Part shown: positions 1 through 64,000 of the stretch, piece by piece
Position numbering within the stretch: position 1 is the first letter of the stretch
Layout of the letters: each line of letters starts with the position of its first letter
From: Fibrobacter sp. UWH4
Lineage (GTDB): Bacteria > Fibrobacterota > Fibrobacteria > Fibrobacterales > Fibrobacteraceae
Length of the DNA: 64,000 bases
Direction of reading: 5' to 3'
Assembly (NCBI RefSeq): GCF_900142475.1
Contig: NZ_FRAY01000002.1
Coordinates: 248,001 to 312,000 of the forward strand
Translations under genes and position numbers: made by a program
The notes under the pieces: model-generated
What the model saw: the letters and a program-made list of their open reading frames with translations, nothing else
The model's database searches: none
What the model was told of the DNA's origin: nothing

Positions 1-765
1 TTCAGGAATGTGCAGGAACGGCTGACCGTATTTTTCCTGGAGGTGTTCTGCGTTTCGAACGCCCACCCAGGTCGAAATCACCAAGTTGAATTGGGCCTTC
101 GGAATGCGCAACCAATCCTTAACACCTTCGTTTTCGGGTCCGAAGGGAACATTGACTTCAAAACCGGCACCACGGAGAATACGGGCAATTTCCTGATAGT
201 CTCCACGCCAGTTCTGGTTGTAGTAAGGAGTTTCAAACCAAAGATTGACAAGACCTTTTTTGCGTTTACCCTTGTAATCGCCAACGAACTGGTCGACAAT
301 CGCGTTCACGACTTCTTCGTGGCCGAAAAGGTTGTTGCCCTTGAAACCAGCTGTATCGACAGACACAATCGGGTAACCCAAATCGCGGTAGCCACGAACC
401 AGGCTCGAAACATCGTCGCCGATAAGACCTCCCACGCAACCGGTAAGCACAACGTAGAGGTCGCCATTGAACACCTTGAGCGTCGACTTGATCAACTGAT
501 CCAAAGTCTTGATGCCGCCAAAGACGATGTCGTTTTCAGTGGAGTTTGCACTCGGCATGTTACCAGCGCCGGCATAAATACTGCCCTGAAAGCCATTTTC
601 GAAGGTGAGAAAAGCCGTTTGCTTAAGCTGGCAACCCGGAGAACAGTTGGCAATGGGAACTGCACCCTTAATCGCTACAACCGTATGAGATGCACCAACC
701 GCACAAGCGTATCGGGGGTCCGAAATGGAATTACTCTTTTTTCTTTTAATTGTAGAATCAGACAT
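1..765 (-). CDS. Nitrogenase component 1 beta-like subunit (NifK/MarK-like), C-terminus cut by window edge
   Basis: My translation of the minus strand from ATG 763-765 gives about 255 residues and runs off the window, so the C-terminal half is missing. The protein aligns by eye with the N-terminal half of nitrogenase component 1 (Oxidored_nitro). Three cysteines sit where NifK holds its P-cluster: C21 (YACAVGA), C45 (NCSPGC) and C110 (TGCVGGLIGDD). An extra cysteine, C41, lies four residues before C45. The start lies 15 bases downstream of the alpha-like gene's stop and is preceded by GGGAG, which suggests one transcript with nifH and the alpha-like gene. In this family the subunit pairs with the alpha-like protein and passes electrons from the Fe protein to the active-site cofactor. 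Whether it is catalytic or a NifN-like scaffold cannot be settled from the visible half. A scaffold role is less likely because the partner keeps the cofactor cysteine. Confidence 0.85.
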   Translation of the reverse strand, partial: MSDSTIKRKKSNSISDPRYACAVGASHTVVAIKGAVPIANCSPGCQLKQTAFLTFENGFQGSIYAGAGNMPSANSTENDIVFGGIKTLDQLIKSTLKVFNGDLYVVLTGCVGGLIGDDVSSLVRGYRDLGYPIVSVDTAGFKGNNLFGHEEVVNAIVDQFVGDYKGKRKKGLVNLWFETPYYNQNWRGDYQEIARILRGAGFEVNVPFGPENEGVKDWLRIPKAQFNLVISTWVGVRNAEHLQEKYGQPFLHIPE

Positions 766-780
766 TTTGAAACTCCCTAG

Positions 781-2409
781 TTATACATTTTCCGAATTAT
801 TTTCTTCGCCGTTATCGTTGTCTTTCTTTTTGCTTTTGCTGAACTTGAGATATCTCGGTTCCGGCAAATCTTCAAGTGCTTCCGGATGGTGCGTCAGGTA
901 GAACGGATCGTCCTGAGCAAGCCACCAGTCAGAATACGGAAGTTTCACGTTGCGTTTAAGCACTTGGTTAAACTTTGTACGTGCAATCACGCCCTTGAGC
1001 ATTTCGCCAATGCGGAGAATGCCCTGGTAGCCCACCGGGATATGTTCGTCGCCCATGGTAAGGGTCGGGAATCCGAGGTGGCCCGCGACAGAGGCGAGAC
1101 CCGGATGGCGAATGAGCAAGAAATCCGTCTTGGCGCGTTTCAGAAGCTGCGGAAGCTGGAAGGCGCGGGTCTTACTAACGGTATAGTGCGGAATATCGCC
1201 GTAGGTTTCGACCAATTCTTTCAAGGTATCCTGATGTTCGCCACCGCCGTCATAAACGGGGTCGTGGTGGAATACGAGAGCTGCATCGTGACCGATTCCC
1301 AGTTCCGAAAGCACGCTGATGAGGCCGTGTGCGTATGCAGAACCCGTCATCACGATGCCATTCTTGCCCTTGAAAAATTCGCGGAGTTCGGCAAGCTTTG
1401 GAGCAATGCGCTTGTGTTCGCTTTCGATGTATTCTTCGGCTTCTTTTTCTTTGCCGACCACCTTTGCGATAGCGCGAAGCCATGCATCGGTACCCTTGAT
1501 GCCGTAAGGCTGCGGAGCATCAATCTGCGGAACGCCGAAAGATTCTTCAAGTGCTGTTGCCATGTAGCCGCCCAACGTATCGCAGAAGGTAGCGGTAGCG
1601 ACTGCTTCGGAGGCTTGGCGAATTTCTTCGAAAGAGGCGGTATCCAAAAGGTAGTTTACGCGCAGTCCAAGCGGAGCAAGCATTTCGGAGAAATAGTCCG
1701 AACCCCAAAGGGCGACGATATTGAGCAAGTCATTCTGTTTCTTGGTCGGGTGGCGTTCCACAATCTGGCGAAGTACACCATGGAACGCGACGTCAAAACC
1801 CGTAGACCAGTGCTTGGAACGAAAACCTTCGCAATGCAGCGGAATAATAGGCACGCCAACTTCCGGTTCCATTTCTTCGGCAATAGAATCGATGTCTTCG
1901 CCAATGATGGCGGTAGCGCAAGCCATGCCAATGAAGATCGCCTTGGGGTTAAAGCGTTCCTTTGCGTCAAGGATTGTCTGGCGGAGTTTTTCGGAAGCGC
2001 CAAAGACCATGTCCTTTTCTTTCAGGTTCGTACTGATGTTTAGCGTATTCTGCAGGGGCTTTCCACGACGGCGAAGTCCGTTATGCATAGAAAGGTTAAA
2101 CTTGGAATTTTCGCCGCTGCAACCGATAGGAGAATGGTCAATCAGGGCGCAGTCCGTAAGGTTACCCACCTGGCACTGCACAATTGCGTTAGAACACATG
2201 GTTTCTTGGTTCAGCGGAGAACTCAATTCGCAAAGTTTGCAGCCCGAGCCCTTGCCTGCGCAGCCGCCATGCTTTTTCGCACTGCGTTCGTCGTAGGCCG
2301 ATTCCTTAATAAGGTCGCTTGCCTTGCCGTCCCAGCCGATAATCGTACCCAGTCGATATTCGCGGTTTTCGACTGAGGTCATGTTCAAATTAATATTAGT
2401 CTTGGCCAT
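781..2409 (-). CDS. Nitrogenase component 1 alpha-like subunit (NifD/MarD-like) with altered active site
   Basis: The 542-residue protein is a nitrogenase component 1 alpha homologue. P-cluster cysteines are visible at C72, C97 (HSPIGC) and C164 (MACATAIIGEDI). C276 (FCDTLGGYM) matches the cysteine that anchors the FeMo-cofactor in NifD. The motif that in NifD reads CEGFRGVSQSLGHH is CEGFRSKHWSTGFD here. The substrate-reducing Gln191 and His195 are therefore replaced by W201 and F205. The position of the cofactor histidine is unclear; H456 (GDEHIPVGYQG) is a candidate. The N-terminus carries an unusual cysteine set, C50, C57 and C60, which could bind another metal centre. The C-terminus ends in a Lys/Asp/Asn/Glu-rich tail. 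It sits 11 bases after nifH and just before the beta-like gene. The substrate is unknown; a methylthio-alkane reductase or an undescribed reductase fits better than N2 fixation. Confidence 0.88.
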   Translation of the reverse strand: MAKTNINLNMTSVENREYRLGTIIGWDGKASDLIKESAYDERSAKKHGGCAGKGSGCKLCELSSPLNQETMCSNAIVQCQVGNLTDCALIDHSPIGCSGENSKFNLSMHNGLRRRGKPLQNTLNISTNLKEKDMVFGASEKLRQTILDAKERFNPKAIFIGMACATAIIGEDIDSIAEEMEPEVGVPIIPLHCEGFRSKHWSTGFDVAFHGVLRQIVERHPTKKQNDLLNIVALWGSDYFSEMLAPLGLRVNYLLDTASFEEIRQASEAVATATFCDTLGGYMATALEESFGVPQIDAPQPYGIKGTDAWLRAIAKVVGKEKEAEEYIESEHKRIAPKLAELREFFKGKNGIVMTGSAYAHGLISVLSELGIGHDAALVFHHDPVYDGGGEHQDTLKELVETYGDIPHYTVSKTRAFQLPQLLKRAKTDFLLIRHPGLASVAGHLGFPTLTMGDEHIPVGYQGILRIGEMLKGVIARTKFNQVLKRNVKLPYSDWWLAQDDPFYLTHHPEALEDLPEPRYLKFSKSKKKDNDNGEENNSENV

Positions 2410-2420
2410 GAACCCTCACA

Positions 2421-3714
<1,294 letters not shown>

Positions 3715-4587
3715 ATGGCAACCAGTCAAGAAACAGTTTTTAGAGAACACCCGTGTTTTGGTGCTTGCAAAAACCGAAAGGGGCGCATTCATTTGCCAGT
3801 CGCTCCAGGTTGCAACATCGAGTGTCGTTTTTGTGATAGGCGCATTAACGAAGATGCTCAGGTACCGGGGAATACAAGTAAGGTGATTAAGCCCGAAGAG
3901 GCATGCGGATACATTCGCAAGGCATTAGAATTCGTGCCGGAACTCACTACGGTGGGAATTGCGGGCCCTGGCGACACCTTGGCAACGCCTTTTGCGCTAG
4001 ATACATTCCGCCTGGTAAAAAAGGAATTCCCGCAGCTCATTCGTTGCATGAGCACCAATGGACTTTTGCTGAACGATAAGGCAGACGAAGTCATCGATGT
4101 CGGCATTGATTCGCTCACGGTTACGGTGAATGCCGTGGACCCTGAAATCGAGGCGATGATTAACGCGAGAATTTTCTACCACGGCAAAACCTATACGGGC
4201 GTAGAAGCCGCAAAAATCCTGATTCACAACCAGCTCAAAGGCATTCGCAAGGTGGCGAAAAGCGGAACGCTTATCAAAGTGAATACGGTTCTTTGCCCGG
4301 GCATTAACGACAAGCACATCGAAGATGTGGCGGCCACCGTGCGCGAAGCGGGCGCCATCATGTACAATATCATTCCGTTGATTCCGCAAAATGGCTTTAA
4401 GGATATTCCGGCCCCGACGCCAAAGACCCTTGCGATTGCGCAGGAGCAGGCGGGAGTGTTCATCAACGTGTTCAAGCATTGCGCCCATTGCCGTGCCGAC
4501 GCCGTTGGCGTCCCGGGCGTTTACGATGTCGGCGCGCAAATCTACATGGACCGTATCCGTGTAAAGGAGACTTTCTCTCATGGCTAA
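3715..4587 (+). CDS. nifB: NifB-family radical SAM protein, cofactor core biosynthesis
   Basis: The 290-residue protein begins at ATG 3715, preceded by GAGG; the frame is open 30 bases further upstream from a GTG but without a ribosome site. The radical SAM cysteines are C33, C37 and C40 (APGCNIECRFC). Other NifB hallmarks are the N-terminal HPCFGAC and the C-terminal CAHCRADAVG motif. In characterised systems NifB fuses two 4Fe-4S clusters and inserts carbide to form the 8Fe precursor of FeMo-, FeV- and FeFe-cofactors. This is the short form without a fused NifX domain; that domain is encoded by the overlapping next gene. Its presence shows that the divergent component 1 homologue probably carries a NifB-derived cluster, unlike chlorophyll-type or F430-type nitrogenase relatives, which need no NifB. 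Confidence 0.92.
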   Translation: MATSQETVFREHPCFGACKNRKGRIHLPVAPGCNIECRFCDRRINEDAQVPGNTSKVIKPEEACGYIRKALEFVPELTTVGIAGPGDTLATPFALDTFRLVKKEFPQLIRCMSTNGLLLNDKADEVIDVGIDSLTVTVNAVDPEIEAMINARIFYHGKTYTGVEAAKILIHNQLKGIRKVAKSGTLIKVNTVLCPGINDKHIEDVAATVREAGAIMYNIIPLIPQNGFKDIPAPTPKTLAIAQEQAGVFINVFKHCAHCRADAVGVPGVYDVGAQIYMDRIRVKETFSHG

Positions 4588-4990
4588 ATATAGAGTTGCA
4601 GTCGCCACAAACGATGGCGAAAATGTCAATGTTCACTTTGGACATGCCGCAGCGTTCGATGTCTACGAAGTCGATGAAGAAAGCGGAAAATTTGAAAAAA
4701 TCGAAGTCCGCGTAAAGCCGGAGCATTGCGATGGTTCGTGCGGAGATGGCACTTGCGGACAACGAGATGTGGAGCGTTCGTCAATGTTTTCGGCAGCAAA
4801 AAATCTAGCCGATCTAGATTACGTTCTCTGCTCGCAGCTTGGCCCGCAGGCGGTACAGGCGTTAACGCGCTTTAACGTGCGCGCTTTCGATATCGCACTT
4901 CCCATTGCCGAAGCGATTGCAAAAATCAACGTGTACCGTAAAAAGATAGCGGAACGCACCCAAAGACTCAAGGGATTGCAGGACAAATAA
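4580..4990 (+). CDS. NifX/NafY-type cofactor carrier protein
   Basis: This 136-residue protein matches the dinitrogenase iron-molybdenum cofactor biosynthesis fold. It has the opening KYRVAVATNDGENVNVHFGHA and a closing helix rich in Lys and Arg. The HFGHA motif is typical of NifX, NafY and the C-terminal domain of long NifB proteins. Between residues 49 and 60 it has a cysteine-rich insertion (HCDGSCGDGTCG) that could bind an Fe-S cluster. The ATG lies inside the last codons of nifB (8-bp overlap), so the two are translationally coupled and presumably act in turn: NifB makes the cluster and this protein carries it. It lies before a terminator-like hairpin that closes the operon. Confidence 0.85.
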   Translation: MAKYRVAVATNDGENVNVHFGHAAAFDVYEVDEESGKFEKIEVRVKPEHCDGSCGDGTCGQRDVERSSMFSAAKNLADLDYVLCSQLGPQAVQALTRFNVRAFDIALPIAEAIAKINVYRKKIAERTQRLKGLQDK

Positions 4991-5068
4991 AATGATGCTC
5001 CAGATTGCAAAATTTTGTTGTATGAACGGCCGATGTTGACGGGCGTTTATTGCGGTATTCATTTTTGT

Positions 5069-5103
5069 CGCCCGTGTATGGTTAGCCTACGCGGGCGTTT
5101 CTT
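5069..5103 (+). terminator. Terminator-like hairpin with a competing upstream arm
   Basis: CGCCCGTG (5069-5076) pairs with CGCGGGCG (5090-5097) over a 13-base loop and is followed by TTTCTT. An upstream element, ACGGGCG at 5039-5045, can pair with the same 5' arm (CGCCCGT). That would prevent the terminator, as in attenuation. It either ends the nifB operon or controls entry into the methyltransferase gene at 5147. Confidence 0.55.
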
Positions 5104-5146
5104 ATGGGCTAGGGCCCTCAACTTAAATTTTAAAAAGGAAAAATAA

Positions 5147-5989
5147 ATGGAAAGTTTAACAGCAAAATTATGCGCCTTTGCGCGAGCCTGGCATTCTTTA
5201 CAATCGGACCATACGATTTTCAACGATTTTCTGGCGTTTGACCTGATGGGTCGCGAGGAGTACGAAAATGTTTCACGCCTGATTCTAAAGCGGTTTCCAC
5301 AAGAGTCGGAAAATTCGGTCGAATATTTCAACAAAAAATACTTTCTCCCAATTGTACTTTCTCGGAGCCGTTTTGCCGAGGACCGCGTAAAGCTCCTTGC
5401 ACGTTCGGGTAAGATTCAATACGTGATTTGCGGTGCGGGAGTAGACACGTTCTCGTTCCGCAATAAAGACCCGAATGTCGAAGTTTTTGAACTGGATTTG
5501 CTGCCGACGCAAAGCTACAAGAAAAATCGCATTCGCGAACTCAAGTGGAGCGTTTCGGAGAATGTTCATTTTGTCGCAGTCGACTTCAGCAAAGACAGCA
5601 TTGTCGAAAGACTCGTCGCAAACGGCTTTGACCGCAAAAAGCCAACGGTTATCAGTATTCTGGGCGTTTCGTATTATCTTCCGCTTTCTGTTTTCGCAGA
5701 AACGGTGCGACAGTTTTCGGGAATCGCGTCTACAGACATTTCGATTGTATTTGATTACCTGCAAAAAGATGCCTATTCGAATTCTGTACAAGAATTGCGA
5801 AAAATCGTTGCCGATTGCGGCGAAACCATGGCCGAAGGCTACCTGGACCGCGAGGTTTTCGAGGTGCTTGAGCGTTACGGATTCAAGGTCGACGAATTCC
5901 TTGGCGAAAATGCACTACAGCAACGATATTTTTTGACGGATAATCTAAAACCTTTTGATTCAGTGCGTTTGATTGCGGCAAAAAAGTAG
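5147..5989 (+). CDS. Class I SAM-dependent methyltransferase, leucine carboxyl methyltransferase family
   Basis: The 280-residue protein has a Rossmann-type SAM site. VICGAGVDTFSFR (about residues 93-105) is the glycine-rich loop, followed by the acidic FELDLLPTQ strand and a LGVSYYLPLSVF strand. These are the signatures of the LCMT/PPM2-like family, whose bacterial members methylate carboxylates or other unknown acceptors. AAAAGGAAAAATAA precedes the ATG. It stands alone behind the terminator-like structure and ahead of a small hydrolase. The substrate cannot be read from sequence. Because the nifB operon lies just upstream, a link to sulfur or methyl metabolism is conceivable but unsupported. 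Confidence 0.8.
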   Translation: MESLTAKLCAFARAWHSLQSDHTIFNDFLAFDLMGREEYENVSRLILKRFPQESENSVEYFNKKYFLPIVLSRSRFAEDRVKLLARSGKIQYVICGAGVDTFSFRNKDPNVEVFELDLLPTQSYKKNRIRELKWSVSENVHFVAVDFSKDSIVERLVANGFDRKKPTVISILGVSYYLPLSVFAETVRQFSGIASTDISIVFDYLQKDAYSNSVQELRKIVADCGETMAEGYLDREVFEVLERYGFKVDEFLGENALQQRYFLTDNLKPFDSVRLIAAKK

Positions 5990-6063
5990 GCAAAACGGCA
6001 ATAACGATTTGCGGAGCCTTTGTTTTTATACTATTTTTGTAGGAAAGAAAAAGGACTTCATAA

Positions 6064-6609
6064 ATGCATTACTTAATTGTTCCCGGTTTGAATAATTCTG
6101 GCCCGAGCCATTGGCAGACTTTTTGGACCAAGAGTCTGCCAAGCGCAAGTCGCGTTTACCAGCATTGTTGGGATAAGCCGCAAAAAGAAGATTGGATCGC
6201 AACTCTTGACGAGGCCATTCGTCAGTTGAAAGACGACACAATTCTTGTTTCGCACAGTCTAGGCGTCGTTACGACAGCCCTTTGGCTTTTGCGTGCGAAG
6301 CAGCAAGGGAATCTTCCGGCAAATATCAAGGGGGCCTTCCTTGTGGCACCTGCCGATGCCGACTCTGTTGATGTCATCAAGAACTTTGCTCCGATGCCTA
6401 CCGAAAGGCTCCCGGTGCAAGCTTGCATCGTCGGTAGCGAAAACGACCCGTACATGACACCCGAGCGCACGAAGTTCTTTGCTGAGGCGTGGGGCGCAAA
6501 GCTGTTTAACGCGGGTGCGCTGGGACACATCAATTCCGACTCGAATCTAGGTGAATGGGAACAGGGCCGTGCATTCTTGGCAGAATTTGAGAAAGGTTTG
6601 TCGCAATAA
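6064..6609 (+). CDS. RBBP9/YdeN-family alpha/beta hydrolase
   Basis: This 181-residue serine hydrolase has the family opening VPGLNNSGPSHWQTFW, the nucleophile elbow SHSLG (GxSxG variant) near residue 64, GSENDPY for the acidic residue, and GHINSDSNLGEW with the catalytic histidine. These fit the RBBP9/YdeN group of small esterase-like proteins of unknown substrate. The start is preceded by a weak purine stretch (AGGAAAGAAAAAGGAC). It is separated by only 14 bases from mnmA and may be co-transcribed with it. Confidence 0.85.
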   Translation: MHYLIVPGLNNSGPSHWQTFWTKSLPSASRVYQHCWDKPQKEDWIATLDEAIRQLKDDTILVSHSLGVVTTALWLLRAKQQGNLPANIKGAFLVAPADADSVDVIKNFAPMPTERLPVQACIVGSENDPYMTPERTKFFAEAWGAKLFNAGALGHINSDSNLGEWEQGRAFLAEFEKGLSQ

Positions 6610-6623
6610 TCGTAAGGTAAATA

Positions 6624-7709
6624 ATGAAGCGTGTGGCAGTAGGACTTTCAGGCGGTGTAGATTCAGCCCTTTCGGCGTACTTGTTGCAAAAGCAAGGGTA
6701 CGATGTGGTAGGACTCACCATGGCTACGTGGGACGGTTCGGTGAATATGCCCGCGGTAGAAGGCCGCGAAGGCTGTTACGGTCCGAGTGAGGACAAGAAT
6801 ATCGAAGAAGCGAAACTGGTGGCAGACCGTCTGGGAATCCCGCATTATGTAGTTCCCGTCGCAGGTGAATACAAAACAAAGGTGTTGGATTATTTCCGCG
6901 CCGAATACCGTGCTGGCCGTACGCCGAACCCGTGCGTGCGTTGCAATCAGTCCATCAAGTTTGGCGCATTGCATTTGGCAGCACGCAAAATGGGAATCGA
7001 GTTTGATTATTTTGCTACAGGGCATTATGCACGCCTCGATTTCAAAAACGAGAATGAACCCTTTTTGTACCGCGCCTTAGATACGGGCAAAGACCAGACT
7101 TATTTTTTGTCGAGACTTTCGGCGGAACAACTTTCGACGGTGTTGTTCCCGCTGGGAAACATGCGTAAGCAAGACGTCAAGGCGCTCGCCGCTGAAATCG
7201 GCTGGGAAGATTTTGCGACCAAGCGAGAAAGCCAGGATTTTATTGAATGCGGCGATTACTCGGTGCTGTTCGAAGAATCGGACCAGGTGCCGGGTGACTT
7301 TGTCGATGTGAGCGGCAAGGTGCTGGGTAAGCACAAGGGAATCGTGAATTATACGGTGGGCCAGCGCAAGGGCCTGAACATTGGCGGCCAAAAGGAACCG
7401 CTTTTTGTGGTGGCTATTGATGCTGCCAAGAATCAGGTGGTTCTCGGACCCCGCAGCGCTCTTTCCTGCATTCAAGTTTCTGCCATTGACTTAAACTTGA
7501 TGGTCGACGAAAACTCGCCACTGCTTAGGGAGCCGCTAGATGCCCACATTCGCTTGGGCCACAAGGGCTCTCCGGCAAAGATTCTGGATTTGGAACCGGG
7601 CCGCATTCGCGTTGAATTCGAAACTCCACAATTTGCAGCCGCCCCCGGCCAAGTTTTGGTGCTTTACGCGGGCGATGGCGTCGTCGCTTCGGCAATTATT
7701 GACAAGTAA
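6624..7709 (+). CDS. mnmA: tRNA-specific 2-thiouridylase MnmA
   Basis: The 361-residue enzyme thiolates U34 at carbon 2 in tRNAs for Lys, Glu and Gln. The PP-loop is GLSGGVDSALSAYLL near the N-terminus. One catalytic cysteine lies in GRTPNPCVRCNQ and the second in DFIECGDYSVLF; the C-terminal beta barrel follows GQRKGLNIGG. The length is normal for the family. The ATG has TAAGGTAA upstream. The gene ends head to tail with the LysR gene on the other strand, with one base between the stop codons and no visible terminator. Both tRNA-Glu genes in this window have a UUC anticodon, so they are predicted substrates. Confidence 0.95.
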   Translation: MKRVAVGLSGGVDSALSAYLLQKQGYDVVGLTMATWDGSVNMPAVEGREGCYGPSEDKNIEEAKLVADRLGIPHYVVPVAGEYKTKVLDYFRAEYRAGRTPNPCVRCNQSIKFGALHLAARKMGIEFDYFATGHYARLDFKNENEPFLYRALDTGKDQTYFLSRLSAEQLSTVLFPLGNMRKQDVKALAAEIGWEDFATKRESQDFIECGDYSVLFEESDQVPGDFVDVSGKVLGKHKGIVNYTVGQRKGLNIGGQKEPLFVVAIDAAKNQVVLGPRSALSCIQVSAIDLNLMVDENSPLLREPLDAHIRLGHKGSPAKILDLEPGRIRVEFETPQFAAAPGQVLVLYAGDGVVASAIIDK

Positions 7710-7710
7710 T

Positions 7711-8616
7711 TTATTTGCAGTGTCGCAAAAGTGCGGCAATATATGCTTTGGCGTAGCGCGAAGGCGTTACGCCTTTTCGCATCACGTAGCCGATAGTCAT
7801 TTTGTCGTGAACGTCGAGGTGCCTCGCGATAATGTTTCGACCATTGAGCTTGTGGCTAATGACGCCTGAGCAAATGGTGTAGCCATTCAGGCCGATGAGC
7901 AAGTTGAAAAGTGTCGCGCGGTCGCGAACCTTGATATTGCGTGGACAATCGAAATCGATGGCAGTGAGCGGTTCTTCGGCGAAGTAGAACGAATTGAAAT
8001 CGCCTTGTTCGTAGGTCAGGTACGGGTATGGCTTCAGGTCCTCCAGCGTGATTTTTTCTTTTCGAGCGAGAGGGTTCCTGGACGACATAAATACGTGCAA
8101 AGGGGTCGCAAAGAGCGGTTCAAAGACCAAATTGTTCTTTTGAATGAGTTTTTTGATGACTTTTTCGTTCTTGTCGCTCAAATAAAGTACGCCTATTTCG
8201 CTTTTTAGCTTGGCGATATCGTCAATAATTTCATTAGTTTGTGTTTCCCGGAGCGTGAAATCGTAGCTCGGACCGCCGAATTTTCGAATGACATCGACGA
8301 ATGCGTTGACCGCAAAAGAGTAATGCTGACAGCTTACGGAGAAGATGGTGTTACCGCCTTTGCCGCCTTTGTAGCGGTCTTCCATGAGGGTTGCTTGCTC
8401 CAAGACTTGCCTTGCGTAAGAGAGAAATTCGTCGCCCTCGTTAGTGATCGTGACGCCTTTATTGGAGCGGTTAAAGATGGTAACGCCCATTTCTTCTTCA
8501 AGCTCGTGAATGGCGGCCGTAAGGCTCGGCTGTGATATGAATACCCGCTTGGATGCTTCGGTAATGTTGCGTGTGTCGGCGATGGCGATAGCGTATTTAA
8601 GTTGTTGTAAAGTCAT
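7711..8616 (-). CDS. LysR-family transcriptional regulator, likely controls metE
   Basis: I place the start at ATG 8616 (MTLQQLKYAIAIADTRN), giving 301 residues. The open frame extends further upstream, but that extension is encoded by intergenic repeat DNA. The winged helix-turn-helix spans residues 1-60 (ITEASKRVFISQPSLTAAIHELEEEMG). The rest is a periplasmic-binding-like effector domain of the CysB/CysL/MetR type. No Shine-Dalgarno sequence is visible before the start. The gene is divergent from metE, and a TN11A box lies between them, so it probably acts as a MetR-like activator of methionine synthesis and represses itself. The effector (homocysteine or O-acetylserine in known relatives) is not evident. 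Confidence 0.88.
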   Translation of the reverse strand: MTLQQLKYAIAIADTRNITEASKRVFISQPSLTAAIHELEEEMGVTIFNRSNKGVTITNEGDEFLSYARQVLEQATLMEDRYKGGKGGNTIFSVSCQHYSFAVNAFVDVIRKFGGPSYDFTLRETQTNEIIDDIAKLKSEIGVLYLSDKNEKVIKKLIQKNNLVFEPLFATPLHVFMSSRNPLARKEKITLEDLKPYPYLTYEQGDFNSFYFAEEPLTAIDFDCPRNIKVRDRATLFNLLIGLNGYTICSGVISHKLNGRNIIARHLDVHDKMTIGYVMRKGVTPSRYAKAYIAALLRHCK

Positions 8617-8618
8617 GG

Positions 8619-8650
8619 TAATTCGGATTTCAGATTTCGGAATTCGGAGT
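8619..8650. repeat. TTCGGAATT-type intergenic repeat
   Basis: AT-rich sequence with three near-copies of ATTCGGA/ATTTCGGAATTC directly upstream of the LysR start. It belongs to the same motif family as the repeats at 30651-30674, 36111-36134 and 40566-40640. Confidence 0.6.
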
Positions 8651-8726
8651 TGTGGAATAAAATAGAAAATCGTTGATAGAAATAGAAATTTTTTATGACT
8701 GGTTATAAGAATTTCTTTTATTCGCT

Positions 8727-8745
8727 CCATAGGAAAAATCTATGG
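8727..8745. promoter_or_regulatory. LysR-type operator (TN11A box) upstream of metE
   Basis: CCATAG-N7-CTATGG is a perfect interrupted dyad containing T-N11-A (T8730 and A8742). It is centred about 66 bp before the predicted metE transcription start. That is the usual place for a LysR recognition site. Confidence 0.75.
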
Positions 8746-8766
8746 TGAATGCCTAAAAAATAGTAT

Positions 8767-8795
8767 TTTACCGATGATAAAAAAGGAGATATATT
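8767..8795 (+). promoter_or_regulatory. Predicted metE promoter
   Basis: TTTACC (8767-8772) and TATATT (8790-8795) are 17 bp apart. The -10 continues as TATATTTGG, the same extension seen at both tRNA-Glu promoters in this window. The -35 is weak, consistent with a need for the LysR activator. Confidence 0.6.
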
Positions 8796-8840
8796 TGGCG
8801 GCGTAATCGAAAAACAAACAAAAAAGGTAGGTTAAACACT

Positions 8841-11108
8841 ATGAGCAATAAAAAAACATCTGTAATCGGTTTCCCGCGTATTGGTAAGGCCCGTGAACTC
8901 AAGTTCGCAAGCGAAAAGTTCTTCAAGGGCGAAATCTCCGAAGCGGAGCTCCAGAACATCGCCGCCGAAATCCGTCAGTACGGTTGGGCGAAGCAGAAGG
9001 CCGCCGGCATCGACTTTATTCCTTCGAACGATTTCTCGTTCTACGACAACATGCTCGATACGGCGTTCTTGTTCGGCATTGTTCCGGAACGTTACAAGAA
9101 ACTCGAGCTTAGCGATCTCGAAAAGTATTTTGCCGCGGCGCACGGCTACCAGGGAGAAAAGGGCGACGTAAAGGCCCTCCCCATGAAAAAGTGGTTCAAT
9201 ACGAACTACCACTACATTGTTCCGGAAATCAATGACGCTTCTGAATTCAAGGTGAATGATTCCAAGCCGGTGCAGGAATACAACGAAGCAAAAGCTGCTG
9301 GAATCCAGACCGTGCCGACTTTGATTGGCGCTTATACGTTCCTCCGCTTGGCCCGCTACAACGGTCAAAAGAAGGCCAAGGATTTTGTTGCCTCTGCAGT
9401 CGCTGCTTACACGAAGGTTGCCGAACTGCTCGCTGCTGCCGGTGCCGAATGGATCAGCTTTGCCGAACCCGCTTTGGTGTTTGACGTGACCGCCGAAGAA
9501 AAGGAACTTTTTAAATCTATTTATGTGGAACTCGTCAAGAAGGTGCGTGCCGCAGGCCTCAAGATTGCCTTGCAGACTTATTTTGGCGATATCCGCGATG
9601 TGTACCAGGACGTGGTTGCTCTCGGTTTCGATGCCATCGGTCTCGATTTTGTGGAAGGACTCAAGTCGCTGGAACTGGTCAAGTCCGGTTTCCCGAAGAA
9701 CACGCTCTTGCTCGCCGGTATCGTGAACGGCAAGAACATCTGGCATGCCGATTACTCGCAGAAGAATGCTCTGCTCGCCGAAATCGCGAGTGCTGTCGGT
9801 GCCGAAAACGTGGTGGTCGGAACTTCTTGCTCGCTGTTGCATGTGCCGTACACGGTTGCCGCCGAACAGAAACTCCCCGCCGAGACGCTCCGTCACTTTG
9901 CTTTCGCCGAGGAAAAGCTTGTAGAACTTGCCGAGATCGCAAGCGGTGACGCTGCCGCGCTCGAAAAGAACAAGGCCTTGTTTGCAACTCCGCGTGTGCA
10001 GGCGAATGCCAAGGTACAGGCCGAACTGGGCGCTCTCACCGCCGCTGATTTCGAACGCAAGCCGAGCCGCCTCAAGCGCCGCGAAGTGCAGAAGGCTGAA
10101 TTCAAGCTGCCCGCGTTCCCCACGACTACCATCGGATCTTTCCCGCAGACCGCTGAAGTCCGCGCGAACCGCGCCGCATTCCGCAAGGGTGAAATTTCCA
10201 AGGAACAGTACGTGGAATTCAACCGCAAGAAGATTGCCGAATGCATCAAGTTGCAAGAAGAAATCGGCCTCGACGTGATTGTGCACGGCGAATTCGAACG
10301 CAACGACATGGTGGAATATTTCGGCTCGAAGATTGACGGATTCGTGTTTACGCAGAATGCCTGGGTGCAGAGCTACGGTACACGTTGCGTGAAGCCGCCT
10401 GTAGTCTGGGGCGACGTGAGCCGCAGCGCCACGATTACGGTCGAATGGTCCGTATACGCCCAGAGCTGCACCAAGAAGCCGGTGAAGGGCATGCTCACGG
10501 GCCCGGTGACGATTCTCAACTGGTCGTTCCCGCGCGAAGACGTTTCGCTGAAGGTGCAGGCGCAGGAAATCGGCTTTGCCATCCGTGACGAAGTCCTTGA
10601 CCTCGAAAAGAACGGCATTCGCATTATCCAGATTGACGAAGCCGCCCTTCGCGAGAAGTTGCCGCTCCGCAAGAGCGACTGGCACAAGGAATACCTCGAC
10701 TGGGCAATTCCCGCATTCCGCCTGGTACATGCGAAGGTCAAGCCCGAAACGCAGATCCACACGCACATGTGCTACAGCGAATTCAACGACATCGTGCGCG
10801 ATATCGACAACATGGATGCTGACGTGATCACCTTCGAAGCGAGCCGTTCTGACCTCAAGTTGCTTGACGCCCTGAACGAAGCCAAGTTCGAAACGCAGGT
10901 GGGGCCGGGCGTGTATGACATTCACTCTCCGCGCGTGCCCTCGGAACAGGAAATTGTGGATGCGCTCCACAAGATCATCGCGAAGGTCCCGCAGCAGAAC
11001 GTGTGGGTGAACCCCGATTGCGGTCTCAAGACCCGTGGCGAAACCGAGACCACGGCAAGCCTCAAGAACCTCGTGGCAGCAGCCCAAAAACTGCGCGCCG
11101 AAAAATAA
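8841..11108 (+). CDS. metE: Cobalamin-independent methionine synthase MetE
   Basis: The 755-residue protein has the full two-barrel MetE length. It transfers a methyl group from 5-methyltetrahydropteroyltriglutamate to homocysteine. The N-terminal half opens with [20 protein letters not shown]. The C-terminal catalytic barrel carries the zinc-site motifs [14 protein letters not shown] (His and Cys) and NPDCGLKTR (Cys), plus [14 protein letters not shown] and [13 protein letters not shown] for substrate binding. AAAGGTAGGTT precedes the ATG. Codon use is strongly biased, as in highly expressed genes. It is divergent from a LysR gene with a clear operator between them. No S-box, cobalamin or other methionine riboswitch is visible in the leader. 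Confidence 0.97.
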
Positions 11109-11126
11109 AGTTTTCCGCCTATTTAT

Positions 11127-11156
11127 TTGACGAAAAGCACACTTTAGAAGTATGTT
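11127..11156 (+). promoter_or_regulatory. Predicted promoter of the GH9 gene
   Basis: TTGACG (11127-11132) and TATGTT (11151-11156) are 18 bp apart. This would start transcription about 30 bases before the GH9 start codon, leaving a leader that is almost entirely the hairpin at 11169-11191. Confidence 0.55.
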
Positions 11157-11168
11157 CTTGAATTCCAG

Positions 11169-11191
11169 GAACTAATAAATTATATTAGTTC
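11169..11191 (+). promoter_or_regulatory. Perfect 9-bp leader hairpin abutting the GH9 start codon
   Basis: GAACTAATA (11169-11177) pairs exactly with TATTAGTTC (11183-11191) over a five-base loop, ending two bases before ATG 11194. No Shine-Dalgarno sequence is visible. It could be an operator just after the transcription start, an mRNA-stabilising 5' stem-loop, or a structure controlling ribosome access. Confidence 0.6.
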
Positions 11192-11193
11192 TC

Positions 11194-13317
11194 ATGAATA
11201 CCATTTGCAGACTTTTCCCTCTCGCGTTTGCGGCATCCACCTTTGCCGCAAACACTTTCTTTTTTAACGAGGCGGGCTACGACCAGGGCAAGCCCATTTC
11301 TATCGTTGTGCAAAGCACCGACAACCTCGAAGGTACCGACTGGACGCTTTTCTATGCCCCCGATGGCGAAATAACCGGAGCCACAGTTGCTAACGGAACA
11401 TTCGGTAAAGGCGAGGATCCTGACAAATGGGCCAAGACAGGCAAATACTACACAATCGATCTTGGATCTATACGTTTGCCCTATTCCGGCAAATTCTATG
11501 TAAGTGTCAGCACCGGAAGTCCCTCCACATCCGGAGAATTTTACATTCGCGAGGACGCCCTTGCGGTCAGCACGCTCGGCATGGTCATGAACTATTTCTT
11601 CAATGACCGAGCCACCAACGCGCAAATTGTGAGCTGGGACCAAAAAGCCCCCGTTTACGGTAAAACCGGTGTCACGCGAGATGTCCACGGCGGTTGGTAC
11701 GATGCAAGTGGCGACGTGAGTAAGTACCTTTCACACCTTTCTTACGCCAATTACCTGAGTCCTCAGCAGATTCCCCTGACAGTATGGTCGCTCGCCTTTG
11801 CTGCAGAACACATTCCCGCCCTGCTGGCATCAACTAAAACAACAGCGACGGCCGTAGAAGAAGCCGCCTACGGCGCAGACTTCCTGGTTCGTATGTTCGA
11901 CGAGCAGGGATTTTTCTACATGACCGTATTCGACAACTGGGGAATGGGCTCCAGCCGTTATCTCTGCGCCTTTAGCGGAGAAGACGGCATCAAGAGCAGC
12001 GACTACCAGACGGCCTTCCGCGAAGGTGGCGGCATGGCGATTGCAGGCCTCGCCCGCGTTGCCGCCCTCAAGGCAAACGGCGATTTCACCAGCGAACAGT
12101 ACCTTGCTACAGCCGAGGCCGCTTACGCCCATCTTTCCGCCAAACAGGGTATCGGCCAGCCGTGCGCCTATTGCGACGACGGCAAGGAAAACATTATCGA
12201 TGACTACACGGCCCTTCTTGCCGCCACGGAACTCTACGCAGCCACAAAAAATACATCCTATCTGAACGACGCCAGAACCCGAGCAGTCAATCTCGCGAAC
12301 CGTCTCAGCGACGCGGGATACTTCTGGAGCGACGATGCCAAGAAGCGCCCCTTCTGGCACGCCAGCGACGCAGGTCTTCCGCTGATCGCTCTCATCCGTT
12401 ATGCCGAAATTGAAAACGCCGAATCCAAGAATCAATGGACATGCACAACATCCCTCAATGGATCTACCTGCATGCACCCGTTCTTATCTACGGTAAACAA
12501 CGCCATCGAGAAGCACTACAACTGGCTCATCAGTATCACGAACAGCGTCGAGAACCCCTTCGGGTACGCCCGTCAAACCTACATTACCGGAAACAATATT
12601 AAGGACGGTTTCTTCATACCGCACGACAACGAAAGCAACTACTGGTGGCAAGGAGAAGACGCTAGAATCGCAAGTCTCGCCGCCGCTGTCACTTACGCCG
12701 CCCACGCCCTTAAAATTAACGACACCAGGGATGCCGACAAATACGCCACCGACCAGCTTGACTGGATTCTCGGCAAAAACCCCTACGGCACCAGCATGAT
12801 GTACGGCATCGGCAAAAAGAACCCCGCCAAGTACGACGGACAATCGAAATACGACGCCACACTCGAAGGCGGTATCGCAAACGGCATTACCGGCAAGAAC
12901 AGCGACGGTTCCGGAATCGCCTGGGACGACGACGGCGTTTCTGCAGTCGGTTTCCCCTACGACGAACATTGGCACAACTGGCGTTGGATCGAGCAATGGC
13001 TCCCCCACACGACCTGGTTCCTGAACGCTCTCGTCGCCCGCTACGACGAAGCTCCCGCATCCATCATTTCCGACATTACGGCAATCCAGCCCAAGGCACG
13101 CGAATACGCCAAGTTTAACGTACAGACACAGAACCGGACAATCATCGTAAACGCTCAAGGGAACGCGCCTGTCAGTGTCATCCAGCTTGACGGAACCAAG
13201 GTCGCCTCAACCCACCTAAACAAGGGCAAGGCAACCTTCAACCTCGACAAGGTTCAGAGCGGAATCTACCTGGTAAAGGTCGACGGCCTCGGGGCAAAGA
13301 AAATCGCCCTGAAATAA
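11194..13317 (+). CDS. Secreted GH9 endoglucanase with N-terminal Ig-like domain and C-terminal sorting-like tail
   Basis: The 707-residue protein has a short signal peptide (about residues 1-19, ending FAA), a CelD_N-type Ig-like domain (about 20-115), a GH9 alpha-toroid (about 125-620) and a 60-residue C-terminal beta module. The GH9 base motif is GGWYDASGD, with D170 and D174. The probable acid is E600 in WRWIEQWLPHTTWFLNAL. The tail (VSVIQLDGTKVAS ... GIYLVKVDG ... KKIALK) resembles type IX secretion sorting domains and similar Fibrobacter tails. The enzyme should hydrolyse beta-1,4-glucan at the cell surface or outside. No carbohydrate-binding module of a known family is obvious. It is a single-gene unit with its own promoter and terminator. 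Confidence 0.92.
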   Translation: MNTICRLFPLAFAASTFAANTFFFNEAGYDQGKPISIVVQSTDNLEGTDWTLFYAPDGEITGATVANGTFGKGEDPDKWAKTGKYYTIDLGSIRLPYSGKFYVSVSTGSPSTSGEFYIREDALAVSTLGMVMNYFFNDRATNAQIVSWDQKAPVYGKTGVTRDVHGGWYDASGDVSKYLSHLSYANYLSPQQIPLTVWSLAFAAEHIPALLASTKTTATAVEEAAYGADFLVRMFDEQGFFYMTVFDNWGMGSSRYLCAFSGEDGIKSSDYQTAFREGGGMAIAGLARVAALKANGDFTSEQYLATAEAAYAHLSAKQGIGQPCAYCDDGKENIIDDYTALLAATELYAATKNTSYLNDARTRAVNLANRLSDAGYFWSDDAKKRPFWHASDAGLPLIALIRYAEIENAESKNQWTCTTSLNGSTCMHPFLSTVNNAIEKHYNWLISITNSVENPFGYARQTYITGNNIKDGFFIPHDNESNYWWQGEDARIASLAAAVTYAAHALKINDTRDADKYATDQLDWILGKNPYGTSMMYGIGKKNPAKYDGQSKYDATLEGGIANGITGKNSDGSGIAWDDDGVSAVGFPYDEHWHNWRWIEQWLPHTTWFLNALVARYDEAPASIISDITAIQPKAREYAKFNVQTQNRTIIVNAQGNAPVSVIQLDGTKVASTHLNKGKATFNLDKVQSGIYLVKVDGLGAKKIALK

Positions 13318-13341
13318 AACGGACGCACTTAGAGCTACTTC

Positions 13342-13371
13342 AAAAGCATCGGCACGCACCGGTGCTTTTTT
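13342..13371 (+). terminator. Rho-independent terminator of the GH9 gene
   Basis: AAAAGCATCGG (13342-13352) pairs with CCGGTGCTTTT (13359-13369) with one G-T pair over a six-base loop, ending in a T run. Confidence 0.85.
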
Positions 13372-13418
13372 CTTTGCCTTTTTCGGCACTTTTGACATTC
13401 TTCAAAATGCACAAAACA

Positions 13419-13440
13419 CCGCCAAGGGAAACCTTGGCGG
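13419..13440 (-). terminator. Probable terminator of rpmB
   Basis: Arms CCGCCAAGG and CCTTGGCGG form a perfect 9-bp GC-rich stem with a four-base loop. On the minus strand it is followed by TGTTTTG. It lies 28 bases after the rpmB stop. Confidence 0.65.
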
Positions 13441-13467
13441 CCTTTAAAGCAAATTCGTTATCTAAAA

Positions 13468-13689
13468 TTAGATGCCGAGTTCCTGAGCAACAGCCTGGAT
13501 GCCAAGCTTGTTGATCGTGCGGAGACCAGCGGCGCTCACGCGAAGCGTGACCCAACGGTCTTCTTCAGGAATGTAGAAGCGCTTCTTCTGGAGGTTCGGC
13601 AGCTGCTTCATCAACTTCTTGCGGTTAGAGTGGGAAACCATGTTGCCCACGAGGCCGGCCTTGCCGGTAACTTCACAAATGCGGCTCAT
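13468..13689 (-). CDS. rpmB: Large ribosomal subunit protein bL28
   Basis: This 73-residue protein begins MSRICEVTGKAGLVGNMVSHSNRKK, the standard bL28 opening, and contains the basic RKKLMKQLPNLQKKRF stretch and WVTLRVSAAGLRTI. It binds 23S rRNA in the 50S subunit. The length is typical. GGAGTTTATT precedes the ATG. It is monocistronic with a hairpin terminator, and no rpmG lies next to it, unlike in many bacteria. Confidence 0.95.
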   Translation of the reverse strand: MSRICEVTGKAGLVGNMVSHSNRKKLMKQLPNLQKKRFYIPEEDRWVTLRVSAAGLRTINKLGIQAVAQELGI

Positions 13690-13758
13690 AATAAACTCCG
13701 TTGTTTTATAACGGACGCAATTTTAGAAAAAAAACGGCGTTCCGTCAAGGTTAAATTA

Positions 13759-14691
13759 TCAATCTTGCAATGCCTTTGGCAAATTAAACTTGGTCGATTC
13801 CACTAATTTTACAAAATTTTCGATTTCCACTGGGGCAAATTTCGCCTTGATCCAGTCGACAACCCCCTGAACAAGCACTTCAGGCGCGCTGGCTCCGCTC
13901 GAAATGCCGACCGATTCAATATTTTCGAACCATTCCGCTTGCAGGTCGTCAACCGAGGCAATTAAATGACTCTGGATCCCCTGTTCAAGTCCAAGCTCCA
14001 TCAGACGGCTCGAATTGGAGGAATTCTTGGCGCCAACGACCAAAAGCATATTCACCTTGGAGCAGAGATCGAGGACCGCCGCCTGGCGGTTACCCGTCGC
14101 ATAGCAGAGATCCCCCGCATCGGGTCCGATAATTTTAGGGAAACGTTCCTTGAGAGCCTCGATAATCTTGCGAGTCTCGGCTACGGAAAGAGTCGTCTGC
14201 GTAATGTAGGCGAGTTCCTTTCCTTCGGGGACTTGCACCGTCCGTGCATCTTTTTCGTTCTTGATCAGCGTAATCGCCCCCGGCGGAAGCTGTCCCAAGG
14301 TGCCAATTACCTCGGCATGTCCCGCATGACCAATCAAGATGATATGACGACCGGCGGCATAATGACGCTTAGCACTGAAATGGACCTTGAGCACCAGCGG
14401 ACAGCTCGCATCCAGCACCTGCAGTCCGCGTTTTTCGGCATCGGCATAAATTTCTTCGGCAACTCCATGGGCCGAAAAAATCACCACCGAACCGGCAGGG
14501 ACCTCATCCAGTTCATCGACAAAAACGACGCCTTTCGACTTGAGCGTATCGACCACGAACTTGTTATGCACTATCTCGTGACGCACATAAATAGGAGTCC
14601 CGAATTTTTCGATGGCGCGTTCCACCACATGAATAGCTCGGTCTACGCCGGCACAGAATCCTCTGGGGGTCGCAAGAATCACTTTTTTCAT
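13759..14691 (-). CDS. ispH: 4-hydroxy-3-methylbut-2-enyl diphosphate reductase IspH
   Basis: The 310-residue Fe-S enzyme performs the last step of the MEP isoprenoid pathway, forming IPP and DMAPP. Cluster cysteines lie in RGFCAGVDRAI, DASCPLVLKVH and GDLCYATGNRQ. The conserved HGV, GHAGHAEVIGT and GAKNSSNSSRL motifs are present. The ATG overlaps the waaA stop as ATGA, so it is the last gene of an envelope operon. The usual IspH cluster is kept, and nothing looks aberrant. Downstream lies rpmB on the same strand with its own start signals. Confidence 0.95.
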   Translation of the reverse strand: MKKVILATPRGFCAGVDRAIHVVERAIEKFGTPIYVRHEIVHNKFVVDTLKSKGVVFVDELDEVPAGSVVIFSAHGVAEEIYADAEKRGLQVLDASCPLVLKVHFSAKRHYAAGRHIILIGHAGHAEVIGTLGQLPPGAITLIKNEKDARTVQVPEGKELAYITQTTLSVAETRKIIEALKERFPKIIGPDAGDLCYATGNRQAAVLDLCSKVNMLLVVGAKNSSNSSRLMELGLEQGIQSHLIASVDDLQAEWFENIESVGISSGASAPEVLVQGVVDWIKAKFAPVEIENFVKLVESTKFNLPKALQD

Positions 14692-15872
14692 TTAAGGCCC
14701 TTTATAAAATTCAGCAACAAAAAATAGGAATCTAAAACCTTCTTCTTTTCCTGCGCAAGGCTCAAGCGCACCGCATCGACCGACGGAAACCGACGGCGCA
14801 AGAAATCAACCGGCGAATGGATCTGTGCCAGCACATGCGCCGACACGAGTTTTGCCACGATATCTTCGTGCCCCTTGGCGTAAGGCCCCACGCAAGTCGC
14901 AACACCCATCCGTACCGGCTCCCAAAAATCATGGACGCCAAGCGTCCGCACAAACGACCCTCCAACGACAGCACTCCTGCTTTTCAACAGAATTTCTCGG
15001 GAAAGTCCAAAACGAGACACCAGCGAAACGCACCCCTTCCGCACGACAGGATAGTCCACCACAGGCAGTCCAGCATCCAGCAACAACCTACGGAACTGGT
15101 TCAGTTCGGCTAGTCGACGGGGCATCAGCACCGGAGCTTCCCCCTTGTCGACAGAATCCTTCGCCATGCGCAAAAGCGCCTCGGATTCTTCCAGATGAAA
15201 CGAGAGAAAGACCACGTCAACGACAGGGTTTTCAGGAGCACAGACAAGTCCACCGTCGCGCGCCCAGTTCAAGAGTTTCCAGTCGCCACCCATGGTACAG
15301 GGAACGGCGCCCTTGCTCGCATAGGAAAAACGCCCCAGGTCGGCAGCAGTCTGCAGGCACGCAATTCCCATTCCCGAAAAATCAAGGAACGGTAACGAGC
15401 GTCGATAACGCCCCGACACAAGCGCAATATTTTTCCTTGTCGAAATCCTAGAAAGGGTCGAAAGATAACCCGGCCAAAGCTCATTTTCTGCAAGAACCAG
15501 CCCCAGGGGTTGCACCGCCTTCACGAAAGAATCCAACGTAGAAGGAATGTCCGCCGGCGCAATTGACACATCCGCGATGCCGGCGCAGGCCTCGTTCAAA
15601 TAAGAGACGACCTCGGCTTTCTGAGACGTAATCAAGATTTTCGGACAATCGGCCAAGTCCTCGCGAAGGGCACAGGCCAGATTCAGCAACATGCGGCACT
15701 CACCCAAGCTCGCTCCGTGCAGCCACAGATAAGGGCCGACAGGCCACGGTCCCGATAAGCGTTCCTCTATTCGATATTCCTGGTCTATACCCGGCAACAA
15801 GCAAGCGGCACGAGCCACCGAACCGGCGGCAACATTCCACACCATCTTGCCAAAGCGTATGCCTAAGCCCAT
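14688..15872 (-). CDS. waaA: 3-deoxy-D-manno-octulosonic acid transferase WaaA (KdtA)
   Basis: This 394-residue membrane-anchored glycosyltransferase should add Kdo to lipid A precursor, which marks the organism as an LPS producer. Family motifs are LWLHGASLGECRMLLNL (the base glutamate follows the HxASxGE-like motif), LAENELWPGYL, and in the C-terminal GT-B domain AVVGGSF and HDFWEPVRMGVATCVGP. The start overlaps the preceding gene by ten bases and the stop overlaps ispH. The protein is a little shorter than the 420-430 residues of E. coli WaaA. Substitution of the usual N-terminal hydrophobic anchor by FGKMVWNVAAGSVARAACLL is modest. Confidence 0.88.
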   Translation of the reverse strand: MGLGIRFGKMVWNVAAGSVARAACLLPGIDQEYRIEERLSGPWPVGPYLWLHGASLGECRMLLNLACALREDLADCPKILITSQKAEVVSYLNEACAGIADVSIAPADIPSTLDSFVKAVQPLGLVLAENELWPGYLSTLSRISTRKNIALVSGRYRRSLPFLDFSGMGIACLQTAADLGRFSYASKGAVPCTMGGDWKLLNWARDGGLVCAPENPVVDVVFLSFHLEESEALLRMAKDSVDKGEAPVLMPRRLAELNQFRRLLLDAGLPVVDYPVVRKGCVSLVSRFGLSREILLKSRSAVVGGSFVRTLGVHDFWEPVRMGVATCVGPYAKGHEDIVAKLVSAHVLAQIHSPVDFLRRRFPSVDAVRLSLAQEKKKVLDSYFLLLNFIKGLK

Positions 15873-16585
15873 ATCAAGAAATCAACCTTCCTGAACAAGG
15901 CAAGCCCCACCATCAGCGCAAGGCTAACCCACGAGGCCATGTCGGCAAGAATCGCTTCCTTTCCGCTGCGCCTCGGTCCCGGGACATGAATTTCGCGAGG
16001 AATAAAAGCAGGAGTATGCATCGCCCAGAGTTTCCACTGATCACCGTAGCGTTTTTCGAGATAACGGTCATCCAGTTTCGCAAGCCTGAATCCGATTGCA
16101 AGCAAAATCGCCACGAACGGAAGAACGAACAGGCTGAGTCCAAAATGAAGAACAATCAGGGATACACCAATGGCCATGTTGGACACGTAAAGCGGATGAC
16201 GCATCCGGCCATAAGCCCCCCAGGTAACATGCACAGGAGCGTCCTGCGCATTGCCACGGGTATGCTCTCCAATGCAGCATCGCGCCTTGACTCGCAGATA
16301 GACGGCAATGATAAAGATGTTGATAAAAATCAAGAACGGGACAATCTCGAGATCTCCCGCCGGGAAAGCCAGAGCCACCACGGCAAGAACAGCGAGTATA
16401 ATTCCACGGTAGCGGTAAAGGAATGGACGCGGAGGACGATCATCCACTTCGGGGAAATTAACCGTTTTCGCCTCGGCTTGAGGCGCAGGATTCTGCGGAG
16501 CCTGCTCCGAAGCGGAACAATTCTCCTTGACGGATTCTACTTGACTCTTAGATTCATTCGGTTGAGAATTCAACTGTTCTTCCAT
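15863..16585 (-). CDS. Isoprenylcysteine carboxyl methyltransferase-family membrane protein
   Basis: I use ATG 16585, which has GGAGG five bases upstream; the frame stays open further upstream. The 240-residue protein has a Gln/Ser/Glu-rich cytoplasmic N-terminus (about residues 1-55) and then four or so membrane segments. The region TWGAYGRMRHPLYVSNMAIG and RYLEKRYGDQWKLWA fits the PEMT/ICMT fold, in which an RHP motif and a C-terminal Glu-rich helix bind SAM. Bacterial members methylate unknown lipids or thiols. It lies between an ABC exporter gene and waaA in one overlapping operon, so a role in envelope lipids is plausible. Confidence 0.78.
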   Translation of the reverse strand: MEEQLNSQPNESKSQVESVKENCSASEQAPQNPAPQAEAKTVNFPEVDDRPPRPFLYRYRGIILAVLAVVALAFPAGDLEIVPFLIFINIFIIAVYLRVKARCCIGEHTRGNAQDAPVHVTWGAYGRMRHPLYVSNMAIGVSLIVLHFGLSLFVLPFVAILLAIGFRLAKLDDRYLEKRYGDQWKLWAMHTPAFIPREIHVPGPRRSGKEAILADMASWVSLALMVGLALFRKVDFLIWA

Positions 16586-16614
16586 AAAAGCCTCCGCAAA
16601 AAAACACCCTGCTT

Positions 16615-18177
16615 TTAAAAACACTCTGTTTTAAATATACATTCAACTTCAGCAGAAAGTACATCGTGACTCACAATTATTGTCCATTTCCCCAATTTTT
16701 TCGCCGCATCTAGATAGGCAACAAGCAACGGTTCCCTGTCGTCCAGCGATACCGAGGCAAACGGTTCATCCAAGAGCACCGTCGAAGCCGCCGAGGCTAG
16801 CGCCCATAGCAAAGCCACCCGCGCCCGCTCGCCCCCGGACAGCCCCGGTTTTTCAAGCAACGGAGCAGTCCCCGCCGCAGTCATAAACTTTTCGAGAACA
16901 ATCAATTTATCCTTTTCATCCGCCTTTAACCGATTCATCAAACGCAAAAGCATCCACCGAGGCGGAAGTTCCAAATCCTGCGCCACGAAAAAAACATCGC
17001 GGGGAGCAGACACCTTGGCCGAGTTCCACCGCTCAAGCCCCGCCAGCAAGCGTAAAAAAGTAGACTTGCCGACACCGTTCCTGCCCCGGACAAGCACAGG
17101 CTTTTCACGAGACCAGCGGACTTCAAGGTCACTAAACACGTCTTGATCCGCCCCCTCGTAACGGAAACGCCCATCGCGGACCATGACTTCATCTCCCGCA
17201 GGCATCACAGAAACGAAGCCTCTTGCAGGAACGCTCCCCTCAACTCCGAGCGATTCAAATTTTTCCAGGATATCCAGCGCGCTCATCGCCGCACGGAACT
17301 GCGGCATAACTCTAGCACACTCCTTGACCGGCTTGTAGCAAAGCAAAACCGCCGAAGCAAAGAGGACGAGCCCCGAAGCATCCATGTAACCGCGCCCCAT
17401 CAGGAGTGCGCAGAAGGCAAGAACAAACACCATCGCGGTAACCGAGACCGTTTCGGCCCATAGCGAAAGTTGCGATTTCTTGATTGCCGCCGAAGCCCCT
17501 TCGTCTCGCATACGACGTACACACTTCAGCAGTCCATCCGAAATGCCGCTCCGTTCATCGCGACTACTCCACTGCCTAAACAGCCGCCGGGCAAGCGTCA
17601 GGTCTCCCCGAAAATCGGAACGCAGACGCATCAGGGATTCCTCGGCAGGACCGAGCCTGTGCAATCTCCGCTGCAGTAACGCCACGAAGGGAACGATCAC
17701 CACAAAAAGAAACAACGTCAGCGGCCACGAAATGTAGAACAGCACCGGCAAAAACACCATCAGCTGGAGCACTGCCTGCACCGCCTGAAAAAAGACACCG
17801 CCGTTATTCTGCAACACGACAGTCGCCTCGTAAGCAGATTCAACCTCGCGCTCCCCCTTCGGCGTATGGAATACCCTCGGAGGCAAACTACGCAGTCGGT
17901 GCAGGAAGAAAGCCTGCACCCGCGACGACACCCCGTAAAGCCAATTTTCCGAAATTCTTGACTTGCCCAACAGAAAAAAAAGTCGCAGTAGCGCAAGCGC
18001 GACCATCCCGGCGAGCCAAGCCAGCAACGGGATATCCGTTTTGCCCCCGATAATCTCGATGAAGGAGCGCACACCACACAATACCCCCGCATCGGCGGCA
18101 CTTGCAAGAATAGCCACCGGTAAAAAGCGGGCGATACCCCCCTTAAGGGACTTTTTTAGCCATTTCTTCAAAGTCAC
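16615..18177 (-). CDS. ABC exporter, fused membrane and ATPase domains (CydCD/MsbA-like half transporter)
   Basis: The 520-residue protein starts at a GTG without a clear ribosome site. About six membrane helices occupy residues 15-290. The ATPase domain follows: Walker A GRNGVGKST (about residue 363), signature LSGGERARVALLWAL, Walker B STVLLDEPFASVS and the switch histidine in IVSHD. It is short compared with typical 570-600-residue exporters, mainly in the ATPase part between Walker A and signature. It is the first gene of the operon ending in waaA and ispH, which suggests export of a lipid or envelope precursor. It probably acts as a homodimer, since no partner gene lies nearby. Confidence 0.82.
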   Translation of the reverse strand: MTLKKWLKKSLKGGIARFLPVAILASAADAGVLCGVRSFIEIIGGKTDIPLLAWLAGMVALALLRLFFLLGKSRISENWLYGVSSRVQAFFLHRLRSLPPRVFHTPKGEREVESAYEATVVLQNNGGVFFQAVQAVLQLMVFLPVLFYISWPLTLFLFVVIVPFVALLQRRLHRLGPAEESLMRLRSDFRGDLTLARRLFRQWSSRDERSGISDGLLKCVRRMRDEGASAAIKKSQLSLWAETVSVTAMVFVLAFCALLMGRGYMDASGLVLFASAVLLCYKPVKECARVMPQFRAAMSALDILEKFESLGVEGSVPARGFVSVMPAGDEVMVRDGRFRYEGADQDVFSDLEVRWSREKPVLVRGRNGVGKSTFLRLLAGLERWNSAKVSAPRDVFFVAQDLELPPRWMLLRLMNRLKADEKDKLIVLEKFMTAAGTAPLLEKPGLSGGERARVALLWALASAASTVLLDEPFASVSLDDREPLLVAYLDAAKKLGKWTIIVSHDVLSAEVECIFKTECF

Positions 18178-18209
18178 GAAGAAAAATTAACTTTTTTCAT
18201 CAACCACCC

Positions 18210-18238
18210 TTGACGGATTTTAAATATTAACCTATATT
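18210..18238 (+). promoter_or_regulatory. Promoter of the first tRNA-Glu gene
   Basis: TTGACG (18210-18215) and TATATT (18233-18238) with a 17-bp spacer lie 15 bp before the tRNA. The same CCCTTGACG ... TATATTTGG layout precedes the second copy. Confidence 0.8.
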
Positions 18239-18252
18239 TGGCCCTACTAAAC

Positions 18253-18325
18253 GCCCCTATCGTCTAGTGGCCCAGGACTCGGGATTTTCATTCCCGCAAC
18301 AGCGGTTCGAAACCGCTTGGGGGTA
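18253..18325 (+). tRNA. tRNA-Glu (anticodon UUC), copy 1
   Basis: The 73-nt cloverleaf starts GCCCCTATCGTCTAG and ends TGGGGGTA. The anticodon stem CGGGA/TCCCG encloses loop TTTTCAT with anticodon TTC. The T arm is AGCGG-TTCGAAA-CCGCT. The acceptor has a G1-U72 pair and discriminator A. CCA is not encoded. It is a predicted substrate of the MnmA in this window. Confidence 0.96.
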
Positions 18326-18330
18326 TAAAA

Positions 18331-18358
18331 GATGCTTCGTTAGAAGCATCTTTTTTTT
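18331..18358 (+). terminator. Terminator of tRNA-Glu copy 1
   Basis: GATGCTTC and GAAGCATC form an 8-bp stem over GTTA, followed by eight T. Flanking TATAAAA and TTTTATA can extend the stem. Confidence 0.92.
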
Positions 18359-18404
18359 ATACTTCCAAGCCAACCCGATCCCTCTTTTTTTCACAAAAAT
18401 ACCC

Positions 18405-18432
18405 TTGACGAAATCAAAAACTTTCTTATATT
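18405..18432 (+). promoter_or_regulatory. Promoter of the second tRNA-Glu gene
   Basis: TTGACG (18405-18410) and TATATT (18427-18432) are 16 bp apart, 14 bp before the tRNA. Confidence 0.78.
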
Positions 18433-18446
18433 TGGTCTCACAAATC

Positions 18447-18519
18447 GCCCCTATCGTCTAGTGGCCCAGGACTCGGGATTTTCATTCCCGCAACAGCGGT
18501 TCGAAACCGCTTGGGGGTA
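18447..18519 (+). tRNA. tRNA-Glu (anticodon UUC), copy 2
   Basis: Identical to the copy at 18253 across all 73 nt. It has its own promoter and terminator, so the pair is not a co-transcribed precursor unless the first terminator is read through. Confidence 0.96.
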
Positions 18520-18524
18520 TAAAA

Positions 18525-18552
18525 GATGCTTCGTTAGAAGCATCTTTTTTTT
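18525..18552 (+). terminator. Terminator of tRNA-Glu copy 2
   Basis: Same GATGCTTC-GTTA-GAAGCATC stem and T run as the first copy. Confidence 0.92.
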
Positions 18553-18577
18553 ATACTTCCAAGCCAACCGCGTCAAA

Positions 18578-18632
18578 GGGTATAAGGAACTCATCTAAGG
18601 ATGAGTTCTTTTTTTATACCCTCAAGCCAACC
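18578..18632 (+). terminator. Third terminator-tail unit lacking a tRNA
   Basis: GAACTCATC (18587-18595) pairs with GATGAGTTC (18600-18608), followed by eight T. It is framed by GGGTATAA and TTATACCC and then CAAGCCAACC, as in the two tRNA tails. The stem sequence differs, but the frame is the same, so it looks like a leftover of an ancestral third unit or a second terminator with a shared layout. Confidence 0.7.
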
Positions 18633-18646
18633 GGCTCCACCCATTC

Positions 18647-18874
18647 CTACATACCTACGGTACAGCCAAGGGCACTCAGCACATACGTCTCGCTTTCGCC
18701 CATACGGTAAAAGGGCAGCAACGTTTCGTCATCCACCATCGAACCGTCAAATCCATTCAGCTGGAGCTGTTCATCGATACGGCGCTTGAACGAGGAAAAT
18801 CCCGAATTCCAGAGATTGCATTTTTCCGGTTCCACCGCATAACTGGCGCTTTTATAATCATGCTTATACGACAT
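18647..18874 (-). CDS. Small hypothetical protein
   Basis: I do not recognise this 75-residue protein. It starts at ATG 18874, with AGAGG seven bases upstream, which argues for a real gene. The sequence begins MSYKHDYKSASYAVEPEKCN and ends LSALGCTVGM. It has two cysteines and no membrane segment or signal peptide. It is on the opposite strand from the tRNA genes, and its stop lies just after the third terminator tail. Confidence 0.6.
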   Translation of the reverse strand: MSYKHDYKSASYAVEPEKCNLWNSGFSSFKRRIDEQLQLNGFDGSMVDDETLLPFYRMGESETYVLSALGCTVGM

Positions 18875-18968
18875 ATTTACCTCTTTTCTAAAAAAGCACA
18901 CAAACAAACAAGTGCTTTTCCGTTCAGTGATAAATATAGGTATATTCAGATGTCAAAAGATGACATTT

Positions 18969-19451
18969 TCATTCTATGACAGTAGCCGTCACAGTGGCAT
19001 GCCCCACCTTGTCTAGACCAATCTTCTTGCCCGCGGCAACACTCAGGTCCAAAATTCGGTCACCCACATAAGGGCCACGATCATTGACGCGGACTTCAAC
19101 ACTTTCGCCATTGTCCTTGCGAACCACCTTCAGCTTGGTACCAAACGGTAGCGTCTTATGGGCACAGGTATAATCATCCTGGTCAAAAATTTCACCACTG
19201 GCGGTCTGCTTACCATCGAAACCGGGGCCATAGTAGCTAGCCTCGCCTTCAATTTTAGTCCCGATTTCAGCTTTTTCACCCGAAGCATAATGTTTGCCCG
19301 GAAATCGCACATACCCCTTACGCGAGGCAATCTTTGCGTTTGCAGCGGCACATCCAGACAACAGCATGGCGGCAGACAACACCGCAACAACGGCAAGTTT
19401 TCCCTTACTCAAAATCATACATGCTGTTGTAGGTGTTTTCAAGGATTTCAT
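18969..19451 (-). CDS. rlpA: RlpA-like lipoprotein (double-psi beta barrel)
   Basis: The 160-residue protein carries a lipoprotein signal (VVAVLSAAMLLSGC, cysteine near residue 34) and a DPBB domain. The domain has GEASYYGPGFDGKQTASGEIFD, TCAHKTLPFGTKLKV and VRVNDRGPYVGDRILDLSVAAGKKIGL. In RlpA the conserved His and Asp act in lytic transglycosylase activity on naked glycans at the septum. There is no SPOR domain, so septal targeting is not evident. AAGGAAG precedes the first ATG (19451); a second ATG at 19418 gives a more usual signal length. Either start overlaps the upstream TPR gene, implying coupling. Confidence 0.9.
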   Translation of the reverse strand: MKSLKTPTTACMILSKGKLAVVAVLSAAMLLSGCAAANAKIASRKGYVRFPGKHYASGEKAEIGTKIEGEASYYGPGFDGKQTASGEIFDQDDYTCAHKTLPFGTKLKVVRKDNGESVEVRVNDRGPYVGDRILDLSVAAGKKIGLDKVGHATVTATVIE

Positions 19452-21312
19452 CTTCCTTGCTCTTGACTTCAGCCTGTTTTTCTTCGGGAGCCTTGTTCAA
19501 CGCTTCATAGTACTGCGCCGACTGTTTGTTGATATGTTCCTCGCTGGACTTCACTCGTTTTCTCAAGCGTTCCAGATCCTTATCCGACATCGTCAAGCGG
19601 GAATTCATCATTTTTGCCGCCTGTTTTCCCCACGGAGTCTGACCATACTGGTCACGGAGTTGCTTGTAGGTAGCAAAGGCGCTGTCAACACGTTCAGGAT
19701 TCATCTGGAAATAGATTGCCTTCATGTAAAGCGCCTGTATTCCAGCCTGGGTTTCCGGGAATTCCCGATACAAACTATCAAAGTACACGAAGGCGTGCGT
19801 ATATGCGGAATCCACCAATTCCATCTGATCCAAAGGCATTTCTGAGGCGACCGTCCAAAGGCTTTCCGCTTCCATGTAGCGGTCCTTCGCAACATCTTCG
19901 CGCGTCTTCAAGGTTACCCGCATGCCGAGGTTCGCCTGCGCCTGCTTGGCATATTCGGTGTCCGGGTACTTTTCGATAATTTCCTTGTAGATTTCTTCGG
20001 CAGCATCGGGATCGTGCAGATATTCGTCGTAGACAAAAGCCTTCGCATAAATAGCGCGCAAGACCTTGGCGCTGTCCCCGGATTCCTTGATTACGTTATC
20101 GAGGCGCGTAATGGCGCTATCCACCTCAGATAACTTGAACAGGAACAATTCCGCTATCAGGAACTCGGACCGGAAAAAATTATCCACATTGGGAATGGAA
20201 TCCTTGCGTTCCTTATCATTCTGGTTGCGCATGGCGATCAGACGCTTCAACGCATCACGGCGTTCACGGCTTTCCTGACCCCACTTACAGATCGTGCGAG
20301 AAATAAAGCTGCTGTCGTAATAGACGACCGCCTTGTCGTAATCAATTTTTTGGTGCTGTTCGTAATCTCCTAGGCAGAAATAACTTCGAGACGCCACTTC
20401 GGTACGCGGATACTCCGTATTCACCTTCTGCAAGATGACAATCGCATCGGCATGTCGACCGGCGAGCATCGTCAGTTCTCCGATACGCACCAGGTAATCC
20501 GGCTGTTTGGATTCATAATCGGGATTCTTGTAAAGTTCCTTGTATTCATCCGCCGCCTGCAGATACTCCTTACGGTTCACAAGGCATTCCGCGGCCTGCT
20601 CCCCCGCCGTCTGCTGTTCTCGCGGATTCAGTTCCTTGATTTCCTTGGCCGTATAATGCTCTCGGGACTTGTCCCAGTTTTCTTTCTTGAAATAAAGCCC
20701 GGCAAGTCTAAAGTGAGCCTTGCCCCGCATAAAAGGAGTTCCCGCCGTATCGGCAAGCAAGGCTTCCAAAGAAGCAATCGCCTGATCCGGAGCCTCGGAC
20801 TGTTCGTCCAAAAGCGAGAGTAGGTTCAGTCCCTGGAAATAATAAGGATGTTCCTTGGACGCCACCACCGGTTCCAATGCAAATCGGCTAATGTTATACT
20901 CATGGTTCCTATACAGACAGTAGGCCCGCTGATATTCCACTGCCTTCATTGAATCATGGTCGGCAAAGTAGCGTTCAAATTCATCGTACTTGGTAATCGC
21001 CTTGCCCCACTCATGCTTGTGGCGGAACGACTCTCCAATCAAAAAAACCGCTTCGGCAGTACGTTTCTTGTTGTCAGGGAAACGTTCCAAGACTCGGGAG
21101 CCCTTCTCGATAATCTTGTCGTATTTTTGGCGTTCCTCGGTTCCGGGCAGGGAATTTTCACTATCGGAAATACTGTCCAGTCGGGCGGCGCGCATTTCAC
21201 CGGCCTGCTCATCCAACCGTTCCGCATTGAACATGTGATTCAAGTAGGCACAGCAGGTACACCCCTCAAATACGAGGGCAACAATAGCTAATGCCAGAAA
21301 ACGGAACATCAT
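19405..21312 (-). CDS. TPR-repeat outer-membrane lipoprotein (BamD/YbgF-like architecture)
   Basis: The start is set at ATG 21312, giving 635 residues; the frame also allows a TTG 15 bases earlier. The N-terminus MMFRFLALAIVALVFEGC is a lipoprotein signal with the lipobox cysteine at about residue 18. The rest is a long array of TPR-like helices, with repeated motifs such as AVFLIGESFRHKHEWGKAITKYDEF and AIVILQKVNTEYPRTEVASRSYFCLGDY. Sequence near 460-480 (AEEIYKEIIEKYPDTEYAKQAQANLG) matches the tetratricopeptide pattern of cell-envelope assembly proteins. The gene ends inside rlpA. The function is inferred to be protein-protein scaffolding in the envelope. Confidence 0.82.
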   Translation of the reverse strand: MMFRFLALAIVALVFEGCTCCAYLNHMFNAERLDEQAGEMRAARLDSISDSENSLPGTEERQKYDKIIEKGSRVLERFPDNKKRTAEAVFLIGESFRHKHEWGKAITKYDEFERYFADHDSMKAVEYQRAYCLYRNHEYNISRFALEPVVASKEHPYYFQGLNLLSLLDEQSEAPDQAIASLEALLADTAGTPFMRGKAHFRLAGLYFKKENWDKSREHYTAKEIKELNPREQQTAGEQAAECLVNRKEYLQAADEYKELYKNPDYESKQPDYLVRIGELTMLAGRHADAIVILQKVNTEYPRTEVASRSYFCLGDYEQHQKIDYDKAVVYYDSSFISRTICKWGQESRERRDALKRLIAMRNQNDKERKDSIPNVDNFFRSEFLIAELFLFKLSEVDSAITRLDNVIKESGDSAKVLRAIYAKAFVYDEYLHDPDAAEEIYKEIIEKYPDTEYAKQAQANLGMRVTLKTREDVAKDRYMEAESLWTVASEMPLDQMELVDSAYTHAFVYFDSLYREFPETQAGIQALYMKAIYFQMNPERVDSAFATYKQLRDQYGQTPWGKQAAKMMNSRLTMSDKDLERLRKRVKSSEEHINKQSAQYYEALNKAPEEKQAEVKSKEDEILENTYNSMYDFE

Positions 21313-21335
21313 AGTGTAAAGATACAAAAAAAGAG

Positions 21336-21396
21336 TTTAGAACTTAGAGCTTAGAACCTAGAATTTAGAGCATAGATATATTCTGCTAAGTTCTAA
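21336..21396. repeat. TTAGAACTTAG inverted-repeat spacer
   Basis: The spacer between two TPR genes holds four direct variants of TTTAGAACTTAGAGC and an inverted copy. TTAGAACTTAG (21337-21347) pairs exactly with CTAAGTTCTAA (21386-21396). Confidence 0.65.
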
Positions 21397-21429
21397 GAGC
21401 GAAGCGGTATAAGCTCGACCAACTAAAAT

Positions 21430-23145
21430 CTAGAACTCATTCAGGTATTTCGTGTAATCGCAGAGCTTGAGTCCCGCCGGGAGCACGCTCTTGTCGAAAC
21501 GCACCATGCGCACTTCGGCCGGTTTTCCGACCACGCGGGCAAGCATCTCGAAGTTGTCCTGGGTTTCCCAGACGGCGGCATCCAAAACGATACCATCGCC
21601 GCAATCCGTTTCACCCGTACTATTGCCTATGCCGGAAATTCTCGAATTCTGCTTGAGCAGCCTCGTATAAATTTCAGGAGCCATCCCCATATGATTCGAA
21701 GAAGAGGTCGAATCGTAAACCACCACATGAACTTCGCGGAAATGGCTGAGGGAATCAAAGATGACTGTATAAGTATGCATGTAGGGCGCAATGTAGAACG
21801 ATTCCTGCCAGACATTGTTGGCTACAGGCCTGAAATTGCCGATGGAATACTTCTTGAAGAATTCACGCGGAGTCGCCCCATAACGAACAACATAATGACC
21901 AAGCATCGTCGTAAAGTCATGCGTCGTCGCAGGTTCAATGGATTCGCGCAAACTGTCGACCGCACGGTTCAAGTTCGCCGTCAGGCCATCCCCCTTTGAA
22001 ATCGGAGCGGGTCTCGTGACATTTGCTTCCTGGATACGCTGCTGGATATCAGGATATTCAGGATCCACCTTCTGAATGTCCTGGAACTGAGAACGGGCAC
22101 GATCAAACTGGCGTCCCTTCAAGTAAGCGCGTCCAAGAGCTTCTTTCAAGGGCAAATTTTCCGGATACTTTTCGACCAGCGGCTCCAGGATGTCGCATGC
22201 TGTCTGCGCACGGTCCTGCGGAGAAAGGACTACACCAGAACCGGAACCCGGAGGAGACTTTTCGCCCAAGGTCGATATGGCTTCGCGAGCCTGGACAAAA
22301 TCGGGATTAAACGCAAGAATGCGCTGGTAAAGTTTCTCCGCCGCATCAAAATGCCCCTGGTATTCATTCAGGTATCCCTGCAACAATAGCAGGTTTGCAT
22401 TGACCGGAAACTGAGAAAGGGCGTATTCCACCAAGGCAGAGCAACTGTCCAACTGGCCACTGCGGCGGTACAGTTCCGCCAGCAATTCATAGGCTCTCGG
22501 CTCGTCCCCGTTCGAAAGGCTCACGACCGTCTTCAGTTCGTTCGTCGCCTGGATCGAGCGGCCGCCGTCCATCAGCAGGCGGCCATACCACAACCTCGTC
22601 TGGTAAAAGGCGGGAGCCTTTTCCGATGCAATTCGCGCCAATTCCAATGCTGCCGTGGAGTTTCCCTCTCTATAAATCTTGCAACTTTCCAAATAGGCCG
22701 ACAGGCCAGAACCGGGGTAACGCCCCTGAAGTTTTTCAGTGAGTAGAGAAAGACGGTCCTGTTGCAGGCTCGAAAGCGAATCAAGTTCGAACAAAGTATT
22801 CAACTGTCCCAGGAGGGCAGGCAGCAAATCCGGATACAGCACCACGATTCCATCGTAGATGTCATAAGCGGAACTATAGGCGCCCGAACGGAACAGTTCC
22901 ATCGCACGGCGAAGTTCCGTCTGCACCTGGGCAGGCACGGTGGCCAGGGCCTCGGTCATATCGGGAGTATCGCCACGGATGACCGTCGATCCGGCTGGCA
23001 GACCATAAGGGTCTCCCCCCACTACAATCTTGTTGGGACCGTGAACATCATAAAGGCGAAAGCCCACAAAAGCAAGCAATGCCCCACAACACAAAGCCAA
23101 AAAGAGGTATGCCGCCCTACGGGCCGCCGAAGACGAATTCGTCAT
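21430..23145 (-). CDS. Membrane-anchored TPR-repeat protein
   Basis: The 571-residue protein has one N-terminal membrane segment (AAYLFLALCCGALLAFVGFRLY) that should anchor it in the inner membrane. Tetratricopeptide repeats cover about residues 75-375 (for example LFRSGAYSSAYDIYDGIVVLYPD and AAEKLYQRILAFNPDFVQA). A C-terminal globular region (about 400-571) contains a proposed beta-rich domain, ENDING with KSVLPAGLKLCDYTKYLNEF. I do not recognise that domain. The ATG shares one base with the sigma-factor stop (TAATG), so the two are translationally coupled. A role in envelope regulation is possible but not shown. Confidence 0.75.
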   Translation of the reverse strand: MTNSSSAARRAAYLFLALCCGALLAFVGFRLYDVHGPNKIVVGGDPYGLPAGSTVIRGDTPDMTEALATVPAQVQTELRRAMELFRSGAYSSAYDIYDGIVVLYPDLLPALLGQLNTLFELDSLSSLQQDRLSLLTEKLQGRYPGSGLSAYLESCKIYREGNSTAALELARIASEKAPAFYQTRLWYGRLLMDGGRSIQATNELKTVVSLSNGDEPRAYELLAELYRRSGQLDSCSALVEYALSQFPVNANLLLLQGYLNEYQGHFDAAEKLYQRILAFNPDFVQAREAISTLGEKSPPGSGSGVVLSPQDRAQTACDILEPLVEKYPENLPLKEALGRAYLKGRQFDRARSQFQDIQKVDPEYPDIQQRIQEANVTRPAPISKGDGLTANLNRAVDSLRESIEPATTHDFTTMLGHYVVRYGATPREFFKKYSIGNFRPVANNVWQESFYIAPYMHTYTVIFDSLSHFREVHVVVYDSTSSSNHMGMAPEIYTRLLKQNSRISGIGNSTGETDCGDGIVLDAAVWETQDNFEMLARVVGKPAEVRMVRFDKSVLPAGLKLCDYTKYLNEF

Positions 23146-23996
23146 TATTTTTCCAAAAAATCAGCCAGTTTTTCTTTATGTTCTTTACTCTTCTGCAAAC
23201 GGCGGAGCGTCTTGTTCTTAATCTGGCGCACACGTTCACGGCTGAGTTTCAAGTCTTCGCCAATGTCCTTGAGCGTGGTATCTTCCACGGTATCCAGTCC
23301 ATAGAACATACGAAGGATTTCTTCTTCGCGCTGCGGAAGAGCCGACAAAGTTTCCTGGATGAGCTTACGGCGTTCATCCTTTTCCATGTCCTCGTCCTGG
23401 TTTCCATCGGAACCAAGAACATCCATCAGGGTGCTGACCGTATCGCCGTTTCCAGAGACATTCGTCGAATCGCCAATGGGAGCGTCGAGCGAAATGTCCA
23501 CGATCTTTTCCATGACCTCGACAATGTCCTTTTCGAATGGAGCGAATTCGTCCATCGCTATGGTACGATCGTAGTCACCGTCGTTCTGCATCAAGGCTCG
23601 CTTGAAGCGGTTGACCAGGGCAAGTTTGTTGGGAGGAATCCGGACCGCCCCCACCTGTTCAAACAACGCCTTCTGGATCGACTGGCGAATCCACCACACG
23701 GCATAGGAGATAAACTTGACGTCTTTACCCATGTCAAAGCGTTTTGCCGCCTTGAACAAGCCGATATTTCCTTCATTGATCAAATCCAACAAAGAAAGTC
23801 CACGGCCCTGGTACTTACGCGCAACACTCACGACAAAGCGGAGGTTGCCTCGAATCAGGCGCTGTAAGGCCGACTTGCGAATCTCTTCCGACTGTTCACT
23901 CTTGATAATCGCAAGAAGAGCCTCCTCTTCCTGAGGACTCAGGGTAGGAAACCTGTTCAGGTCCCTGAAATAAAGCGCTTCGTTTGCATCACTCAT
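23145..23996 (-). CDS. RNA polymerase sigma-70 family factor without region 1.1
   Basis: Starting at ATG 23996 the protein has 283 residues; an upstream in-frame ATG at 24035 would add 13. Region 1.2/2 begins ANEALYFRDLNRFPTLSPQEEEALL. Region 2 motifs are LIRGNLRFVVSVARKYQGRGLSLLDLINEGNIGL and the -10-binding FISYAVWWIRQSIQKAL. Region 3 has IRIPPNKLALVNRF. Region 4 has the -35 helix-turn-helix TTLKDIGEDLKLSRERVRQIKNKTLRRL. The size matches RpoS-like or truncated primary sigma factors of the Fibrobacteres and Bacteroidetes. It could be the housekeeping factor, since members of that phylum have short ones. The -10 hexamers TATATT/TACATT in this window would suit it. Confidence 0.9.
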   Translation of the reverse strand: MSDANEALYFRDLNRFPTLSPQEEEALLAIIKSEQSEEIRKSALQRLIRGNLRFVVSVARKYQGRGLSLLDLINEGNIGLFKAAKRFDMGKDVKFISYAVWWIRQSIQKALFEQVGAVRIPPNKLALVNRFKRALMQNDGDYDRTIAMDEFAPFEKDIVEVMEKIVDISLDAPIGDSTNVSGNGDTVSTLMDVLGSDGNQDEDMEKDERRKLIQETLSALPQREEEILRMFYGLDTVEDTTLKDIGEDLKLSRERVRQIKNKTLRRLQKSKEHKEKLADFLEK

Positions 23997-24058
23997 AGAA
24001 ACACATACCTTCGATCCTTCAAGGAACATTTCCAAGAAGACAATCCAAATATGTCTTT

Positions 24059-24355
24059 TTACTTTATTTTCGTCAAGTTATACAACTTGTCGTAAGGGTA
24101 AATTCCTGAATTGTGTCCGTCATCAAACGAAAGGCCCGCTGCATAGCGACCGATAGACTGCACACGGACAAGCTTGATATCCGCCGATACAGAAGAATCG
24201 TCCAGCAACTTTTCGCCCGTATGTTCATCGACGCACAACGCACAGGGACACGCAAGTCTCAAGTCGCGAATGGCGCACGCACCACGCGTACCATCGTTCC
24301 ATTCAAATCCGAGACGGCCATCCTTTGTCCTAAATACTTTCTTGGGCTGGATCAT
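24059..24355 (-). CDS. DUF971-family protein
   Basis: This 98-residue protein matches DUF971 (gamma-butyrobetaine-hydroxylase N-terminal-like). The defining parts are DGRLGFEWNDGTRGACAIRDLRLACPCALCVDEHTGEKLL and GRYAAGLSFDDGHNSGIYPYDKL. Cysteines cluster in RLACPCALC and could bind a metal. The ATG overlaps the apbC stop as ATGA. DUF971 and ApbC/Mrp genes are often adjacent or fused in other bacteria, so it is likely an Fe-S carrier partner. Confidence 0.85.
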   Translation of the reverse strand: MIQPKKVFRTKDGRLGFEWNDGTRGACAIRDLRLACPCALCVDEHTGEKLLDDSSVSADIKLVRVQSIGRYAAGLSFDDGHNSGIYPYDKLYNLTKIK

Positions 24356-25476
24356 ACATCCTCCTCGGGAAGTTCTGCAAATTCATAATTGAATGTCTTG
24401 AGCACTCCATCGCCTTCGGTCTTGAATACCGAGAGTGTACGCACCATGACATCGGCCGCCTGCATGAACGATTTTGCCGATTCCGAATTCGGGTAACGGA
24501 GTACTGCAGGTATTCCCTGGTCACCGCAATCGGCAACGGCAGGTTCGAGAGGCACCTTCGCAATCACCGGGACGCCCCAGCTTTTCGCGATGCGGTCACC
24601 ACCACCTTCACGGAAAATATGATGCGCCTTGCCGCACTGGTCGCAAATAAAGTAACTCATGTTTTCGACGACGCCTACCACGGGTACCCCCACGGAATCG
24701 AACATAGCAAGGCCCTTGCGGCAGTCAGCGAGGGCAACTTCCTGCGGAGTCGTCACCACCACGGCACCGGCCATCGGGCAGTTCTGCGTAAGCGTCAGTT
24801 GAATGTCGCCCGTTCCTGGAGGAAAGTCTACCAGCAGGTAATCAAGTTTGCCCCAGCGCACGTGGTGAATAAAATGCTGGATCATCTGCGAAACCATCGG
24901 ACCGCGCCAGATGGTCGCCTTATCGCTATCAGCGAACATACACATACTGACAATGCTGATGCCGCCCTTTGCCTCGACCGGAGCAATCGTATTGTCCTCG
25001 AAAACCTCGGGAGCCTTGTCAATACCGAACATGAGTCCCATCGAAGGGCCGTAAATATCGGCATCCAGAATACCCACGCGGGCACCGGACAGGCTGAGCG
25101 CCATCGCGAGGTTCGCCGTCACAGTCGATTTACCGACACCCCCCTTGCCACTAGCAACCGCAACCACATGCGCCACATCGCCAATGTAAGAAACCTTCGG
25201 AGCCTGCGCCGCCGTATTGGTGTTATCCACACGACCTTGTGCGGTAAACGTCACCTGCACATCGGAAGCTCCGAGCGACTTTACGATTGCGATGCACTGG
25301 TCCTTGAACTTGTCGCGAATCGGGCAAGCCGGAGTTGTCAGGCGCAAATCAAAACTCACCTTGTCACCATCGATCTTTAAATTCTGGACAAAGTTCAGTT
25401 CGACAATATTCTTGTGCAGGTCGGGGTCTTGAACCGCCTGCAAGGATTTGAGAATCGTTTGTTCGTTCAGTTGCAT
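24352..25476 (-). CDS. apbC: Iron-sulfur cluster carrier ATPase ApbC/Mrp
   Basis: The 374-residue protein has an N-terminal MIP18-like (DUF59) domain of about 80 residues (LQAVQDPDLHKNIVELNFVQNLKI) and a C-terminal deviant P-loop ATPase. Walker A is GKGGVGKST (residues about 110-118), switch I DADIYGPSMGLMFG, switch II DFPPGTGDIQLT. The cluster-binding CxxC lies in FICDQCGKAHHIF. In other bacteria ApbC loads 4Fe-4S clusters onto enzymes. This cell makes many Fe-S proteins, including those of the nitrogenase-like cluster and IspH. It is followed by the overlapping DUF971 gene. Confidence 0.93.
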   Translation of the reverse strand: MQLNEQTILKSLQAVQDPDLHKNIVELNFVQNLKIDGDKVSFDLRLTTPACPIRDKFKDQCIAIVKSLGASDVQVTFTAQGRVDNTNTAAQAPKVSYIGDVAHVVAVASGKGGVGKSTVTANLAMALSLSGARVGILDADIYGPSMGLMFGIDKAPEVFEDNTIAPVEAKGGISIVSMCMFADSDKATIWRGPMVSQMIQHFIHHVRWGKLDYLLVDFPPGTGDIQLTLTQNCPMAGAVVVTTPQEVALADCRKGLAMFDSVGVPVVGVVENMSYFICDQCGKAHHIFREGGGDRIAKSWGVPVIAKVPLEPAVADCGDQGIPAVLRYPNSESAKSFMQAADVMVRTLSVFKTEGDGVLKTFNYEFAELPEEDV

Positions 25477-25491
25477 AATATGTTTATGATC

Positions 25492-26898
25492 CTACATCGA
25501 GAATTTCGGCATACGGAGAAGGTGCGTCATACAAGGCGGCCATTCCTCTTCGTAATGGCTCACCAAGATAATCGTCGTCTCCTTCGAAAGAAGTTGCAAC
25601 AAGTTGAATATCTTTTCGCGGTATTCGCCCTTGAGACCTTGCGTCGGTTCATCGAGCAGCAGAACCTTGGGAGGCCGAATCGCCGCACGCGCCATGAGAA
25701 CAACGCGCTTATCGATCGGCGACAAACTACGGTAGCGAGCGTCAACATCATCGAAACCAAGATAATTGAGCCATTCCTTCGCCTTCGCACGTTCTTCCCA
25801 GGTGGTATTTTCCGCCTTGCAGAGATTCGACGTAAAGCCCGTACACAGCACCTCGGACAAGCTCAAGTCCTCGCGATACTGGAGAGCCAGTTCCGGCGAG
25901 AAGAATCCGAGTTCCGCCTTGTGTTCCCAGATATTCAGGCCATGCCCCGGGCGCTTTCCCAAAAGTGTGATATCGTTCTTGTAAATCTGGGGGTGGTCCG
26001 CCGTGAGCATGCCGAGGAGGGTACTCTTACCCGCCCCATTCTCGCCCATAACCGCCCAATGTTCGCCCTTACGGACAGTCCAGTTCAGATTCTTGAGCAC
26101 ATCGGTTTCGCCAAAGCGGACATTCACGTTCTTGAGATCGAAAAGGATTTCAGAAGAGGTTTGAGCGACGGGATCGCTCGCAAGCTCGCTTTGAGGTTTG
26201 AGCAAAACTATCTCGTAATCCTTGAGTTCGGCCTTCGTAAACTTCGGCTTCGCGACTTCTGTTGGCAATTCGCCTGCATACGGCGAGAAGGTCTTGTCGG
26301 CATAAACGAACGCAGGGATTTCTGGGAGCAGTTCATCTTCGCGGGCGAGGCGCACGGCCACCTTCAGGCCACTGCGTTTCGAAAGCTGAACCACGCTCGA
26401 AGCCAGATGCCGGCGGTATTCCGGGTCAAGTCCGCCAAACAGGTCGTTAAAGTAGACCCATTGCGGATTTTCCATCCACATGCGCGCCAACAGGACGCGG
26501 CGCAATTCCCCGTTCGAAAGGCTTAGAAGCTTACGGTCCAGGACTTCTTCGGACAAGTCGGCAATCTTTAGCGCCTCATCCAATTTATCGGGATCGGTCT
26601 CCGGCCACGCCATGTCGTCGATATAACGGTCCGTCTGCAAGAAAAACTTCTTTTTCAGCAGGAGATGACGAACCAGCGGAGCTTCTTCATCGTGCAGGCT
26701 GATAAAGCGCTGCTGGAAAAACGGAGCTAGCGCATGCTGAATTTTACGCTGCATCGCTTCCGACATCGTGGAGACATTCTTCTGTTGGTTCAAAAAATGG
26801 GTAATGACCCGGTCCAGGTCCTCGCCCTCGGTGCTAAAAATCTGCACCTGCGGGAACATTTCGATCAAGGCCTCAAAACGCTTAAATTCCATGTCCAT
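25492..26898 (-). CDS. ModF-like tandem ABC ATPase, first ATP site degenerate
   Basis: The 468-residue soluble protein has two ABC ATPase domains and no membrane segment, as in ModF/PhrA. The second domain is intact: Walker A GENGAGKSTLLGML, the signature-like LSPIDKRVVLMARAAI, Walker B KVLLLDEPTQGL, SHYEEEWP. The first keeps the signature LSNGELRRVLLARMWM and NPQWVYFNDLFGGLDPEYR but has no Walker A lysine motif in its N-terminal 60 residues, so only one composite ATP site may work. The function of ModF is unclear in E. coli; a link to molybdate is by name only. It is divergent from glnS, with 81 bp between starts. Confidence 0.8.
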   Translation of the reverse strand: MDMEFKRFEALIEMFPQVQIFSTEGEDLDRVITHFLNQQKNVSTMSEAMQRKIQHALAPFFQQRFISLHDEEAPLVRHLLLKKKFFLQTDRYIDDMAWPETDPDKLDEALKIADLSEEVLDRKLLSLSNGELRRVLLARMWMENPQWVYFNDLFGGLDPEYRRHLASSVVQLSKRSGLKVAVRLAREDELLPEIPAFVYADKTFSPYAGELPTEVAKPKFTKAELKDYEIVLLKPQSELASDPVAQTSSEILFDLKNVNVRFGETDVLKNLNWTVRKGEHWAVMGENGAGKSTLLGMLTADHPQIYKNDITLLGKRPGHGLNIWEHKAELGFFSPELALQYREDLSLSEVLCTGFTSNLCKAENTTWEERAKAKEWLNYLGFDDVDARYRSLSPIDKRVVLMARAAIRPPKVLLLDEPTQGLKGEYREKIFNLLQLLSKETTIILVSHYEEEWPPCMTHLLRMPKFSM

Positions 26899-26922
26899 AA
26901 AGATAGAAAAGTGAGCCTAAAC

Positions 26923-26950
26923 TTGGCAAAGAAACAATTTTTTCTACATT
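26923..26950 (+). promoter_or_regulatory. Predicted glnS promoter
   Basis: TTGGCA (26923-26928) and TACATT (26945-26950) with a 16-bp spacer lie 30 bp before the glnS start. The -10 continues as TACATTTAG, similar to the other promoters here. Confidence 0.6.
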
Positions 26951-26979
26951 TAGCCCCGTAAAACAGAAAGGTTAAAACC

Positions 26980-28659
26980 ATGGATATTCCCGAATCCTCG
27001 AATTTTGTACAGGACATTATCGTTAACGACCTCAAGACGGGCAAGCGCAAGAGCGTGCACACCCGTTTTCCGCCCGAACCGAACGGTTACATCCACATCG
27101 GACACGCCAAGTCCATCTGCCTGAATTTCGGTACGGCAAACAAGTATAAGGACTTCGGCGGCATCACGAACCTCCGTTTCGACGACACGAACCCCACTAA
27201 AGAAGACGTGGAATACGTGGATTCCATCCGTGAAGACGTGAAGTGGCTCGGCTTTGAATGGAAGGGCGGCGAATACTTCGCGAGCGACTACTACGACCAG
27301 ATTTACGCCTTTGCCGAAAAACTGATTGAAATGGGCAAGGCCTATGTAGAAGACCTGACCCGCGACGAGATGCAGGAATACCGCGGCAACGATGCCGGTA
27401 AGCCGAGCCGCCCGAGCCCTTACCGCGACCGCAGCGTCGAAGAGAACATGAAGCTCTTCCGTGAAATGCGCGACGGCAAGTATGCCGACGGCGAAAAGTG
27501 CCTGCGCGCGAAGGTGGACCTTTCGAGCCCGAACATGAACATGCGCGATCCGGTCATTTACCGTATTAAGCACTGCACCCACCACCGCACCGGTGACAAG
27601 TGGTGCATCTACCCGATGTACGACTTTGCTCACCCGCTCAGCGACTGGATCGAAGGCATTACCCACTCCATCTGTACGCTGGAATTCGAAGCCCACCGCC
27701 CGCTGTACGACTGGTTCCTGATTGAACTGGGTCTGGACAATCGCCCGCAGCAGATTGAATTTGCCCGCCTGAACCTGACCTACACCATGATGAGCAAGCG
27801 TAAGCTCCTGGAACTGGTGCAGACGAAGGCCGTAATGGGCTGGAACGACCCGCGTATGCCGACGGTCTGCGGTTACCGCCGCCGCGGATTTACCCCGAGT
27901 TCCATCCGCGAATTTTGCGACCGCATCGGCGTGTCGAAGGCCGACTCCATGGTCGATGTGAACCTGCTCTACTTCTGCATCCGCGAAGAATTGAACCAGA
28001 CCGCGAACCGCGTGATGGCCGTGATTGATCCGGTCAAGCTCGTGATTGACAACTGGGAAGCGGGCAAGGTCGAAATGATTGAAGTCGAGAACAACCCGAA
28101 CGACCCGAATGCAGGTACGCGCCAGGTTCCGTTCAGCGGCGAACTCTACATCGAAGCCGACGACTTTATGGAAGAACCGCCGAAGAAGTACTTCCGCTTG
28201 AAGCCGGAAGGCGAAGTCCGCCTGAAGGGCGCTTACTTCGTGACCTGCAAGAGCGTTGAAAAGGACGCCGACGGCAAGGTGAAGGTGATTCACTGCGTTT
28301 ACGACCCGCTGAGCAAGGGTGGCGAAACGCCTGACGGCCGTAAGGTCAAGGGCACCATCCACTGGGTTTCCGCCGCTCACGCCGTGGATGCCGAAGTGCG
28401 CCTGATCGACAACCTGTTCACGCTCGAAGACCCCTCGGCAGTTCCCGAAGGCGAAGACTGGCACGACTACCTGAACCCGGAATCCATGGTCATTAAGCAG
28501 GCCAAGGTGGAACCGAGCCTTGCAAACGCAAAACTCGAAGACCGCTTCCAGTTTATGCGCCAGGGTTACTTCTGCCTCGACAGCGAAGATTCCAAGCCGG
28601 GCCACCTGGTGTTCAACAGAACGGTGGGCTTGAAGGATAGTTTCAATCCGACAAAATAA
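26980..28659 (+). CDS. glnS: Glutaminyl-tRNA synthetase
   Basis: The 559-residue class I synthetase starts [26 protein letters not shown] (HIGH motif) and has the class I second signature MSKRKL near residue 270. The C-terminal beta-barrel anticodon-binding domain runs from about residue 340. It charges tRNA-Gln directly, so this organism does not depend on GatCAB for glutamine, although the amidotransferase route could still exist elsewhere. AGAAAGGTT precedes the start. Codon use is highly biased. GlnRS in bacteria other than proteobacteria is often a horizontal acquisition, which fits the patchy family distribution. Confidence 0.96.
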
Positions 28660-28886
28660 TGTGAGGTGAGAGATGTGAAAGGCGAGGTTAAACGATCCTC
28701 ATTTCACATTCCACATTACATTTCGAGTTTAGAAAATATTTTAGACAAATTAAAATTCAACATCCTAGAGACTTTTCTGGGGTGTTTTTTCATATTTATC
28801 GCCTTTTTTTTACAATTTTTCATTTTTAATTATTCGTTTTTGATTTAAAAAGCTACATTCAATACGCTAAAGCATTCGAGGCGCTT
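28660..28886 (+). other. AT-rich spacer with a stem-loop after glnS
   Basis: No gene is visible. ATGTGAAA (28673-28680) pairs with TTTCACAT (28702-28709), with an inner GAGG/CCTC pairing. The stem is preceded by GTGAGGTGAGAG. The rest is T-rich and may act as promoter DNA for the next gene. Confidence 0.5.
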
Positions 28887-30650
28887 ATGGAAAACGCAAA
28901 AAAGACCATCAACCTGTTCCTGAAGAACAAGTATAGTCCGAACGAACTCAAAGCCGAGCTCTACAAGGCGGGTGTCGCCGCTATGGAAGAAGGCTGGACC
29001 TTCATGGACGCCAGTTTCCAGCTCGGCGGCAAGGCCCGCGACGACGGCATGGACGGCGAAGAGGTCGAACAGACTCTTCGCCGCGCGTTCTCCGCCGAAA
29101 AGCGCTCCTCGGAACGCCCCGAAGAAAAACCCGCACCAGCGGCGCAGAACGCGGCACCGTCTGCGGAGGGGTTCCCTGCACAGCCCCAGACCACCGCCCC
29201 TCCGCAGACGGTGGCCATGCCGATTATCAACCCCCTTTCGGCCGGTATGATTTCCATGGAGCAGATGCTTGCCATGGGCCTCGACACACAGTCCCTGGAA
29301 CTGTTGCAGAACTTCAAGATTGACCCCGAAGCGCTCTCCATTCCCTGGCCCGCCGCAGACTGGCGCAAGGACCTCGCCAAACTTTTGGAAGCCACCTTCG
29401 ACCCCGACGAGACAATCGCATTCAAGGTATCGAACACCCCCGAAAGCAGCGAGGAACTCGTCTCGAACATCATCGGGCAGGACGACTCCATCAAGAAAAT
29501 CATGAAGAGCCTCGACAGCCCCGAAGGCGCCCTTCTCTGCATCAACGCCGTCAAGGGCGGCGAAGACGCCTCGGACGAATCCTGGCACTACCGCTACGTG
29601 GTGGTAGACAATCCCAAGATGTCCTTGGCCAAGCAGCTCGCCTACTACAAGGCTCTTAACCTCCCCTGCGCCGCCCTCGTGAACACGGGCGCGAACTCCG
29701 TGCAGGCGTGGGTCAAGATTTTTGCAAACGACGAAGAGGAATACAACGAACGCGTAGACTTCCTTTTCAAGACACTCGACTCCCAGGGATTCAAGGTCGA
29801 CCCGAGCAACCGAAACGCCCACATGATGGTGCGTATGCCCGGCGTTCTCCGTGGCGGAAAACAACAGTACCTAATTGGCCTTGAACAAGGCGCCAAGAAC
29901 TTCAAGGAATGGCAGGAATGGGTGGAATATTCCCTGGACGGCAAGCCGCTCATCGAACTTGCAAGCGATACCGAGGAAGCCCCCAAGAAAGACCAGACCA
30001 TCGTCGAGAATATGCTCCGCGCAGGAGAATTTTTCCTGTTCACGGCACCACCGAAGAGCGGAAAGTCCCTTGCACTCATGGACCTCGGCCTTTCCATCTG
30101 TTACGGTGAGGACTGGTTCGGCAACGCCACTTCTTCGAGCGATGTGCTATTCATCAATTTCGAATTCACCAAGTCCGTATTCCTGAACCGCCTTTACCTG
30201 CTGGGCGCCAAGCGCAACCTGAACGCGAGCTCCCCCAAGTTCGGCTTCCTGAACCTGCGCGGAACGGCACTTTCGCCGATTGAAACCGCACAACTGATCG
30301 CAAAACGTATTCAAGGTGCCAAGCGACTGGAAAACCACGACTATCGAGTCGTCGTCATCGACCCGATTTCCGCCGTGCTTCACAACCCCAAGTCCACCCG
30401 ACTGAACGGGGCTCCGCACCAGATTCTGATGCAGATGATCGATACCATTATCGCCCTGACAGGCTGCGCAGTCGTGTCGTCCTGTAACCTCGATGAATAT
30501 CCTTACCTGGAATCGAGAGCGGACTCCGTCATTAAGCTGTTGCCCGTCGAAGGTAGCCTGAACCTGTACCAGATTAACGGAAACTTCCGCGAGTTCCCGA
30601 AAACTCTTGCACGCGAATGTTCGTGGATTTACCCGAGATTCCTTGTTTAA
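28887..30650 (+). CDS. Fused primase-like (AEP/RepB-type) and RecA-like AAA_25 ATPase
   Basis: The 587-residue protein starts at ATG 28887 with GAGGCG nearby. Residues 1-75 are charged and helical, followed by a Pro/Ala-rich linker to about 110. Residues 195-345 resemble a plasmid/phage RepB-like or AEP primase fold: SWHYRYVVVDNP, PCAALVNTGANSVQAWVKI and DPSNRNAHMMVRMPGVLRGGKQQYL. The C-terminal part is a RecA-like ATPase: APPKSGKSLALMDLG (Walker A with Ala instead of the first Gly) and YRVVVIDPISAVL (Walker B). Such RepA-like ATPases accompany mobile elements. There are no integrase or phage genes nearby. Both catalytic status and function are unknown. Confidence 0.6.
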   Translation: MENAKKTINLFLKNKYSPNELKAELYKAGVAAMEEGWTFMDASFQLGGKARDDGMDGEEVEQTLRRAFSAEKRSSERPEEKPAPAAQNAAPSAEGFPAQPQTTAPPQTVAMPIINPLSAGMISMEQMLAMGLDTQSLELLQNFKIDPEALSIPWPAADWRKDLAKLLEATFDPDETIAFKVSNTPESSEELVSNIIGQDDSIKKIMKSLDSPEGALLCINAVKGGEDASDESWHYRYVVVDNPKMSLAKQLAYYKALNLPCAALVNTGANSVQAWVKIFANDEEEYNERVDFLFKTLDSQGFKVDPSNRNAHMMVRMPGVLRGGKQQYLIGLEQGAKNFKEWQEWVEYSLDGKPLIELASDTEEAPKKDQTIVENMLRAGEFFLFTAPPKSGKSLALMDLGLSICYGEDWFGNATSSSDVLFINFEFTKSVFLNRLYLLGAKRNLNASSPKFGFLNLRGTALSPIETAQLIAKRIQGAKRLENHDYRVVVIDPISAVLHNPKSTRLNGAPHQILMQMIDTIIALTGCAVVSSCNLDEYPYLESRADSVIKLLPVEGSLNLYQINGNFREFPKTLARECSWIYPRFLV

Positions 30651-30674
30651 TTCAGAATTCGGATTTCGGAATTA
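30651..30674. repeat. TTCGGAATT-type intergenic repeat
   Basis: TTCAGAATTCGGATTTCGGAATTA directly follows the stop codon. It shares the TTCGGAATT core with the repeats at 8619, 36111 and 40566. Confidence 0.6.
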
Positions 30675-30705
30675 CTCAAGTAGGAAGTTGCCTAGCCACG
30701 AATGA

Positions 30706-30746
30706 GTCGTCCTGAGCAAAGGGCTATGCCCGAAGTCGAAGGATCC
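30706..30746 (+). repeat. GTCNTCCTGAG...GTCGAAGGATCC intergenic element
   Basis: GTCGTCCTGAGCAAAGGGC, TATGCCCGAAGTCGAAGGATCC and the central GGGC/GCCC stem form a short imperfect palindrome. The core GTCNTCCTGAGCGAAGTCGAAGGATC is one I remember as a widespread bacterial intergenic repeat; here it is interrupted by a GGGCTATGCCC hairpin. Confidence 0.65.
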
Positions 30747-30775
30747 AAAGATAAAGTAAAAGTAAAGAATTAAAA

Positions 30776-32098
30776 ATGAAGAACAATTTTAGAAGTACAA
30801 ACAATCGCGCACGCGGAAATTCCGTACGTCGCGGCAAGGAACAAACGGAAGCACCGAAAGCCGAAAAGCCGGTGAAGCCGGTCGTACGCACGATTCCGAC
30901 TTTCGACGACATCAAGAAACAACTTGAAGCCTGGGCAGAAACGAACCGCATTCCCGGAAAGATCCAAGCCTGGTACACGGCCGAAACCCTTCCCGAACAC
31001 TCAGACTGGCGCATTATCAAGACCTACCGCGGCAAGCAGGAATCACTTACGATAGATGCACCCGCCCGCGACATGAAGGCTCCGGAACTTGTCACTCGTG
31101 TCTTTGAACAACTCAAGAAAGAACACCTGCATATCTTTAGCAAGGCGCTCCGCGAAATCTGGTTCCGTGCCGTAGGCGACGGCAACTACGCCCTGCTCGT
31201 CCAGGTCAACCTCAAGGGAAAAATTTCCGCTCACGGCTACAAGACTTTCGTTGAATTTATCCAGAGGAATTTCCCCGAAGTCATCAGCTGCCATCACATC
31301 CAGTGCCTGCCGGACCAGCCGTTTGACCCCGCCGGAACAACGCCCATGAAGGTCGAGGCAAAATGCGCCTTCGGTAGCGACTTCATGCCGATTGGAGATT
31401 CCGGTATCAGCATGCACGTCTTGGACTGGGCCCCCCGCATGCGCGATTCCTGGCTTGGACTTCCCGGACGTATCGAAAAGGCGATCCACCCCAACCGCGA
31501 AGACTGTTTCTTTGAATTCTACTCCGGCAGTTCCTTCGTCAGCGCCTCGCTCGCTAATTTATTCAAAAAAGTCGTATCGATGGACTGTCGCGAATACGCT
31601 ATGCAGTCTTCGCGACTGAACGCCCGCAACGCCATCGACGAAAACATGAAATTCATCCGCAGCCACGTGGACCAGGAATTCTTCGGCAAGTTCTTCGCCA
31701 AAGACGAAAACGAAGGCCGGTGGACATTCTATTTCAACCTGCCCGGCGATGAACCGCTCGCCCAGGGAGTCGCCCAGGCGGCTGCGCTTTCGAGACCCGA
31801 AAGAATTTTGCTGCAGACCTCCAACCTCGAGGTTGCCGCACGCACCATCAAACAGTTCCGCAACGAGAACTACATGCTCCGCAAGAGCATCCCGCTTTAC
31901 CTGGAACCCGGTAGCGGCAAGTTCGAAGTGCTGTTCCTTTTCGTGCCTGACCGCGCTGGTATTTTAGGCCAGAATCCGGTGCAGAAGTCCCGTTCCCGCA
32001 ACGTCCAGCGCCCCCAGGAGCGCATCTCTAGGCAAAAAACAAGCGAAATTCCGCATTTTAGCCAGGGTAGCCCGACTTTCAGGCAAAGAAAAGGTTAA
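30776..32098 (+). CDS. TrmA/RumA-like class I methyltransferase lacking the catalytic cysteine
   Basis: The 440-residue protein has a basic N-terminal arm (Arg/Asn-rich, residues 1-35) and a long central region with no recognised TRAM domain. A C-terminal Rossmann domain holds CFFEFYSGSSFVSASLANLF (residues 244-263) and MDCREYAMQSSRLNARNAIDENMKFI, as in RNA uracil-5 methyltransferases. The nucleophile motif SCNP of that family corresponds to LQTSN at residues 346-350, so a Ser or Thr replaces the cysteine. It may methylate another target, bind RNA without catalysis, or use another residue. The C-terminal tail is Arg/Gln-rich. No ribosome site is clear. Confidence 0.68.
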   Translation: MKNNFRSTNNRARGNSVRRGKEQTEAPKAEKPVKPVVRTIPTFDDIKKQLEAWAETNRIPGKIQAWYTAETLPEHSDWRIIKTYRGKQESLTIDAPARDMKAPELVTRVFEQLKKEHLHIFSKALREIWFRAVGDGNYALLVQVNLKGKISAHGYKTFVEFIQRNFPEVISCHHIQCLPDQPFDPAGTTPMKVEAKCAFGSDFMPIGDSGISMHVLDWAPRMRDSWLGLPGRIEKAIHPNREDCFFEFYSGSSFVSASLANLFKKVVSMDCREYAMQSSRLNARNAIDENMKFIRSHVDQEFFGKFFAKDENEGRWTFYFNLPGDEPLAQGVAQAAALSRPERILLQTSNLEVAARTIKQFRNENYMLRKSIPLYLEPGSGKFEVLFLFVPDRAGILGQNPVQKSRSRNVQRPQERISRQKTSEIPHFSQGSPTFRQRKG

Positions 32099-32131
32099 AT
32101 TATTGACGTAATCAGCCTGTAAAGGATTATT

Positions 32132-33316
32132 ATGCGATTTTTAAAGTGTGCATCCATCTGTCTTGGACTTTCCGCCTTGTTGGCATCCGCCTACATCGTC
32201 AAGGAAGGAGATACCCTCTGGGACCTGAGTGACGAATTCCTTAAGGACCCCTTTGCCTGGCCGGACCTTTGGGAAAATAACCGCCACATCCAGGACCCGC
32301 ATTGGATTTATCCGGGCGATTCCATCTATCTGGGAGATAGCATCCAAGAAGGGAACGGGAACGTTATCGCGGTCGAAAAGACCAAGTATCCCTGTAACGC
32401 AGCCATTTCGGATTCAGCACTCCCCAAGGGCAAAGGCTATTATGTAAAGAACGCCGGTTGCGACGAGAACGACGAACGCAACGCCGAATTCGAGAACCTC
32501 CTCGGCAACCTTCGCGACAAGGACAAGAAGAGCCAAAAGAAACGCAAGCCGGAAGACTCCTATTATTACCAGCAGCGTCCGGCTCCGAAGATTTTCAACG
32601 GTTACTACCAGTTGCACGCCCCCGAAATCTACACGCTGGATTCCCTCAAGAAAGACGAGCGCTTCATTTCGATCCGCTCCGGCGAAAAGAAGGAACCCAT
32701 TATCCACATGCCCGAAAACGAAGTCGTTGTCGGCGTGGGTAAAAAGACCAACAGCAAGCTCAAGAGAGGCGACCTCGTCGAAATCATCGACGCAAAACCC
32801 ATTAACGTTCCTGCAACAAACGGAACCGATTTTACCAAGTACGCCCTGCTCCGCCTGAGCGGCATTGCCAAGATTACCGCCATCGGCGATACGCTTTCCC
32901 GAGCCAAGGTCGTGACGGCCTTCCGCGAAATCAAGATTAACCAATCCAAGGCTAGAATGAAACAGCCACTACAGGCCATCAACGTTTCGGGTTACACCCC
33001 CGACAGCGTGGCCAGGATGGATTCCCTTGCCAGGATCCGTTACGCCATGGATCCCATGTTGCTGATCGGAGCCTACTCCTATGTCCTGATCGACAAGGGT
33101 TCTGCCCAGGCCTACAACACCGGTGACGGCGTTGCCATTTGGGCAGAAGACCACTCCGATGCGACCCTTCCGCCCCGCCTCCTCGGACGCGGCCTGATCG
33201 TCAGGGCGACCAAAAACGAGTCGTCCGTCTTGATTCGCGAGCTTTACTCCAATAGCCGCCATATCGAAATCGGTCACAAGGTGTCGGTCACCCACCGAGC
33301 CCAAATCGTAAAGTAG
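32132..33316 (+). CDS. Exported LysM-domain protein
   Basis: The 394-residue protein has a signal peptide (residues 1-20, ending LLASA) and directly after it a LysM domain ([31 protein letters not shown] ... IYPGDSIYL, residues 21-68), which should bind peptidoglycan. A charged low-complexity segment (about residues 110-140, [15 protein letters not shown]) and then a beta-rich C-terminal region follow. AAAGGATTATT precedes the start. It is 15 bases ahead of a histidine kinase gene and probably co-transcribed with it. This architecture matches the LysM/YgaU-like proteins that sense or bind the cell wall. Confidence 0.85.
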
Positions 33317-33331
33317 GCAAACGGACCGGCA

Positions 33332-35395
33332 ATGCAGGTTTCACGAAATAATCTGCTGTTCGTCCTATTATTTGCGGGGGGTATCATTCTACCCACCGCT
33401 ATTTTGTCTTACCTGAGTTTCAGGAACATCCAGAACGAAGTTTACCTGGCACAGAAGAACTTCGACGAGAACCTCTCCGCGTTTCAAAACGAAGTCGAAG
33501 ACGCTATAGAAAAAGAGCAAGCCAAGATTTACCAGGAAACAAAAGCGGCGTCGCTTTTCCTATATGAACAACCGCAGGGCCTCCTTGACTTTGGACACGC
33601 CACCGAATTCAAGTCCGTCGAAGGCATCGAAGCTATTTTCCTATTTAACAAGGGGACTCTCATCTACCCCGACCTGTCGTCGAGGAACTTCTTCAAGTCC
33701 CCCGATTTTTCGAGCAGCGTAGCAACCCCGCAATCCATCAATCTCTACCAGGAAGAAACAGCCGGTTTCAAGGATAGCCTTTCGCAGAGGATTTACCTCG
33801 CCAAGCGTTCCAAGAGTCTGAAGCCCACCAGTTTCTTTTTCGAAACCCACGACGACCAGATACAGAATTTGCTAGGACTCATCCGGTTCTACTACAAGCA
33901 GAAGAACTATGACGAAGCCCTAAAACTGCTATCGATTCTAGAAAATTCGCCCCACCAGCAAGGCTACCTGCACGCCGACCTGACCAGAGCGGTCAACCTG
34001 CTCCATTTCGAAATTCTCGTAAAGCAGCGCAAGCACCAGGAAGCGCAGGACTACTGTCTTTCTGTACTGGTCCAGTTCCTGGAGAAACAGGACATCGACG
34101 ACGTATCCTCATCCAAGTTCTTCTTCGAAACAGCCTTTACACAAATCCTCTCCTTCGAAAAATTGGCCCAAGACAAACGTGAAGCCTTCTGGAACCTGCG
34201 CGAGAACTTCAACCGACAGCTGGGCTATATGGACATTCTGCACCACCACAAGGACCAGTTCCAAGAAATCCTGAATGATGTTGTATCTTCCAAGGAAGGC
34301 ATTCTCTACCGCAACACCGATGACGCGACCCTATTCAAGATGTCTTACCCCTACTTGTCTGGTGACCAGGTCGTCATTGCTAAACTGGACCGCAATGCCT
34401 ACAGGACTCGACTCCTGAACCGCCTCAAGACCGTCACCCAAAGTTTCAAGAATATTCCCTTCTCCATCACCGAGAAAAACGACAGCCTCATTTTAGGAAG
34501 CATTCCGAAGGACGCCCCCATTATCGGCCAGCACGAAATTTCAGAAGCCCTTGACTGGGAATTTACCTTGTACGAAAAAGACATGCAGGATATTCGCAAG
34601 GAAACTCGCCACCGGATGTTCCTGATGTACGGACTGATGCTGTTCGCGCTCATCACCGTCATTTTCGGATCCTTCTTCATGTTCCGATTCATCACGCAGG
34701 AACGCAAATTGCTCGCCATGAAGGCGAACTTCTTGTCGAGTGTGTCGCACGAGCTGAAGACGCCCCTGACCTCCATCAAGATGTTCGCCGAGATGATGGC
34801 CCGCGGAAGGCTCCAGAAAGCGGAAAAAGTACAAGAATACTCCACCCTCATCGGCAAGGAAGCATCGAGACTTGAAAACCTGATCGGCGCCATTCTCAAC
34901 TACACACGTATGGAACACGGAACGGGAGCCTTCAAGTGGGAACGGCTGGATTTCTCCATTTGCGCCAAGAAAGTTTTTGACGCGGTCGAAGACATCGGTG
35001 TCGAAAAGGGCCTCACCTTCTACACGCACTTCGAGCCGAACGTTTTCGTGATGGGCGACTATACAGCCCTTTACAGCCTTGTCCAGAACCTGATCGACAA
35101 CGCCATCAAATACACCGAAGCCCCGGGCGATATCACCATCGATGTCAAGAGCGAAGACGACTGGATTGTTTTCTCCGTTGCTGACACGGGTATTGGCATC
35201 GCCTCTTCGGAACAAAAAAATATATTTAATGATTTTTATAGAGTCGGTGACGAAATGACCCGAAGCACCAAGGGATCCGGGCTCGGACTTGCCACCGTCA
35301 AGAGAGTTGCAGAGACGCACAAGGCGACAATTTCACTTGTCAGCAAACCAGGAAAAGGATCGACATTCACCGTCAAGTTTAAAAGGGCAGAATAA
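33332..35395 (+). CDS. Membrane sensor histidine kinase
   Basis: The 687-residue protein has one N-terminal membrane segment (NLLFVLLFAGGIILPTAILSYL) and a second near residues 430-455 (MYGLMLFALITVIFGSFFMF) that enclose a large periplasmic region of about 400 residues with no recognised domain. The HisKA site is H473 in SHELKTPLTSIKMFAEMM. The ATPase carries N-box LVQNLIDNAIKYT, G1 VADTGIGIASSEQ, F-box FNDFYRVGDEM and G2 GSGLGLATVKRV. The stop is three bases before the response regulator ATG. The large sensor domain and LysM neighbour suggest detection of envelope state. Confidence 0.92.
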   Translation: MQVSRNNLLFVLLFAGGIILPTAILSYLSFRNIQNEVYLAQKNFDENLSAFQNEVEDAIEKEQAKIYQETKAASLFLYEQPQGLLDFGHATEFKSVEGIEAIFLFNKGTLIYPDLSSRNFFKSPDFSSSVATPQSINLYQEETAGFKDSLSQRIYLAKRSKSLKPTSFFFETHDDQIQNLLGLIRFYYKQKNYDEALKLLSILENSPHQQGYLHADLTRAVNLLHFEILVKQRKHQEAQDYCLSVLVQFLEKQDIDDVSSSKFFFETAFTQILSFEKLAQDKREAFWNLRENFNRQLGYMDILHHHKDQFQEILNDVVSSKEGILYRNTDDATLFKMSYPYLSGDQVVIAKLDRNAYRTRLLNRLKTVTQSFKNIPFSITEKNDSLILGSIPKDAPIIGQHEISEALDWEFTLYEKDMQDIRKETRHRMFLMYGLMLFALITVIFGSFFMFRFITQERKLLAMKANFLSSVSHELKTPLTSIKMFAEMMARGRLQKAEKVQEYSTLIGKEASRLENLIGAILNYTRMEHGTGAFKWERLDFSICAKKVFDAVEDIGVEKGLTFYTHFEPNVFVMGDYTALYSLVQNLIDNAIKYTEAPGDITIDVKSEDDWIVFSVADTGIGIASSEQKNIFNDFYRVGDEMTRSTKGSGLGLATVKRVAETHKATISLVSKPGKGSTFTVKFKRAE

Positions 35396-35398
35396 CTC

Positions 35399-36109
35399 AT
35401 GGCACAAAACTTCAAAATACTGATCGTAGAGGATGAAGAAATCATCCGCCTCGGCCTCCAGGACAACTTCGAAATGGAAGGCTACGAAGTGGAAACGGCC
35501 TGCGACGGCGAGGAAGCCATTGCGAAATCCGACTCCTACCAGCCGCACCTGGTGCTTCTGGATTTGATGATTCCGAAAAAGAGCGGATTCGAAGTCTGCC
35601 GTTACATCAGGAACAAGCATCCCGAAACCTACATCATCATGCTCACGGCAAAAACCGAAGAAACAAGCAAGGTGGCAGGGCTTGAAATGGGTGCCGACGA
35701 CTACGTGACCAAGCCGTTCTCTATCCTGGAACTGCTCGCCCGCGTGAAGGCTTTCAAGCGCCGAATAGAACCGCAGGCCAGCGCAAACACCGCCGCGGTT
35801 CCCGACGTTTTGGAATTTGCGAACATAAAGGTCGATGTCAAGAAGTTCGAGGCGACCAAGGGCGGAGTCCCGCTCGACCTCACGACCCGCGAATACCTGA
35901 TACTCAAGTACTTTTGGGCCCACCGCGGGGAAGTCGTCTTGCGCGAAGACATTCTCAAGGAAATCTGGGGTTACACTGACGAAAACATGCCCTCGACCCG
36001 CACCGTAGACAACCACATCGCGAACTTGCGTCGCAAAATCGAAGACGATCTCGCCGACCCGAAAATAATCATTTCAGTCCGAGGTGCAGGATACAAGTTC
36101 GACGCATAG
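35399..36109 (+). CDS. OmpR/PhoB-family response regulator
   Basis: The 236-residue protein has a receiver domain with phosphoacceptor D55 (LVLLDLMIP), the acidic pair EDEE, K in VTKPFSILELLAR, and a C-terminal winged helix (LTTREYLILKYFWAHRGEVVLREDIL ... STRTVDNHIANLRRKIED). It pairs with the kinase gene three bases upstream. The output DNA is unknown; the next genes (PQQ propeller, peptide-binding lipoprotein) are candidates, but no repeat operator is clear in front of them. Confidence 0.94.
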   Translation: MAQNFKILIVEDEEIIRLGLQDNFEMEGYEVETACDGEEAIAKSDSYQPHLVLLDLMIPKKSGFEVCRYIRNKHPETYIIMLTAKTEETSKVAGLEMGADDYVTKPFSILELLARVKAFKRRIEPQASANTAAVPDVLEFANIKVDVKKFEATKGGVPLDLTTREYLILKYFWAHRGEVVLREDILKEIWGYTDENMPSTRTVDNHIANLRRKIEDDLADPKIIISVRGAGYKFDA

Positions 36110-36110
36110 A

Positions 36111-36134
36111 TATTCGGAATCCAAATTTCAGAAT
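36111..36134. repeat. TTCGGAATT-type repeat fragment
   Basis: TATTCGGAATCCAAATTTCAGAAT lies between two genes and contains the same core as the other short intergenic repeats. It leaves no clear ribosome site for the next gene. Confidence 0.5.
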
Positions 36135-38667
36135 GAAAAGAAGAATGTTGGAAATAGGTTCTCTCGGTAATAAAATCCGCGCGGTGCTTGCAATCGTGTG
36201 GTTATGCGGCCTTGTATCCACCGCGAACGCCGAGAAGATGGAGACATCCATCCAGGAAGCCATCTACATCTTTGAGATGAAGGGGGAATCCTCGACAGCA
36301 ATCAAATTGCTTGAAGACGCAGCCAACAACGGTGACGAAGACGACAAGGAAAGAGCCTATTTCTATCTCGGGAAAATCCAGGAACTCTCGGGCAACAAAG
36401 CCTCAGCCAATTTTTACTACAACCAGAGCCTGAATCGCACCACCGAAACAGGCAAGGCCTACTGGCTATCGGAACGCGAGAGCGCTACCAGCAGCCAAGC
36501 CGAGAACCTGCTCCGTACCCCGATTTCGCTAAAGACTTCCATCAGCAGGACTTTCGGCGAATCCCCGACGTTCATCCAACTTCGCGACGGAACCATCCAC
36601 AAAATCGAAGACGATCGATTAGTCAAAGTTTCTCAGGAGCTCCCCGCAAACGCACAGGTCCTGACAGTAACGCCGCAGGGAGTCTGGTACCAGTCCCCCG
36701 AAAATGACAGCCTCGTTTTCAAGTCCTTCTACGCGAACAGACCTGACCGCAAATACCTCCTGGGTGGGATTATCCAATTCCTTGTCCACGAGGACAAGGC
36801 ACTCGCCCAAGGAAACAACCAACTCACGCTCCTGAACAGCAAGGGGATCAAGGCGCAAATTTCGGACAAGTACAGCGGTTGCATCGCCGAAGGGTTCTAC
36901 GCGCCTACAGCCGAGTTCGTTCTCAACTGTACCGACAATGCGCTCCATTTCATTTCTCCCGAAAACGGTTCTGACCGCAAGACCATCGCCCAGTTCGATG
37001 TCATCAAGAAGGTCCTTGTCGACAAGTCGCTGATATACCTGGTTTCGGGAAACTACCTCTATGGATACAATCCCAAGCAACGGACATCCCCCCTGTGGAA
37101 AGTTTCCGTCAACAATGTCGAAAGCATTGAGCCCTTCGAAAAGAACATTGCGATTCTCGAGGCTTCGGGCAAGATTACCTTCATAAGCAAGAAGAACGGT
37201 TACCCACTAGTTTCTGCACAGAGCGACGCCACGGCCATTCACCCCCTCGCCAAGGGAACCCTCGGCCTATTTTCCAGCGAAGGAACAATTATCGCGGTTG
37301 ACACGATGCTTGTGCCCCTGTGGCATTTCAATTTCACCAAGCCTATCGAGCACGCCCCCATTCATACCAATGGCAATATTTACCTGGATTTCGGCGAACA
37401 TAAGCTGACCGCCCTTTCGCCCCACTATTACGGCAAGAAAATCCTTCAATCGGAACTCACGGCAAGACAGGCCGGCAAACTCGTTGAAGAAGAAAACTGG
37501 GAAGAACTGCAAACTCTCCTGACCACCCTATTCAAGCAGGAACCGGGTAATGCCGAAGGTTGGTTTTTCAAGGCCCTATACCTCGAGAACCAAAACGGCA
37601 ACACCCGCGACAAGCAAAAGGCCTGGTCCGAAGCGGTCCGTCTCTCGGCAAGCAACCCTCAAGTCACCCGCCTGATCCTGAGCCGCTACAGTAAAGCCAT
37701 CGGGGCTAAGTTCGTCAACCAGCTACCCATTTCGCCCAAGACGCTTTACCCCCAATTCTTCAGTAGCAAGAAAAACCTCTACACCATCGATCCCGCCGCA
37801 GAGAAGCTATTTTGTTTCAACGCCGAAAATGGGGATCTCCGTTGGTCCAAGAGTATCGGAAATTTCAACAACAATCACGCCATCGACAATGACGAAAACA
37901 CGCTCGTTATCGCTTCGGGCTACAACTTGTCCGTCTACGACCTAGTTCACGAAAACACGGCCCTCACGCTACAACTTCCGGGCAAGGCATTCGAAACGAT
38001 GGTGACCGACAAGGCGATTTACGTATCGACCTGGAACGGATTCCTGCTTAAGATTCTGAAATCCGACTACAAGCTCACCTGGTCCCGCAAGATTTTTGCC
38101 GTTCCATTCCTACTCTCCGCTAATTCCAAGGAACTTTACGCCTGTAACTTGGAAGGGGAAATCGTATCGCTAAACGACGATTCAGGACAAACTAAAGAAG
38201 GCTCTACACGAAAGATTCCCGGACAGATTACGCACATTCTCAGCAGCGATTCCATTACAGCCGTTGCCTCCAGCGGGAACCGTCTCTACCTTATCAACCA
38301 AAACCATAAGGACACTCCCCCGCTCCAGATTTTGATGGACGACGCCATATCTTCGCTGCAACTCGTTAACGATCAAGGCGACAGAAAATTCCTGATTGGA
38401 CTTGCGAACCAATCCGTGTTACTTTATACCGAATCCGGTGCTCCCCTCTGGAAATTCCACGGAGCAAATTCCGTATTCATGAAGCCCTTCGTCAAAGACG
38501 ATTTGGTCTGGCTTGACCAAGGAAACGAGATTGTCGCCATTTCCCTTAAAAATGGAAAAGTAGAGCGCAAGTTCAGCACTCCTGGCGGAGCGGGACCCCC
38601 GTTCATCATGAACAAAATTCTATATAGCGCCTCGCCCAAGCGTCTTTTGTACGGATTTTCATTATAA
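36133..38667 (+). CDS. Exported PQQ-like beta-propeller protein with TPR segment
   Basis: The 844-residue protein has a signal peptide (residues 1-34, ending TANA). Two TPR-like helices follow (about 40-110: AIYIFEMKGESSTAIKLLEDAAN and YFYLGKIQELSGNKASANFYYNQS). A beta propeller then carries repeated AGNGxxxW-type blades, for example LFCFNAENGDLRWSKSIGN, LSVYDLVHENTALTLQLPG and VLLYTESGAPLWKFHGANS. A second TPR insert lies near residues 470-520. The fold resembles BamB and PQQ-dependent envelope proteins, but lacks calcium/PQQ residues that I can name. The start could also be ATG 36145. It is probably co-transcribed with the two-component pair. Confidence 0.78.
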   Translation: MKRRMLEIGSLGNKIRAVLAIVWLCGLVSTANAEKMETSIQEAIYIFEMKGESSTAIKLLEDAANNGDEDDKERAYFYLGKIQELSGNKASANFYYNQSLNRTTETGKAYWLSERESATSSQAENLLRTPISLKTSISRTFGESPTFIQLRDGTIHKIEDDRLVKVSQELPANAQVLTVTPQGVWYQSPENDSLVFKSFYANRPDRKYLLGGIIQFLVHEDKALAQGNNQLTLLNSKGIKAQISDKYSGCIAEGFYAPTAEFVLNCTDNALHFISPENGSDRKTIAQFDVIKKVLVDKSLIYLVSGNYLYGYNPKQRTSPLWKVSVNNVESIEPFEKNIAILEASGKITFISKKNGYPLVSAQSDATAIHPLAKGTLGLFSSEGTIIAVDTMLVPLWHFNFTKPIEHAPIHTNGNIYLDFGEHKLTALSPHYYGKKILQSELTARQAGKLVEEENWEELQTLLTTLFKQEPGNAEGWFFKALYLENQNGNTRDKQKAWSEAVRLSASNPQVTRLILSRYSKAIGAKFVNQLPISPKTLYPQFFSSKKNLYTIDPAAEKLFCFNAENGDLRWSKSIGNFNNNHAIDNDENTLVIASGYNLSVYDLVHENTALTLQLPGKAFETMVTDKAIYVSTWNGFLLKILKSDYKLTWSRKIFAVPFLLSANSKELYACNLEGEIVSLNDDSGQTKEGSTRKIPGQITHILSSDSITAVASSGNRLYLINQNHKDTPPLQILMDDAISSLQLVNDQGDRKFLIGLANQSVLLYTESGAPLWKFHGANSVFMKPFVKDDLVWLDQGNEIVAISLKNGKVERKFSTPGGAGPPFIMNKILYSASPKRLLYGFSL

Positions 38668-38782
38668 ATTCACAAAAAACGCCCTTTTTCTGTACATTTT
38701 TCTCTCTTGTAAATAATTGTTGGTGGTTTTTTTATTAAAAACACACTAAATTTAGATGTTGTACCCCAAGGGAAGGACAAGG

Positions 38783-40561
38783 ATGAATTTGGTAACAAAT
38801 AAGAATCGTTTTTCAAGAATCGCGGCAGCCTGTTTCGCTGCGGCAGGTGTACTCACACTCGCCGCCTGCAACGAAGAAAACAAGGCTACCGAGGGCAAGA
38901 CCGCCACGGACTACGACCGCAGCGAAACGCTGTATATCGGAGGCTTCGACTGGGCTCCCCCGTCGACATTCAACCCCTTGGACTACGATCCGAACTTTCC
39001 TATTGACGGAAATTGCAGAATCGCTTACGAAGCGCTCTTGGCCTACAACCAGTTGAACGGTGAACTCGAACCGATGCTCGCCGACAGCTACACCAGTTCC
39101 GAGAACAGCATCACGGTTCATCTGGACCCGCGCGCCAAGTGGAACAACGGCAATCCCGTTACCGTTGACGACGTCCTTTACACCTTTAAAATTGATTCCC
39201 TGCTGCCGACTCCACGTCACGGCAACTGGAATTTCTTAAGCCAGGTCACCGACGACGGCAACAACAACATTACCTTCCACTTCGGCAAGAACAAGAACCC
39301 GCTCATCATCCTGAACGCACTTGCCGAAACCTCCATTTTGCCCAAGGCCGTATTCGAGCCGCTCATCCAGGGGGCCAAGTCCGGCAAGGGTTACAACATG
39401 AACAAGATTACCGAGTTCAAGAACGATTCCATGCCGGTATTCTCTGGTCCGTACACGCTGAAGACTTATTCTCCCGACCAGATTGTCCTGGAACGCAACG
39501 ATAACTACTGGGGCAACGTCAAGTATAACGGACAAAAACCGTCGCCGAAATATATCATCCATTCCCTTTACAACGGCAACAACCACTTCAACAGTGCCAT
39601 GACCAAGGGAAACCTCGACATCTCGTCCGTATTCCTGCCGCGCATTTGGGATAAGGCCCGCGATAGCATCCGCGCCTGGAGCCGCAACGAGCCCTACCAC
39701 CAGCCGGGGTCCATTACAACCTTGCTGATTGCCCAGCAGCAGGCCCCCTTTAACGACGTAGCCCTACGCCGCGCCATGATGCACGCCATCAACTTCGAAA
39801 AGATCAAGGCACGCGCCGTATCCAACTACACTCCCGTGATCCAGCCGGGGTTCATTCTCCCCTTCGGAACCGAGTCCAAGTATTTCAACAAGGAAGATGC
39901 CGAGAAATACGGCTATGTCTATGACATCGAGAAAGCGAAGTCCATTTTGTCCGATGCAGGTTACAGCTGGGATGAAAGCGGTCACCTGCTCGACAAGAAG
40001 GGCAAACCCGTCCGCAGTTTTACCATCGAGTGTCCGCAAGGATGGACCGACTGGGAAGACGCCATTAAGGTTGTCGTAGGTTCCCTGAATGACATCGGAC
40101 TTGCCGCCGAAGAGAAGTTCGTCGACTACAGCGTCTGGGACAAGAACCTGCGTCTGGGCACCTTCGACCTCGCTATGAAGACGCAAACCGCCGAACTTTC
40201 TGCGGCATCGCCGTGGAACCGTTTCGAGCAGGTGATGGGATCGGCCGCCTACAAGCCCGTCGGTGAAGAATCTTTCGCCAACCAGGGCCGCTACAAGAAC
40301 GATGATGCAGACAAATTAATTCAGAAGATTCCCGCCATCACCGACGAGAAGGAACTGACTGAAGCCTACCGCGCCCTGAACCGCATCTTTATGGAAACGA
40401 TTCCGGTTCTCCCGGTCATGTACCGCCCCACGCAGTATTACCAGTTCTCTACCAGACATTGGGAAAACTTCCCCACCGAAGAAAACCCCTACGCACCTCC
40501 GCAGAGCCTGGTTGTCGCCGCCGGCGTAAAAGCGCTCTGGTACATCAAGCCCGCGAAGTAA
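38783..40561 (+). CDS. Family 5 solute-binding lipoprotein (peptide/oligopeptide type)
   Basis: The start is set at ATG 38783, because GGAAGGACAAGG lies directly upstream; an earlier ATG at 38756 lacks a site. The 593-residue protein has a lipoprotein signal (AACFAAAGVLTLAAC, cysteine near residue 30) and the SBP_bac_5 fold: TLYIGGFDWAPPSTFNPL, DAKWNNGNPVTVDDVLYTFK-type loading segment and a closing RPTQYYQFSTRHWENFP. It should deliver peptides or another solute to an ABC importer whose permease and ATPase genes are not in the adjacent region. Its substrate and partner are open. Confidence 0.9.
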   Translation: MNLVTNKNRFSRIAAACFAAAGVLTLAACNEENKATEGKTATDYDRSETLYIGGFDWAPPSTFNPLDYDPNFPIDGNCRIAYEALLAYNQLNGELEPMLADSYTSSENSITVHLDPRAKWNNGNPVTVDDVLYTFKIDSLLPTPRHGNWNFLSQVTDDGNNNITFHFGKNKNPLIILNALAETSILPKAVFEPLIQGAKSGKGYNMNKITEFKNDSMPVFSGPYTLKTYSPDQIVLERNDNYWGNVKYNGQKPSPKYIIHSLYNGNNHFNSAMTKGNLDISSVFLPRIWDKARDSIRAWSRNEPYHQPGSITTLLIAQQQAPFNDVALRRAMMHAINFEKIKARAVSNYTPVIQPGFILPFGTESKYFNKEDAEKYGYVYDIEKAKSILSDAGYSWDESGHLLDKKGKPVRSFTIECPQGWTDWEDAIKVVVGSLNDIGLAAEEKFVDYSVWDKNLRLGTFDLAMKTQTAELSAASPWNRFEQVMGSAAYKPVGEESFANQGRYKNDDADKLIQKIPAITDEKELTEAYRALNRIFMETIPVLPVMYRPTQYYQFSTRHWENFPTEENPYAPPQSLVVAAGVKALWYIKPAK

Positions 40562-40565
40562 ATTT

Positions 40566-40640
40566 AAATTTCGGAATTCAGAATTCGGAGTAGATTCTCT
40601 AGAATTTAATTCCGAAATTCGAGCTCGTAATTCCGAATTA
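40566..40640. repeat. TTCGGAATT hairpin repeat
   Basis: AATTTCGGAATT (40567-40578) pairs exactly with AATTCCGAAATT (40608-40619). Further cores lie at 40579-40590 (CAGAATTCGGAG) and 40626-40640 (CGTAATTCCGAATTA). This fills the gap between two genes and is the largest member of the repeat group in the window. Confidence 0.7.
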
Positions 40641-40678
40641 AACTATATTTCTCGCGACACTTTTTAGTGGAGGTTTTT

Positions 40679-41488
40679 ATGGGTAAATCTCGTTTTATTT
40701 TGCCTAATGCTTTTACCAGCATGAACTTTTTGCTGGGCGTCTTTGCGATCTGTTGGGTGACCGGGGCTTTTTCTTCTTTCACTAGCGCCGACCCCATCCG
40801 CACGGGAGCCTATTTCATTCTTTTAAGCGTCCTTCTGGACAAGCTGGACGGTTTTGCCGCTCGACTCGTAAACGCCAGTTCCGAGTTCGGAGCGCAGTTC
40901 GACAGCCTTTCCGACCTGATTGCCTTCGGTCTCGCTCCCGCCTTTACGATTTTCTTTGCCTACAAGACCATCGCTCCTGAATGGTTCCAGGCTAACGGAG
41001 TCCTGCTGGTAGTCACGTTCTCCATCTACGTGCTCTGTGCCGCCATGCGTCTTGCAAAGTACAACGCCTGCGACAGTGACACCTACCACCACCATTTCTC
41101 GGGCCTCCCCTCCACCTTTGCAGGTGCAATCAACGCTATCCTGATTGTCCACCTTCAGTCGCATGGATTTTTCGCAGATCAGAGCGGAATCCACATGTTC
41201 CTGCCCGTGTTCGTGATGCTGGTTACGGGCCTACTGATGGTCTGTCCGCTGTTCCTGCCCAAGCTCCAGCCGCGCAAGAACCCCATCTTCAACATTTTCC
41301 AGGCAATCCTGATCGTGATTACCTACATCTGCGGTTTCGTGTTCATTTCGGACAAGATCCCCTTTATCACCGAATACCTGCTGGTTCTCTGCACCAGCTA
41401 TCTCGTCATCGGCTTCGGCATCGGCCTTGTCCAGCGCAAGAAGATTATCGCTAACGCCGAGAAGAATAAGATCGAAGAAAGGCGCTAA
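40679..41488 (+). CDS. pssA: CDP-alcohol phosphatidyltransferase, probably phosphatidylserine synthase
   Basis: The start at ATG 40679 has GGAGG six bases upstream; a GTG 12 bases earlier is less likely. The 269-residue membrane protein has about eight hydrophobic helices. The CDP-alcohol motif is DKLDGFAARLVNASSEFGAQFDSLSDLIAFG (D..DG..AR...FG..FDSLSD). The rest (YHHHFSGLPSTFAGAI) fits the PssA branch that makes phosphatidylserine from CDP-diacylglycerol and serine, rather than PgsA. It overlaps the tail of the convergent mpaA-like gene by 38 bp, so the two stops lie within each other's coding region. The product is the precursor of phosphatidylethanolamine. Confidence 0.9.
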   Translation: MGKSRFILPNAFTSMNFLLGVFAICWVTGAFSSFTSADPIRTGAYFILLSVLLDKLDGFAARLVNASSEFGAQFDSLSDLIAFGLAPAFTIFFAYKTIAPEWFQANGVLLVVTFSIYVLCAAMRLAKYNACDSDTYHHHFSGLPSTFAGAINAILIVHLQSHGFFADQSGIHMFLPVFVMLVTGLLMVCPLFLPKLQPRKNPIFNIFQAILIVITYICGFVFISDKIPFITEYLLVLCTSYLVIGFGIGLVQRKKIIANAEKNKIEERR

Positions 41489-42137
41489 AGCTTTCGCCAT
41501 AGCGGTCGTACAAGGCCTCTAAAGACATTCGAGGAAGTTCCAGGGTGACACACTCTGGACTTTTTCTTTCTTTGCACCAGGTTCCGAAACTTCCCGGAGT
41601 CGGATAACCGATATCGGGTTGCCACGGCAAGTTGAACGCCGCACAGAGTCGCTCGACCAAGGGCGACTTCGCGGGAGCATCGACGCAAGCAATGGGAGCA
41701 TGCATCGAAAGAACCGATTCAGGAGAGAGCTTTTCGACCAAGGCTACAAGGGCCCTTGTTTCGCTTTCGCTACCGGGTGCAGTCCCAGGAGAAAGTTCCG
41801 TATCGCGAGGGGCTTCCAGAACCGACCGGCAATAGACCGCATCGGCACTCCAATTGGAGGTCGGAAAGTTGCGGTTCAAGTCGACCCCGTTCGCATTACA
41901 GCGGGTCCCAAGAGTCATGCCGTCGGGATTGGCGCAAAGCACGAACGCCACGTCTTCAAAGGGGCGTTCAAAGTCACGGAGTACACGACTCAAAAGGAAC
42001 GTCGTCTCAGGTTCCTCCCCGTGGATTCCTGCAACGACAAGCAACCGACAAGCCCCTGCACAAGGAATATAGCGAAGCGCCGTTCCGAGGACCGAGCGAC
42101 CGTATTCAGAGAAAGGAAGAAGAAGAGAGGAACGCAT
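41451..42137 (-). CDS. mpaA: M14-family murein peptide amidase (MpaA-like)
   Basis: The start is taken at ATG 42137, one base after the stop of the vanY-like gene; the open frame extends further but would overlap vanY. The 228-residue protein carries the zinc carboxypeptidase motifs VVAGIHGEEPET (HxxE), the substrate-binding GVDLNRNFP (NR pair), SMHAP (third zinc ligand) and VTLELP (catalytic Glu). MpaA cleaves the gamma-D-Glu-meso-DAP bond of murein tripeptide during recycling. It is the third gene of a ruvC-vanY-mpaA operon, next to another cell-wall enzyme. The end overlaps pssA on the other strand. Confidence 0.88.
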   Translation of the reverse strand: MRSSLLLPFSEYGRSVLGTALRYIPCAGACRLLVVAGIHGEEPETTFLLSRVLRDFERPFEDVAFVLCANPDGMTLGTRCNANGVDLNRNFPTSNWSADAVYCRSVLEAPRDTELSPGTAPGSESETRALVALVEKLSPESVLSMHAPIACVDAPAKSPLVERLCAAFNLPWQPDIGYPTPGSFGTWCKERKSPECVTLELPRMSLEALYDRYGESFSAFLRSYSSRR

Positions 42138-42138
42138 C

Positions 42139-42813
42139 TTAGACAAAGTACGGATAGATGTAATCTTGGGCGAGAGTTTCCAGGTTATCGAGAAGAGCCG
42201 ACTTGCAGGCAATATCCGTCTTTTCGTAGAGTTTGCGGAGTTCCGCAAGAGAGAAATCCTCTAGGTACTTCCGCGATGTCGGTAAGTGCGCGATATGCCA
42301 TTTTTCGGGCTGGATCTTGCCGCGACCAGGAACAAAAACCCGTTCAAATCCAAAAGATTCACCGGACGCCATCAGCTCCGTAAGCCGCTGATGGAACGGA
42401 GCGAACATCCCGTCGCACTCGGCGGGAGTCAGCTGCACTTCGTAACCTTCGGGGCAGGCATTTCCGTCGACCACATCGAGGTCGGTTCCCAGGTGGTGGC
42501 GACTTGCGCCCGGAAGCGCCGACCAAGTGAGAATCGCATACATCAGCGATTCCTCGTCGCGGGGGCGTTCCATAGGAGTACCCGTTGCATCGAGGAGCGG
42601 GAGTTTTCCCGCCGCCTTGCGATTCCAGATGGACAGCTGGCGTTCAAAGGGGCGGTATGCAGATTCCAGGCGGAGCCTGAAACCGTCGCGCGCCAACGTT
42701 TCTTTTAATTTGTTGTAAAACGAAAGAATCTCTTTATCCAGCGGACACCCTTCGATTTCGATGAAATCCGAAGATTTTGCATCGCGGAGACCAAAACAAA
42801 GTTGAGTGCTCAC
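42139..42813 (-). CDS. VanY-family D-alanyl-D-alanine carboxypeptidase
   Basis: The most likely start is GTG 42813, which shares GTGA with the ruvC stop and has GGGAGG nine bases upstream. The longer frame upstream would overlap ruvC by 40 bases. The 224-residue protein shows the peptidase M15 motifs SRHHLGTDLDV (SxHxxGxAxD-type zinc site) and EKWHIAH (Glu-His). RLRLESAYRPFERQLSIW precedes them. It should trim D-Ala from peptidoglycan stem peptides. There is no signal peptide; a cytoplasmic role in recycling, together with MpaA, is more likely than a periplasmic role. Confidence 0.88.
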   Translation of the reverse strand: MSTQLCFGLRDAKSSDFIEIEGCPLDKEILSFYNKLKETLARDGFRLRLESAYRPFERQLSIWNRKAAGKLPLLDATGTPMERPRDEESLMYAILTWSALPGASRHHLGTDLDVVDGNACPEGYEVQLTPAECDGMFAPFHQRLTELMASGESFGFERVFVPGRGKIQPEKWHIAHLPTSRKYLEDFSLAELRKLYEKTDIACKSALLDNLETLAQDYIYPYFV

Positions 42814-43406
42814 GGAAGTTTTCCTCCCATTTTCTGGATTAAATTTTCCCACTGTTTGACGGTCGGCTTTTTCTTGCGGTTTGATATTTTCTTCTTGGTG
42901 CAGTCTGCAGGAAGTGCGGCCGAAAGGTTCGATAGGAGCGGAGCAGGATTTGCATGAGTCCAGGCAATTGCAAGAGCATCGGAGGCATCCAGCGGAAGTT
43001 CCCCCGCCTCGATTCCGAGACGCGCAAAAATCATATTCGCCACCTGTTCCTTGGCGGCTCCACCATCACCCGTGACAGCCAGTTTGACCGCACGGGGGCT
43101 ATATTCGTTAAAGGACATTCCACGGCGGCGGCAAGCCACGAGAATAGCCCCTCGGATATGCCCCAGCACCAGGGCGCTCTTTGCATTCTTCGCAAAGAAC
43201 ACCCCTTCCATGCTCAAAGCCTCGGGATGGTACTTGTCCAGGAGCGTTTCCAGCTCCGACACAATTTGCAGCAAGCGGTCTTCGAGGACATGCCCCGCAG
43301 GAGCGTGGAGAACGCCGTATTCCAGCACACGGGAATTTTTCGATCCTGTATCTAAAAAAGCATAGCCGGTAGTAATAGAACCGGGGTCTATCCCGAGAAT
43401 AATCAT
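42810..43406 (-). CDS. ruvC: Crossover junction endodeoxyribonuclease RuvC
   Basis: The 198-residue protein has the RuvC catalytic acids: ILGIDPGSITTGYAFLD (Asp7), SMEGVFFAKNAKSALVLGHIRGAIL (Glu) and PLDASDALAIAWTHA (Asp pair). It resolves Holliday junctions as a dimer together with RuvAB. The C-terminus ends LIQKMGGKLP, longer than the E. coli protein by a Lys-rich extension (KKKISNRKKKPTVKQW). Its genes ruvA and ruvB are not adjacent. It is the first gene of an operon with two peptidoglycan enzymes, an unusual partner set. It is divergent from the primase-helicase gene with a 52-bp gap. Confidence 0.93.
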   Translation of the reverse strand: MIILGIDPGSITTGYAFLDTGSKNSRVLEYGVLHAPAGHVLEDRLLQIVSELETLLDKYHPEALSMEGVFFAKNAKSALVLGHIRGAILVACRRRGMSFNEYSPRAVKLAVTGDGGAAKEQVANMIFARLGIEAGELPLDASDALAIAWTHANPAPLLSNLSAALPADCTKKKISNRKKKPTVKQWENLIQKMGGKLP

Positions 43407-43458
43407 GGTCTTAAAATAAAAAAAAACTAGATTATCTAATTGAAAAAAGAGGTCTCTT

Positions 43459-45369
43459 ATGCTTATCGATCAAGAACATGCCGGAATCATCATGCGTGCA
43501 AAGACCCACCCCCGTCAGCTGGGAATTCCTCTCAGCCGTTGGGGCAGAAACCTGATTGCATGCTGCCCCTTCCATTCCCCGGAAGAAACATCCCTGTTCT
43601 TTTACGACGCCCTGGGTTACTGGCGTTACCGTTGCCTGCAATGCGGAAGCGAGGGCGACCTTGTTGAATTCGTGATGCGCAGCCGTTTCAACGGCATGGA
43701 AGAACCCGCCGCCCGAGCTGAAGCGGTAGACTTTTTAGGGACCCTCGAATCCGACCAGGGCAAGCAAACGCAGGAAGAACACCCCTGGATCAAAGAAATC
43801 GGTGGCGAAAAATCTAAAGTCCTCGAGAACTTCGTCCGTTACTGCCATTGGGCCGCTTGCAGGAGCCCTTCTTCGGCAGAGTTCCTTGCTGCACGCGGAT
43901 GGAACATCGGACAGGCGCAGCTCTACGGTCTCGGCTATTATAGCGGCGATCCCGAACCGTTTATCAGCTACTGCATGATGTCGGGTATCGAGCGTCACCA
44001 GATCAGTTTCTACCTGGACAACCTCGAAGCTTACCACGAGCCGCGCATCACCATTCCCGCACGCAATTCCAAGGGGCTGATCCACTCCGTTTACGGGCGC
44101 GTCCTCGATGACACCGACAGTCCGCACCGTTACATTTCTTACGCATCGGGCCCGAGCGACATTCCTTTCAACATCCAGCCTGACATTAGCAAACCCGTGA
44201 TTGTCGAAGGATTCTTCGACGCACTCACCGCCGACCTCGCCGGTATTCCGGGAGTGGTTTCGACCATGTACCAGGAACTTTCGCTGAGCCACCTTTACAA
44301 GCTCAAGGCTTGCGGTGCAGAATCGGTCACGGTCATTCTCCGTCGAGAGCTCGACCGCAGAGAACAGGAATTCCGTATCCAGAAATACCTGAAAATGGCG
44401 GAACAGCAGGATCTGCGTTTCAAATCGATTGTGCTTCCGAAGGGCGAAACCGTCGACGAAGTCGTGCGCAAGAACGGTGCCGACCAGTTGATTTCGCTCG
44501 TTGCCCAGACCGAAGAGGACACGGTGCATACCCACCGTCGTTCTATGCTGTTGCAGGACATCAAGGAAAACTTTGATACCGCCATGGGATGTCCTCCGGA
44601 CGTCAGCGTCGGATACGCACTCAACACTTTCCCGAAACTCACGCAGGAAATTGACGGTATCCAGTCAGGCTGTTTCTACGTTTCGTCCAAGCCGTTCGGT
44701 CTCAAGACTACGCTACTCTCCAGTTTCGCTCTCGACCTGCTCCAGAGCAACCCGAAACTGAAACTGATCTACGTTGCACTTGAAACTCCGCGCCGCCAGA
44801 TTTTCGACAGGCTCGTCGCCATGCTTATCGGTGAATCGGTATTGACCGTTCGCAAGCAAAGCGAAGACGAAGCGGTGAACCAGAAGATTCTGGAAGCAAC
44901 CCGCGACCTGATGGCATTCGTGCGCAACAACCGACTGGAAATCTGGGAAGACCAGCCCGCGTTCGACAACCAGGAACTGCTGAACACCCTGAAAGAAGAA
45001 GTCAGGGAACACCCGAACCTAGTCGTCATCATCGATGGAATTGACCATCTGAAAGTTTCGGACCATGTGGACCTTTCGGACATTCACGAACGCCGTTCCT
45101 CTGTTGTCCTGGATCTTTACAAGGCGCTCGACATACCCATCTTTGTTGGCGGCGAGCTCGTCGACTCGGAACAGGGACTTGTCGGACCCAGAGCATACCT
45201 CCGCGATTCCGATGCCATTTACTGGCTTGAATCCAAGGGCGGCAACCTGTTCCTCACCGTAGATTCCAAGCGTCTTGGCAACAATCAGCTGTACCAGGGA
45301 ACACTCTCCATCGATCCGCTTTCGAACAGGATGCAGGAAGAGCCCTGGAACATCGAGAATAACGGCTAG
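43459..45369 (+). CDS. DnaG-DnaB-like fusion (zinc finger, TOPRIM and RecA-like helicase domains)
   Basis: The 636-residue protein joins three parts. The CHC2 primase zinc finger is intact: C36-P-F-H39 and C59-x2-C62. A TOPRIM domain follows with EGFFDAL (E250), but the DxD motif is only RRELDR (residues 295-300). The C-terminal third resembles DnaB: SSKPFGLKTTLLSSF, with K416 and T417 kept, but the glycine is shifted and the first glycine is missing. Walker B is LVVIIDGID; ETPRR and DSKRLGN match later DnaB motifs. The layout is like phage T7 gp4 or Twinkle. It starts with AGAGGTC upstream. Degenerate motifs suggest altered catalysis. No phage genes surround it. Confidence 0.75.
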   Translation: MLIDQEHAGIIMRAKTHPRQLGIPLSRWGRNLIACCPFHSPEETSLFFYDALGYWRYRCLQCGSEGDLVEFVMRSRFNGMEEPAARAEAVDFLGTLESDQGKQTQEEHPWIKEIGGEKSKVLENFVRYCHWAACRSPSSAEFLAARGWNIGQAQLYGLGYYSGDPEPFISYCMMSGIERHQISFYLDNLEAYHEPRITIPARNSKGLIHSVYGRVLDDTDSPHRYISYASGPSDIPFNIQPDISKPVIVEGFFDALTADLAGIPGVVSTMYQELSLSHLYKLKACGAESVTVILRRELDRREQEFRIQKYLKMAEQQDLRFKSIVLPKGETVDEVVRKNGADQLISLVAQTEEDTVHTHRRSMLLQDIKENFDTAMGCPPDVSVGYALNTFPKLTQEIDGIQSGCFYVSSKPFGLKTTLLSSFALDLLQSNPKLKLIYVALETPRRQIFDRLVAMLIGESVLTVRKQSEDEAVNQKILEATRDLMAFVRNNRLEIWEDQPAFDNQELLNTLKEEVREHPNLVVIIDGIDHLKVSDHVDLSDIHERRSSVVLDLYKALDIPIFVGGELVDSEQGLVGPRAYLRDSDAIYWLESKGGNLFLTVDSKRLGNNQLYQGTLSIDPLSNRMQEEPWNIENNG

Positions 45370-45371
45370 TA

Positions 45372-46574
45372 ATGTTTACTATCGTCGATTTCAACAACTT
45401 CTGGAGCCCCTCCGGCGGAGGCGTCCGACGGTACCACCTACAAAAGATGGCGTTTTACGAGAACTTATCTTCGGAAACAACAGACCAGGTTCTTTCCGTG
45501 TTCGTGATGCCGGATTCCAAGACCTTTACCGAAAAAAGAAGCGAAAGCCTGATTATCGAACATGTCGAGGCATTTCGTTTTCCGGGTAAATGGGAATACC
45601 GCTTTATTTGGAAACCGTCGCAAATTGAGCCTGTCCTTGCCAAATACAAGCCTCAAGTCATCGAAGTCGGTTCGCCCTACCTGCTCCCGACCGTGGTTCG
45701 CAGGGCCGCCAAAAAGATTGTCCCCGAAGCCGTCTTGCTGAGTTTTTGGCATGCGGATTTCCCGATTACCTACGTGCAGCGCCCCGTCACGAATAAGTTC
45801 GGCAAGGCACTCGGCAATCTGAGCAAGAACGTCGCTTTCTGGTACGCTCGTCAGGAATTCAGGCATTTCGACGGCATCCAAGTTTCCTGCAACGAAGTCT
45901 TGAAGCGGCTCGACAGGCACAAGCTTCCGACAAGCCACTGGATTCCGCTCGGTTGCGACATCCAGATGTTCTCGCCCGCCAAACGTGACGAAACTTTGGT
46001 TCAAAAACTGAAAGACGGCAAACCCGACAGGCTTACGATCTTCTTCCCGCACCGGTTCTGCGAAGAAAAAGGAATTGAGCTTTTACTCGGCGCCTACCCC
46101 ATTCTCTGCGAAAAACTCGGATGCGAACCGGCACTCGTCTTTGCTGGTACGGGACCGTACTTGACTCAAGTGCAGGAAGCCGTTGAAAAATATCCGCACA
46201 TCCAATACGCGGGATTCATTTCGTCCATCGACGAAATGGCGAGGCATTACGCGAGCGTTGACCTCGGACTCGCCCTTTCAGGCTGGGAAACCTTCGGACT
46301 TTCGATTCTCGAAAGTATGGCCTGCGGCAATGCGCAGATCGGTGCCTCGACGGGAGCCGCAGCCGAACACATCCGCGAATCTGGAGCGGGAGTTGTCTTG
46401 AAGGAACGCACTCCACAGGCGCTCGCCGACGCCATCGTCGAACTATACCATTCCGACATGGCCACGATGAAACAGAACGCTCGCGCCTATGCCGAAAAAT
46501 TCAGCTGGGCAGACTGTTTCAAGCGCCAGCTAGAACTTTACAAGCTCATTTACAACCAAAAGAGGAAAAAATGA
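45372..46574 (+). CDS. GT4-family glycosyltransferase
   Basis: The 400-residue GT-B protein starts MFTIVDFNNFWSPSGGGVRRYHLQK. The glycine-rich GGGVRRYH is the acceptor-side loop. The C-terminal donor domain includes PHRFCEEKGIELLLGAYPIL and SGWETFGLSILESMACGNAQIGASTGAAAEH, the E-x7-E motif of the GT4 class. A short gap of two bases follows the primase gene and ATGA overlaps the next start, so it is in the same operon. The sugar and acceptor are unknown. The genes downstream (sulfatase, more glycosyltransferases) suggest a role in envelope polysaccharide. Confidence 0.85.
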   Translation: MFTIVDFNNFWSPSGGGVRRYHLQKMAFYENLSSETTDQVLSVFVMPDSKTFTEKRSESLIIEHVEAFRFPGKWEYRFIWKPSQIEPVLAKYKPQVIEVGSPYLLPTVVRRAAKKIVPEAVLLSFWHADFPITYVQRPVTNKFGKALGNLSKNVAFWYARQEFRHFDGIQVSCNEVLKRLDRHKLPTSHWIPLGCDIQMFSPAKRDETLVQKLKDGKPDRLTIFFPHRFCEEKGIELLLGAYPILCEKLGCEPALVFAGTGPYLTQVQEAVEKYPHIQYAGFISSIDEMARHYASVDLGLALSGWETFGLSILESMACGNAQIGASTGAAAEHIRESGAGVVLKERTPQALADAIVELYHSDMATMKQNARAYAEKFSWADCFKRQLELYKLIYNQKRKK

Positions 46575-46888
46575 TTCGTCATATCGTATTCTGGAAATTG
46601 AAAGCTGAAGCCGAAGGCGCCACCGCCAAGGAAAACGGACAGAAAATGGTCGACGCCTTCCATGCGCTCGCAGGAAAGATCCCAGGCCTGTTGAGCATTG
46701 AATCGGGCCTGAATTTCAACAAGGCCGAAACCGGTAACGGCGACATTGAATACGATGTAGCCCTCGACACCACATTCCATACCAAGGCAGCCCTCGACAT
46801 CTACCAGAACCACCCAGAGCACCTCGCCATCGTCACCTTCGTCAAGAAGGTCGTGACCGAGCGCCGCGCCGTCGACTTTGAATTTTAA
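46571..46888 (+). CDS. Stress-responsive A/B barrel (Dabb) domain protein
   Basis: The 105-residue protein matches the Dabb ferredoxin-like fold: MIRHIVFWKLKAEAEG at the start, LLSIESGLNFNKAETGNGDIEYDVALDTTFHTKAALDIYQNHPEHLAIVTFVKKVVTERRAVDFEF. The HxxV-type core and the pattern YxxHPxH are typical. Its role is unknown; such proteins often occur as dimers that bind small ligands. AAGAGG and ATGA overlap with the GT gene upstream indicate coupling. It may be a small housekeeping gene hitching on the operon. Confidence 0.85.
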   Translation: MIRHIVFWKLKAEAEGATAKENGQKMVDAFHALAGKIPGLLSIESGLNFNKAETGNGDIEYDVALDTTFHTKAALDIYQNHPEHLAIVTFVKKVVTERRAVDFEF

Positions 46889-46954
46889 GCAAGAAGATAC
46901 TAGCTACCTAAGACGGCGCCTTGGGTGCCGACAGGATTCATCCACAGAAAACTT

Positions 46955-48979
46955 ATGATGAAATCGATCGCATACTTACTGAAGGCCGTTGGGAAAGGTC
47001 TTGCCCCATTGCAAAACCTTGTACTCATTTCGCTTGCGGCGTGGTTTACGCACATTCTGCTCCGCGTAATGCTCCTGTTCCGAAGCAACCCCTATGGATT
47101 CCCGTTCGTATCGAAACCGGACTGGTTCATTTTCCATGCGGTATGCATCGACTTCATGTGGATTGCGAATGCGCTCGTCGTATTCCTGATTCTTGGCGGA
47201 ATCGCCCTGCGCATCGCGGGCGGCTCCAAGGGAATCGGGAGTAATGGAGCTGTCGGAACAAAAGGAAAAACGGTCGCGAAAGTCACCACCGTTCTCTATG
47301 CGGTCTTCCATACCGTCATTCTTTTATTGACACTACTCGACAACGAAACGCAGCGATTCCTGGGCGGGCACCTGACATTCGGTCTCGTGGACACCTACAA
47401 GGACACCTCTTCTATCATCGTGTTCTACGACTACGTGGCAAACGACCTGTCCGTACCCTACTTGCAGTTCGTCGTGCTTGCGCTGATGCTTCCGCTGACT
47501 TACGGAATCTACAAGCTACTTTGCAGATGGTATCGCCCTACCGAAGGTTTCTACATCAAGAAATCCGTCATTGCGATGCTCGTATTCTACATTGCCTCTT
47601 ACTCGTACGTTTACTTTATATGGACTGGCAGTTCCCGTATGGATAAACTCCGTCCGGTTGTATCGCTGATTTACAACGACCTGTTCGCAGCAAAAAGGGC
47701 CCCCGGACTTTCCGAAGCAGACTTGAGCGCCTACAAAACCGCCTACCAAAACCTGTGGCAACAAGTCGAAGGTGATTCCAACTGGACTTTCTCCGATGCC
47801 AAGGAAGGAAATGCTCTCCCGCTCTACCGTGTCCCTAGCACAGAACTTGTGAACAGCGAAAAACTTGCCGCCCAGCGCGAGATGAAGCCGAACTTCATCC
47901 TGGTCCTCATGGAATCACAGCGGGGGCTCAACACGGGCTACATGAATCCACAAATTCAACCTAGCCCAACACCCTTCATGGATTCACTCGCCGCCCATTC
48001 TCACGTGTGGATGCGCATGCATACGAGCGGAGTCCCCACAACAGGCGGAGTCCTTTCAACGCATATCGGCATTCCCCACCACTCCCGCCTTCAGCAAGCC
48101 ACCGACCTGGCCCACGTAACCCTACCGAGTTTCGTCTCGGTCCTCACCGAAAACGGATACAGCACGCATTACATGTCGGCAGCGGACCCCGCCTGGGATA
48201 ACTTGGGCGTGTGGATGGCAAAGTGGTACACCGCGCAGCACTACAACCGCAATCGCGAGGATGACTCCACCTTCATGGACAATGCCATCGAATACGTGCG
48301 CGACACCCTCGCCAAAGAAGGCAAGCCCTTCCTCGCGACCCTCATGACCCGTTCCAACCACTATCCGTTCAACTTTGCTGCAGGCATGACCGACGAAGAA
48401 AAGAACCGACCGTTGCAGGAACGCATCAATGTGACCATGGGTTACGCCGACAGACAACTCGCCCGCTTTATCCGCGCCGTCGAAAACGAGGAATGGTACA
48501 AGAACACCTATGTCATCATCATGGCGGACCACGGATTCCCCCTGGGCGAAAATGGCGTCTCAACGATGAGCGGCGGCGGTTTTTCGAACATCAGCTGGAT
48601 TCCGTTCTTTATTCACGGAAAAGGGCTGGACGCCGTTCGCGACACGACAACCGCAGCACAAATTGACATTGCTCCCACCGTACTTGAACTTGCCGGACTT
48701 GCAGTACCGAACATTTTTATGGGACATAACTTGTTAAGAGGGGATAGCGCCGGGCTTTCCCTCGGGGCTTACTCGGGCGGATATGCGGCCATCGGGCTTA
48801 ACGGCTATCGCCTTATCGCAAAGTTCCCCGCCAAGCAAGAAACTCATCTTTTCGCAGACGATGACTTGCGTCAAGAAAACGAACTCACGGGAAAACTTTC
48901 AGAAGTTGAAAGTCGCCTGTCGGGATACCTCGACACTTTGCTCAAAATTTCAGATTACTCGCTCGAACACGGGCTTTAA
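46955..48979 (+). CDS. LTA-synthase-like membrane sulfatase
   Basis: The start is placed at ATG 46955; a GTG at 46925 is possible. The 674-residue protein has five N-terminal membrane segments and an extracytoplasmic sulfatase domain of the LtaS/MdoB type (FILVLMESQRGLNTGYMN, SGVPTTGGVLSTHIGIP with the likely Thr nucleophile, VIIMADHGFPLGENGVSTMS). Such enzymes transfer phosphoglycerol or phosphoethanolamine to glycans or lipids. Gram-negative members modify osmoregulated glucans or lipid A. It is followed by another glycosyltransferase gene on the opposite strand. The presence of two such proteins in this window is notable. Confidence 0.85.
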   Translation: MMKSIAYLLKAVGKGLAPLQNLVLISLAAWFTHILLRVMLLFRSNPYGFPFVSKPDWFIFHAVCIDFMWIANALVVFLILGGIALRIAGGSKGIGSNGAVGTKGKTVAKVTTVLYAVFHTVILLLTLLDNETQRFLGGHLTFGLVDTYKDTSSIIVFYDYVANDLSVPYLQFVVLALMLPLTYGIYKLLCRWYRPTEGFYIKKSVIAMLVFYIASYSYVYFIWTGSSRMDKLRPVVSLIYNDLFAAKRAPGLSEADLSAYKTAYQNLWQQVEGDSNWTFSDAKEGNALPLYRVPSTELVNSEKLAAQREMKPNFILVLMESQRGLNTGYMNPQIQPSPTPFMDSLAAHSHVWMRMHTSGVPTTGGVLSTHIGIPHHSRLQQATDLAHVTLPSFVSVLTENGYSTHYMSAADPAWDNLGVWMAKWYTAQHYNRNREDDSTFMDNAIEYVRDTLAKEGKPFLATLMTRSNHYPFNFAAGMTDEEKNRPLQERINVTMGYADRQLARFIRAVENEEWYKNTYVIIMADHGFPLGENGVSTMSGGGFSNISWIPFFIHGKGLDAVRDTTTAAQIDIAPTVLELAGLAVPNIFMGHNLLRGDSAGLSLGAYSGGYAAIGLNGYRLIAKFPAKQETHLFADDDLRQENELTGKLSEVESRLSGYLDTLLKISDYSLEHGL

Positions 48980-48991
48980 ATCTTAAGTGCG

Positions 48992-50071
48992 TTACCGGCG
49001 CTTCTGCAATTCTCCAAGAAGACGCATCCAATTTTCCCCGATTTTATCCGGGGTGAAATCATGGGAACGCTTCCACCCGTTTTCTTGGACTTGCCTGCGG
49101 TAACCTTCGTCCTCGATCATTCTCGAAAGGGCACCTGCCAGAGCCTCTTCGTTCTCGCACTCCACACATAAGCCTTGAGAATCGTCCTGGATGATTTCCC
49201 TCTGACGGCCCTTATAATCGCAGGCGATACAGGCTGCCCCCTGCGACATGGCTTCGATGAGAACCATACCGAAACCTTCGTAGCGGCTACTGAGAACGAA
49301 TATTTCGGAATCACTGAAGAAATCCTTGATATTCAGATGGAATCCGGAAAGGATGACTCTATTTTCTAAGTGTTTTTCGGCAATAAGACCTTCCAAATAC
49401 TGGCGTCCGGTTTCACCTTCGCCGGCAATTTCTACAACCCAGTCAGGATATTTTTCCTGGACTTTCGCCCATGCCTTGATGAGAATGTCAAAACCCTTGC
49501 AGTGCCAGATATTCAGCCGTCCGGCAGCAAGAATTCGCTTTTTTCTGTTGACGCGGATCGATTCAGCAGGCTGCATCGAAAGGGGGTTCGGCATCACCTC
49601 CGTTCTCCGGAACTTCTTGACGACGATATCGTAGTCCGTTTTTGTCAAAACAGTAACGCAATCGTAAACGGCGTTGAAGTAGAACTTGAGAAGATACGGG
49701 AAAAGATGCCTTTGGGAATAAGGATTCTTTTCAAAGGAACTGTGGTCTGACGAAATGATGATTTTATGGAGTCCCAAGGCGGCCAGATAGGTGTAAAATG
49801 TAGAATCCGGCATTATTCCGATAATGATATCGGGATTTTCCTTTTTTATGGTTCGACGAAGGCTAAAAATCTTCAAGGGAAAATAATGACGGAAACAAGG
49901 GAGAATTTGAACATTCTCTTCGATAGGATAAAAATCGGATATGTCGTTTCGTCCCTTGTTACTGACGAAAAAAATTTCGTGTCCCATTCGAGAAAACTGA
50001 TTAGCGAGTTGTACCGCCACATTTTCCCCGCCACCGCGGGCGATTCGGTTAAGAATAATCATTATTTTCAT
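48992..50071 (-). CDS. GT4-family glycosyltransferase
   Basis: The start is ATG 50071 (MKIMIILNRIARGGGENVAVQLANQF), giving 359 residues; the open frame is longer upstream but would run into the divergent gene. The opening RIARGGGENVAVQL is the acceptor-side loop of GT-B enzymes. The donor site has SRYEGFGMVLIEAMSQGAACIACDYKGRQREII, the E-x7-E motif. It may transfer a hexose onto a lipid or glycan intermediate. The AT-rich spacer of 55 bp to the MMPL gene must hold both promoters. Its neighbours suggest a surface-polysaccharide role. Confidence 0.86.
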   Translation of the reverse strand: MKIMIILNRIARGGGENVAVQLANQFSRMGHEIFFVSNKGRNDISDFYPIEENVQILPCFRHYFPLKIFSLRRTIKKENPDIIIGIMPDSTFYTYLAALGLHKIIISSDHSSFEKNPYSQRHLFPYLLKFYFNAVYDCVTVLTKTDYDIVVKKFRRTEVMPNPLSMQPAESIRVNRKKRILAAGRLNIWHCKGFDILIKAWAKVQEKYPDWVVEIAGEGETGRQYLEGLIAEKHLENRVILSGFHLNIKDFFSDSEIFVLSSRYEGFGMVLIEAMSQGAACIACDYKGRQREIIQDDSQGLCVECENEEALAGALSRMIEDEGYRRQVQENGWKRSHDFTPDKIGENWMRLLGELQKRR

Positions 50072-50126
50072 AAAAGTAAATCTAGTAAAAACGAGTGTCC
50101 ACGCCAATATTTTATATATTTTGTCT

Positions 50127-52712
50127 ATGACTACAAAGAAATCCTTGCAAGAAAAATTTTCAGCATGGTACATTCCGCTGATCTGTAAGCATCAATTCAA
50201 AGCTCTGGCATTCTATTTCCTGCTTGCGGCACTATGTGCATTCCCCATCTTCGTTAAACCCGGCCTTCGATTGGACGCAGACCTTTCTCACTTGCTGCCC
50301 GACGAAACACCGAGCGTCCTCGCCCTACAAGAATCCTACCAGCGTTTTGGTAGCACAGACCGCTTTACAATCGCCATTCAGAGCGAAGACCCTGAAATCG
50401 TGGCGGCAATGCAGGATTCCATCGAGAACTATATTCATTCCCGTTGGCAAGGCGACTTCGTCTCAACGCAAAAAGACGAAGACAACCAATTCTTCAAGGA
50501 CAACGCCCTTCTTTATTTGCCCGTATTCCATTTGGAGCGCATCCGTAACAACCTGGAAGATCTTCAGTTGGAAATCGGCCGAAAGAACGGCCCACTCGTT
50601 GTGGACTTGTTGGGAGACGCTCCTGCGGAAACTACCGAAAAGAAAGAACGCATCTGGTTCGACGAAAATCTGCCGCAGGAGCTCGGCCTTCCGGACGAAG
50701 CCATTGGAGCTTTTGCCTCTTTCATTATAAAAGCCAAGCTTGGTTCCGAACAGGACCAAAAGGATGAATGGCATCCGAAAGACCCTGTACCGGCCCACCT
50801 GAAATCACGTCTCATCGGTTGCCCGCACCCAGACAGCACGGGAAAAATCCTGTTCAACGGCGTTGTGAACGCAAAACTCATCAAGCCGTCTACGGATTAC
50901 GAATTTGTCACCCACATTCTTGCACGCACGGATTCCCTACTCCAGCATTTCAACGGAAAAACTTTCGCCATTCCCACCCGTTTTACCGTAGACGGTACAT
51001 ACGAAGGACTTAAGGAAGTTGACGAAGTCGCCAACGACAGTATATTCTCCTTTGGCATCAGCCTGGTTTTGATCATCCTTCTGACATCCTATTTCTTTAG
51101 AGGAATCAAGGGGCCGATTCTTGTAACCAGCTCCGTGCTGTACGCCTGCATTCCGACATTCGCTTTCACAGCCGTGTTCTACGGCAAGCTGAATCCGTTT
51201 ACGGTCTTTGTGGCCTCCATCATCCTGGGAATTGGTATCGACTATTCCATCCACATGTTAGGAACCGCCCAGAAACTGTTGCGCGAGAAGGCCTCTCTGG
51301 AAGAAGTCCTTGAAGAAGCCCAAAAGCGTATGCTCAAGCCGTTTATCTTGGCAAGCTTCACCACTATCGCAGCATTCCTCACCTTGCTTGCGGCACATTT
51401 CAAGGGTTTCTACGAATTTGGCGTTGTAGCATCGGCAGGTGTTTTCTTCAGTATGCTCACCTCCATCTTGGTGCTCCCGGTATTCATCAAGTGCATGGGA
51501 GGCATTCCCAAGGCTCCGGACAACAGTTTCTTCCCGAAAGCCTGGACAGAAGCCAAAATTTTCAAGTTCTTCAAGGTCGCCGCCATTATCGGCTTTATTC
51601 TTGGCGCCATTTCCCTCTATTTCGCCCCACAAGTGGATTTCGAGCATAACCTTAAGAACCTTCGCCGAGCCTCTACGGTCAAGACGGTCCAGCACAACAA
51701 GATTTCCACTAAAGTGACCCGTGCAAGCTACAAGGCCAAGACCTCCACGCCGGCCGCAGTCATGGGCTCCAAGGTCTCACAGCTCGACCGCCTCTACGAC
51801 ACGCTGATGTATCGACTCAATGTGGAAAAGGATTCCATGTTGGGCAGCTTTATAACGCTCAAGAGTTTCATTCCGCCCAAGGATTCGCAGGAAGCGCGTC
51901 TTGAAATCATCGAGGAAATCCGCGACCTGGTGGAGGCTCGCGTATTTGACCGAGCCGAAGGAGAAGATTCCGTCAACATTGCCAATTTAAGAAAACTGGC
52001 CATGGTCGAAAGGACCTTTGCGCCAGAAGATCTTCCCAGCTGGATTCTAGATATCGTTCGCGAAAAGGACGGATCCTACGGCAAGATTGGCTTTATCTAC
52101 GGAGACTTCCCCAGCTGGGACGCAAAGGCGCTCCACCGTTTCCAGGAACGTTACGGGCACTGGAATTTTGACGGCGAAAAACTCCGCACCTTCTCGTCGC
52201 AGTTTATTCTTTCCGATGTGATTTCTTCCGTGAAAGAAGACAGTTTCAACTTGGCGATCGTAATCATTCTCGTTATTTTCGGCACACTTCTCATCTCGTT
52301 CAGAAAGCCGAAGATTTTCCTTGTGGGTTGCATTCCCTTCGGCATGGGCATTCTCCTTACCTTAGGATTGCTAGGGTTCCTCAACGGGACGTTCGACTAC
52401 GGCAAGATAAGCATTTATAATGTGATTGTGATTCCTATGACATTGGGTATCGGTATCGACGCCACGATTCACCTGGTGACTGCCTGGAATTCCGACAAGA
52501 CCATGACTCTTCGCCGATTGATGGATACAACGGCACGAAACGTGATGGCCAGCTCCTTGACGACTATTGCCGGTTTCGTGGGATTCCTCTTTACCACCCA
52601 CAAAGGATTGAAGGGAATCGGAGACCTTGCCTGCATGAGCATTTTCATTTTCCTGATTGCAAGCATTATATTCTCGATGTTCCTGTGCGGCAAGATCCTT
52701 AAGAAGGAGTAG
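50127..52712 (+). CDS. MMPL/RND-family lipid or hopanoid exporter
   Basis: The start is ATG 50127; a TTG six bases earlier is less likely. The 861-residue protein has two six-helix membrane blocks: one helix near residue 30, then five near 305-470, and the second block after 700. Large periplasmic loops lie between (FPIFVKPGLRLDADLSHLLPDETPSVLALQES). Both blocks keep the sterol-sensing/MMPL pattern (SIILGIGIDYSIHMLGTAQK and VIVIPMTLGIGIDATIHLVTAW). The paired GxxxD motifs (GIGIDYS, GIGIDAT) carry the proton-relay aspartates. It resembles HpnN-type transporters. The substrate is unknown. AAGGAG near the end of the gene starts the next coding region, so the two are coupled. Confidence 0.88.
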   Translation: MTTKKSLQEKFSAWYIPLICKHQFKALAFYFLLAALCAFPIFVKPGLRLDADLSHLLPDETPSVLALQESYQRFGSTDRFTIAIQSEDPEIVAAMQDSIENYIHSRWQGDFVSTQKDEDNQFFKDNALLYLPVFHLERIRNNLEDLQLEIGRKNGPLVVDLLGDAPAETTEKKERIWFDENLPQELGLPDEAIGAFASFIIKAKLGSEQDQKDEWHPKDPVPAHLKSRLIGCPHPDSTGKILFNGVVNAKLIKPSTDYEFVTHILARTDSLLQHFNGKTFAIPTRFTVDGTYEGLKEVDEVANDSIFSFGISLVLIILLTSYFFRGIKGPILVTSSVLYACIPTFAFTAVFYGKLNPFTVFVASIILGIGIDYSIHMLGTAQKLLREKASLEEVLEEAQKRMLKPFILASFTTIAAFLTLLAAHFKGFYEFGVVASAGVFFSMLTSILVLPVFIKCMGGIPKAPDNSFFPKAWTEAKIFKFFKVAAIIGFILGAISLYFAPQVDFEHNLKNLRRASTVKTVQHNKISTKVTRASYKAKTSTPAAVMGSKVSQLDRLYDTLMYRLNVEKDSMLGSFITLKSFIPPKDSQEARLEIIEEIRDLVEARVFDRAEGEDSVNIANLRKLAMVERTFAPEDLPSWILDIVREKDGSYGKIGFIYGDFPSWDAKALHRFQERYGHWNFDGEKLRTFSSQFILSDVISSVKEDSFNLAIVIILVIFGTLLISFRKPKIFLVGCIPFGMGILLTLGLLGFLNGTFDYGKISIYNVIVIPMTLGIGIDATIHLVTAWNSDKTMTLRRLMDTTARNVMASSLTTIAGFVGFLFTTHKGLKGIGDLACMSIFIFLIASIIFSMFLCGKILKKE

Positions 52713-52716
52713 TCGC

Positions 52717-53601
52717 GTGAAGTTCATCGAGCTATACCGTAGCATCATGCAAGGTGTCTGGAACATCGGCTTTGTCGAAAACACCTTGGATGGAGTCATC
52801 GACGGCGAACCCTTGAAAATCAGGTGGCTGGAACATGAATGCAGGGACCGCTGGTTTGCCGACCCCTTCATTCTCGATGTTACGGACGACAAGATATACG
52901 TCTTGGTGGAAGAATACTACTATCCCCATAAACGGGGACGCCTTGCGATGCTCACGGTGGACAAGGCAAGCAACAAGCTCCTTAAAGTGGATACAATCCT
53001 GGAATTGGATTCGCATCTCAGCTTTCCGGCCATTATCCGCAGGGACGGCAAGATCCTCGTCTACCCTGAAAATTTCAAGGGTGGTGGCCTGAAACTATAC
53101 GACTTGGATCTAGAAAAACCCGCCTTGGTAAACGCAAGGCCTATCAGCGAAGCGCTCCTGACAGATGCGATTTATACGGAACTATTCGGCAAGAAGCAGA
53201 TTTATTCTACGGAAATTCCTGATCCAAACGGTTCCACTTTAGGCGTGTACGAAACAGACGATGCCGGAAAGTATGTCAAGGTGAAGGAATATCACTTTCC
53301 CGAAAAAATTGCCAGAAATGCCGGAGACTGGTTCGAATATAAAGGAAAGAAATACCGCCCCGCCCAGGAAAGCAATACTGAATACGGCCACGGCATATCC
53401 TTCCAGCAAATCGAGGAAACACCGGACGGTCTCGAATTCAAGGAATTGTGGAGAAAGTCATCTCCGCACCCGACGATGAAGGTCGCGTTCCATACATTCA
53501 ACATGTACAAGGGCGTCATGGTCGTCGATTGCCGTGGCTACCGCTACAAGGTAGCTGCCGGCATAATCAACTTCTTTAGGCGCCTGTTCGTAAAAGAATA
53601 A
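52717..53601 (+). CDS. GINT1-N-terminal-like beta-propeller protein
   Basis: The start is GTG 52717 (VKFIELYRS), with AAGGAG eight bases upstream. The 294-residue protein resembles the GH43-like propeller found at the N-terminus of glucosamine inositolphosphorylceramide transferases. The pattern includes RWFADPFILDVTDDKIYVLVEEYYYPHKRGRLAMLTVD and YRPAQESNTEYGHGISFQQIEE. Bacterial copies usually lie in polysaccharide clusters. The function, perhaps glycan binding or a transferase role, is unknown. The sole C-terminal feature is a basic tail (INFFRRLFVKE). Confidence 0.75.
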   Translation: MKFIELYRSIMQGVWNIGFVENTLDGVIDGEPLKIRWLEHECRDRWFADPFILDVTDDKIYVLVEEYYYPHKRGRLAMLTVDKASNKLLKVDTILELDSHLSFPAIIRRDGKILVYPENFKGGGLKLYDLDLEKPALVNARPISEALLTDAIYTELFGKKQIYSTEIPDPNGSTLGVYETDDAGKYVKVKEYHFPEKIARNAGDWFEYKGKKYRPAQESNTEYGHGISFQQIEETPDGLEFKELWRKSSPHPTMKVAFHTFNMYKGVMVVDCRGYRYKVAAGIINFFRRLFVKE

Positions 53602-53631
53602 ATCAGAAAAACAACGCCCAAGGCCGCCACT

Positions 53632-55629
53632 CTACGGCATCATGATGTCGTTGCGGAGTACGGAACGTACGGCTTTTGCCGCCCCGACCGCCCTCTTTTT
53701 CCATTCGAGATCGGCGGGTTCTGTCGTAATCGTATAAGGGCTTTCGCCACCAGCTGCAGCACGGTAAACATCCTCGTTTTCGAGGCCGCCTACTAGCACG
53801 TGGTCCCGGAATCCCAAGTAGTAGGAGTTCTGGGAGAAGAATACCGAAGGCTGTCCTGCGGGGCGTTCCTGAGTCAGCAAGTCATACCCCCAGAAATGGT
53901 TCGGTTCGCGTACCTGCGCAAGATCAAAGATCGTGGGGCCCAAATCCAGTTGCGAGGCCACATCTTCACGCACCGTAAGACCGTTAAAGAGAGCAGAATC
54001 CGCCGAGAAAATTCCGATAAAAATCTGGGAAGCCGACAGTCCCAACGGTTGCGGCACCAGATAATCCACTGAATCCACGGGAGTATCGTGGTCTCCCAAA
54101 ATAAACACCACCGTGTTTTCAAAATCGGGACGGGTCGAAAGAGCATCAAAGAATCGCCCAAGTTGCTTGTCGGTATAACGAACCGCATTACGATAACGCA
54201 CCATGGCATCGTCAGGCTTTTCCGCAAAGGCTTCCGGATAGTTGTGGAACGGAATATGGGAGGAAATCGTATTGAAAACAAGAAGCCACGGGCTATCCGT
54301 CGGCAGGCTTTTCAGCAGTTCCATAGCCCTATCCGCACCTAAACTATCAACAGTGCCCGCAACAGTCACCTCTTGAGGCAAGAACCAGTTCTTGCCGAAG
54401 AACTTTTCGATAAAGGGTAACGTGTGGTCGAAAATCGGATTCGATACCGTCATATACTTTTTTTGATAATTTGTCAGGAACTCCGGCCATCCCTTGAACT
54501 TGTTTGCTGCATAAAAGCTGGGAACATCGCGGTTCGGATGTGAGGGGAAACCCATATAGGTCGCCATTGTGCCGCGCACCGTAGGATAGCCTCCGCTAAA
54601 GGCGTGCTTGAACCAGAGGCCACCTCCGAGACTTTTTCCTGTAGAGTCCTTGGCGTAATAACCGCCATTAGCCAGCTTAAATATGTTGGGTGCAAAGGTC
54701 GTGTCCCCATCGAGCATCTTGTTGAATACGCGACCCTTGAACGATTCGCCCATGATGAACACGATGTTATAAGGCTTCTTCGCCTTGTATTCATGTGTCG
54801 GGGCACTGCGATACATCGGAAGATCCAGGGCGTGTGCGCGACCCGCAACGAAATCCTTTGATAAAAAGGCATCCAAGTCGCCAACCAGCTCATCGGTGAT
54901 TTTAGTATTGTCGTGGAAAAACTCAAAAGTTTCCACCGCCGCGATATGGAGTATCGGAGCGGTAAGCGTATGCTTGCCTAAGGTGAAACGCATTTCCACC
55001 TTCGTGTGAATCACCGGAATTTCAATCCACCCGCGGGCACCCGTAAGGAACAACACCAGAGGAGTGAGCGACAACGCCATACCGACAGCGAACATCGTCC
55101 AGGGGACTTTTCTGGATTCCGGTTTCCAGGGACCCTTGCTATTGTCGAGGACTTGCGTACGACGGCGCGCACGCAGACGAAGCGTGTACGCAACAACAAA
55201 GGCAATTCCCCCGGCAAAACAGAGTCCGACCATCGACAACCAAAGAACCGTTCCGAGTAAATCACCGCCCAGAGTCGAAATCGTGGTGGCATCGGTAATG
55301 TTCGAAATATGGAAATACGTGCGCAAGAACGAATAGGAAAGACGCTGGTGCGAAAAGCGAAATACATCGTAGTCCACAATCGCTACGAAGAAATACAGCG
55401 CATAGAAAACAGCTAGTCCGCGGGGCGCTCGGGCAAATCCAAAGAGGCCCGCCATCGCAAGGATGGCTCCAAACGCCATAAAAATCTGCCAAAGCGTTTT
55501 ACCTTCGAACATTTCGGACATCGAAAGTCCGAGCGGGTCGGGCAAGGTGTAGAAAAATTCCAACAGAACACTCTGCACCAACAGGGCGACAAGCGCCAAA
55601 GCAAGGTAAGGATTTTTCAGCAAACGCAC
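53632..55629 (-). CDS. Second LTA-synthase-like membrane sulfatase
   Basis: The start is GTG 55629 with AGGAG six bases upstream. The 665-residue protein has five N-terminal membrane segments and a sulfatase domain: NIVFIMGESFKGRVFNKML, SGGYPTVRGTMATYMGFPSHPN (likely Thr nucleophile in the YPTVRG motif), VFILGDHDTPVDSVDY. This fits LtaS/OpgB/EptA-like transferases of phosphoglycerol or phosphoethanolamine. It shares the fold but only limited sequence with the protein at 46955. It lies 22 bases from the glycosyltransferase upstream on the same strand, so they may form one transcript. Confidence 0.86.
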   Translation of the reverse strand: MRLLKNPYLALALVALLVQSVLLEFFYTLPDPLGLSMSEMFEGKTLWQIFMAFGAILAMAGLFGFARAPRGLAVFYALYFFVAIVDYDVFRFSHQRLSYSFLRTYFHISNITDATTISTLGGDLLGTVLWLSMVGLCFAGGIAFVVAYTLRLRARRRTQVLDNSKGPWKPESRKVPWTMFAVGMALSLTPLVLFLTGARGWIEIPVIHTKVEMRFTLGKHTLTAPILHIAAVETFEFFHDNTKITDELVGDLDAFLSKDFVAGRAHALDLPMYRSAPTHEYKAKKPYNIVFIMGESFKGRVFNKMLDGDTTFAPNIFKLANGGYYAKDSTGKSLGGGLWFKHAFSGGYPTVRGTMATYMGFPSHPNRDVPSFYAANKFKGWPEFLTNYQKKYMTVSNPIFDHTLPFIEKFFGKNWFLPQEVTVAGTVDSLGADRAMELLKSLPTDSPWLLVFNTISSHIPFHNYPEAFAEKPDDAMVRYRNAVRYTDKQLGRFFDALSTRPDFENTVVFILGDHDTPVDSVDYLVPQPLGLSASQIFIGIFSADSALFNGLTVREDVASQLDLGPTIFDLAQVREPNHFWGYDLLTQERPAGQPSVFFSQNSYYLGFRDHVLVGGLENEDVYRAAAGGESPYTITTEPADLEWKKRAVGAAKAVRSVLRNDIMMP

Positions 55630-55650
55630 ATAGACTCCTTGAATATAAAA

Positions 55651-56685
55651 CTAGCGAACGACTCGATTATCCTTTCCCAGCAACGTTCCCAAAATTCTCA
55701 GAGGGAACACGAGGAACGGCATTTTCTTGTAAATCCACGCAAGCGATTTGGCGAAGGCGTAGCTGCGGATAATGTAGGCGCCTGCGGCCCCCACCTTGCG
55801 GGTCTGGAATTCAAATTCTTCCTTGGCGTGGGCAATCACGTCGTCATAGTATTCGTTGATGGAAATGCTCTTGTCGGCATTGACCTTCACCGGAATGTTC
55901 TTAAGATTCGTGTAGAAGTCCTTGCGCAAAATTTTCGGCAAGAACAGGTCCATGCTGGCAGGCACCTTGTGGCCGCGAGTATCGATGATTCGCGAACCGA
56001 AGAAATGCAACACCTTCGCCGTCGGCAGGAACCTGTTGCCGTAAGCCAGCTGGCAGTTCCAGCCGCCAGGCATTTTTTTGGTGATGTAATTAAACTTGAA
56101 GTTCGTCTCGGCGAGGCTCGCCATGTCGTAGGGGAAATTCTTGGACACGCAATAGAGCCACAGCTCATGCCAAGTTTCGAAGAATTTGCGTGCTTCGGGA
56201 GTGTCTGCTGCAAACATCACGCCCCCGTTAAAGATTTCGTCGTTCAGAATCGGCGAGAAGCCCATCATCTTCGCGTTATTCAAGATCTTCTTGCGGTTGA
56301 TGGCCTTCGAAAGGTTAGTGTGAAAGTCCAGCACCGCATAAATGCCGCCCTTCCATTCTTCGGGAATCGAAAGGTCTCCCACAATGGCGATGTCGGAATC
56401 CATGTACAGGAAATCACCGTCAACCACGTTGCGCATCACCGTCTTCAGGTAGCGCGACCGCAACATCGGTGTGAATTTTTCATCAAGAGTCAACACCTTG
56501 AGTTCATCCACAGCGTCCTTCAAAACTGCGCGCGGGCCAACCAAGGTTTCCGCCGTCTTGTCGTCGGTCAAGAGCGTCACGAACGCGCCAGGGTTATGCA
56601 CACGCAGCGAGGCGATTGCCACCAGCGTCTGTTCGCAAAAAAAATCCTTCGGGGAACTGGTCAGAACAAAAAGGTATTTGGTCAT
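55651..56685 (-). CDS. DxD glycosyltransferase, paralogue A (GT8-like)
   Basis: This 344-residue protein begins MTKYLFVLTSSPKDFFCEQTLVAIASLRVHNPGAFVTLLTDDKT and has the metal-binding DSD in DFLYMDSDIAIVGDL. It ends with a basic, partly hydrophobic region (AWIYKKMPFLVFPLRILGTLLGK) that could associate with the membrane. NGGVMFAADT and WNCQLAYGNRFL are other conserved blocks. The paralogue at 59292-60254 shares the same layout and many motifs. The donor is presumably a nucleotide sugar. It is followed on the same strand by a sulfatase gene. Confidence 0.82.
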   Translation of the reverse strand: MTKYLFVLTSSPKDFFCEQTLVAIASLRVHNPGAFVTLLTDDKTAETLVGPRAVLKDAVDELKVLTLDEKFTPMLRSRYLKTVMRNVVDGDFLYMDSDIAIVGDLSIPEEWKGGIYAVLDFHTNLSKAINRKKILNNAKMMGFSPILNDEIFNGGVMFAADTPEARKFFETWHELWLYCVSKNFPYDMASLAETNFKFNYITKKMPGGWNCQLAYGNRFLPTAKVLHFFGSRIIDTRGHKVPASMDLFLPKILRKDFYTNLKNIPVKVNADKSISINEYYDDVIAHAKEEFEFQTRKVGAAGAYIIRSYAFAKSLAWIYKKMPFLVFPLRILGTLLGKDNRVVR

Positions 56686-56733
56686 ATGTCTAATATATAA
56701 AATTGCTTCAGATGATAAACGTTTGTTTTTTCA

Positions 56734-57795
56734 TTATACCCTATAGAGAGAAATCCATTCATCGCGGTGCGCACTCCACGAATTGTTTTTCATATAGTTC
56801 ATTGCGGCAAGTTCTTTCTCCCGTATTTTTCCAGAATAATAATCTTGAAACGCCTGTACCATAGCCTGAGCCAGAGCGTTCTCATGGTCCTGATTTGACT
56901 CATAATGGTAAACATACAGGCATTCCGACTGCTTCTGGATATCCACGACATTGGCGATATCAGGAGTCACAACCGTTTTTTCGTAGGAGCAGGCCATCAG
57001 TGCCGTCCCAGAATTCAATGACGACCGATAAGAATAGGGAGTCACCAAAAAAGCGGCACTCTTCAAATAGGCATAGACTTCTTCGTTCGGAACAAATTCC
57101 GGGGAAAAACAAACACCTTCCTGCGTTGATATCTTGTCCTCCAATGCATCCTGATAATCCTTGGGGCTCGCCTTTCCGCAAATAAGCAGCACCGCCTCAG
57201 GAAACTTCGTCTTTCGAATTTGAGCAAACGCATTAATCAATACATCTACATTCTTGTAATAGCGGACGGCTCCCAAGAACAATGCAATCGGAGCATTTTC
57301 TGCAATCTTAAACTTCGCCCGCACATCAAGGCTGGATTTCGGATACGATTCAAAGTAATCCCCATGCGGGATCAACTTCACCTTATGCAGTTGTCTTCGC
57401 AAATAGGGAATGTCAAAACTCTTTTCGCTCATTACATGAATAACATGCGAATAGTGAAGCAGCAAAAAGCGCAAAACACGATTATATGGAGCCCGCACCT
57501 CATGGGATTCTATATTATGGACAGTCCATACAATTCTTTTCCCAGAAACAATGACTCGAAGCAATACGAAAAGACGATAAACAAAAGACGAAAAATTTTC
57601 ACACTGATCGAACCAGTTAAAATGGAAAACATCGCAGCGATATGGGGACAACCGCTTTCCCACAAGATCATAAAATCCGCTGCATTCATAATTTCCCGTT
57701 TGTTCAAGCAATCGGACAAGATTGGCTAAAAACAGATTTGTACTATTTTCCAACTCGGGGAAAAAGCACACCTTCACTTTAGATTCTTTTTTCAT
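56734..57795 (-). CDS. GT4-like glycosyltransferase
   Basis: This 353-residue protein starts KVKVCFFPELENSTNLFLANLVRLLE. GAVRYYKNVDVLINAFAQIRK and VTPYSYRSSLNSGTALMACSYEKTVVTPDIANV form the donor-binding half. The usual second Glu of the E-x7-E motif is not obvious; SGTALMA occupies that place. The ATG overlaps the flippase stop as ATGA. The region is AT-richer than the flanking genes. It probably takes part in building the glycan that the flippase exports. Confidence 0.78.
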   Translation of the reverse strand: MKKESKVKVCFFPELENSTNLFLANLVRLLEQTGNYECSGFYDLVGKRLSPYRCDVFHFNWFDQCENFSSFVYRLFVLLRVIVSGKRIVWTVHNIESHEVRAPYNRVLRFLLLHYSHVIHVMSEKSFDIPYLRRQLHKVKLIPHGDYFESYPKSSLDVRAKFKIAENAPIALFLGAVRYYKNVDVLINAFAQIRKTKFPEAVLLICGKASPKDYQDALEDKISTQEGVCFSPEFVPNEEVYAYLKSAAFLVTPYSYRSSLNSGTALMACSYEKTVVTPDIANVVDIQKQSECLYVYHYESNQDHENALAQAMVQAFQDYYSGKIREKELAAMNYMKNNSWSAHRDEWISLYRV

Positions 57796-59270
57796 TTTTT
57801 CTTATGGAAATTTTTTTGTGAAAGGCCTTGCTTCCAGAAAGTTAGCAAAATGAACAGCAGTGCGATAGCAAAAACAACAACCTTTTCGACAATGCTCAGC
57901 GAACAGACCGTATTCACGGCAATATAGAGGACTGTCAAGCCCGCAATCCAAATGCCTTGAACAATCAGGTATTTTTCATAGGGCCAATACCCCATTCTCT
58001 TTAGATAGATGTTCATCCACACACATTGCATCACTTGATACAGCATCGAAGACAACGCAGCGCCGGCAATACCCATTCGAGGGATGCAAATGTAATTCAG
58101 GACAACGGCAACAACTAAGGATACGACATTCAAGAAGAAGAGAAAACTGCTTTTCCCCAAGCCATTGATAACAGAACCGGACAGACCAAAAAGTCCGTTG
58201 ATCAAGTTCCCAATCATCAGGATACCCAATACGGCGACCGGACTCTCTTCGCTGACAAACGATTTACCGGCAATCATCATCACCTGTTCCGGGAACAAGA
58301 CGATAAAGAATCCAATTCCAAGTTGAATCAACGTCACCATTGAGACGCAATACGAATACACCGGTTTCAGGTCCGTATCCAGGCGTTCCTTGGACATTCC
58401 TGCCACTACTGGAGTCAAAATGGGTTGGTAGCTTCGACGAATGACCTTCAGACCATTCGAGATTGTCACCATGACCGCATAAACACCTGCCGCCTCCGGC
58501 CCAATCAAAGCAAGGACCATCCACAAATCCACACGCAGCAGGAAAGCACCGACAATTTCCGAAAAACCGATTGGCAAAGAGAATCGGAGAAGTTCTTGTG
58601 GAATTTTATCTTTCACGAACCATTTCAATTTAGGGAACTGATAGTTCATGAGGAATATGTAAACAAAGAGTCCCAGCAAATTGGCGACAAACAGCCCCAA
58701 CGGGAGCGAAAGCCGATCTTCAAAATGGAGAAAATGGAGTCCCAATGCAATTATGGGAGCTAAGGAGGACAAGGCAAATTCGTTTATGAATATCTTGTAT
58801 TGGGGACGACGGTTCCCTTCCGAGGCCCCACCAAAAAGCACTAGCAAAGAATAAGGAAGAATCGAAAGTGCATACAAAGAAATTTCTAGCGGGGACAACA
58901 TTTCTAGCCCCGATGACAGACGATGCAAACCGAAAAAAGAACCGACGCAGATGACAACCGTTATCAGAACCGCAACCGACGCGGTAATCCGCAGCGAACC
59001 GACAATGCCGTCATGTTCCGGCCGATTGCATACCTTATTTTGTGGCAGATAGCGATGCAGGCCATAATCGAAACCAAAAACAGCCACTCGGCATAAAGTC
59101 AGCACGAGCAATTGCGTAGAAACGTAGATTCCAAAAATTTCCTTGCCAAAAACACGGGCGATGACAATCGTAAATATGGGTGCGAGAACCTTGAGAACCA
59201 TTCCCAGGAACGTAAAAAAAGTACCCTTCATCAAAAATTTTTGATCAGTTTGAATGGTATTATCGGCCAT
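57792..59270 (-). CDS. Polysaccharide-unit flippase (Wzx-like, MATE/MOP family)
   Basis: The 492-residue protein has about 12-14 hydrophobic helices. It begins with TDQKFLMKGTFFTFLGMVLKVLAPIFTIVIARVFGKEIFGIYVS, typical of polysaccharide biosynthesis flippases. AGGAAACGGT precedes the start. It should move a lipid-linked repeat unit across the inner membrane. It is flanked by a GT4-like gene (overlapping) and the DxD glycosyltransferase 22 bases upstream, so these form one operon. No Wzy polymerase gene is recognised in the window. Confidence 0.85.
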   Translation of the reverse strand: MADNTIQTDQKFLMKGTFFTFLGMVLKVLAPIFTIVIARVFGKEIFGIYVSTQLLVLTLCRVAVFGFDYGLHRYLPQNKVCNRPEHDGIVGSLRITASVAVLITVVICVGSFFGLHRLSSGLEMLSPLEISLYALSILPYSLLVLFGGASEGNRRPQYKIFINEFALSSLAPIIALGLHFLHFEDRLSLPLGLFVANLLGLFVYIFLMNYQFPKLKWFVKDKIPQELLRFSLPIGFSEIVGAFLLRVDLWMVLALIGPEAAGVYAVMVTISNGLKVIRRSYQPILTPVVAGMSKERLDTDLKPVYSYCVSMVTLIQLGIGFFIVLFPEQVMMIAGKSFVSEESPVAVLGILMIGNLINGLFGLSGSVINGLGKSSFLFFLNVVSLVVAVVLNYICIPRMGIAGAALSSMLYQVMQCVWMNIYLKRMGYWPYEKYLIVQGIWIAGLTVLYIAVNTVCSLSIVEKVVVFAIALLFILLTFWKQGLSQKNFHKKK

Positions 59271-59291
59271 ACCGTTTCCTACGCGAAAATT

Positions 59292-60254
59292 TTAAATAAC
59301 GCCCAGCCATTTCAAAAGCTTGCTGAACCTTGGAAATTGGCGATACAGGAAGAAAAGCGGAAATGAAGATTTCTCTTCCAACACACGGGGTGCCCCCCAA
59401 AAACATTCCCTTGCATTATGAACGACTTGCAGCATGGACTCGTCCACGGACTGTTGTTCCTTCATTTTGACAAAGAAATCCTTTCTCATCAGCGGGTGAG
59501 GCTCCCTTTTCCCATCTATTCCGGTGCTGAAAAAATGGAGAATCTTGGAGCGGCAAAGAATCGGATAAATGGTCTTTACGCGGTACAGATGGTTATATGC
59601 TTCGCGAACCTGACAATTCCATTCTCCGTCCATTTCAACAATGGGGTGATTCAAGAGGTGATTCGTCTCGTTAAAAGAAATCTGGTCCGTGAAAATATCC
59701 TTTTTTTCGCATTGCCGGTATAACTCATGCCACCTAGAGAAGAATTCCCGTGCAGGCTTGTCATCCTTAGCAAAAACAACTCCACTATTGAAATACTTGT
59801 CGTGGAAGGAGAGCGAAAAATTCATCGTGTTCTTGTCAGCATTATTTTTCTTGTGCTTGACCTGGTACTTGTCATTTTCTCCACCGTGCATGTCAACAAC
59901 GGCAAAGACACTACCTTTGGCATCCGTCAAATTGACATCCAATTTATCGACAATCGCCGTATCCCCATCAATAAACAGGAAATCGCCATGGATATGATTG
60001 CGCATATTCGTTTTTAAATACCTGGAACGAACCATATTCGACATTTTTTCATCAAAAGTGATGACCTTGTATTCGTTTACCAGGTCCTTGATTCCGGCAC
60101 GGAACCCGACCAGGCTCTTGTCGGTCTTGTCATCGACCAATAGCGATACAAAAGCGTCGGGATTGTAATGGCGAAGGGATATCACGGAAACAAGAGTTTG
60201 TTCGTAATAGATATCTTTCTCGTTACTCACCAGAATATACAAGAACTTCACCAT
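59292..60254 (-). CDS. DxD glycosyltransferase, paralogue B (GT8-like)
   Basis: This 320-residue protein starts MVKFLYILVSNEKDIYYEQTLVSVISLRHYNPDAFVSLLVDDKTD and has DFLFIDGDTAIVDKL (DGD metal motif). FNSGVVFAKDDKPAREFFSRWHELYRQC matches the block NGGVMFAADTPEARKFFETWHELWLYC of paralogue A. AAGGAAAGTCCT precedes the start. It is the first gene of the minus-strand operon with the flippase. Divergence between the two paralogues suggests different acceptors or sugars. Confidence 0.82.
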   Translation of the reverse strand: MVKFLYILVSNEKDIYYEQTLVSVISLRHYNPDAFVSLLVDDKTDKSLVGFRAGIKDLVNEYKVITFDEKMSNMVRSRYLKTNMRNHIHGDFLFIDGDTAIVDKLDVNLTDAKGSVFAVVDMHGGENDKYQVKHKKNNADKNTMNFSLSFHDKYFNSGVVFAKDDKPAREFFSRWHELYRQCEKKDIFTDQISFNETNHLLNHPIVEMDGEWNCQVREAYNHLYRVKTIYPILCRSKILHFFSTGIDGKREPHPLMRKDFFVKMKEQQSVDESMLQVVHNARECFWGAPRVLEEKSSFPLFFLYRQFPRFSKLLKWLGVI

Positions 60255-60416
60255 AGGACTTTCCTTCTTTTACAAAACTTGTTTAAAATTTAGAAATTCT
60301 TGCTTCGAAAAACACAACCTCCCCTAGAGGTCGAGTCGAAGTATCCCGCAACAAAAAAACACAAAAAAAACATCCGCATTGTCCATTCCATACTTTTTTT
60401 TCTAAATTATCGGCAT

Positions 60417-60911
60417 ATGGTTCAATTTAGTCAGACTTCATGGCAGGAATACACTCTAGCGAACATGCTCGAGACGATGCGATATGCACCCATGAACGTG
60501 ACTATCGAAAAGAATCCCGTCATCCATTACACGCTGCCCAAGGCACTCGAAGCGGGCGAAATCGTCCGTTACGCGGTCGTTGTCGGATTCAGGAAAATCA
60601 GCTGGACCGGAAAGATCAGCTCCATCAACAACGGAAAGATCTTGGTGAGGCTTGACAAGGGCCCCTTCCGCGGATTTAACGCCAGCCACGAATTCACCGA
60701 CGAAGGCAACCTGACCGGTTGCTACGATGAATTCTCTTTCCAGGGTTTTAGCGATTTTCCCGAAGAAACGTTTGCCAAGGTAATGGCAAGCGCCTCCATT
60801 GTTTACGCCGTCGCAAGCCGCAAGGATACGCGTGATGCACTTCTTGCGATCGAAAGCAAGAAGCAGACTCAAGGATTTTCCGCTATTCATCAATCCGCAA
60901 CCGCCGGATAA
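60417..60911 (+). CDS. Hypothetical protein, small-ligand-binding-like
   Basis: The start ATG 60417 (MVQFSQTSWQEYTLANMLETMRYAPMNV) gives 164 residues; the upstream extension is translated AT-rich spacer. The central part (AGEIVRYAVVVGFRKISWTGKISSINNGKILVRLDKGPFRGFNASHEFTDE) looks like a beta-barrel or SRPBCC-like fold, but I cannot assign a family. No membrane or signal segment is visible. It is eight bases before the UbiD start, so co-transcription is likely. Confidence 0.62.
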   Translation: MVQFSQTSWQEYTLANMLETMRYAPMNVTIEKNPVIHYTLPKALEAGEIVRYAVVVGFRKISWTGKISSINNGKILVRLDKGPFRGFNASHEFTDEGNLTGCYDEFSFQGFSDFPEETFAKVMASASIVYAVASRKDTRDALLAIESKKQTQGFSAIHQSATAG

Positions 60912-60919
60912 GGTTGTCC

Positions 60920-62809
60920 ATGTACAAAGACCTGGAACAGGCACTGCTCGACTTGGAAAAAGCAGGCATGCTCAAGCGTGTCTACCAAGAGGTGGATCCG
61001 TTCCTGGAAATGGCCGAAATGGCCCGACAGGCATTCGAAAATCACGGCCCTGCACTCCTTTTTGAACATGTCAAGGGGAGCCCCTTCCGAGCCGTCTGCA
61101 ACATCTTCGGAACGCAGGAGAGGCTTGATTTTCTGTTTCGCAAGACGCTTGCCGGGACACAGACTGCGGTTCTTTTCAAGTCAAATCCTGTCGAATTCTT
61201 TAAACATTCCCGGCCGAAGGCCCTTTGTCAAGCAGCCCTAACGGGACTTCATTCGCTACCCCATAAAAGCGGAAGCATCCGGAACTTTAGAGAGTGCAAT
61301 CTTTCGGATTTGCCGCAGATTGTCTGCTGGCCCCACGACGGAGGCGCCTTCCTTACGCTCCCGCAGGTGGCAACGCGTCCGGCAGAAGATGCAAGCGTCA
61401 TGACCACAAATCTGGGAATGTACCGCGTACAGATATCCGGAAACGACTATGCCTCAAACGAATGCGGTCTACATTACCAGATCAAGCGAGACATCGCCAG
61501 GCACCACCAGAAGGCGATAGAAGAAGGACGCCCCCTCAAGGTGAGCATCTTTGTCGGAGGCCCCCCGGCCCACACGGTTGCCGCGGTTATGCCCATGCCC
61601 GAAAACCTGAGCGAACTTCTTTTCGCGGGAATGCTCGGCGGGCGCCGATTTCGCTACTTTATCTACAACGGCTACCTCGTTTCCAGCGACGCAGACTTTT
61701 GCATTCTCGGCGAAGTCCAGCCCGACTTGAAACCGGAAGGACCTTTCGGCGACCACATCGGCTACTATTCGGACAAGCATCTTTTCCCTTATTTAAAGGT
61801 GGAAAAAGTTCTCTGCAAGAAGAACGCGATCTACCCCTTCACGGTTGTCGGGCGTCCCCCGCAAGAAGACACCCTGTTCGGCAATTTCATTCACCAGGTG
61901 ACCAAACCGATGGTGCCCGCCTCGATTCCCGGCCTCGCAGCACTCCACGCCGTTGACGAAGCCGGCGTGCATCCTTTATGTCTCGCCCTGGCTCATGAAC
62001 GATTCCTGCCTTACATCAAGCCCGAAGAACGCGAGCCGCTCGAATTGCTAAAAACGGCGAACGCCATTCTGGGATTCAACCAGGCAAGCCTCACCAAGTA
62101 CTTACTGATTGCAGCCGCCGAAGATTTCGCCGACAGAGAGGGCTCGCCCTCCCCGACGGCGATTGTACGCGATGTGGAAGGATTCTTCAAGCATGTGCTG
62201 GAGCGGGTCGACTTTTCCCGCGATCTGCATTTTGAGACCTGCACCAGCATCGACACGCTCGACTACGCCGGCGGCAGGCTCAATCACGGTTCCAAACTCA
62301 CGATTGCCGCGGCGGGCCCTGTACGCAGAAACCTGCGACACAACCCGCAGGACATTCAAGCCCTCTGCGAAACACTTTCACCTGTGGGAATCACCGGTGC
62401 GGCGAGCCCCATGCCGGGCGTCATCATGCTGCAAGGGCCCGCCTACGACGCCACTAGCCGCAACGTCCTCTTCAATCAAATCACCGAAGCACTCGGCCGC
62501 TGGCCTTTCCGCGAAAACTACCCGTGGATTACCCTGGTCGATTCTGCAACAGACGCATTCCCAAGCGGTGCCGCCCAAAACACCCTCCGTGATTTCCTGT
62601 GGTTCACCTTCACGCGCTCGGACCCTGCCAAGGATGTATTCGGCTACAATGAGCGCACATGCGAAAAACACTGGAAATGCGACGCCCCGATAATAATTGA
62701 TGCCCGCATCAAGCCGCACCACCAAAAAGCATTGACACTCCCCGATGACATCCGCAACCGAGCAAGGCAAATTCTTATAGAAGAAAATATCCTTCCGGAG
62801 GATCGATGA
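60920..62809 (+). CDS. UbiD-family prenylated-FMN decarboxylase
   Basis: The start is ATG 60920 (MYKDLEQALLDLEKAG), with AAGG seven bases upstream. The 629-residue protein has the UbiD features: PHDGGAFLTLPQVATRPAEDASVMTTNLGMYRVQI (metal and cofactor contacts), EGPFGDHIGYYS (catalytic Glu/Asp region), and a length above the 490 residues of E. coli UbiD, as in the MqnL-like branch. It may carry out a late decarboxylation in menaquinone synthesis or degrade an aromatic acid. No UbiX partner is in the window. It is coupled to the protease gene by ATGA. Confidence 0.88.
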   Translation: MYKDLEQALLDLEKAGMLKRVYQEVDPFLEMAEMARQAFENHGPALLFEHVKGSPFRAVCNIFGTQERLDFLFRKTLAGTQTAVLFKSNPVEFFKHSRPKALCQAALTGLHSLPHKSGSIRNFRECNLSDLPQIVCWPHDGGAFLTLPQVATRPAEDASVMTTNLGMYRVQISGNDYASNECGLHYQIKRDIARHHQKAIEEGRPLKVSIFVGGPPAHTVAAVMPMPENLSELLFAGMLGGRRFRYFIYNGYLVSSDADFCILGEVQPDLKPEGPFGDHIGYYSDKHLFPYLKVEKVLCKKNAIYPFTVVGRPPQEDTLFGNFIHQVTKPMVPASIPGLAALHAVDEAGVHPLCLALAHERFLPYIKPEEREPLELLKTANAILGFNQASLTKYLLIAAAEDFADREGSPSPTAIVRDVEGFFKHVLERVDFSRDLHFETCTSIDTLDYAGGRLNHGSKLTIAAAGPVRRNLRHNPQDIQALCETLSPVGITGAASPMPGVIMLQGPAYDATSRNVLFNQITEALGRWPFRENYPWITLVDSATDAFPSGAAQNTLRDFLWFTFTRSDPAKDVFGYNERTCEKHWKCDAPIIIDARIKPHHQKALTLPDDIRNRARQILIEENILPEDR

Positions 62810-64000
62810 AAAAGAGCGTCCTCGCCATTCTTCTATTTCTGCTCTGTACCGCCACGACCGCCATTGCACAGCATACCTGCGGTACGGCGCAAGTTCTCCG
62901 CAACCTTCTGGAACAAAGAAATGGTTCGCCCATCAAGGAAATTGTTTCAAAGCCCGCCCTGGCGTTAACCTCCAGCGACGCCTGCACGATCGAAGACTAC
63001 TATGACGAAATCCTGACGCAAACATCGGAACACTTCCAGATTTTCTACACCCTCGACGGACCGCATAAGGCCACCCAGGAATACATTGATTCGCTCTCCA
63101 AGCACCTCGAGTACGCATGGAATTTTCACGTCAAAAAAACGGGAATGCTCCCCCCCCTAGGAATAAGCAAGAGTTTTCATTACCAACAGGATGTCTTGCC
63201 CGGTCTCTATCCCGTTGAAGTCTTAGATATCGATCTCATTCGCGACTCCAAATCTTTATTCGTAGCAAGCGGTGCATGCCACGGTTGCTACGGCTTGACG
63301 ATTCCTTTCGATTCCACCCAAAGCACCCTTATCATCGACAACGATTTTCGCAGTACACCTCGAAGCAATGCCACCAAGGCCTCAGTCCACTACAACGGCA
63401 AGGAATGTTTTTACGAAGAAGCTACACAGGACTTGACGAATTCAGCTCACGGTTACTCCTACTCCACCGAATGGAACCAGGGACTTCGCGTTACGGCGGC
63501 ACACGAACTCTATCACGCCATCCAGCTCCGTTTCCTCGATTTTCAGAAACTTTATAAAACACCTTTCTGGTTTGAAGCATCCGCAATGGGAATCGAAGAA
63601 GTCGTAGCTCCCGATGTCGACGACTACTTCAACTACCTTTCGAAATTTTCCAACTCCATCGGAATCTCTTTCGACAACCTGAGCGAAGACTACGGTCCCG
63701 GACTTTTTTTCATGTATCTCTACAAATTTGTCGACAAAGGCTTCGACAAATCAATCTGGGAAAGTTTTTCTAGCGAACCCAGCAAACCGTTCCAGCACCA
63801 TCTCACAAAGTACGCGAAAAAGCACCACCTCTCCGCGGACTCCCTTTTCCACAGCTTCGCCATAAAGCTTTCTTTTACCGGGAGTCGCGCCGCTCTCGTT
63901 GATTCCAACTTTTGGATAAATGACGACCAGCCGCGATGGCCCGAATTTAAGACCGTTGAACAAGCGGGTGATTTCGAGCCGTATTCGCTAAACGAACTCT
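62806..64000 (+). CDS. Secreted HExxH metalloprotease-like protein (MXAN_6640-type), cut by window edge
   Basis: My translation from ATG 62806 gives about 398 residues before the window ends, so the C-terminus is missing. GGAGG lies six bases upstream, and the ATG overlaps the UbiD stop. The protein begins with a signal peptide (MKKSVLAILLFLLCTATTAIA). The zinc motif is HELYH in RVTAAHELYHAIQ, near residues 232-236. The nearby WFEASAMGIEEV supplies a possible third ligand. There are several cysteines before the motif (ACHGCYG). It resembles putative metalloproteases of myxobacterial type. A role in surface or extracellular protein processing is inferred. Confidence 0.75.
   Translation, partial: MKKSVLAILLFLLCTATTAIAQHTCGTAQVLRNLLEQRNGSPIKEIVSKPALALTSSDACTIEDYYDEILTQTSEHFQIFYTLDGPHKATQEYIDSLSKHLEYAWNFHVKKTGMLPPLGISKSFHYQQDVLPGLYPVEVLDIDLIRDSKSLFVASGACHGCYGLTIPFDSTQSTLIIDNDFRSTPRSNATKASVHYNGKECFYEEATQDLTNSAHGYSYSTEWNQGLRVTAAHELYHAIQLRFLDFQKLYKTPFWFEASAMGIEEVVAPDVDDYFNYLSKFSNSIGISFDNLSEDYGPGLFFMYLYKFVDKGFDKSIWESFSSEPSKPFQHHLTKYAKKHHLSADSLFHSFAIKLSFTGSRAALVDSNFWINDDQPRWPEFKTVEQAGDFEPYSLNEL

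Follow-up and report, generated by a model that had tools for sequence, protein, structure and literature searches.

The window analysed here is a stretch of 64,000 nucleotides from Fibrobacter sp. UWH4, and the gene under study is an open reading frame of 636 amino acids with a clear ATG start, just 5' of which lies a purine-rich GAGG. We refer to this gene, and to a second fusion gene upstream of it, by their first positions in the window, as 43459 and 28887. The features of the locus are collected in Table 1.

Table 1. Features of the 43459 locus and its surroundings (positions in the window; residues are those of the 43459 protein)
Feature	Position	Strand	Remarks
Replication-type fusion, degenerate AEP-like primase and RecA-fold ATPase with intact P-loop	28887..30650	+	587 aa
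ruvC, divergent upstream neighbour	42810..43406	-	near in most loci
Pseudo-primase-helicase gene, whole ORF	43459..45369	+	636 aa
CHC2 zinc finger, residues 23-76; ligands C36, H39, C59, C62	43525..43686	+	Pfam PF01807, 6.7e-9; ligands 69/69
DnaG-type core, N-terminal part, residues 116-240 (approximate boundary)	43804..44178	+	TIGR01391 over residues 23-360 at 5e-26; hhalign to own DnaG; AF2 model
TOPRIM-like domain, residues 241-352, catalytic pair degenerate	44179..44514	+	
Former DxD, now R295-R296-E297	44341..44349	+	D-G-D in own DnaG
Linker segment, residues 353-385, with helix 359-377	44515..44613	+	AF2 model
DnaB-like RecA domain, residues 386-620	44614..45318	+	
Degenerate Walker A, residues 409-417, SSKPFGLKT	44683..44709	+	Gly lost; Lys and Thr retained
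Walker B-like strand, residues 521-529, LVVIIDGID	45019..45045	+	D526 invariant
Family 4 glycosyltransferase, next gene, same operon	45372..46574	+	start overlaps 43459 stop or lies within ~25 bp of it

The domain order of the 43459 protein, zinc finger, RNA-polymerase domain/TOPRIM, linker helix and RecA domain, is secure. Pfam recognizes the CHC2 finger, and its DnaB_C (3.2e-4) and Toprim (0.01-0.03) matches are both below cut-offs; the NCBIfam dnaG model (TIGR01391) scores 91.5 bits, compared with an equivalog cut-off of 283.6, and the PHROGs matches are to phage primase and DnaB families. A profile of 32 orthologues searched against solved structures finds DnaG (2au3, 1.4e-10, residues 23-351) and DnaB (9dls and others, 1.5e-6, residues 388-590), and hhalign relates the family to the DnaG of the same genome at an E-value of 1e-15. 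The linker segment is among the regions least diverged between near relatives. A single-chain AlphaFold2 model from a 32-row alignment (pLDDT 80.9, pTM 0.56) predicts domains that appear credible, in a mutual arrangement that is uncertain. The sequence-only reading of the locus had proposed a fusion resembling Twinkle or T7 gp4, and these are indeed the best Foldseek matches of the model in the PDB, human Twinkle (7t8b) coming first and T7 gp4 (5ikn/1q57) second, followed by Aquifex DnaG and by DnaB. The four domains of these primase-helicases are thus present in their order, with a RecA-fold C-terminal domain after the linker helix as in SF4 helicases (AlphaFold2 and Foldseek). The viral structural neighbours are generic phage primase-helicases with 10-23% identity.

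The zinc finger is intact, as first read, its four ligands being invariant in 69/69 orthologous sequences, and its hairpin carries eight F/W/Y residues, invariant aromatics, per 36-residue stretch versus five in the genome's own DnaG; these aromatics would suit base stacking, and DNA binding by the protein may be inferred from the intact finger. The TOPRIM DxD, said to be reduced to RRELDR, reads R-R-E in most of the orthologues. Where the genome's own DnaG has intact motifs (VEGYFD ... VFDGDEAG), the three positions of the former DxD are occupied in 57 near orthologues by R (56) or S (1), by R (55) or K (2), and by E (48), D (6), Q (2) or T (1). Within the same region D254 is kept in 69/69, and E250 is E in 48 and Q in 9 of the 57 near orthologues; the two deepest have S or P at this position. 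One of the latter, L096, keeps D295, the other, L095, has E295, and E250 is lost in both. The combination of a TOPRIM Glu with the DxD metal ligands that characterizes active DnaG-type primases is not found in the 43459 protein, and these residues make it very unlikely that it primes by the usual two-metal mechanism. Since the same changes recur across the family, they reflect neither chance nor sequencing error; recurrence in orthologues had been proposed as the test of a repurposed role.

The situation of the ATPase motifs is more nuanced. The P-loop reads S-S-x-P-F-G-L-K-T, compared with A-A-R-P-G-V-G-K-T in the genome's own DnaB, so the canonical Walker A GK[ST] of SF4 helicases is missing. 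The displaced glycines noted from the sequence (SKPFGLKT) are a family trait: the Gly before the Lys is replaced in 69/69 sequences, by Leu in 55/57 near orthologues and by Leu, Phe, Tyr, His or Asp across the orthologues as a whole. The acidic Walker B residue of SF4 helicases, D526, is kept in 69/69, and K416, T/S417 and E442 are each kept in 56/57 near orthologues. In the P-loop the exception is the L055/L101 lineage, in which the Lys and Ser/Thr positions are both Ser. Loss of the ATPase motifs, as first claimed, therefore holds for the P-loop Gly and not for the Lys, Ser/Thr and Walker B Asp, which are retained almost everywhere, and 'damaged' is more exact than 'absent'. ATP hydrolysis by the 43459 protein appears unlikely; it may still bind nucleotide or have an atypical activity, because most orthologues retain K416, T/S417, D526, E442 and several TOPRIM acids. 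In conclusion, loss of the primase centre is clear and loss of the ATPase is probable. The kept P-loop, Walker B and E442 residues, the alignment of residues 388-590 with DnaB and the conserved linker would all be expected of a helicase that remains active with a non-canonical P-loop and that, as in Twinkle, has lost priming alone. We consider such an activity improbable, given that the P-loop Gly is replaced throughout, that the L055/L101 lineage lacks the Lys itself, that the regions corresponding to the DnaB sensor and arginine finger look poorly kept, and that DnaB_C scores below its gathering threshold.

Comparison with characterized enzymes places the 43459 protein within a known architecture. 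Mitochondrial Twinkle (TWNK), its best full-length fold match, also combines a primase-dead N-terminal domain with a linker helix and a RecA domain; however, animal Twinkle retains just one of the four zinc-binding Cys and is an active helicase, whereas the 43459 protein has an intact finger and a damaged P-loop. T7 gp4 has the same succession of zinc finger, RNA polymerase domain/TOPRIM, linker helix and SF4 RecA domain, but it is phage-encoded and active in both functions, in contrast with the chromosomal, vertically inherited 43459 protein, in which the DxD and the P-loop Gly are lost. Bacterial DnaG is matched over residues 23-360 at a sub-equivalog score, but the metal pair is gone and a DnaB-like RecA domain replaces the helicase-binding C-terminus of DnaG. 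The resemblance to DnaB (PF03796) extends over residues 388-590, below the Pfam cut-off, without the DnaB N-terminal domain and without the P-loop Gly. In T7 gp4, primase-domain mutations lower single-stranded DNA binding and leave hexamer formation unchanged (PMC9198812), and in Twinkle the N-terminal domain, though dead as a primase, still contributes to the synthesis of long products, and the linker helix to hexamer formation (PMC7231222). On these precedents, a primase domain that no longer primes can retain a role in binding.

Among 168 genomes of the phylum, a profile search detected full-length 43459 orthologues in 80/80 of those belonging to the genus and in 97 belonging to the family, normally as one copy, and none outside the family. 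A contig scan gave 56 loci, all from Fibrobacter-type records. The gene is confined to one family, Fibrobacteraceae, within which it is absent from the genera g2 (1 genome) and g4 (12 genomes); the profile there matches no more than short stretches, presumably of the true DnaG. In a glycosyltransferase tree rooted on the outgroup family and containing some long branches, g2 and g4 are nested inside the family, which argues, with moderate confidence, that these genera once had the gene and lost it. The frame is open, without internal stops, in all 97 genomes, which disposes of a pseudogene or a frameshift. Comparison with near relatives gives a dN/dS of about 0.04-0.12 over the whole protein and 0.00-0.03 within the zinc finger, rough values as synonymous sites are near saturation. 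An intact ancestral version was looked for in the deep relatives and not found: the two deepest orthologues (43% and 33% identity) have already replaced the P-loop Gly and are both degenerate, at catalytic positions that differ in part between them. The catalytic erosion is therefore older than the family radiation and continued in different ways, a pattern that fits loss of a catalytic requirement and not a re-built active site.

As first noted, no phage context is found near the gene: its chromosomal location is conserved and no mobile-element neighbours were found. Phages, plasmids and viral contigs, searched by sequence, yielded only generic partial DnaG-like matches or nothing, so that clear orthology to an active phage protein, which had been named as grounds for rejecting repurposing, was looked for and not found. 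Such fusions are typical of phages and many phage primase-helicases figure among the structural neighbours, as would be expected if the gene were the decaying remains of a replication gene from a prophage or plasmid; nevertheless such a reading is highly improbable for a gene that is open in 97/97 genomes at a fixed location, with a dN/dS far below 1, a GC content similar to that of its neighbours and no orthologue in mobile elements. Present-day decay is refuted, while an ancient mobile-element origin is possible. A role in anti-phage defence was also discarded, as in PADLOC the zinc finger alone matches DRT models, weakly, without any match covering the protein, and as the gene is near-universal in the family rather than patchy. 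A third CHC2-finger protein (L064; G000 contig C1, ~304177) of 392 aa, with an intact-looking TOPRIM (LDHDEAG) and no helicase fusion, is possibly a mobile-element primase. The genome encodes ordinary, intact DnaG and DnaB, as well as RadA and DciA, dciA having been reported in Fibrobacteres (PMC5109545). No core replication role is therefore vacant, and the presence of DciA removes the need for the 43459 protein as a replacement helicase loader. A literature search found no work on the Fibrobacter 43459 protein.

The closest neighbour of the gene is not a replication gene. The glycosyltransferase lies directly 3' of it in 68/68 loci (some genomes being represented twice), the two deepest lineages included, and in the 28 loci measured the two genes mostly overlap or else are separated by a gap of at most 23 bp. 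Conservation of the ruvC side breaks down only in the two deepest lineages, in which the glycosyltransferase still follows. This linkage, the tightest of all, speaks against a non-catalytic DNA-handling role, and raises the idea that the 43459 protein works with the glycosyltransferase, for instance by linking envelope glycan or lipid synthesis to replication or by sensing nucleic acid. We regard this partnership as quite unlikely, as the glycosyltransferase is kept without the 43459 gene in g2 and g4 and in an outgroup family, as translational coupling can be mere operon economy, and as no part in glycosyl transfer is known for CHC2 fingers. A CDP-alcohol phosphatidyltransferase gene (40667-41488) and the glycosyltransferase gene (45372-46574) stay close even in L095 and L096, which suggests a glycolipid pathway around the locus, and elsewhere in the window (52657-53601) a protein matches GINT1_N, the N-terminal domain of glucosamine inositolphosphorylceramide transferase (9e-12). 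In g2 and g4 the glycosyltransferase gene is directly preceded by an RNase HI gene, at the site where 43459 would otherwise stand. The RNase HI at that place (L124-L132) has an N-terminal hybrid-binding domain, and Pfam does not detect the RNase H domain proper in the copy from g2 (L130). Replacement of the 43459 function by RNase HI was considered and set aside; RNase HI also occurs elsewhere in genomes that have the 43459 gene, and relocation is the simpler reading.

The window carries a second replication-type fusion within 16 kb, as had been pointed out, and the two prove to be unexpectedly co-inherited. The 28887 protein matches PHROG 2597 'DNA primase' (6.6e-70) as well as AAA_25, and its model (pLDDT 74.1) has a RecA domain whose fold resembles RadA/Rad51, KaiC, DnaB and RepA. 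Of its homologues, 20 span the region, and in these the His expected in the AEP motif, as assigned by reading of the alignment, is Gln, and the GKS P-loop is intact. The gene is carried by 80/80 members of the genus and by every other genus with the 43459 gene, gaps being confined to incomplete genomes, and it lies 11.6-21.5 kb from it (median 12.9 kb) in 82/82 genomes with both on one contig, also where the ruvC side is rearranged. What is new here is that the 28887 gene was lost together with the 43459 gene in g2 and g4, being absent from all the g2 and g4 genomes searched. This was not the deletion of a whole block, because two intervening genes are retained there, 30776 in 12/13 and 36133 in 13/13 genomes. 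As it is one event in one clade, the co-loss is suggestive rather than conclusive. The co-occurrence, the constant linkage and the co-loss would agree with a single hetero-oligomeric RecA-fold DNA machine, to which the 28887 protein, with its degenerate primase motif, would bring the working P-loop and the 43459 protein a zinc finger and a pseudo-ATPase subunit. Such a machine, a stronger form of the explanation that we prefer and compatible with it, is a tentative proposal that we would not rate as probable, as the sister family f2 has 28887 without 43459 and the profiles of the two fusions bear no convincing similarity.

We lean towards the view that 43459 encodes an ancient, vertically inherited and chromosomally fixed pseudo-enzyme of the DnaG-DnaB (Twinkle/gp4) type, acting as a non-catalytic DNA-handling factor. 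The protein would no longer make primers or unwind DNA; its zinc finger and the old RNA-polymerase-domain cleft would bind single-stranded or primed DNA, and its linker helix and RecA-like domain would serve for assembly, either by self-association or by docking on DnaB, DnaG or the 28887 ATPase. As such it might scaffold or regulate a step in replication or repair, in which priming and unwinding would be left to DnaG and DnaB and ATP turnover in the pathway, if any, to the 28887 protein, with which it perhaps shares one pathway. That the two fusions, both with lost priming centres, form one new DNA-handling complex of the Fibrobacteraceae, inherited and lost as a unit, is a more speculative extension to which we give limited credence.

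The architecture being known, 43459 is not a new kind of system, and a repurposed fusion is the best-supported reading. The family keeps a normal DnaG and a normal DnaB and, in addition, a full-length look-alike that seemingly cannot prime and probably cannot unwind DNA. This parallels Twinkle, a primase-helicase of phage type that lost priming, but a different subset of motifs is lost here, and on a bacterial chromosome. The 43459 gene thus offers a tractable case of replication enzymes becoming non-catalytic DNA-binding factors, for which its co-loss with 28887, a second degenerate primase-ATPase, points to a concrete partner.
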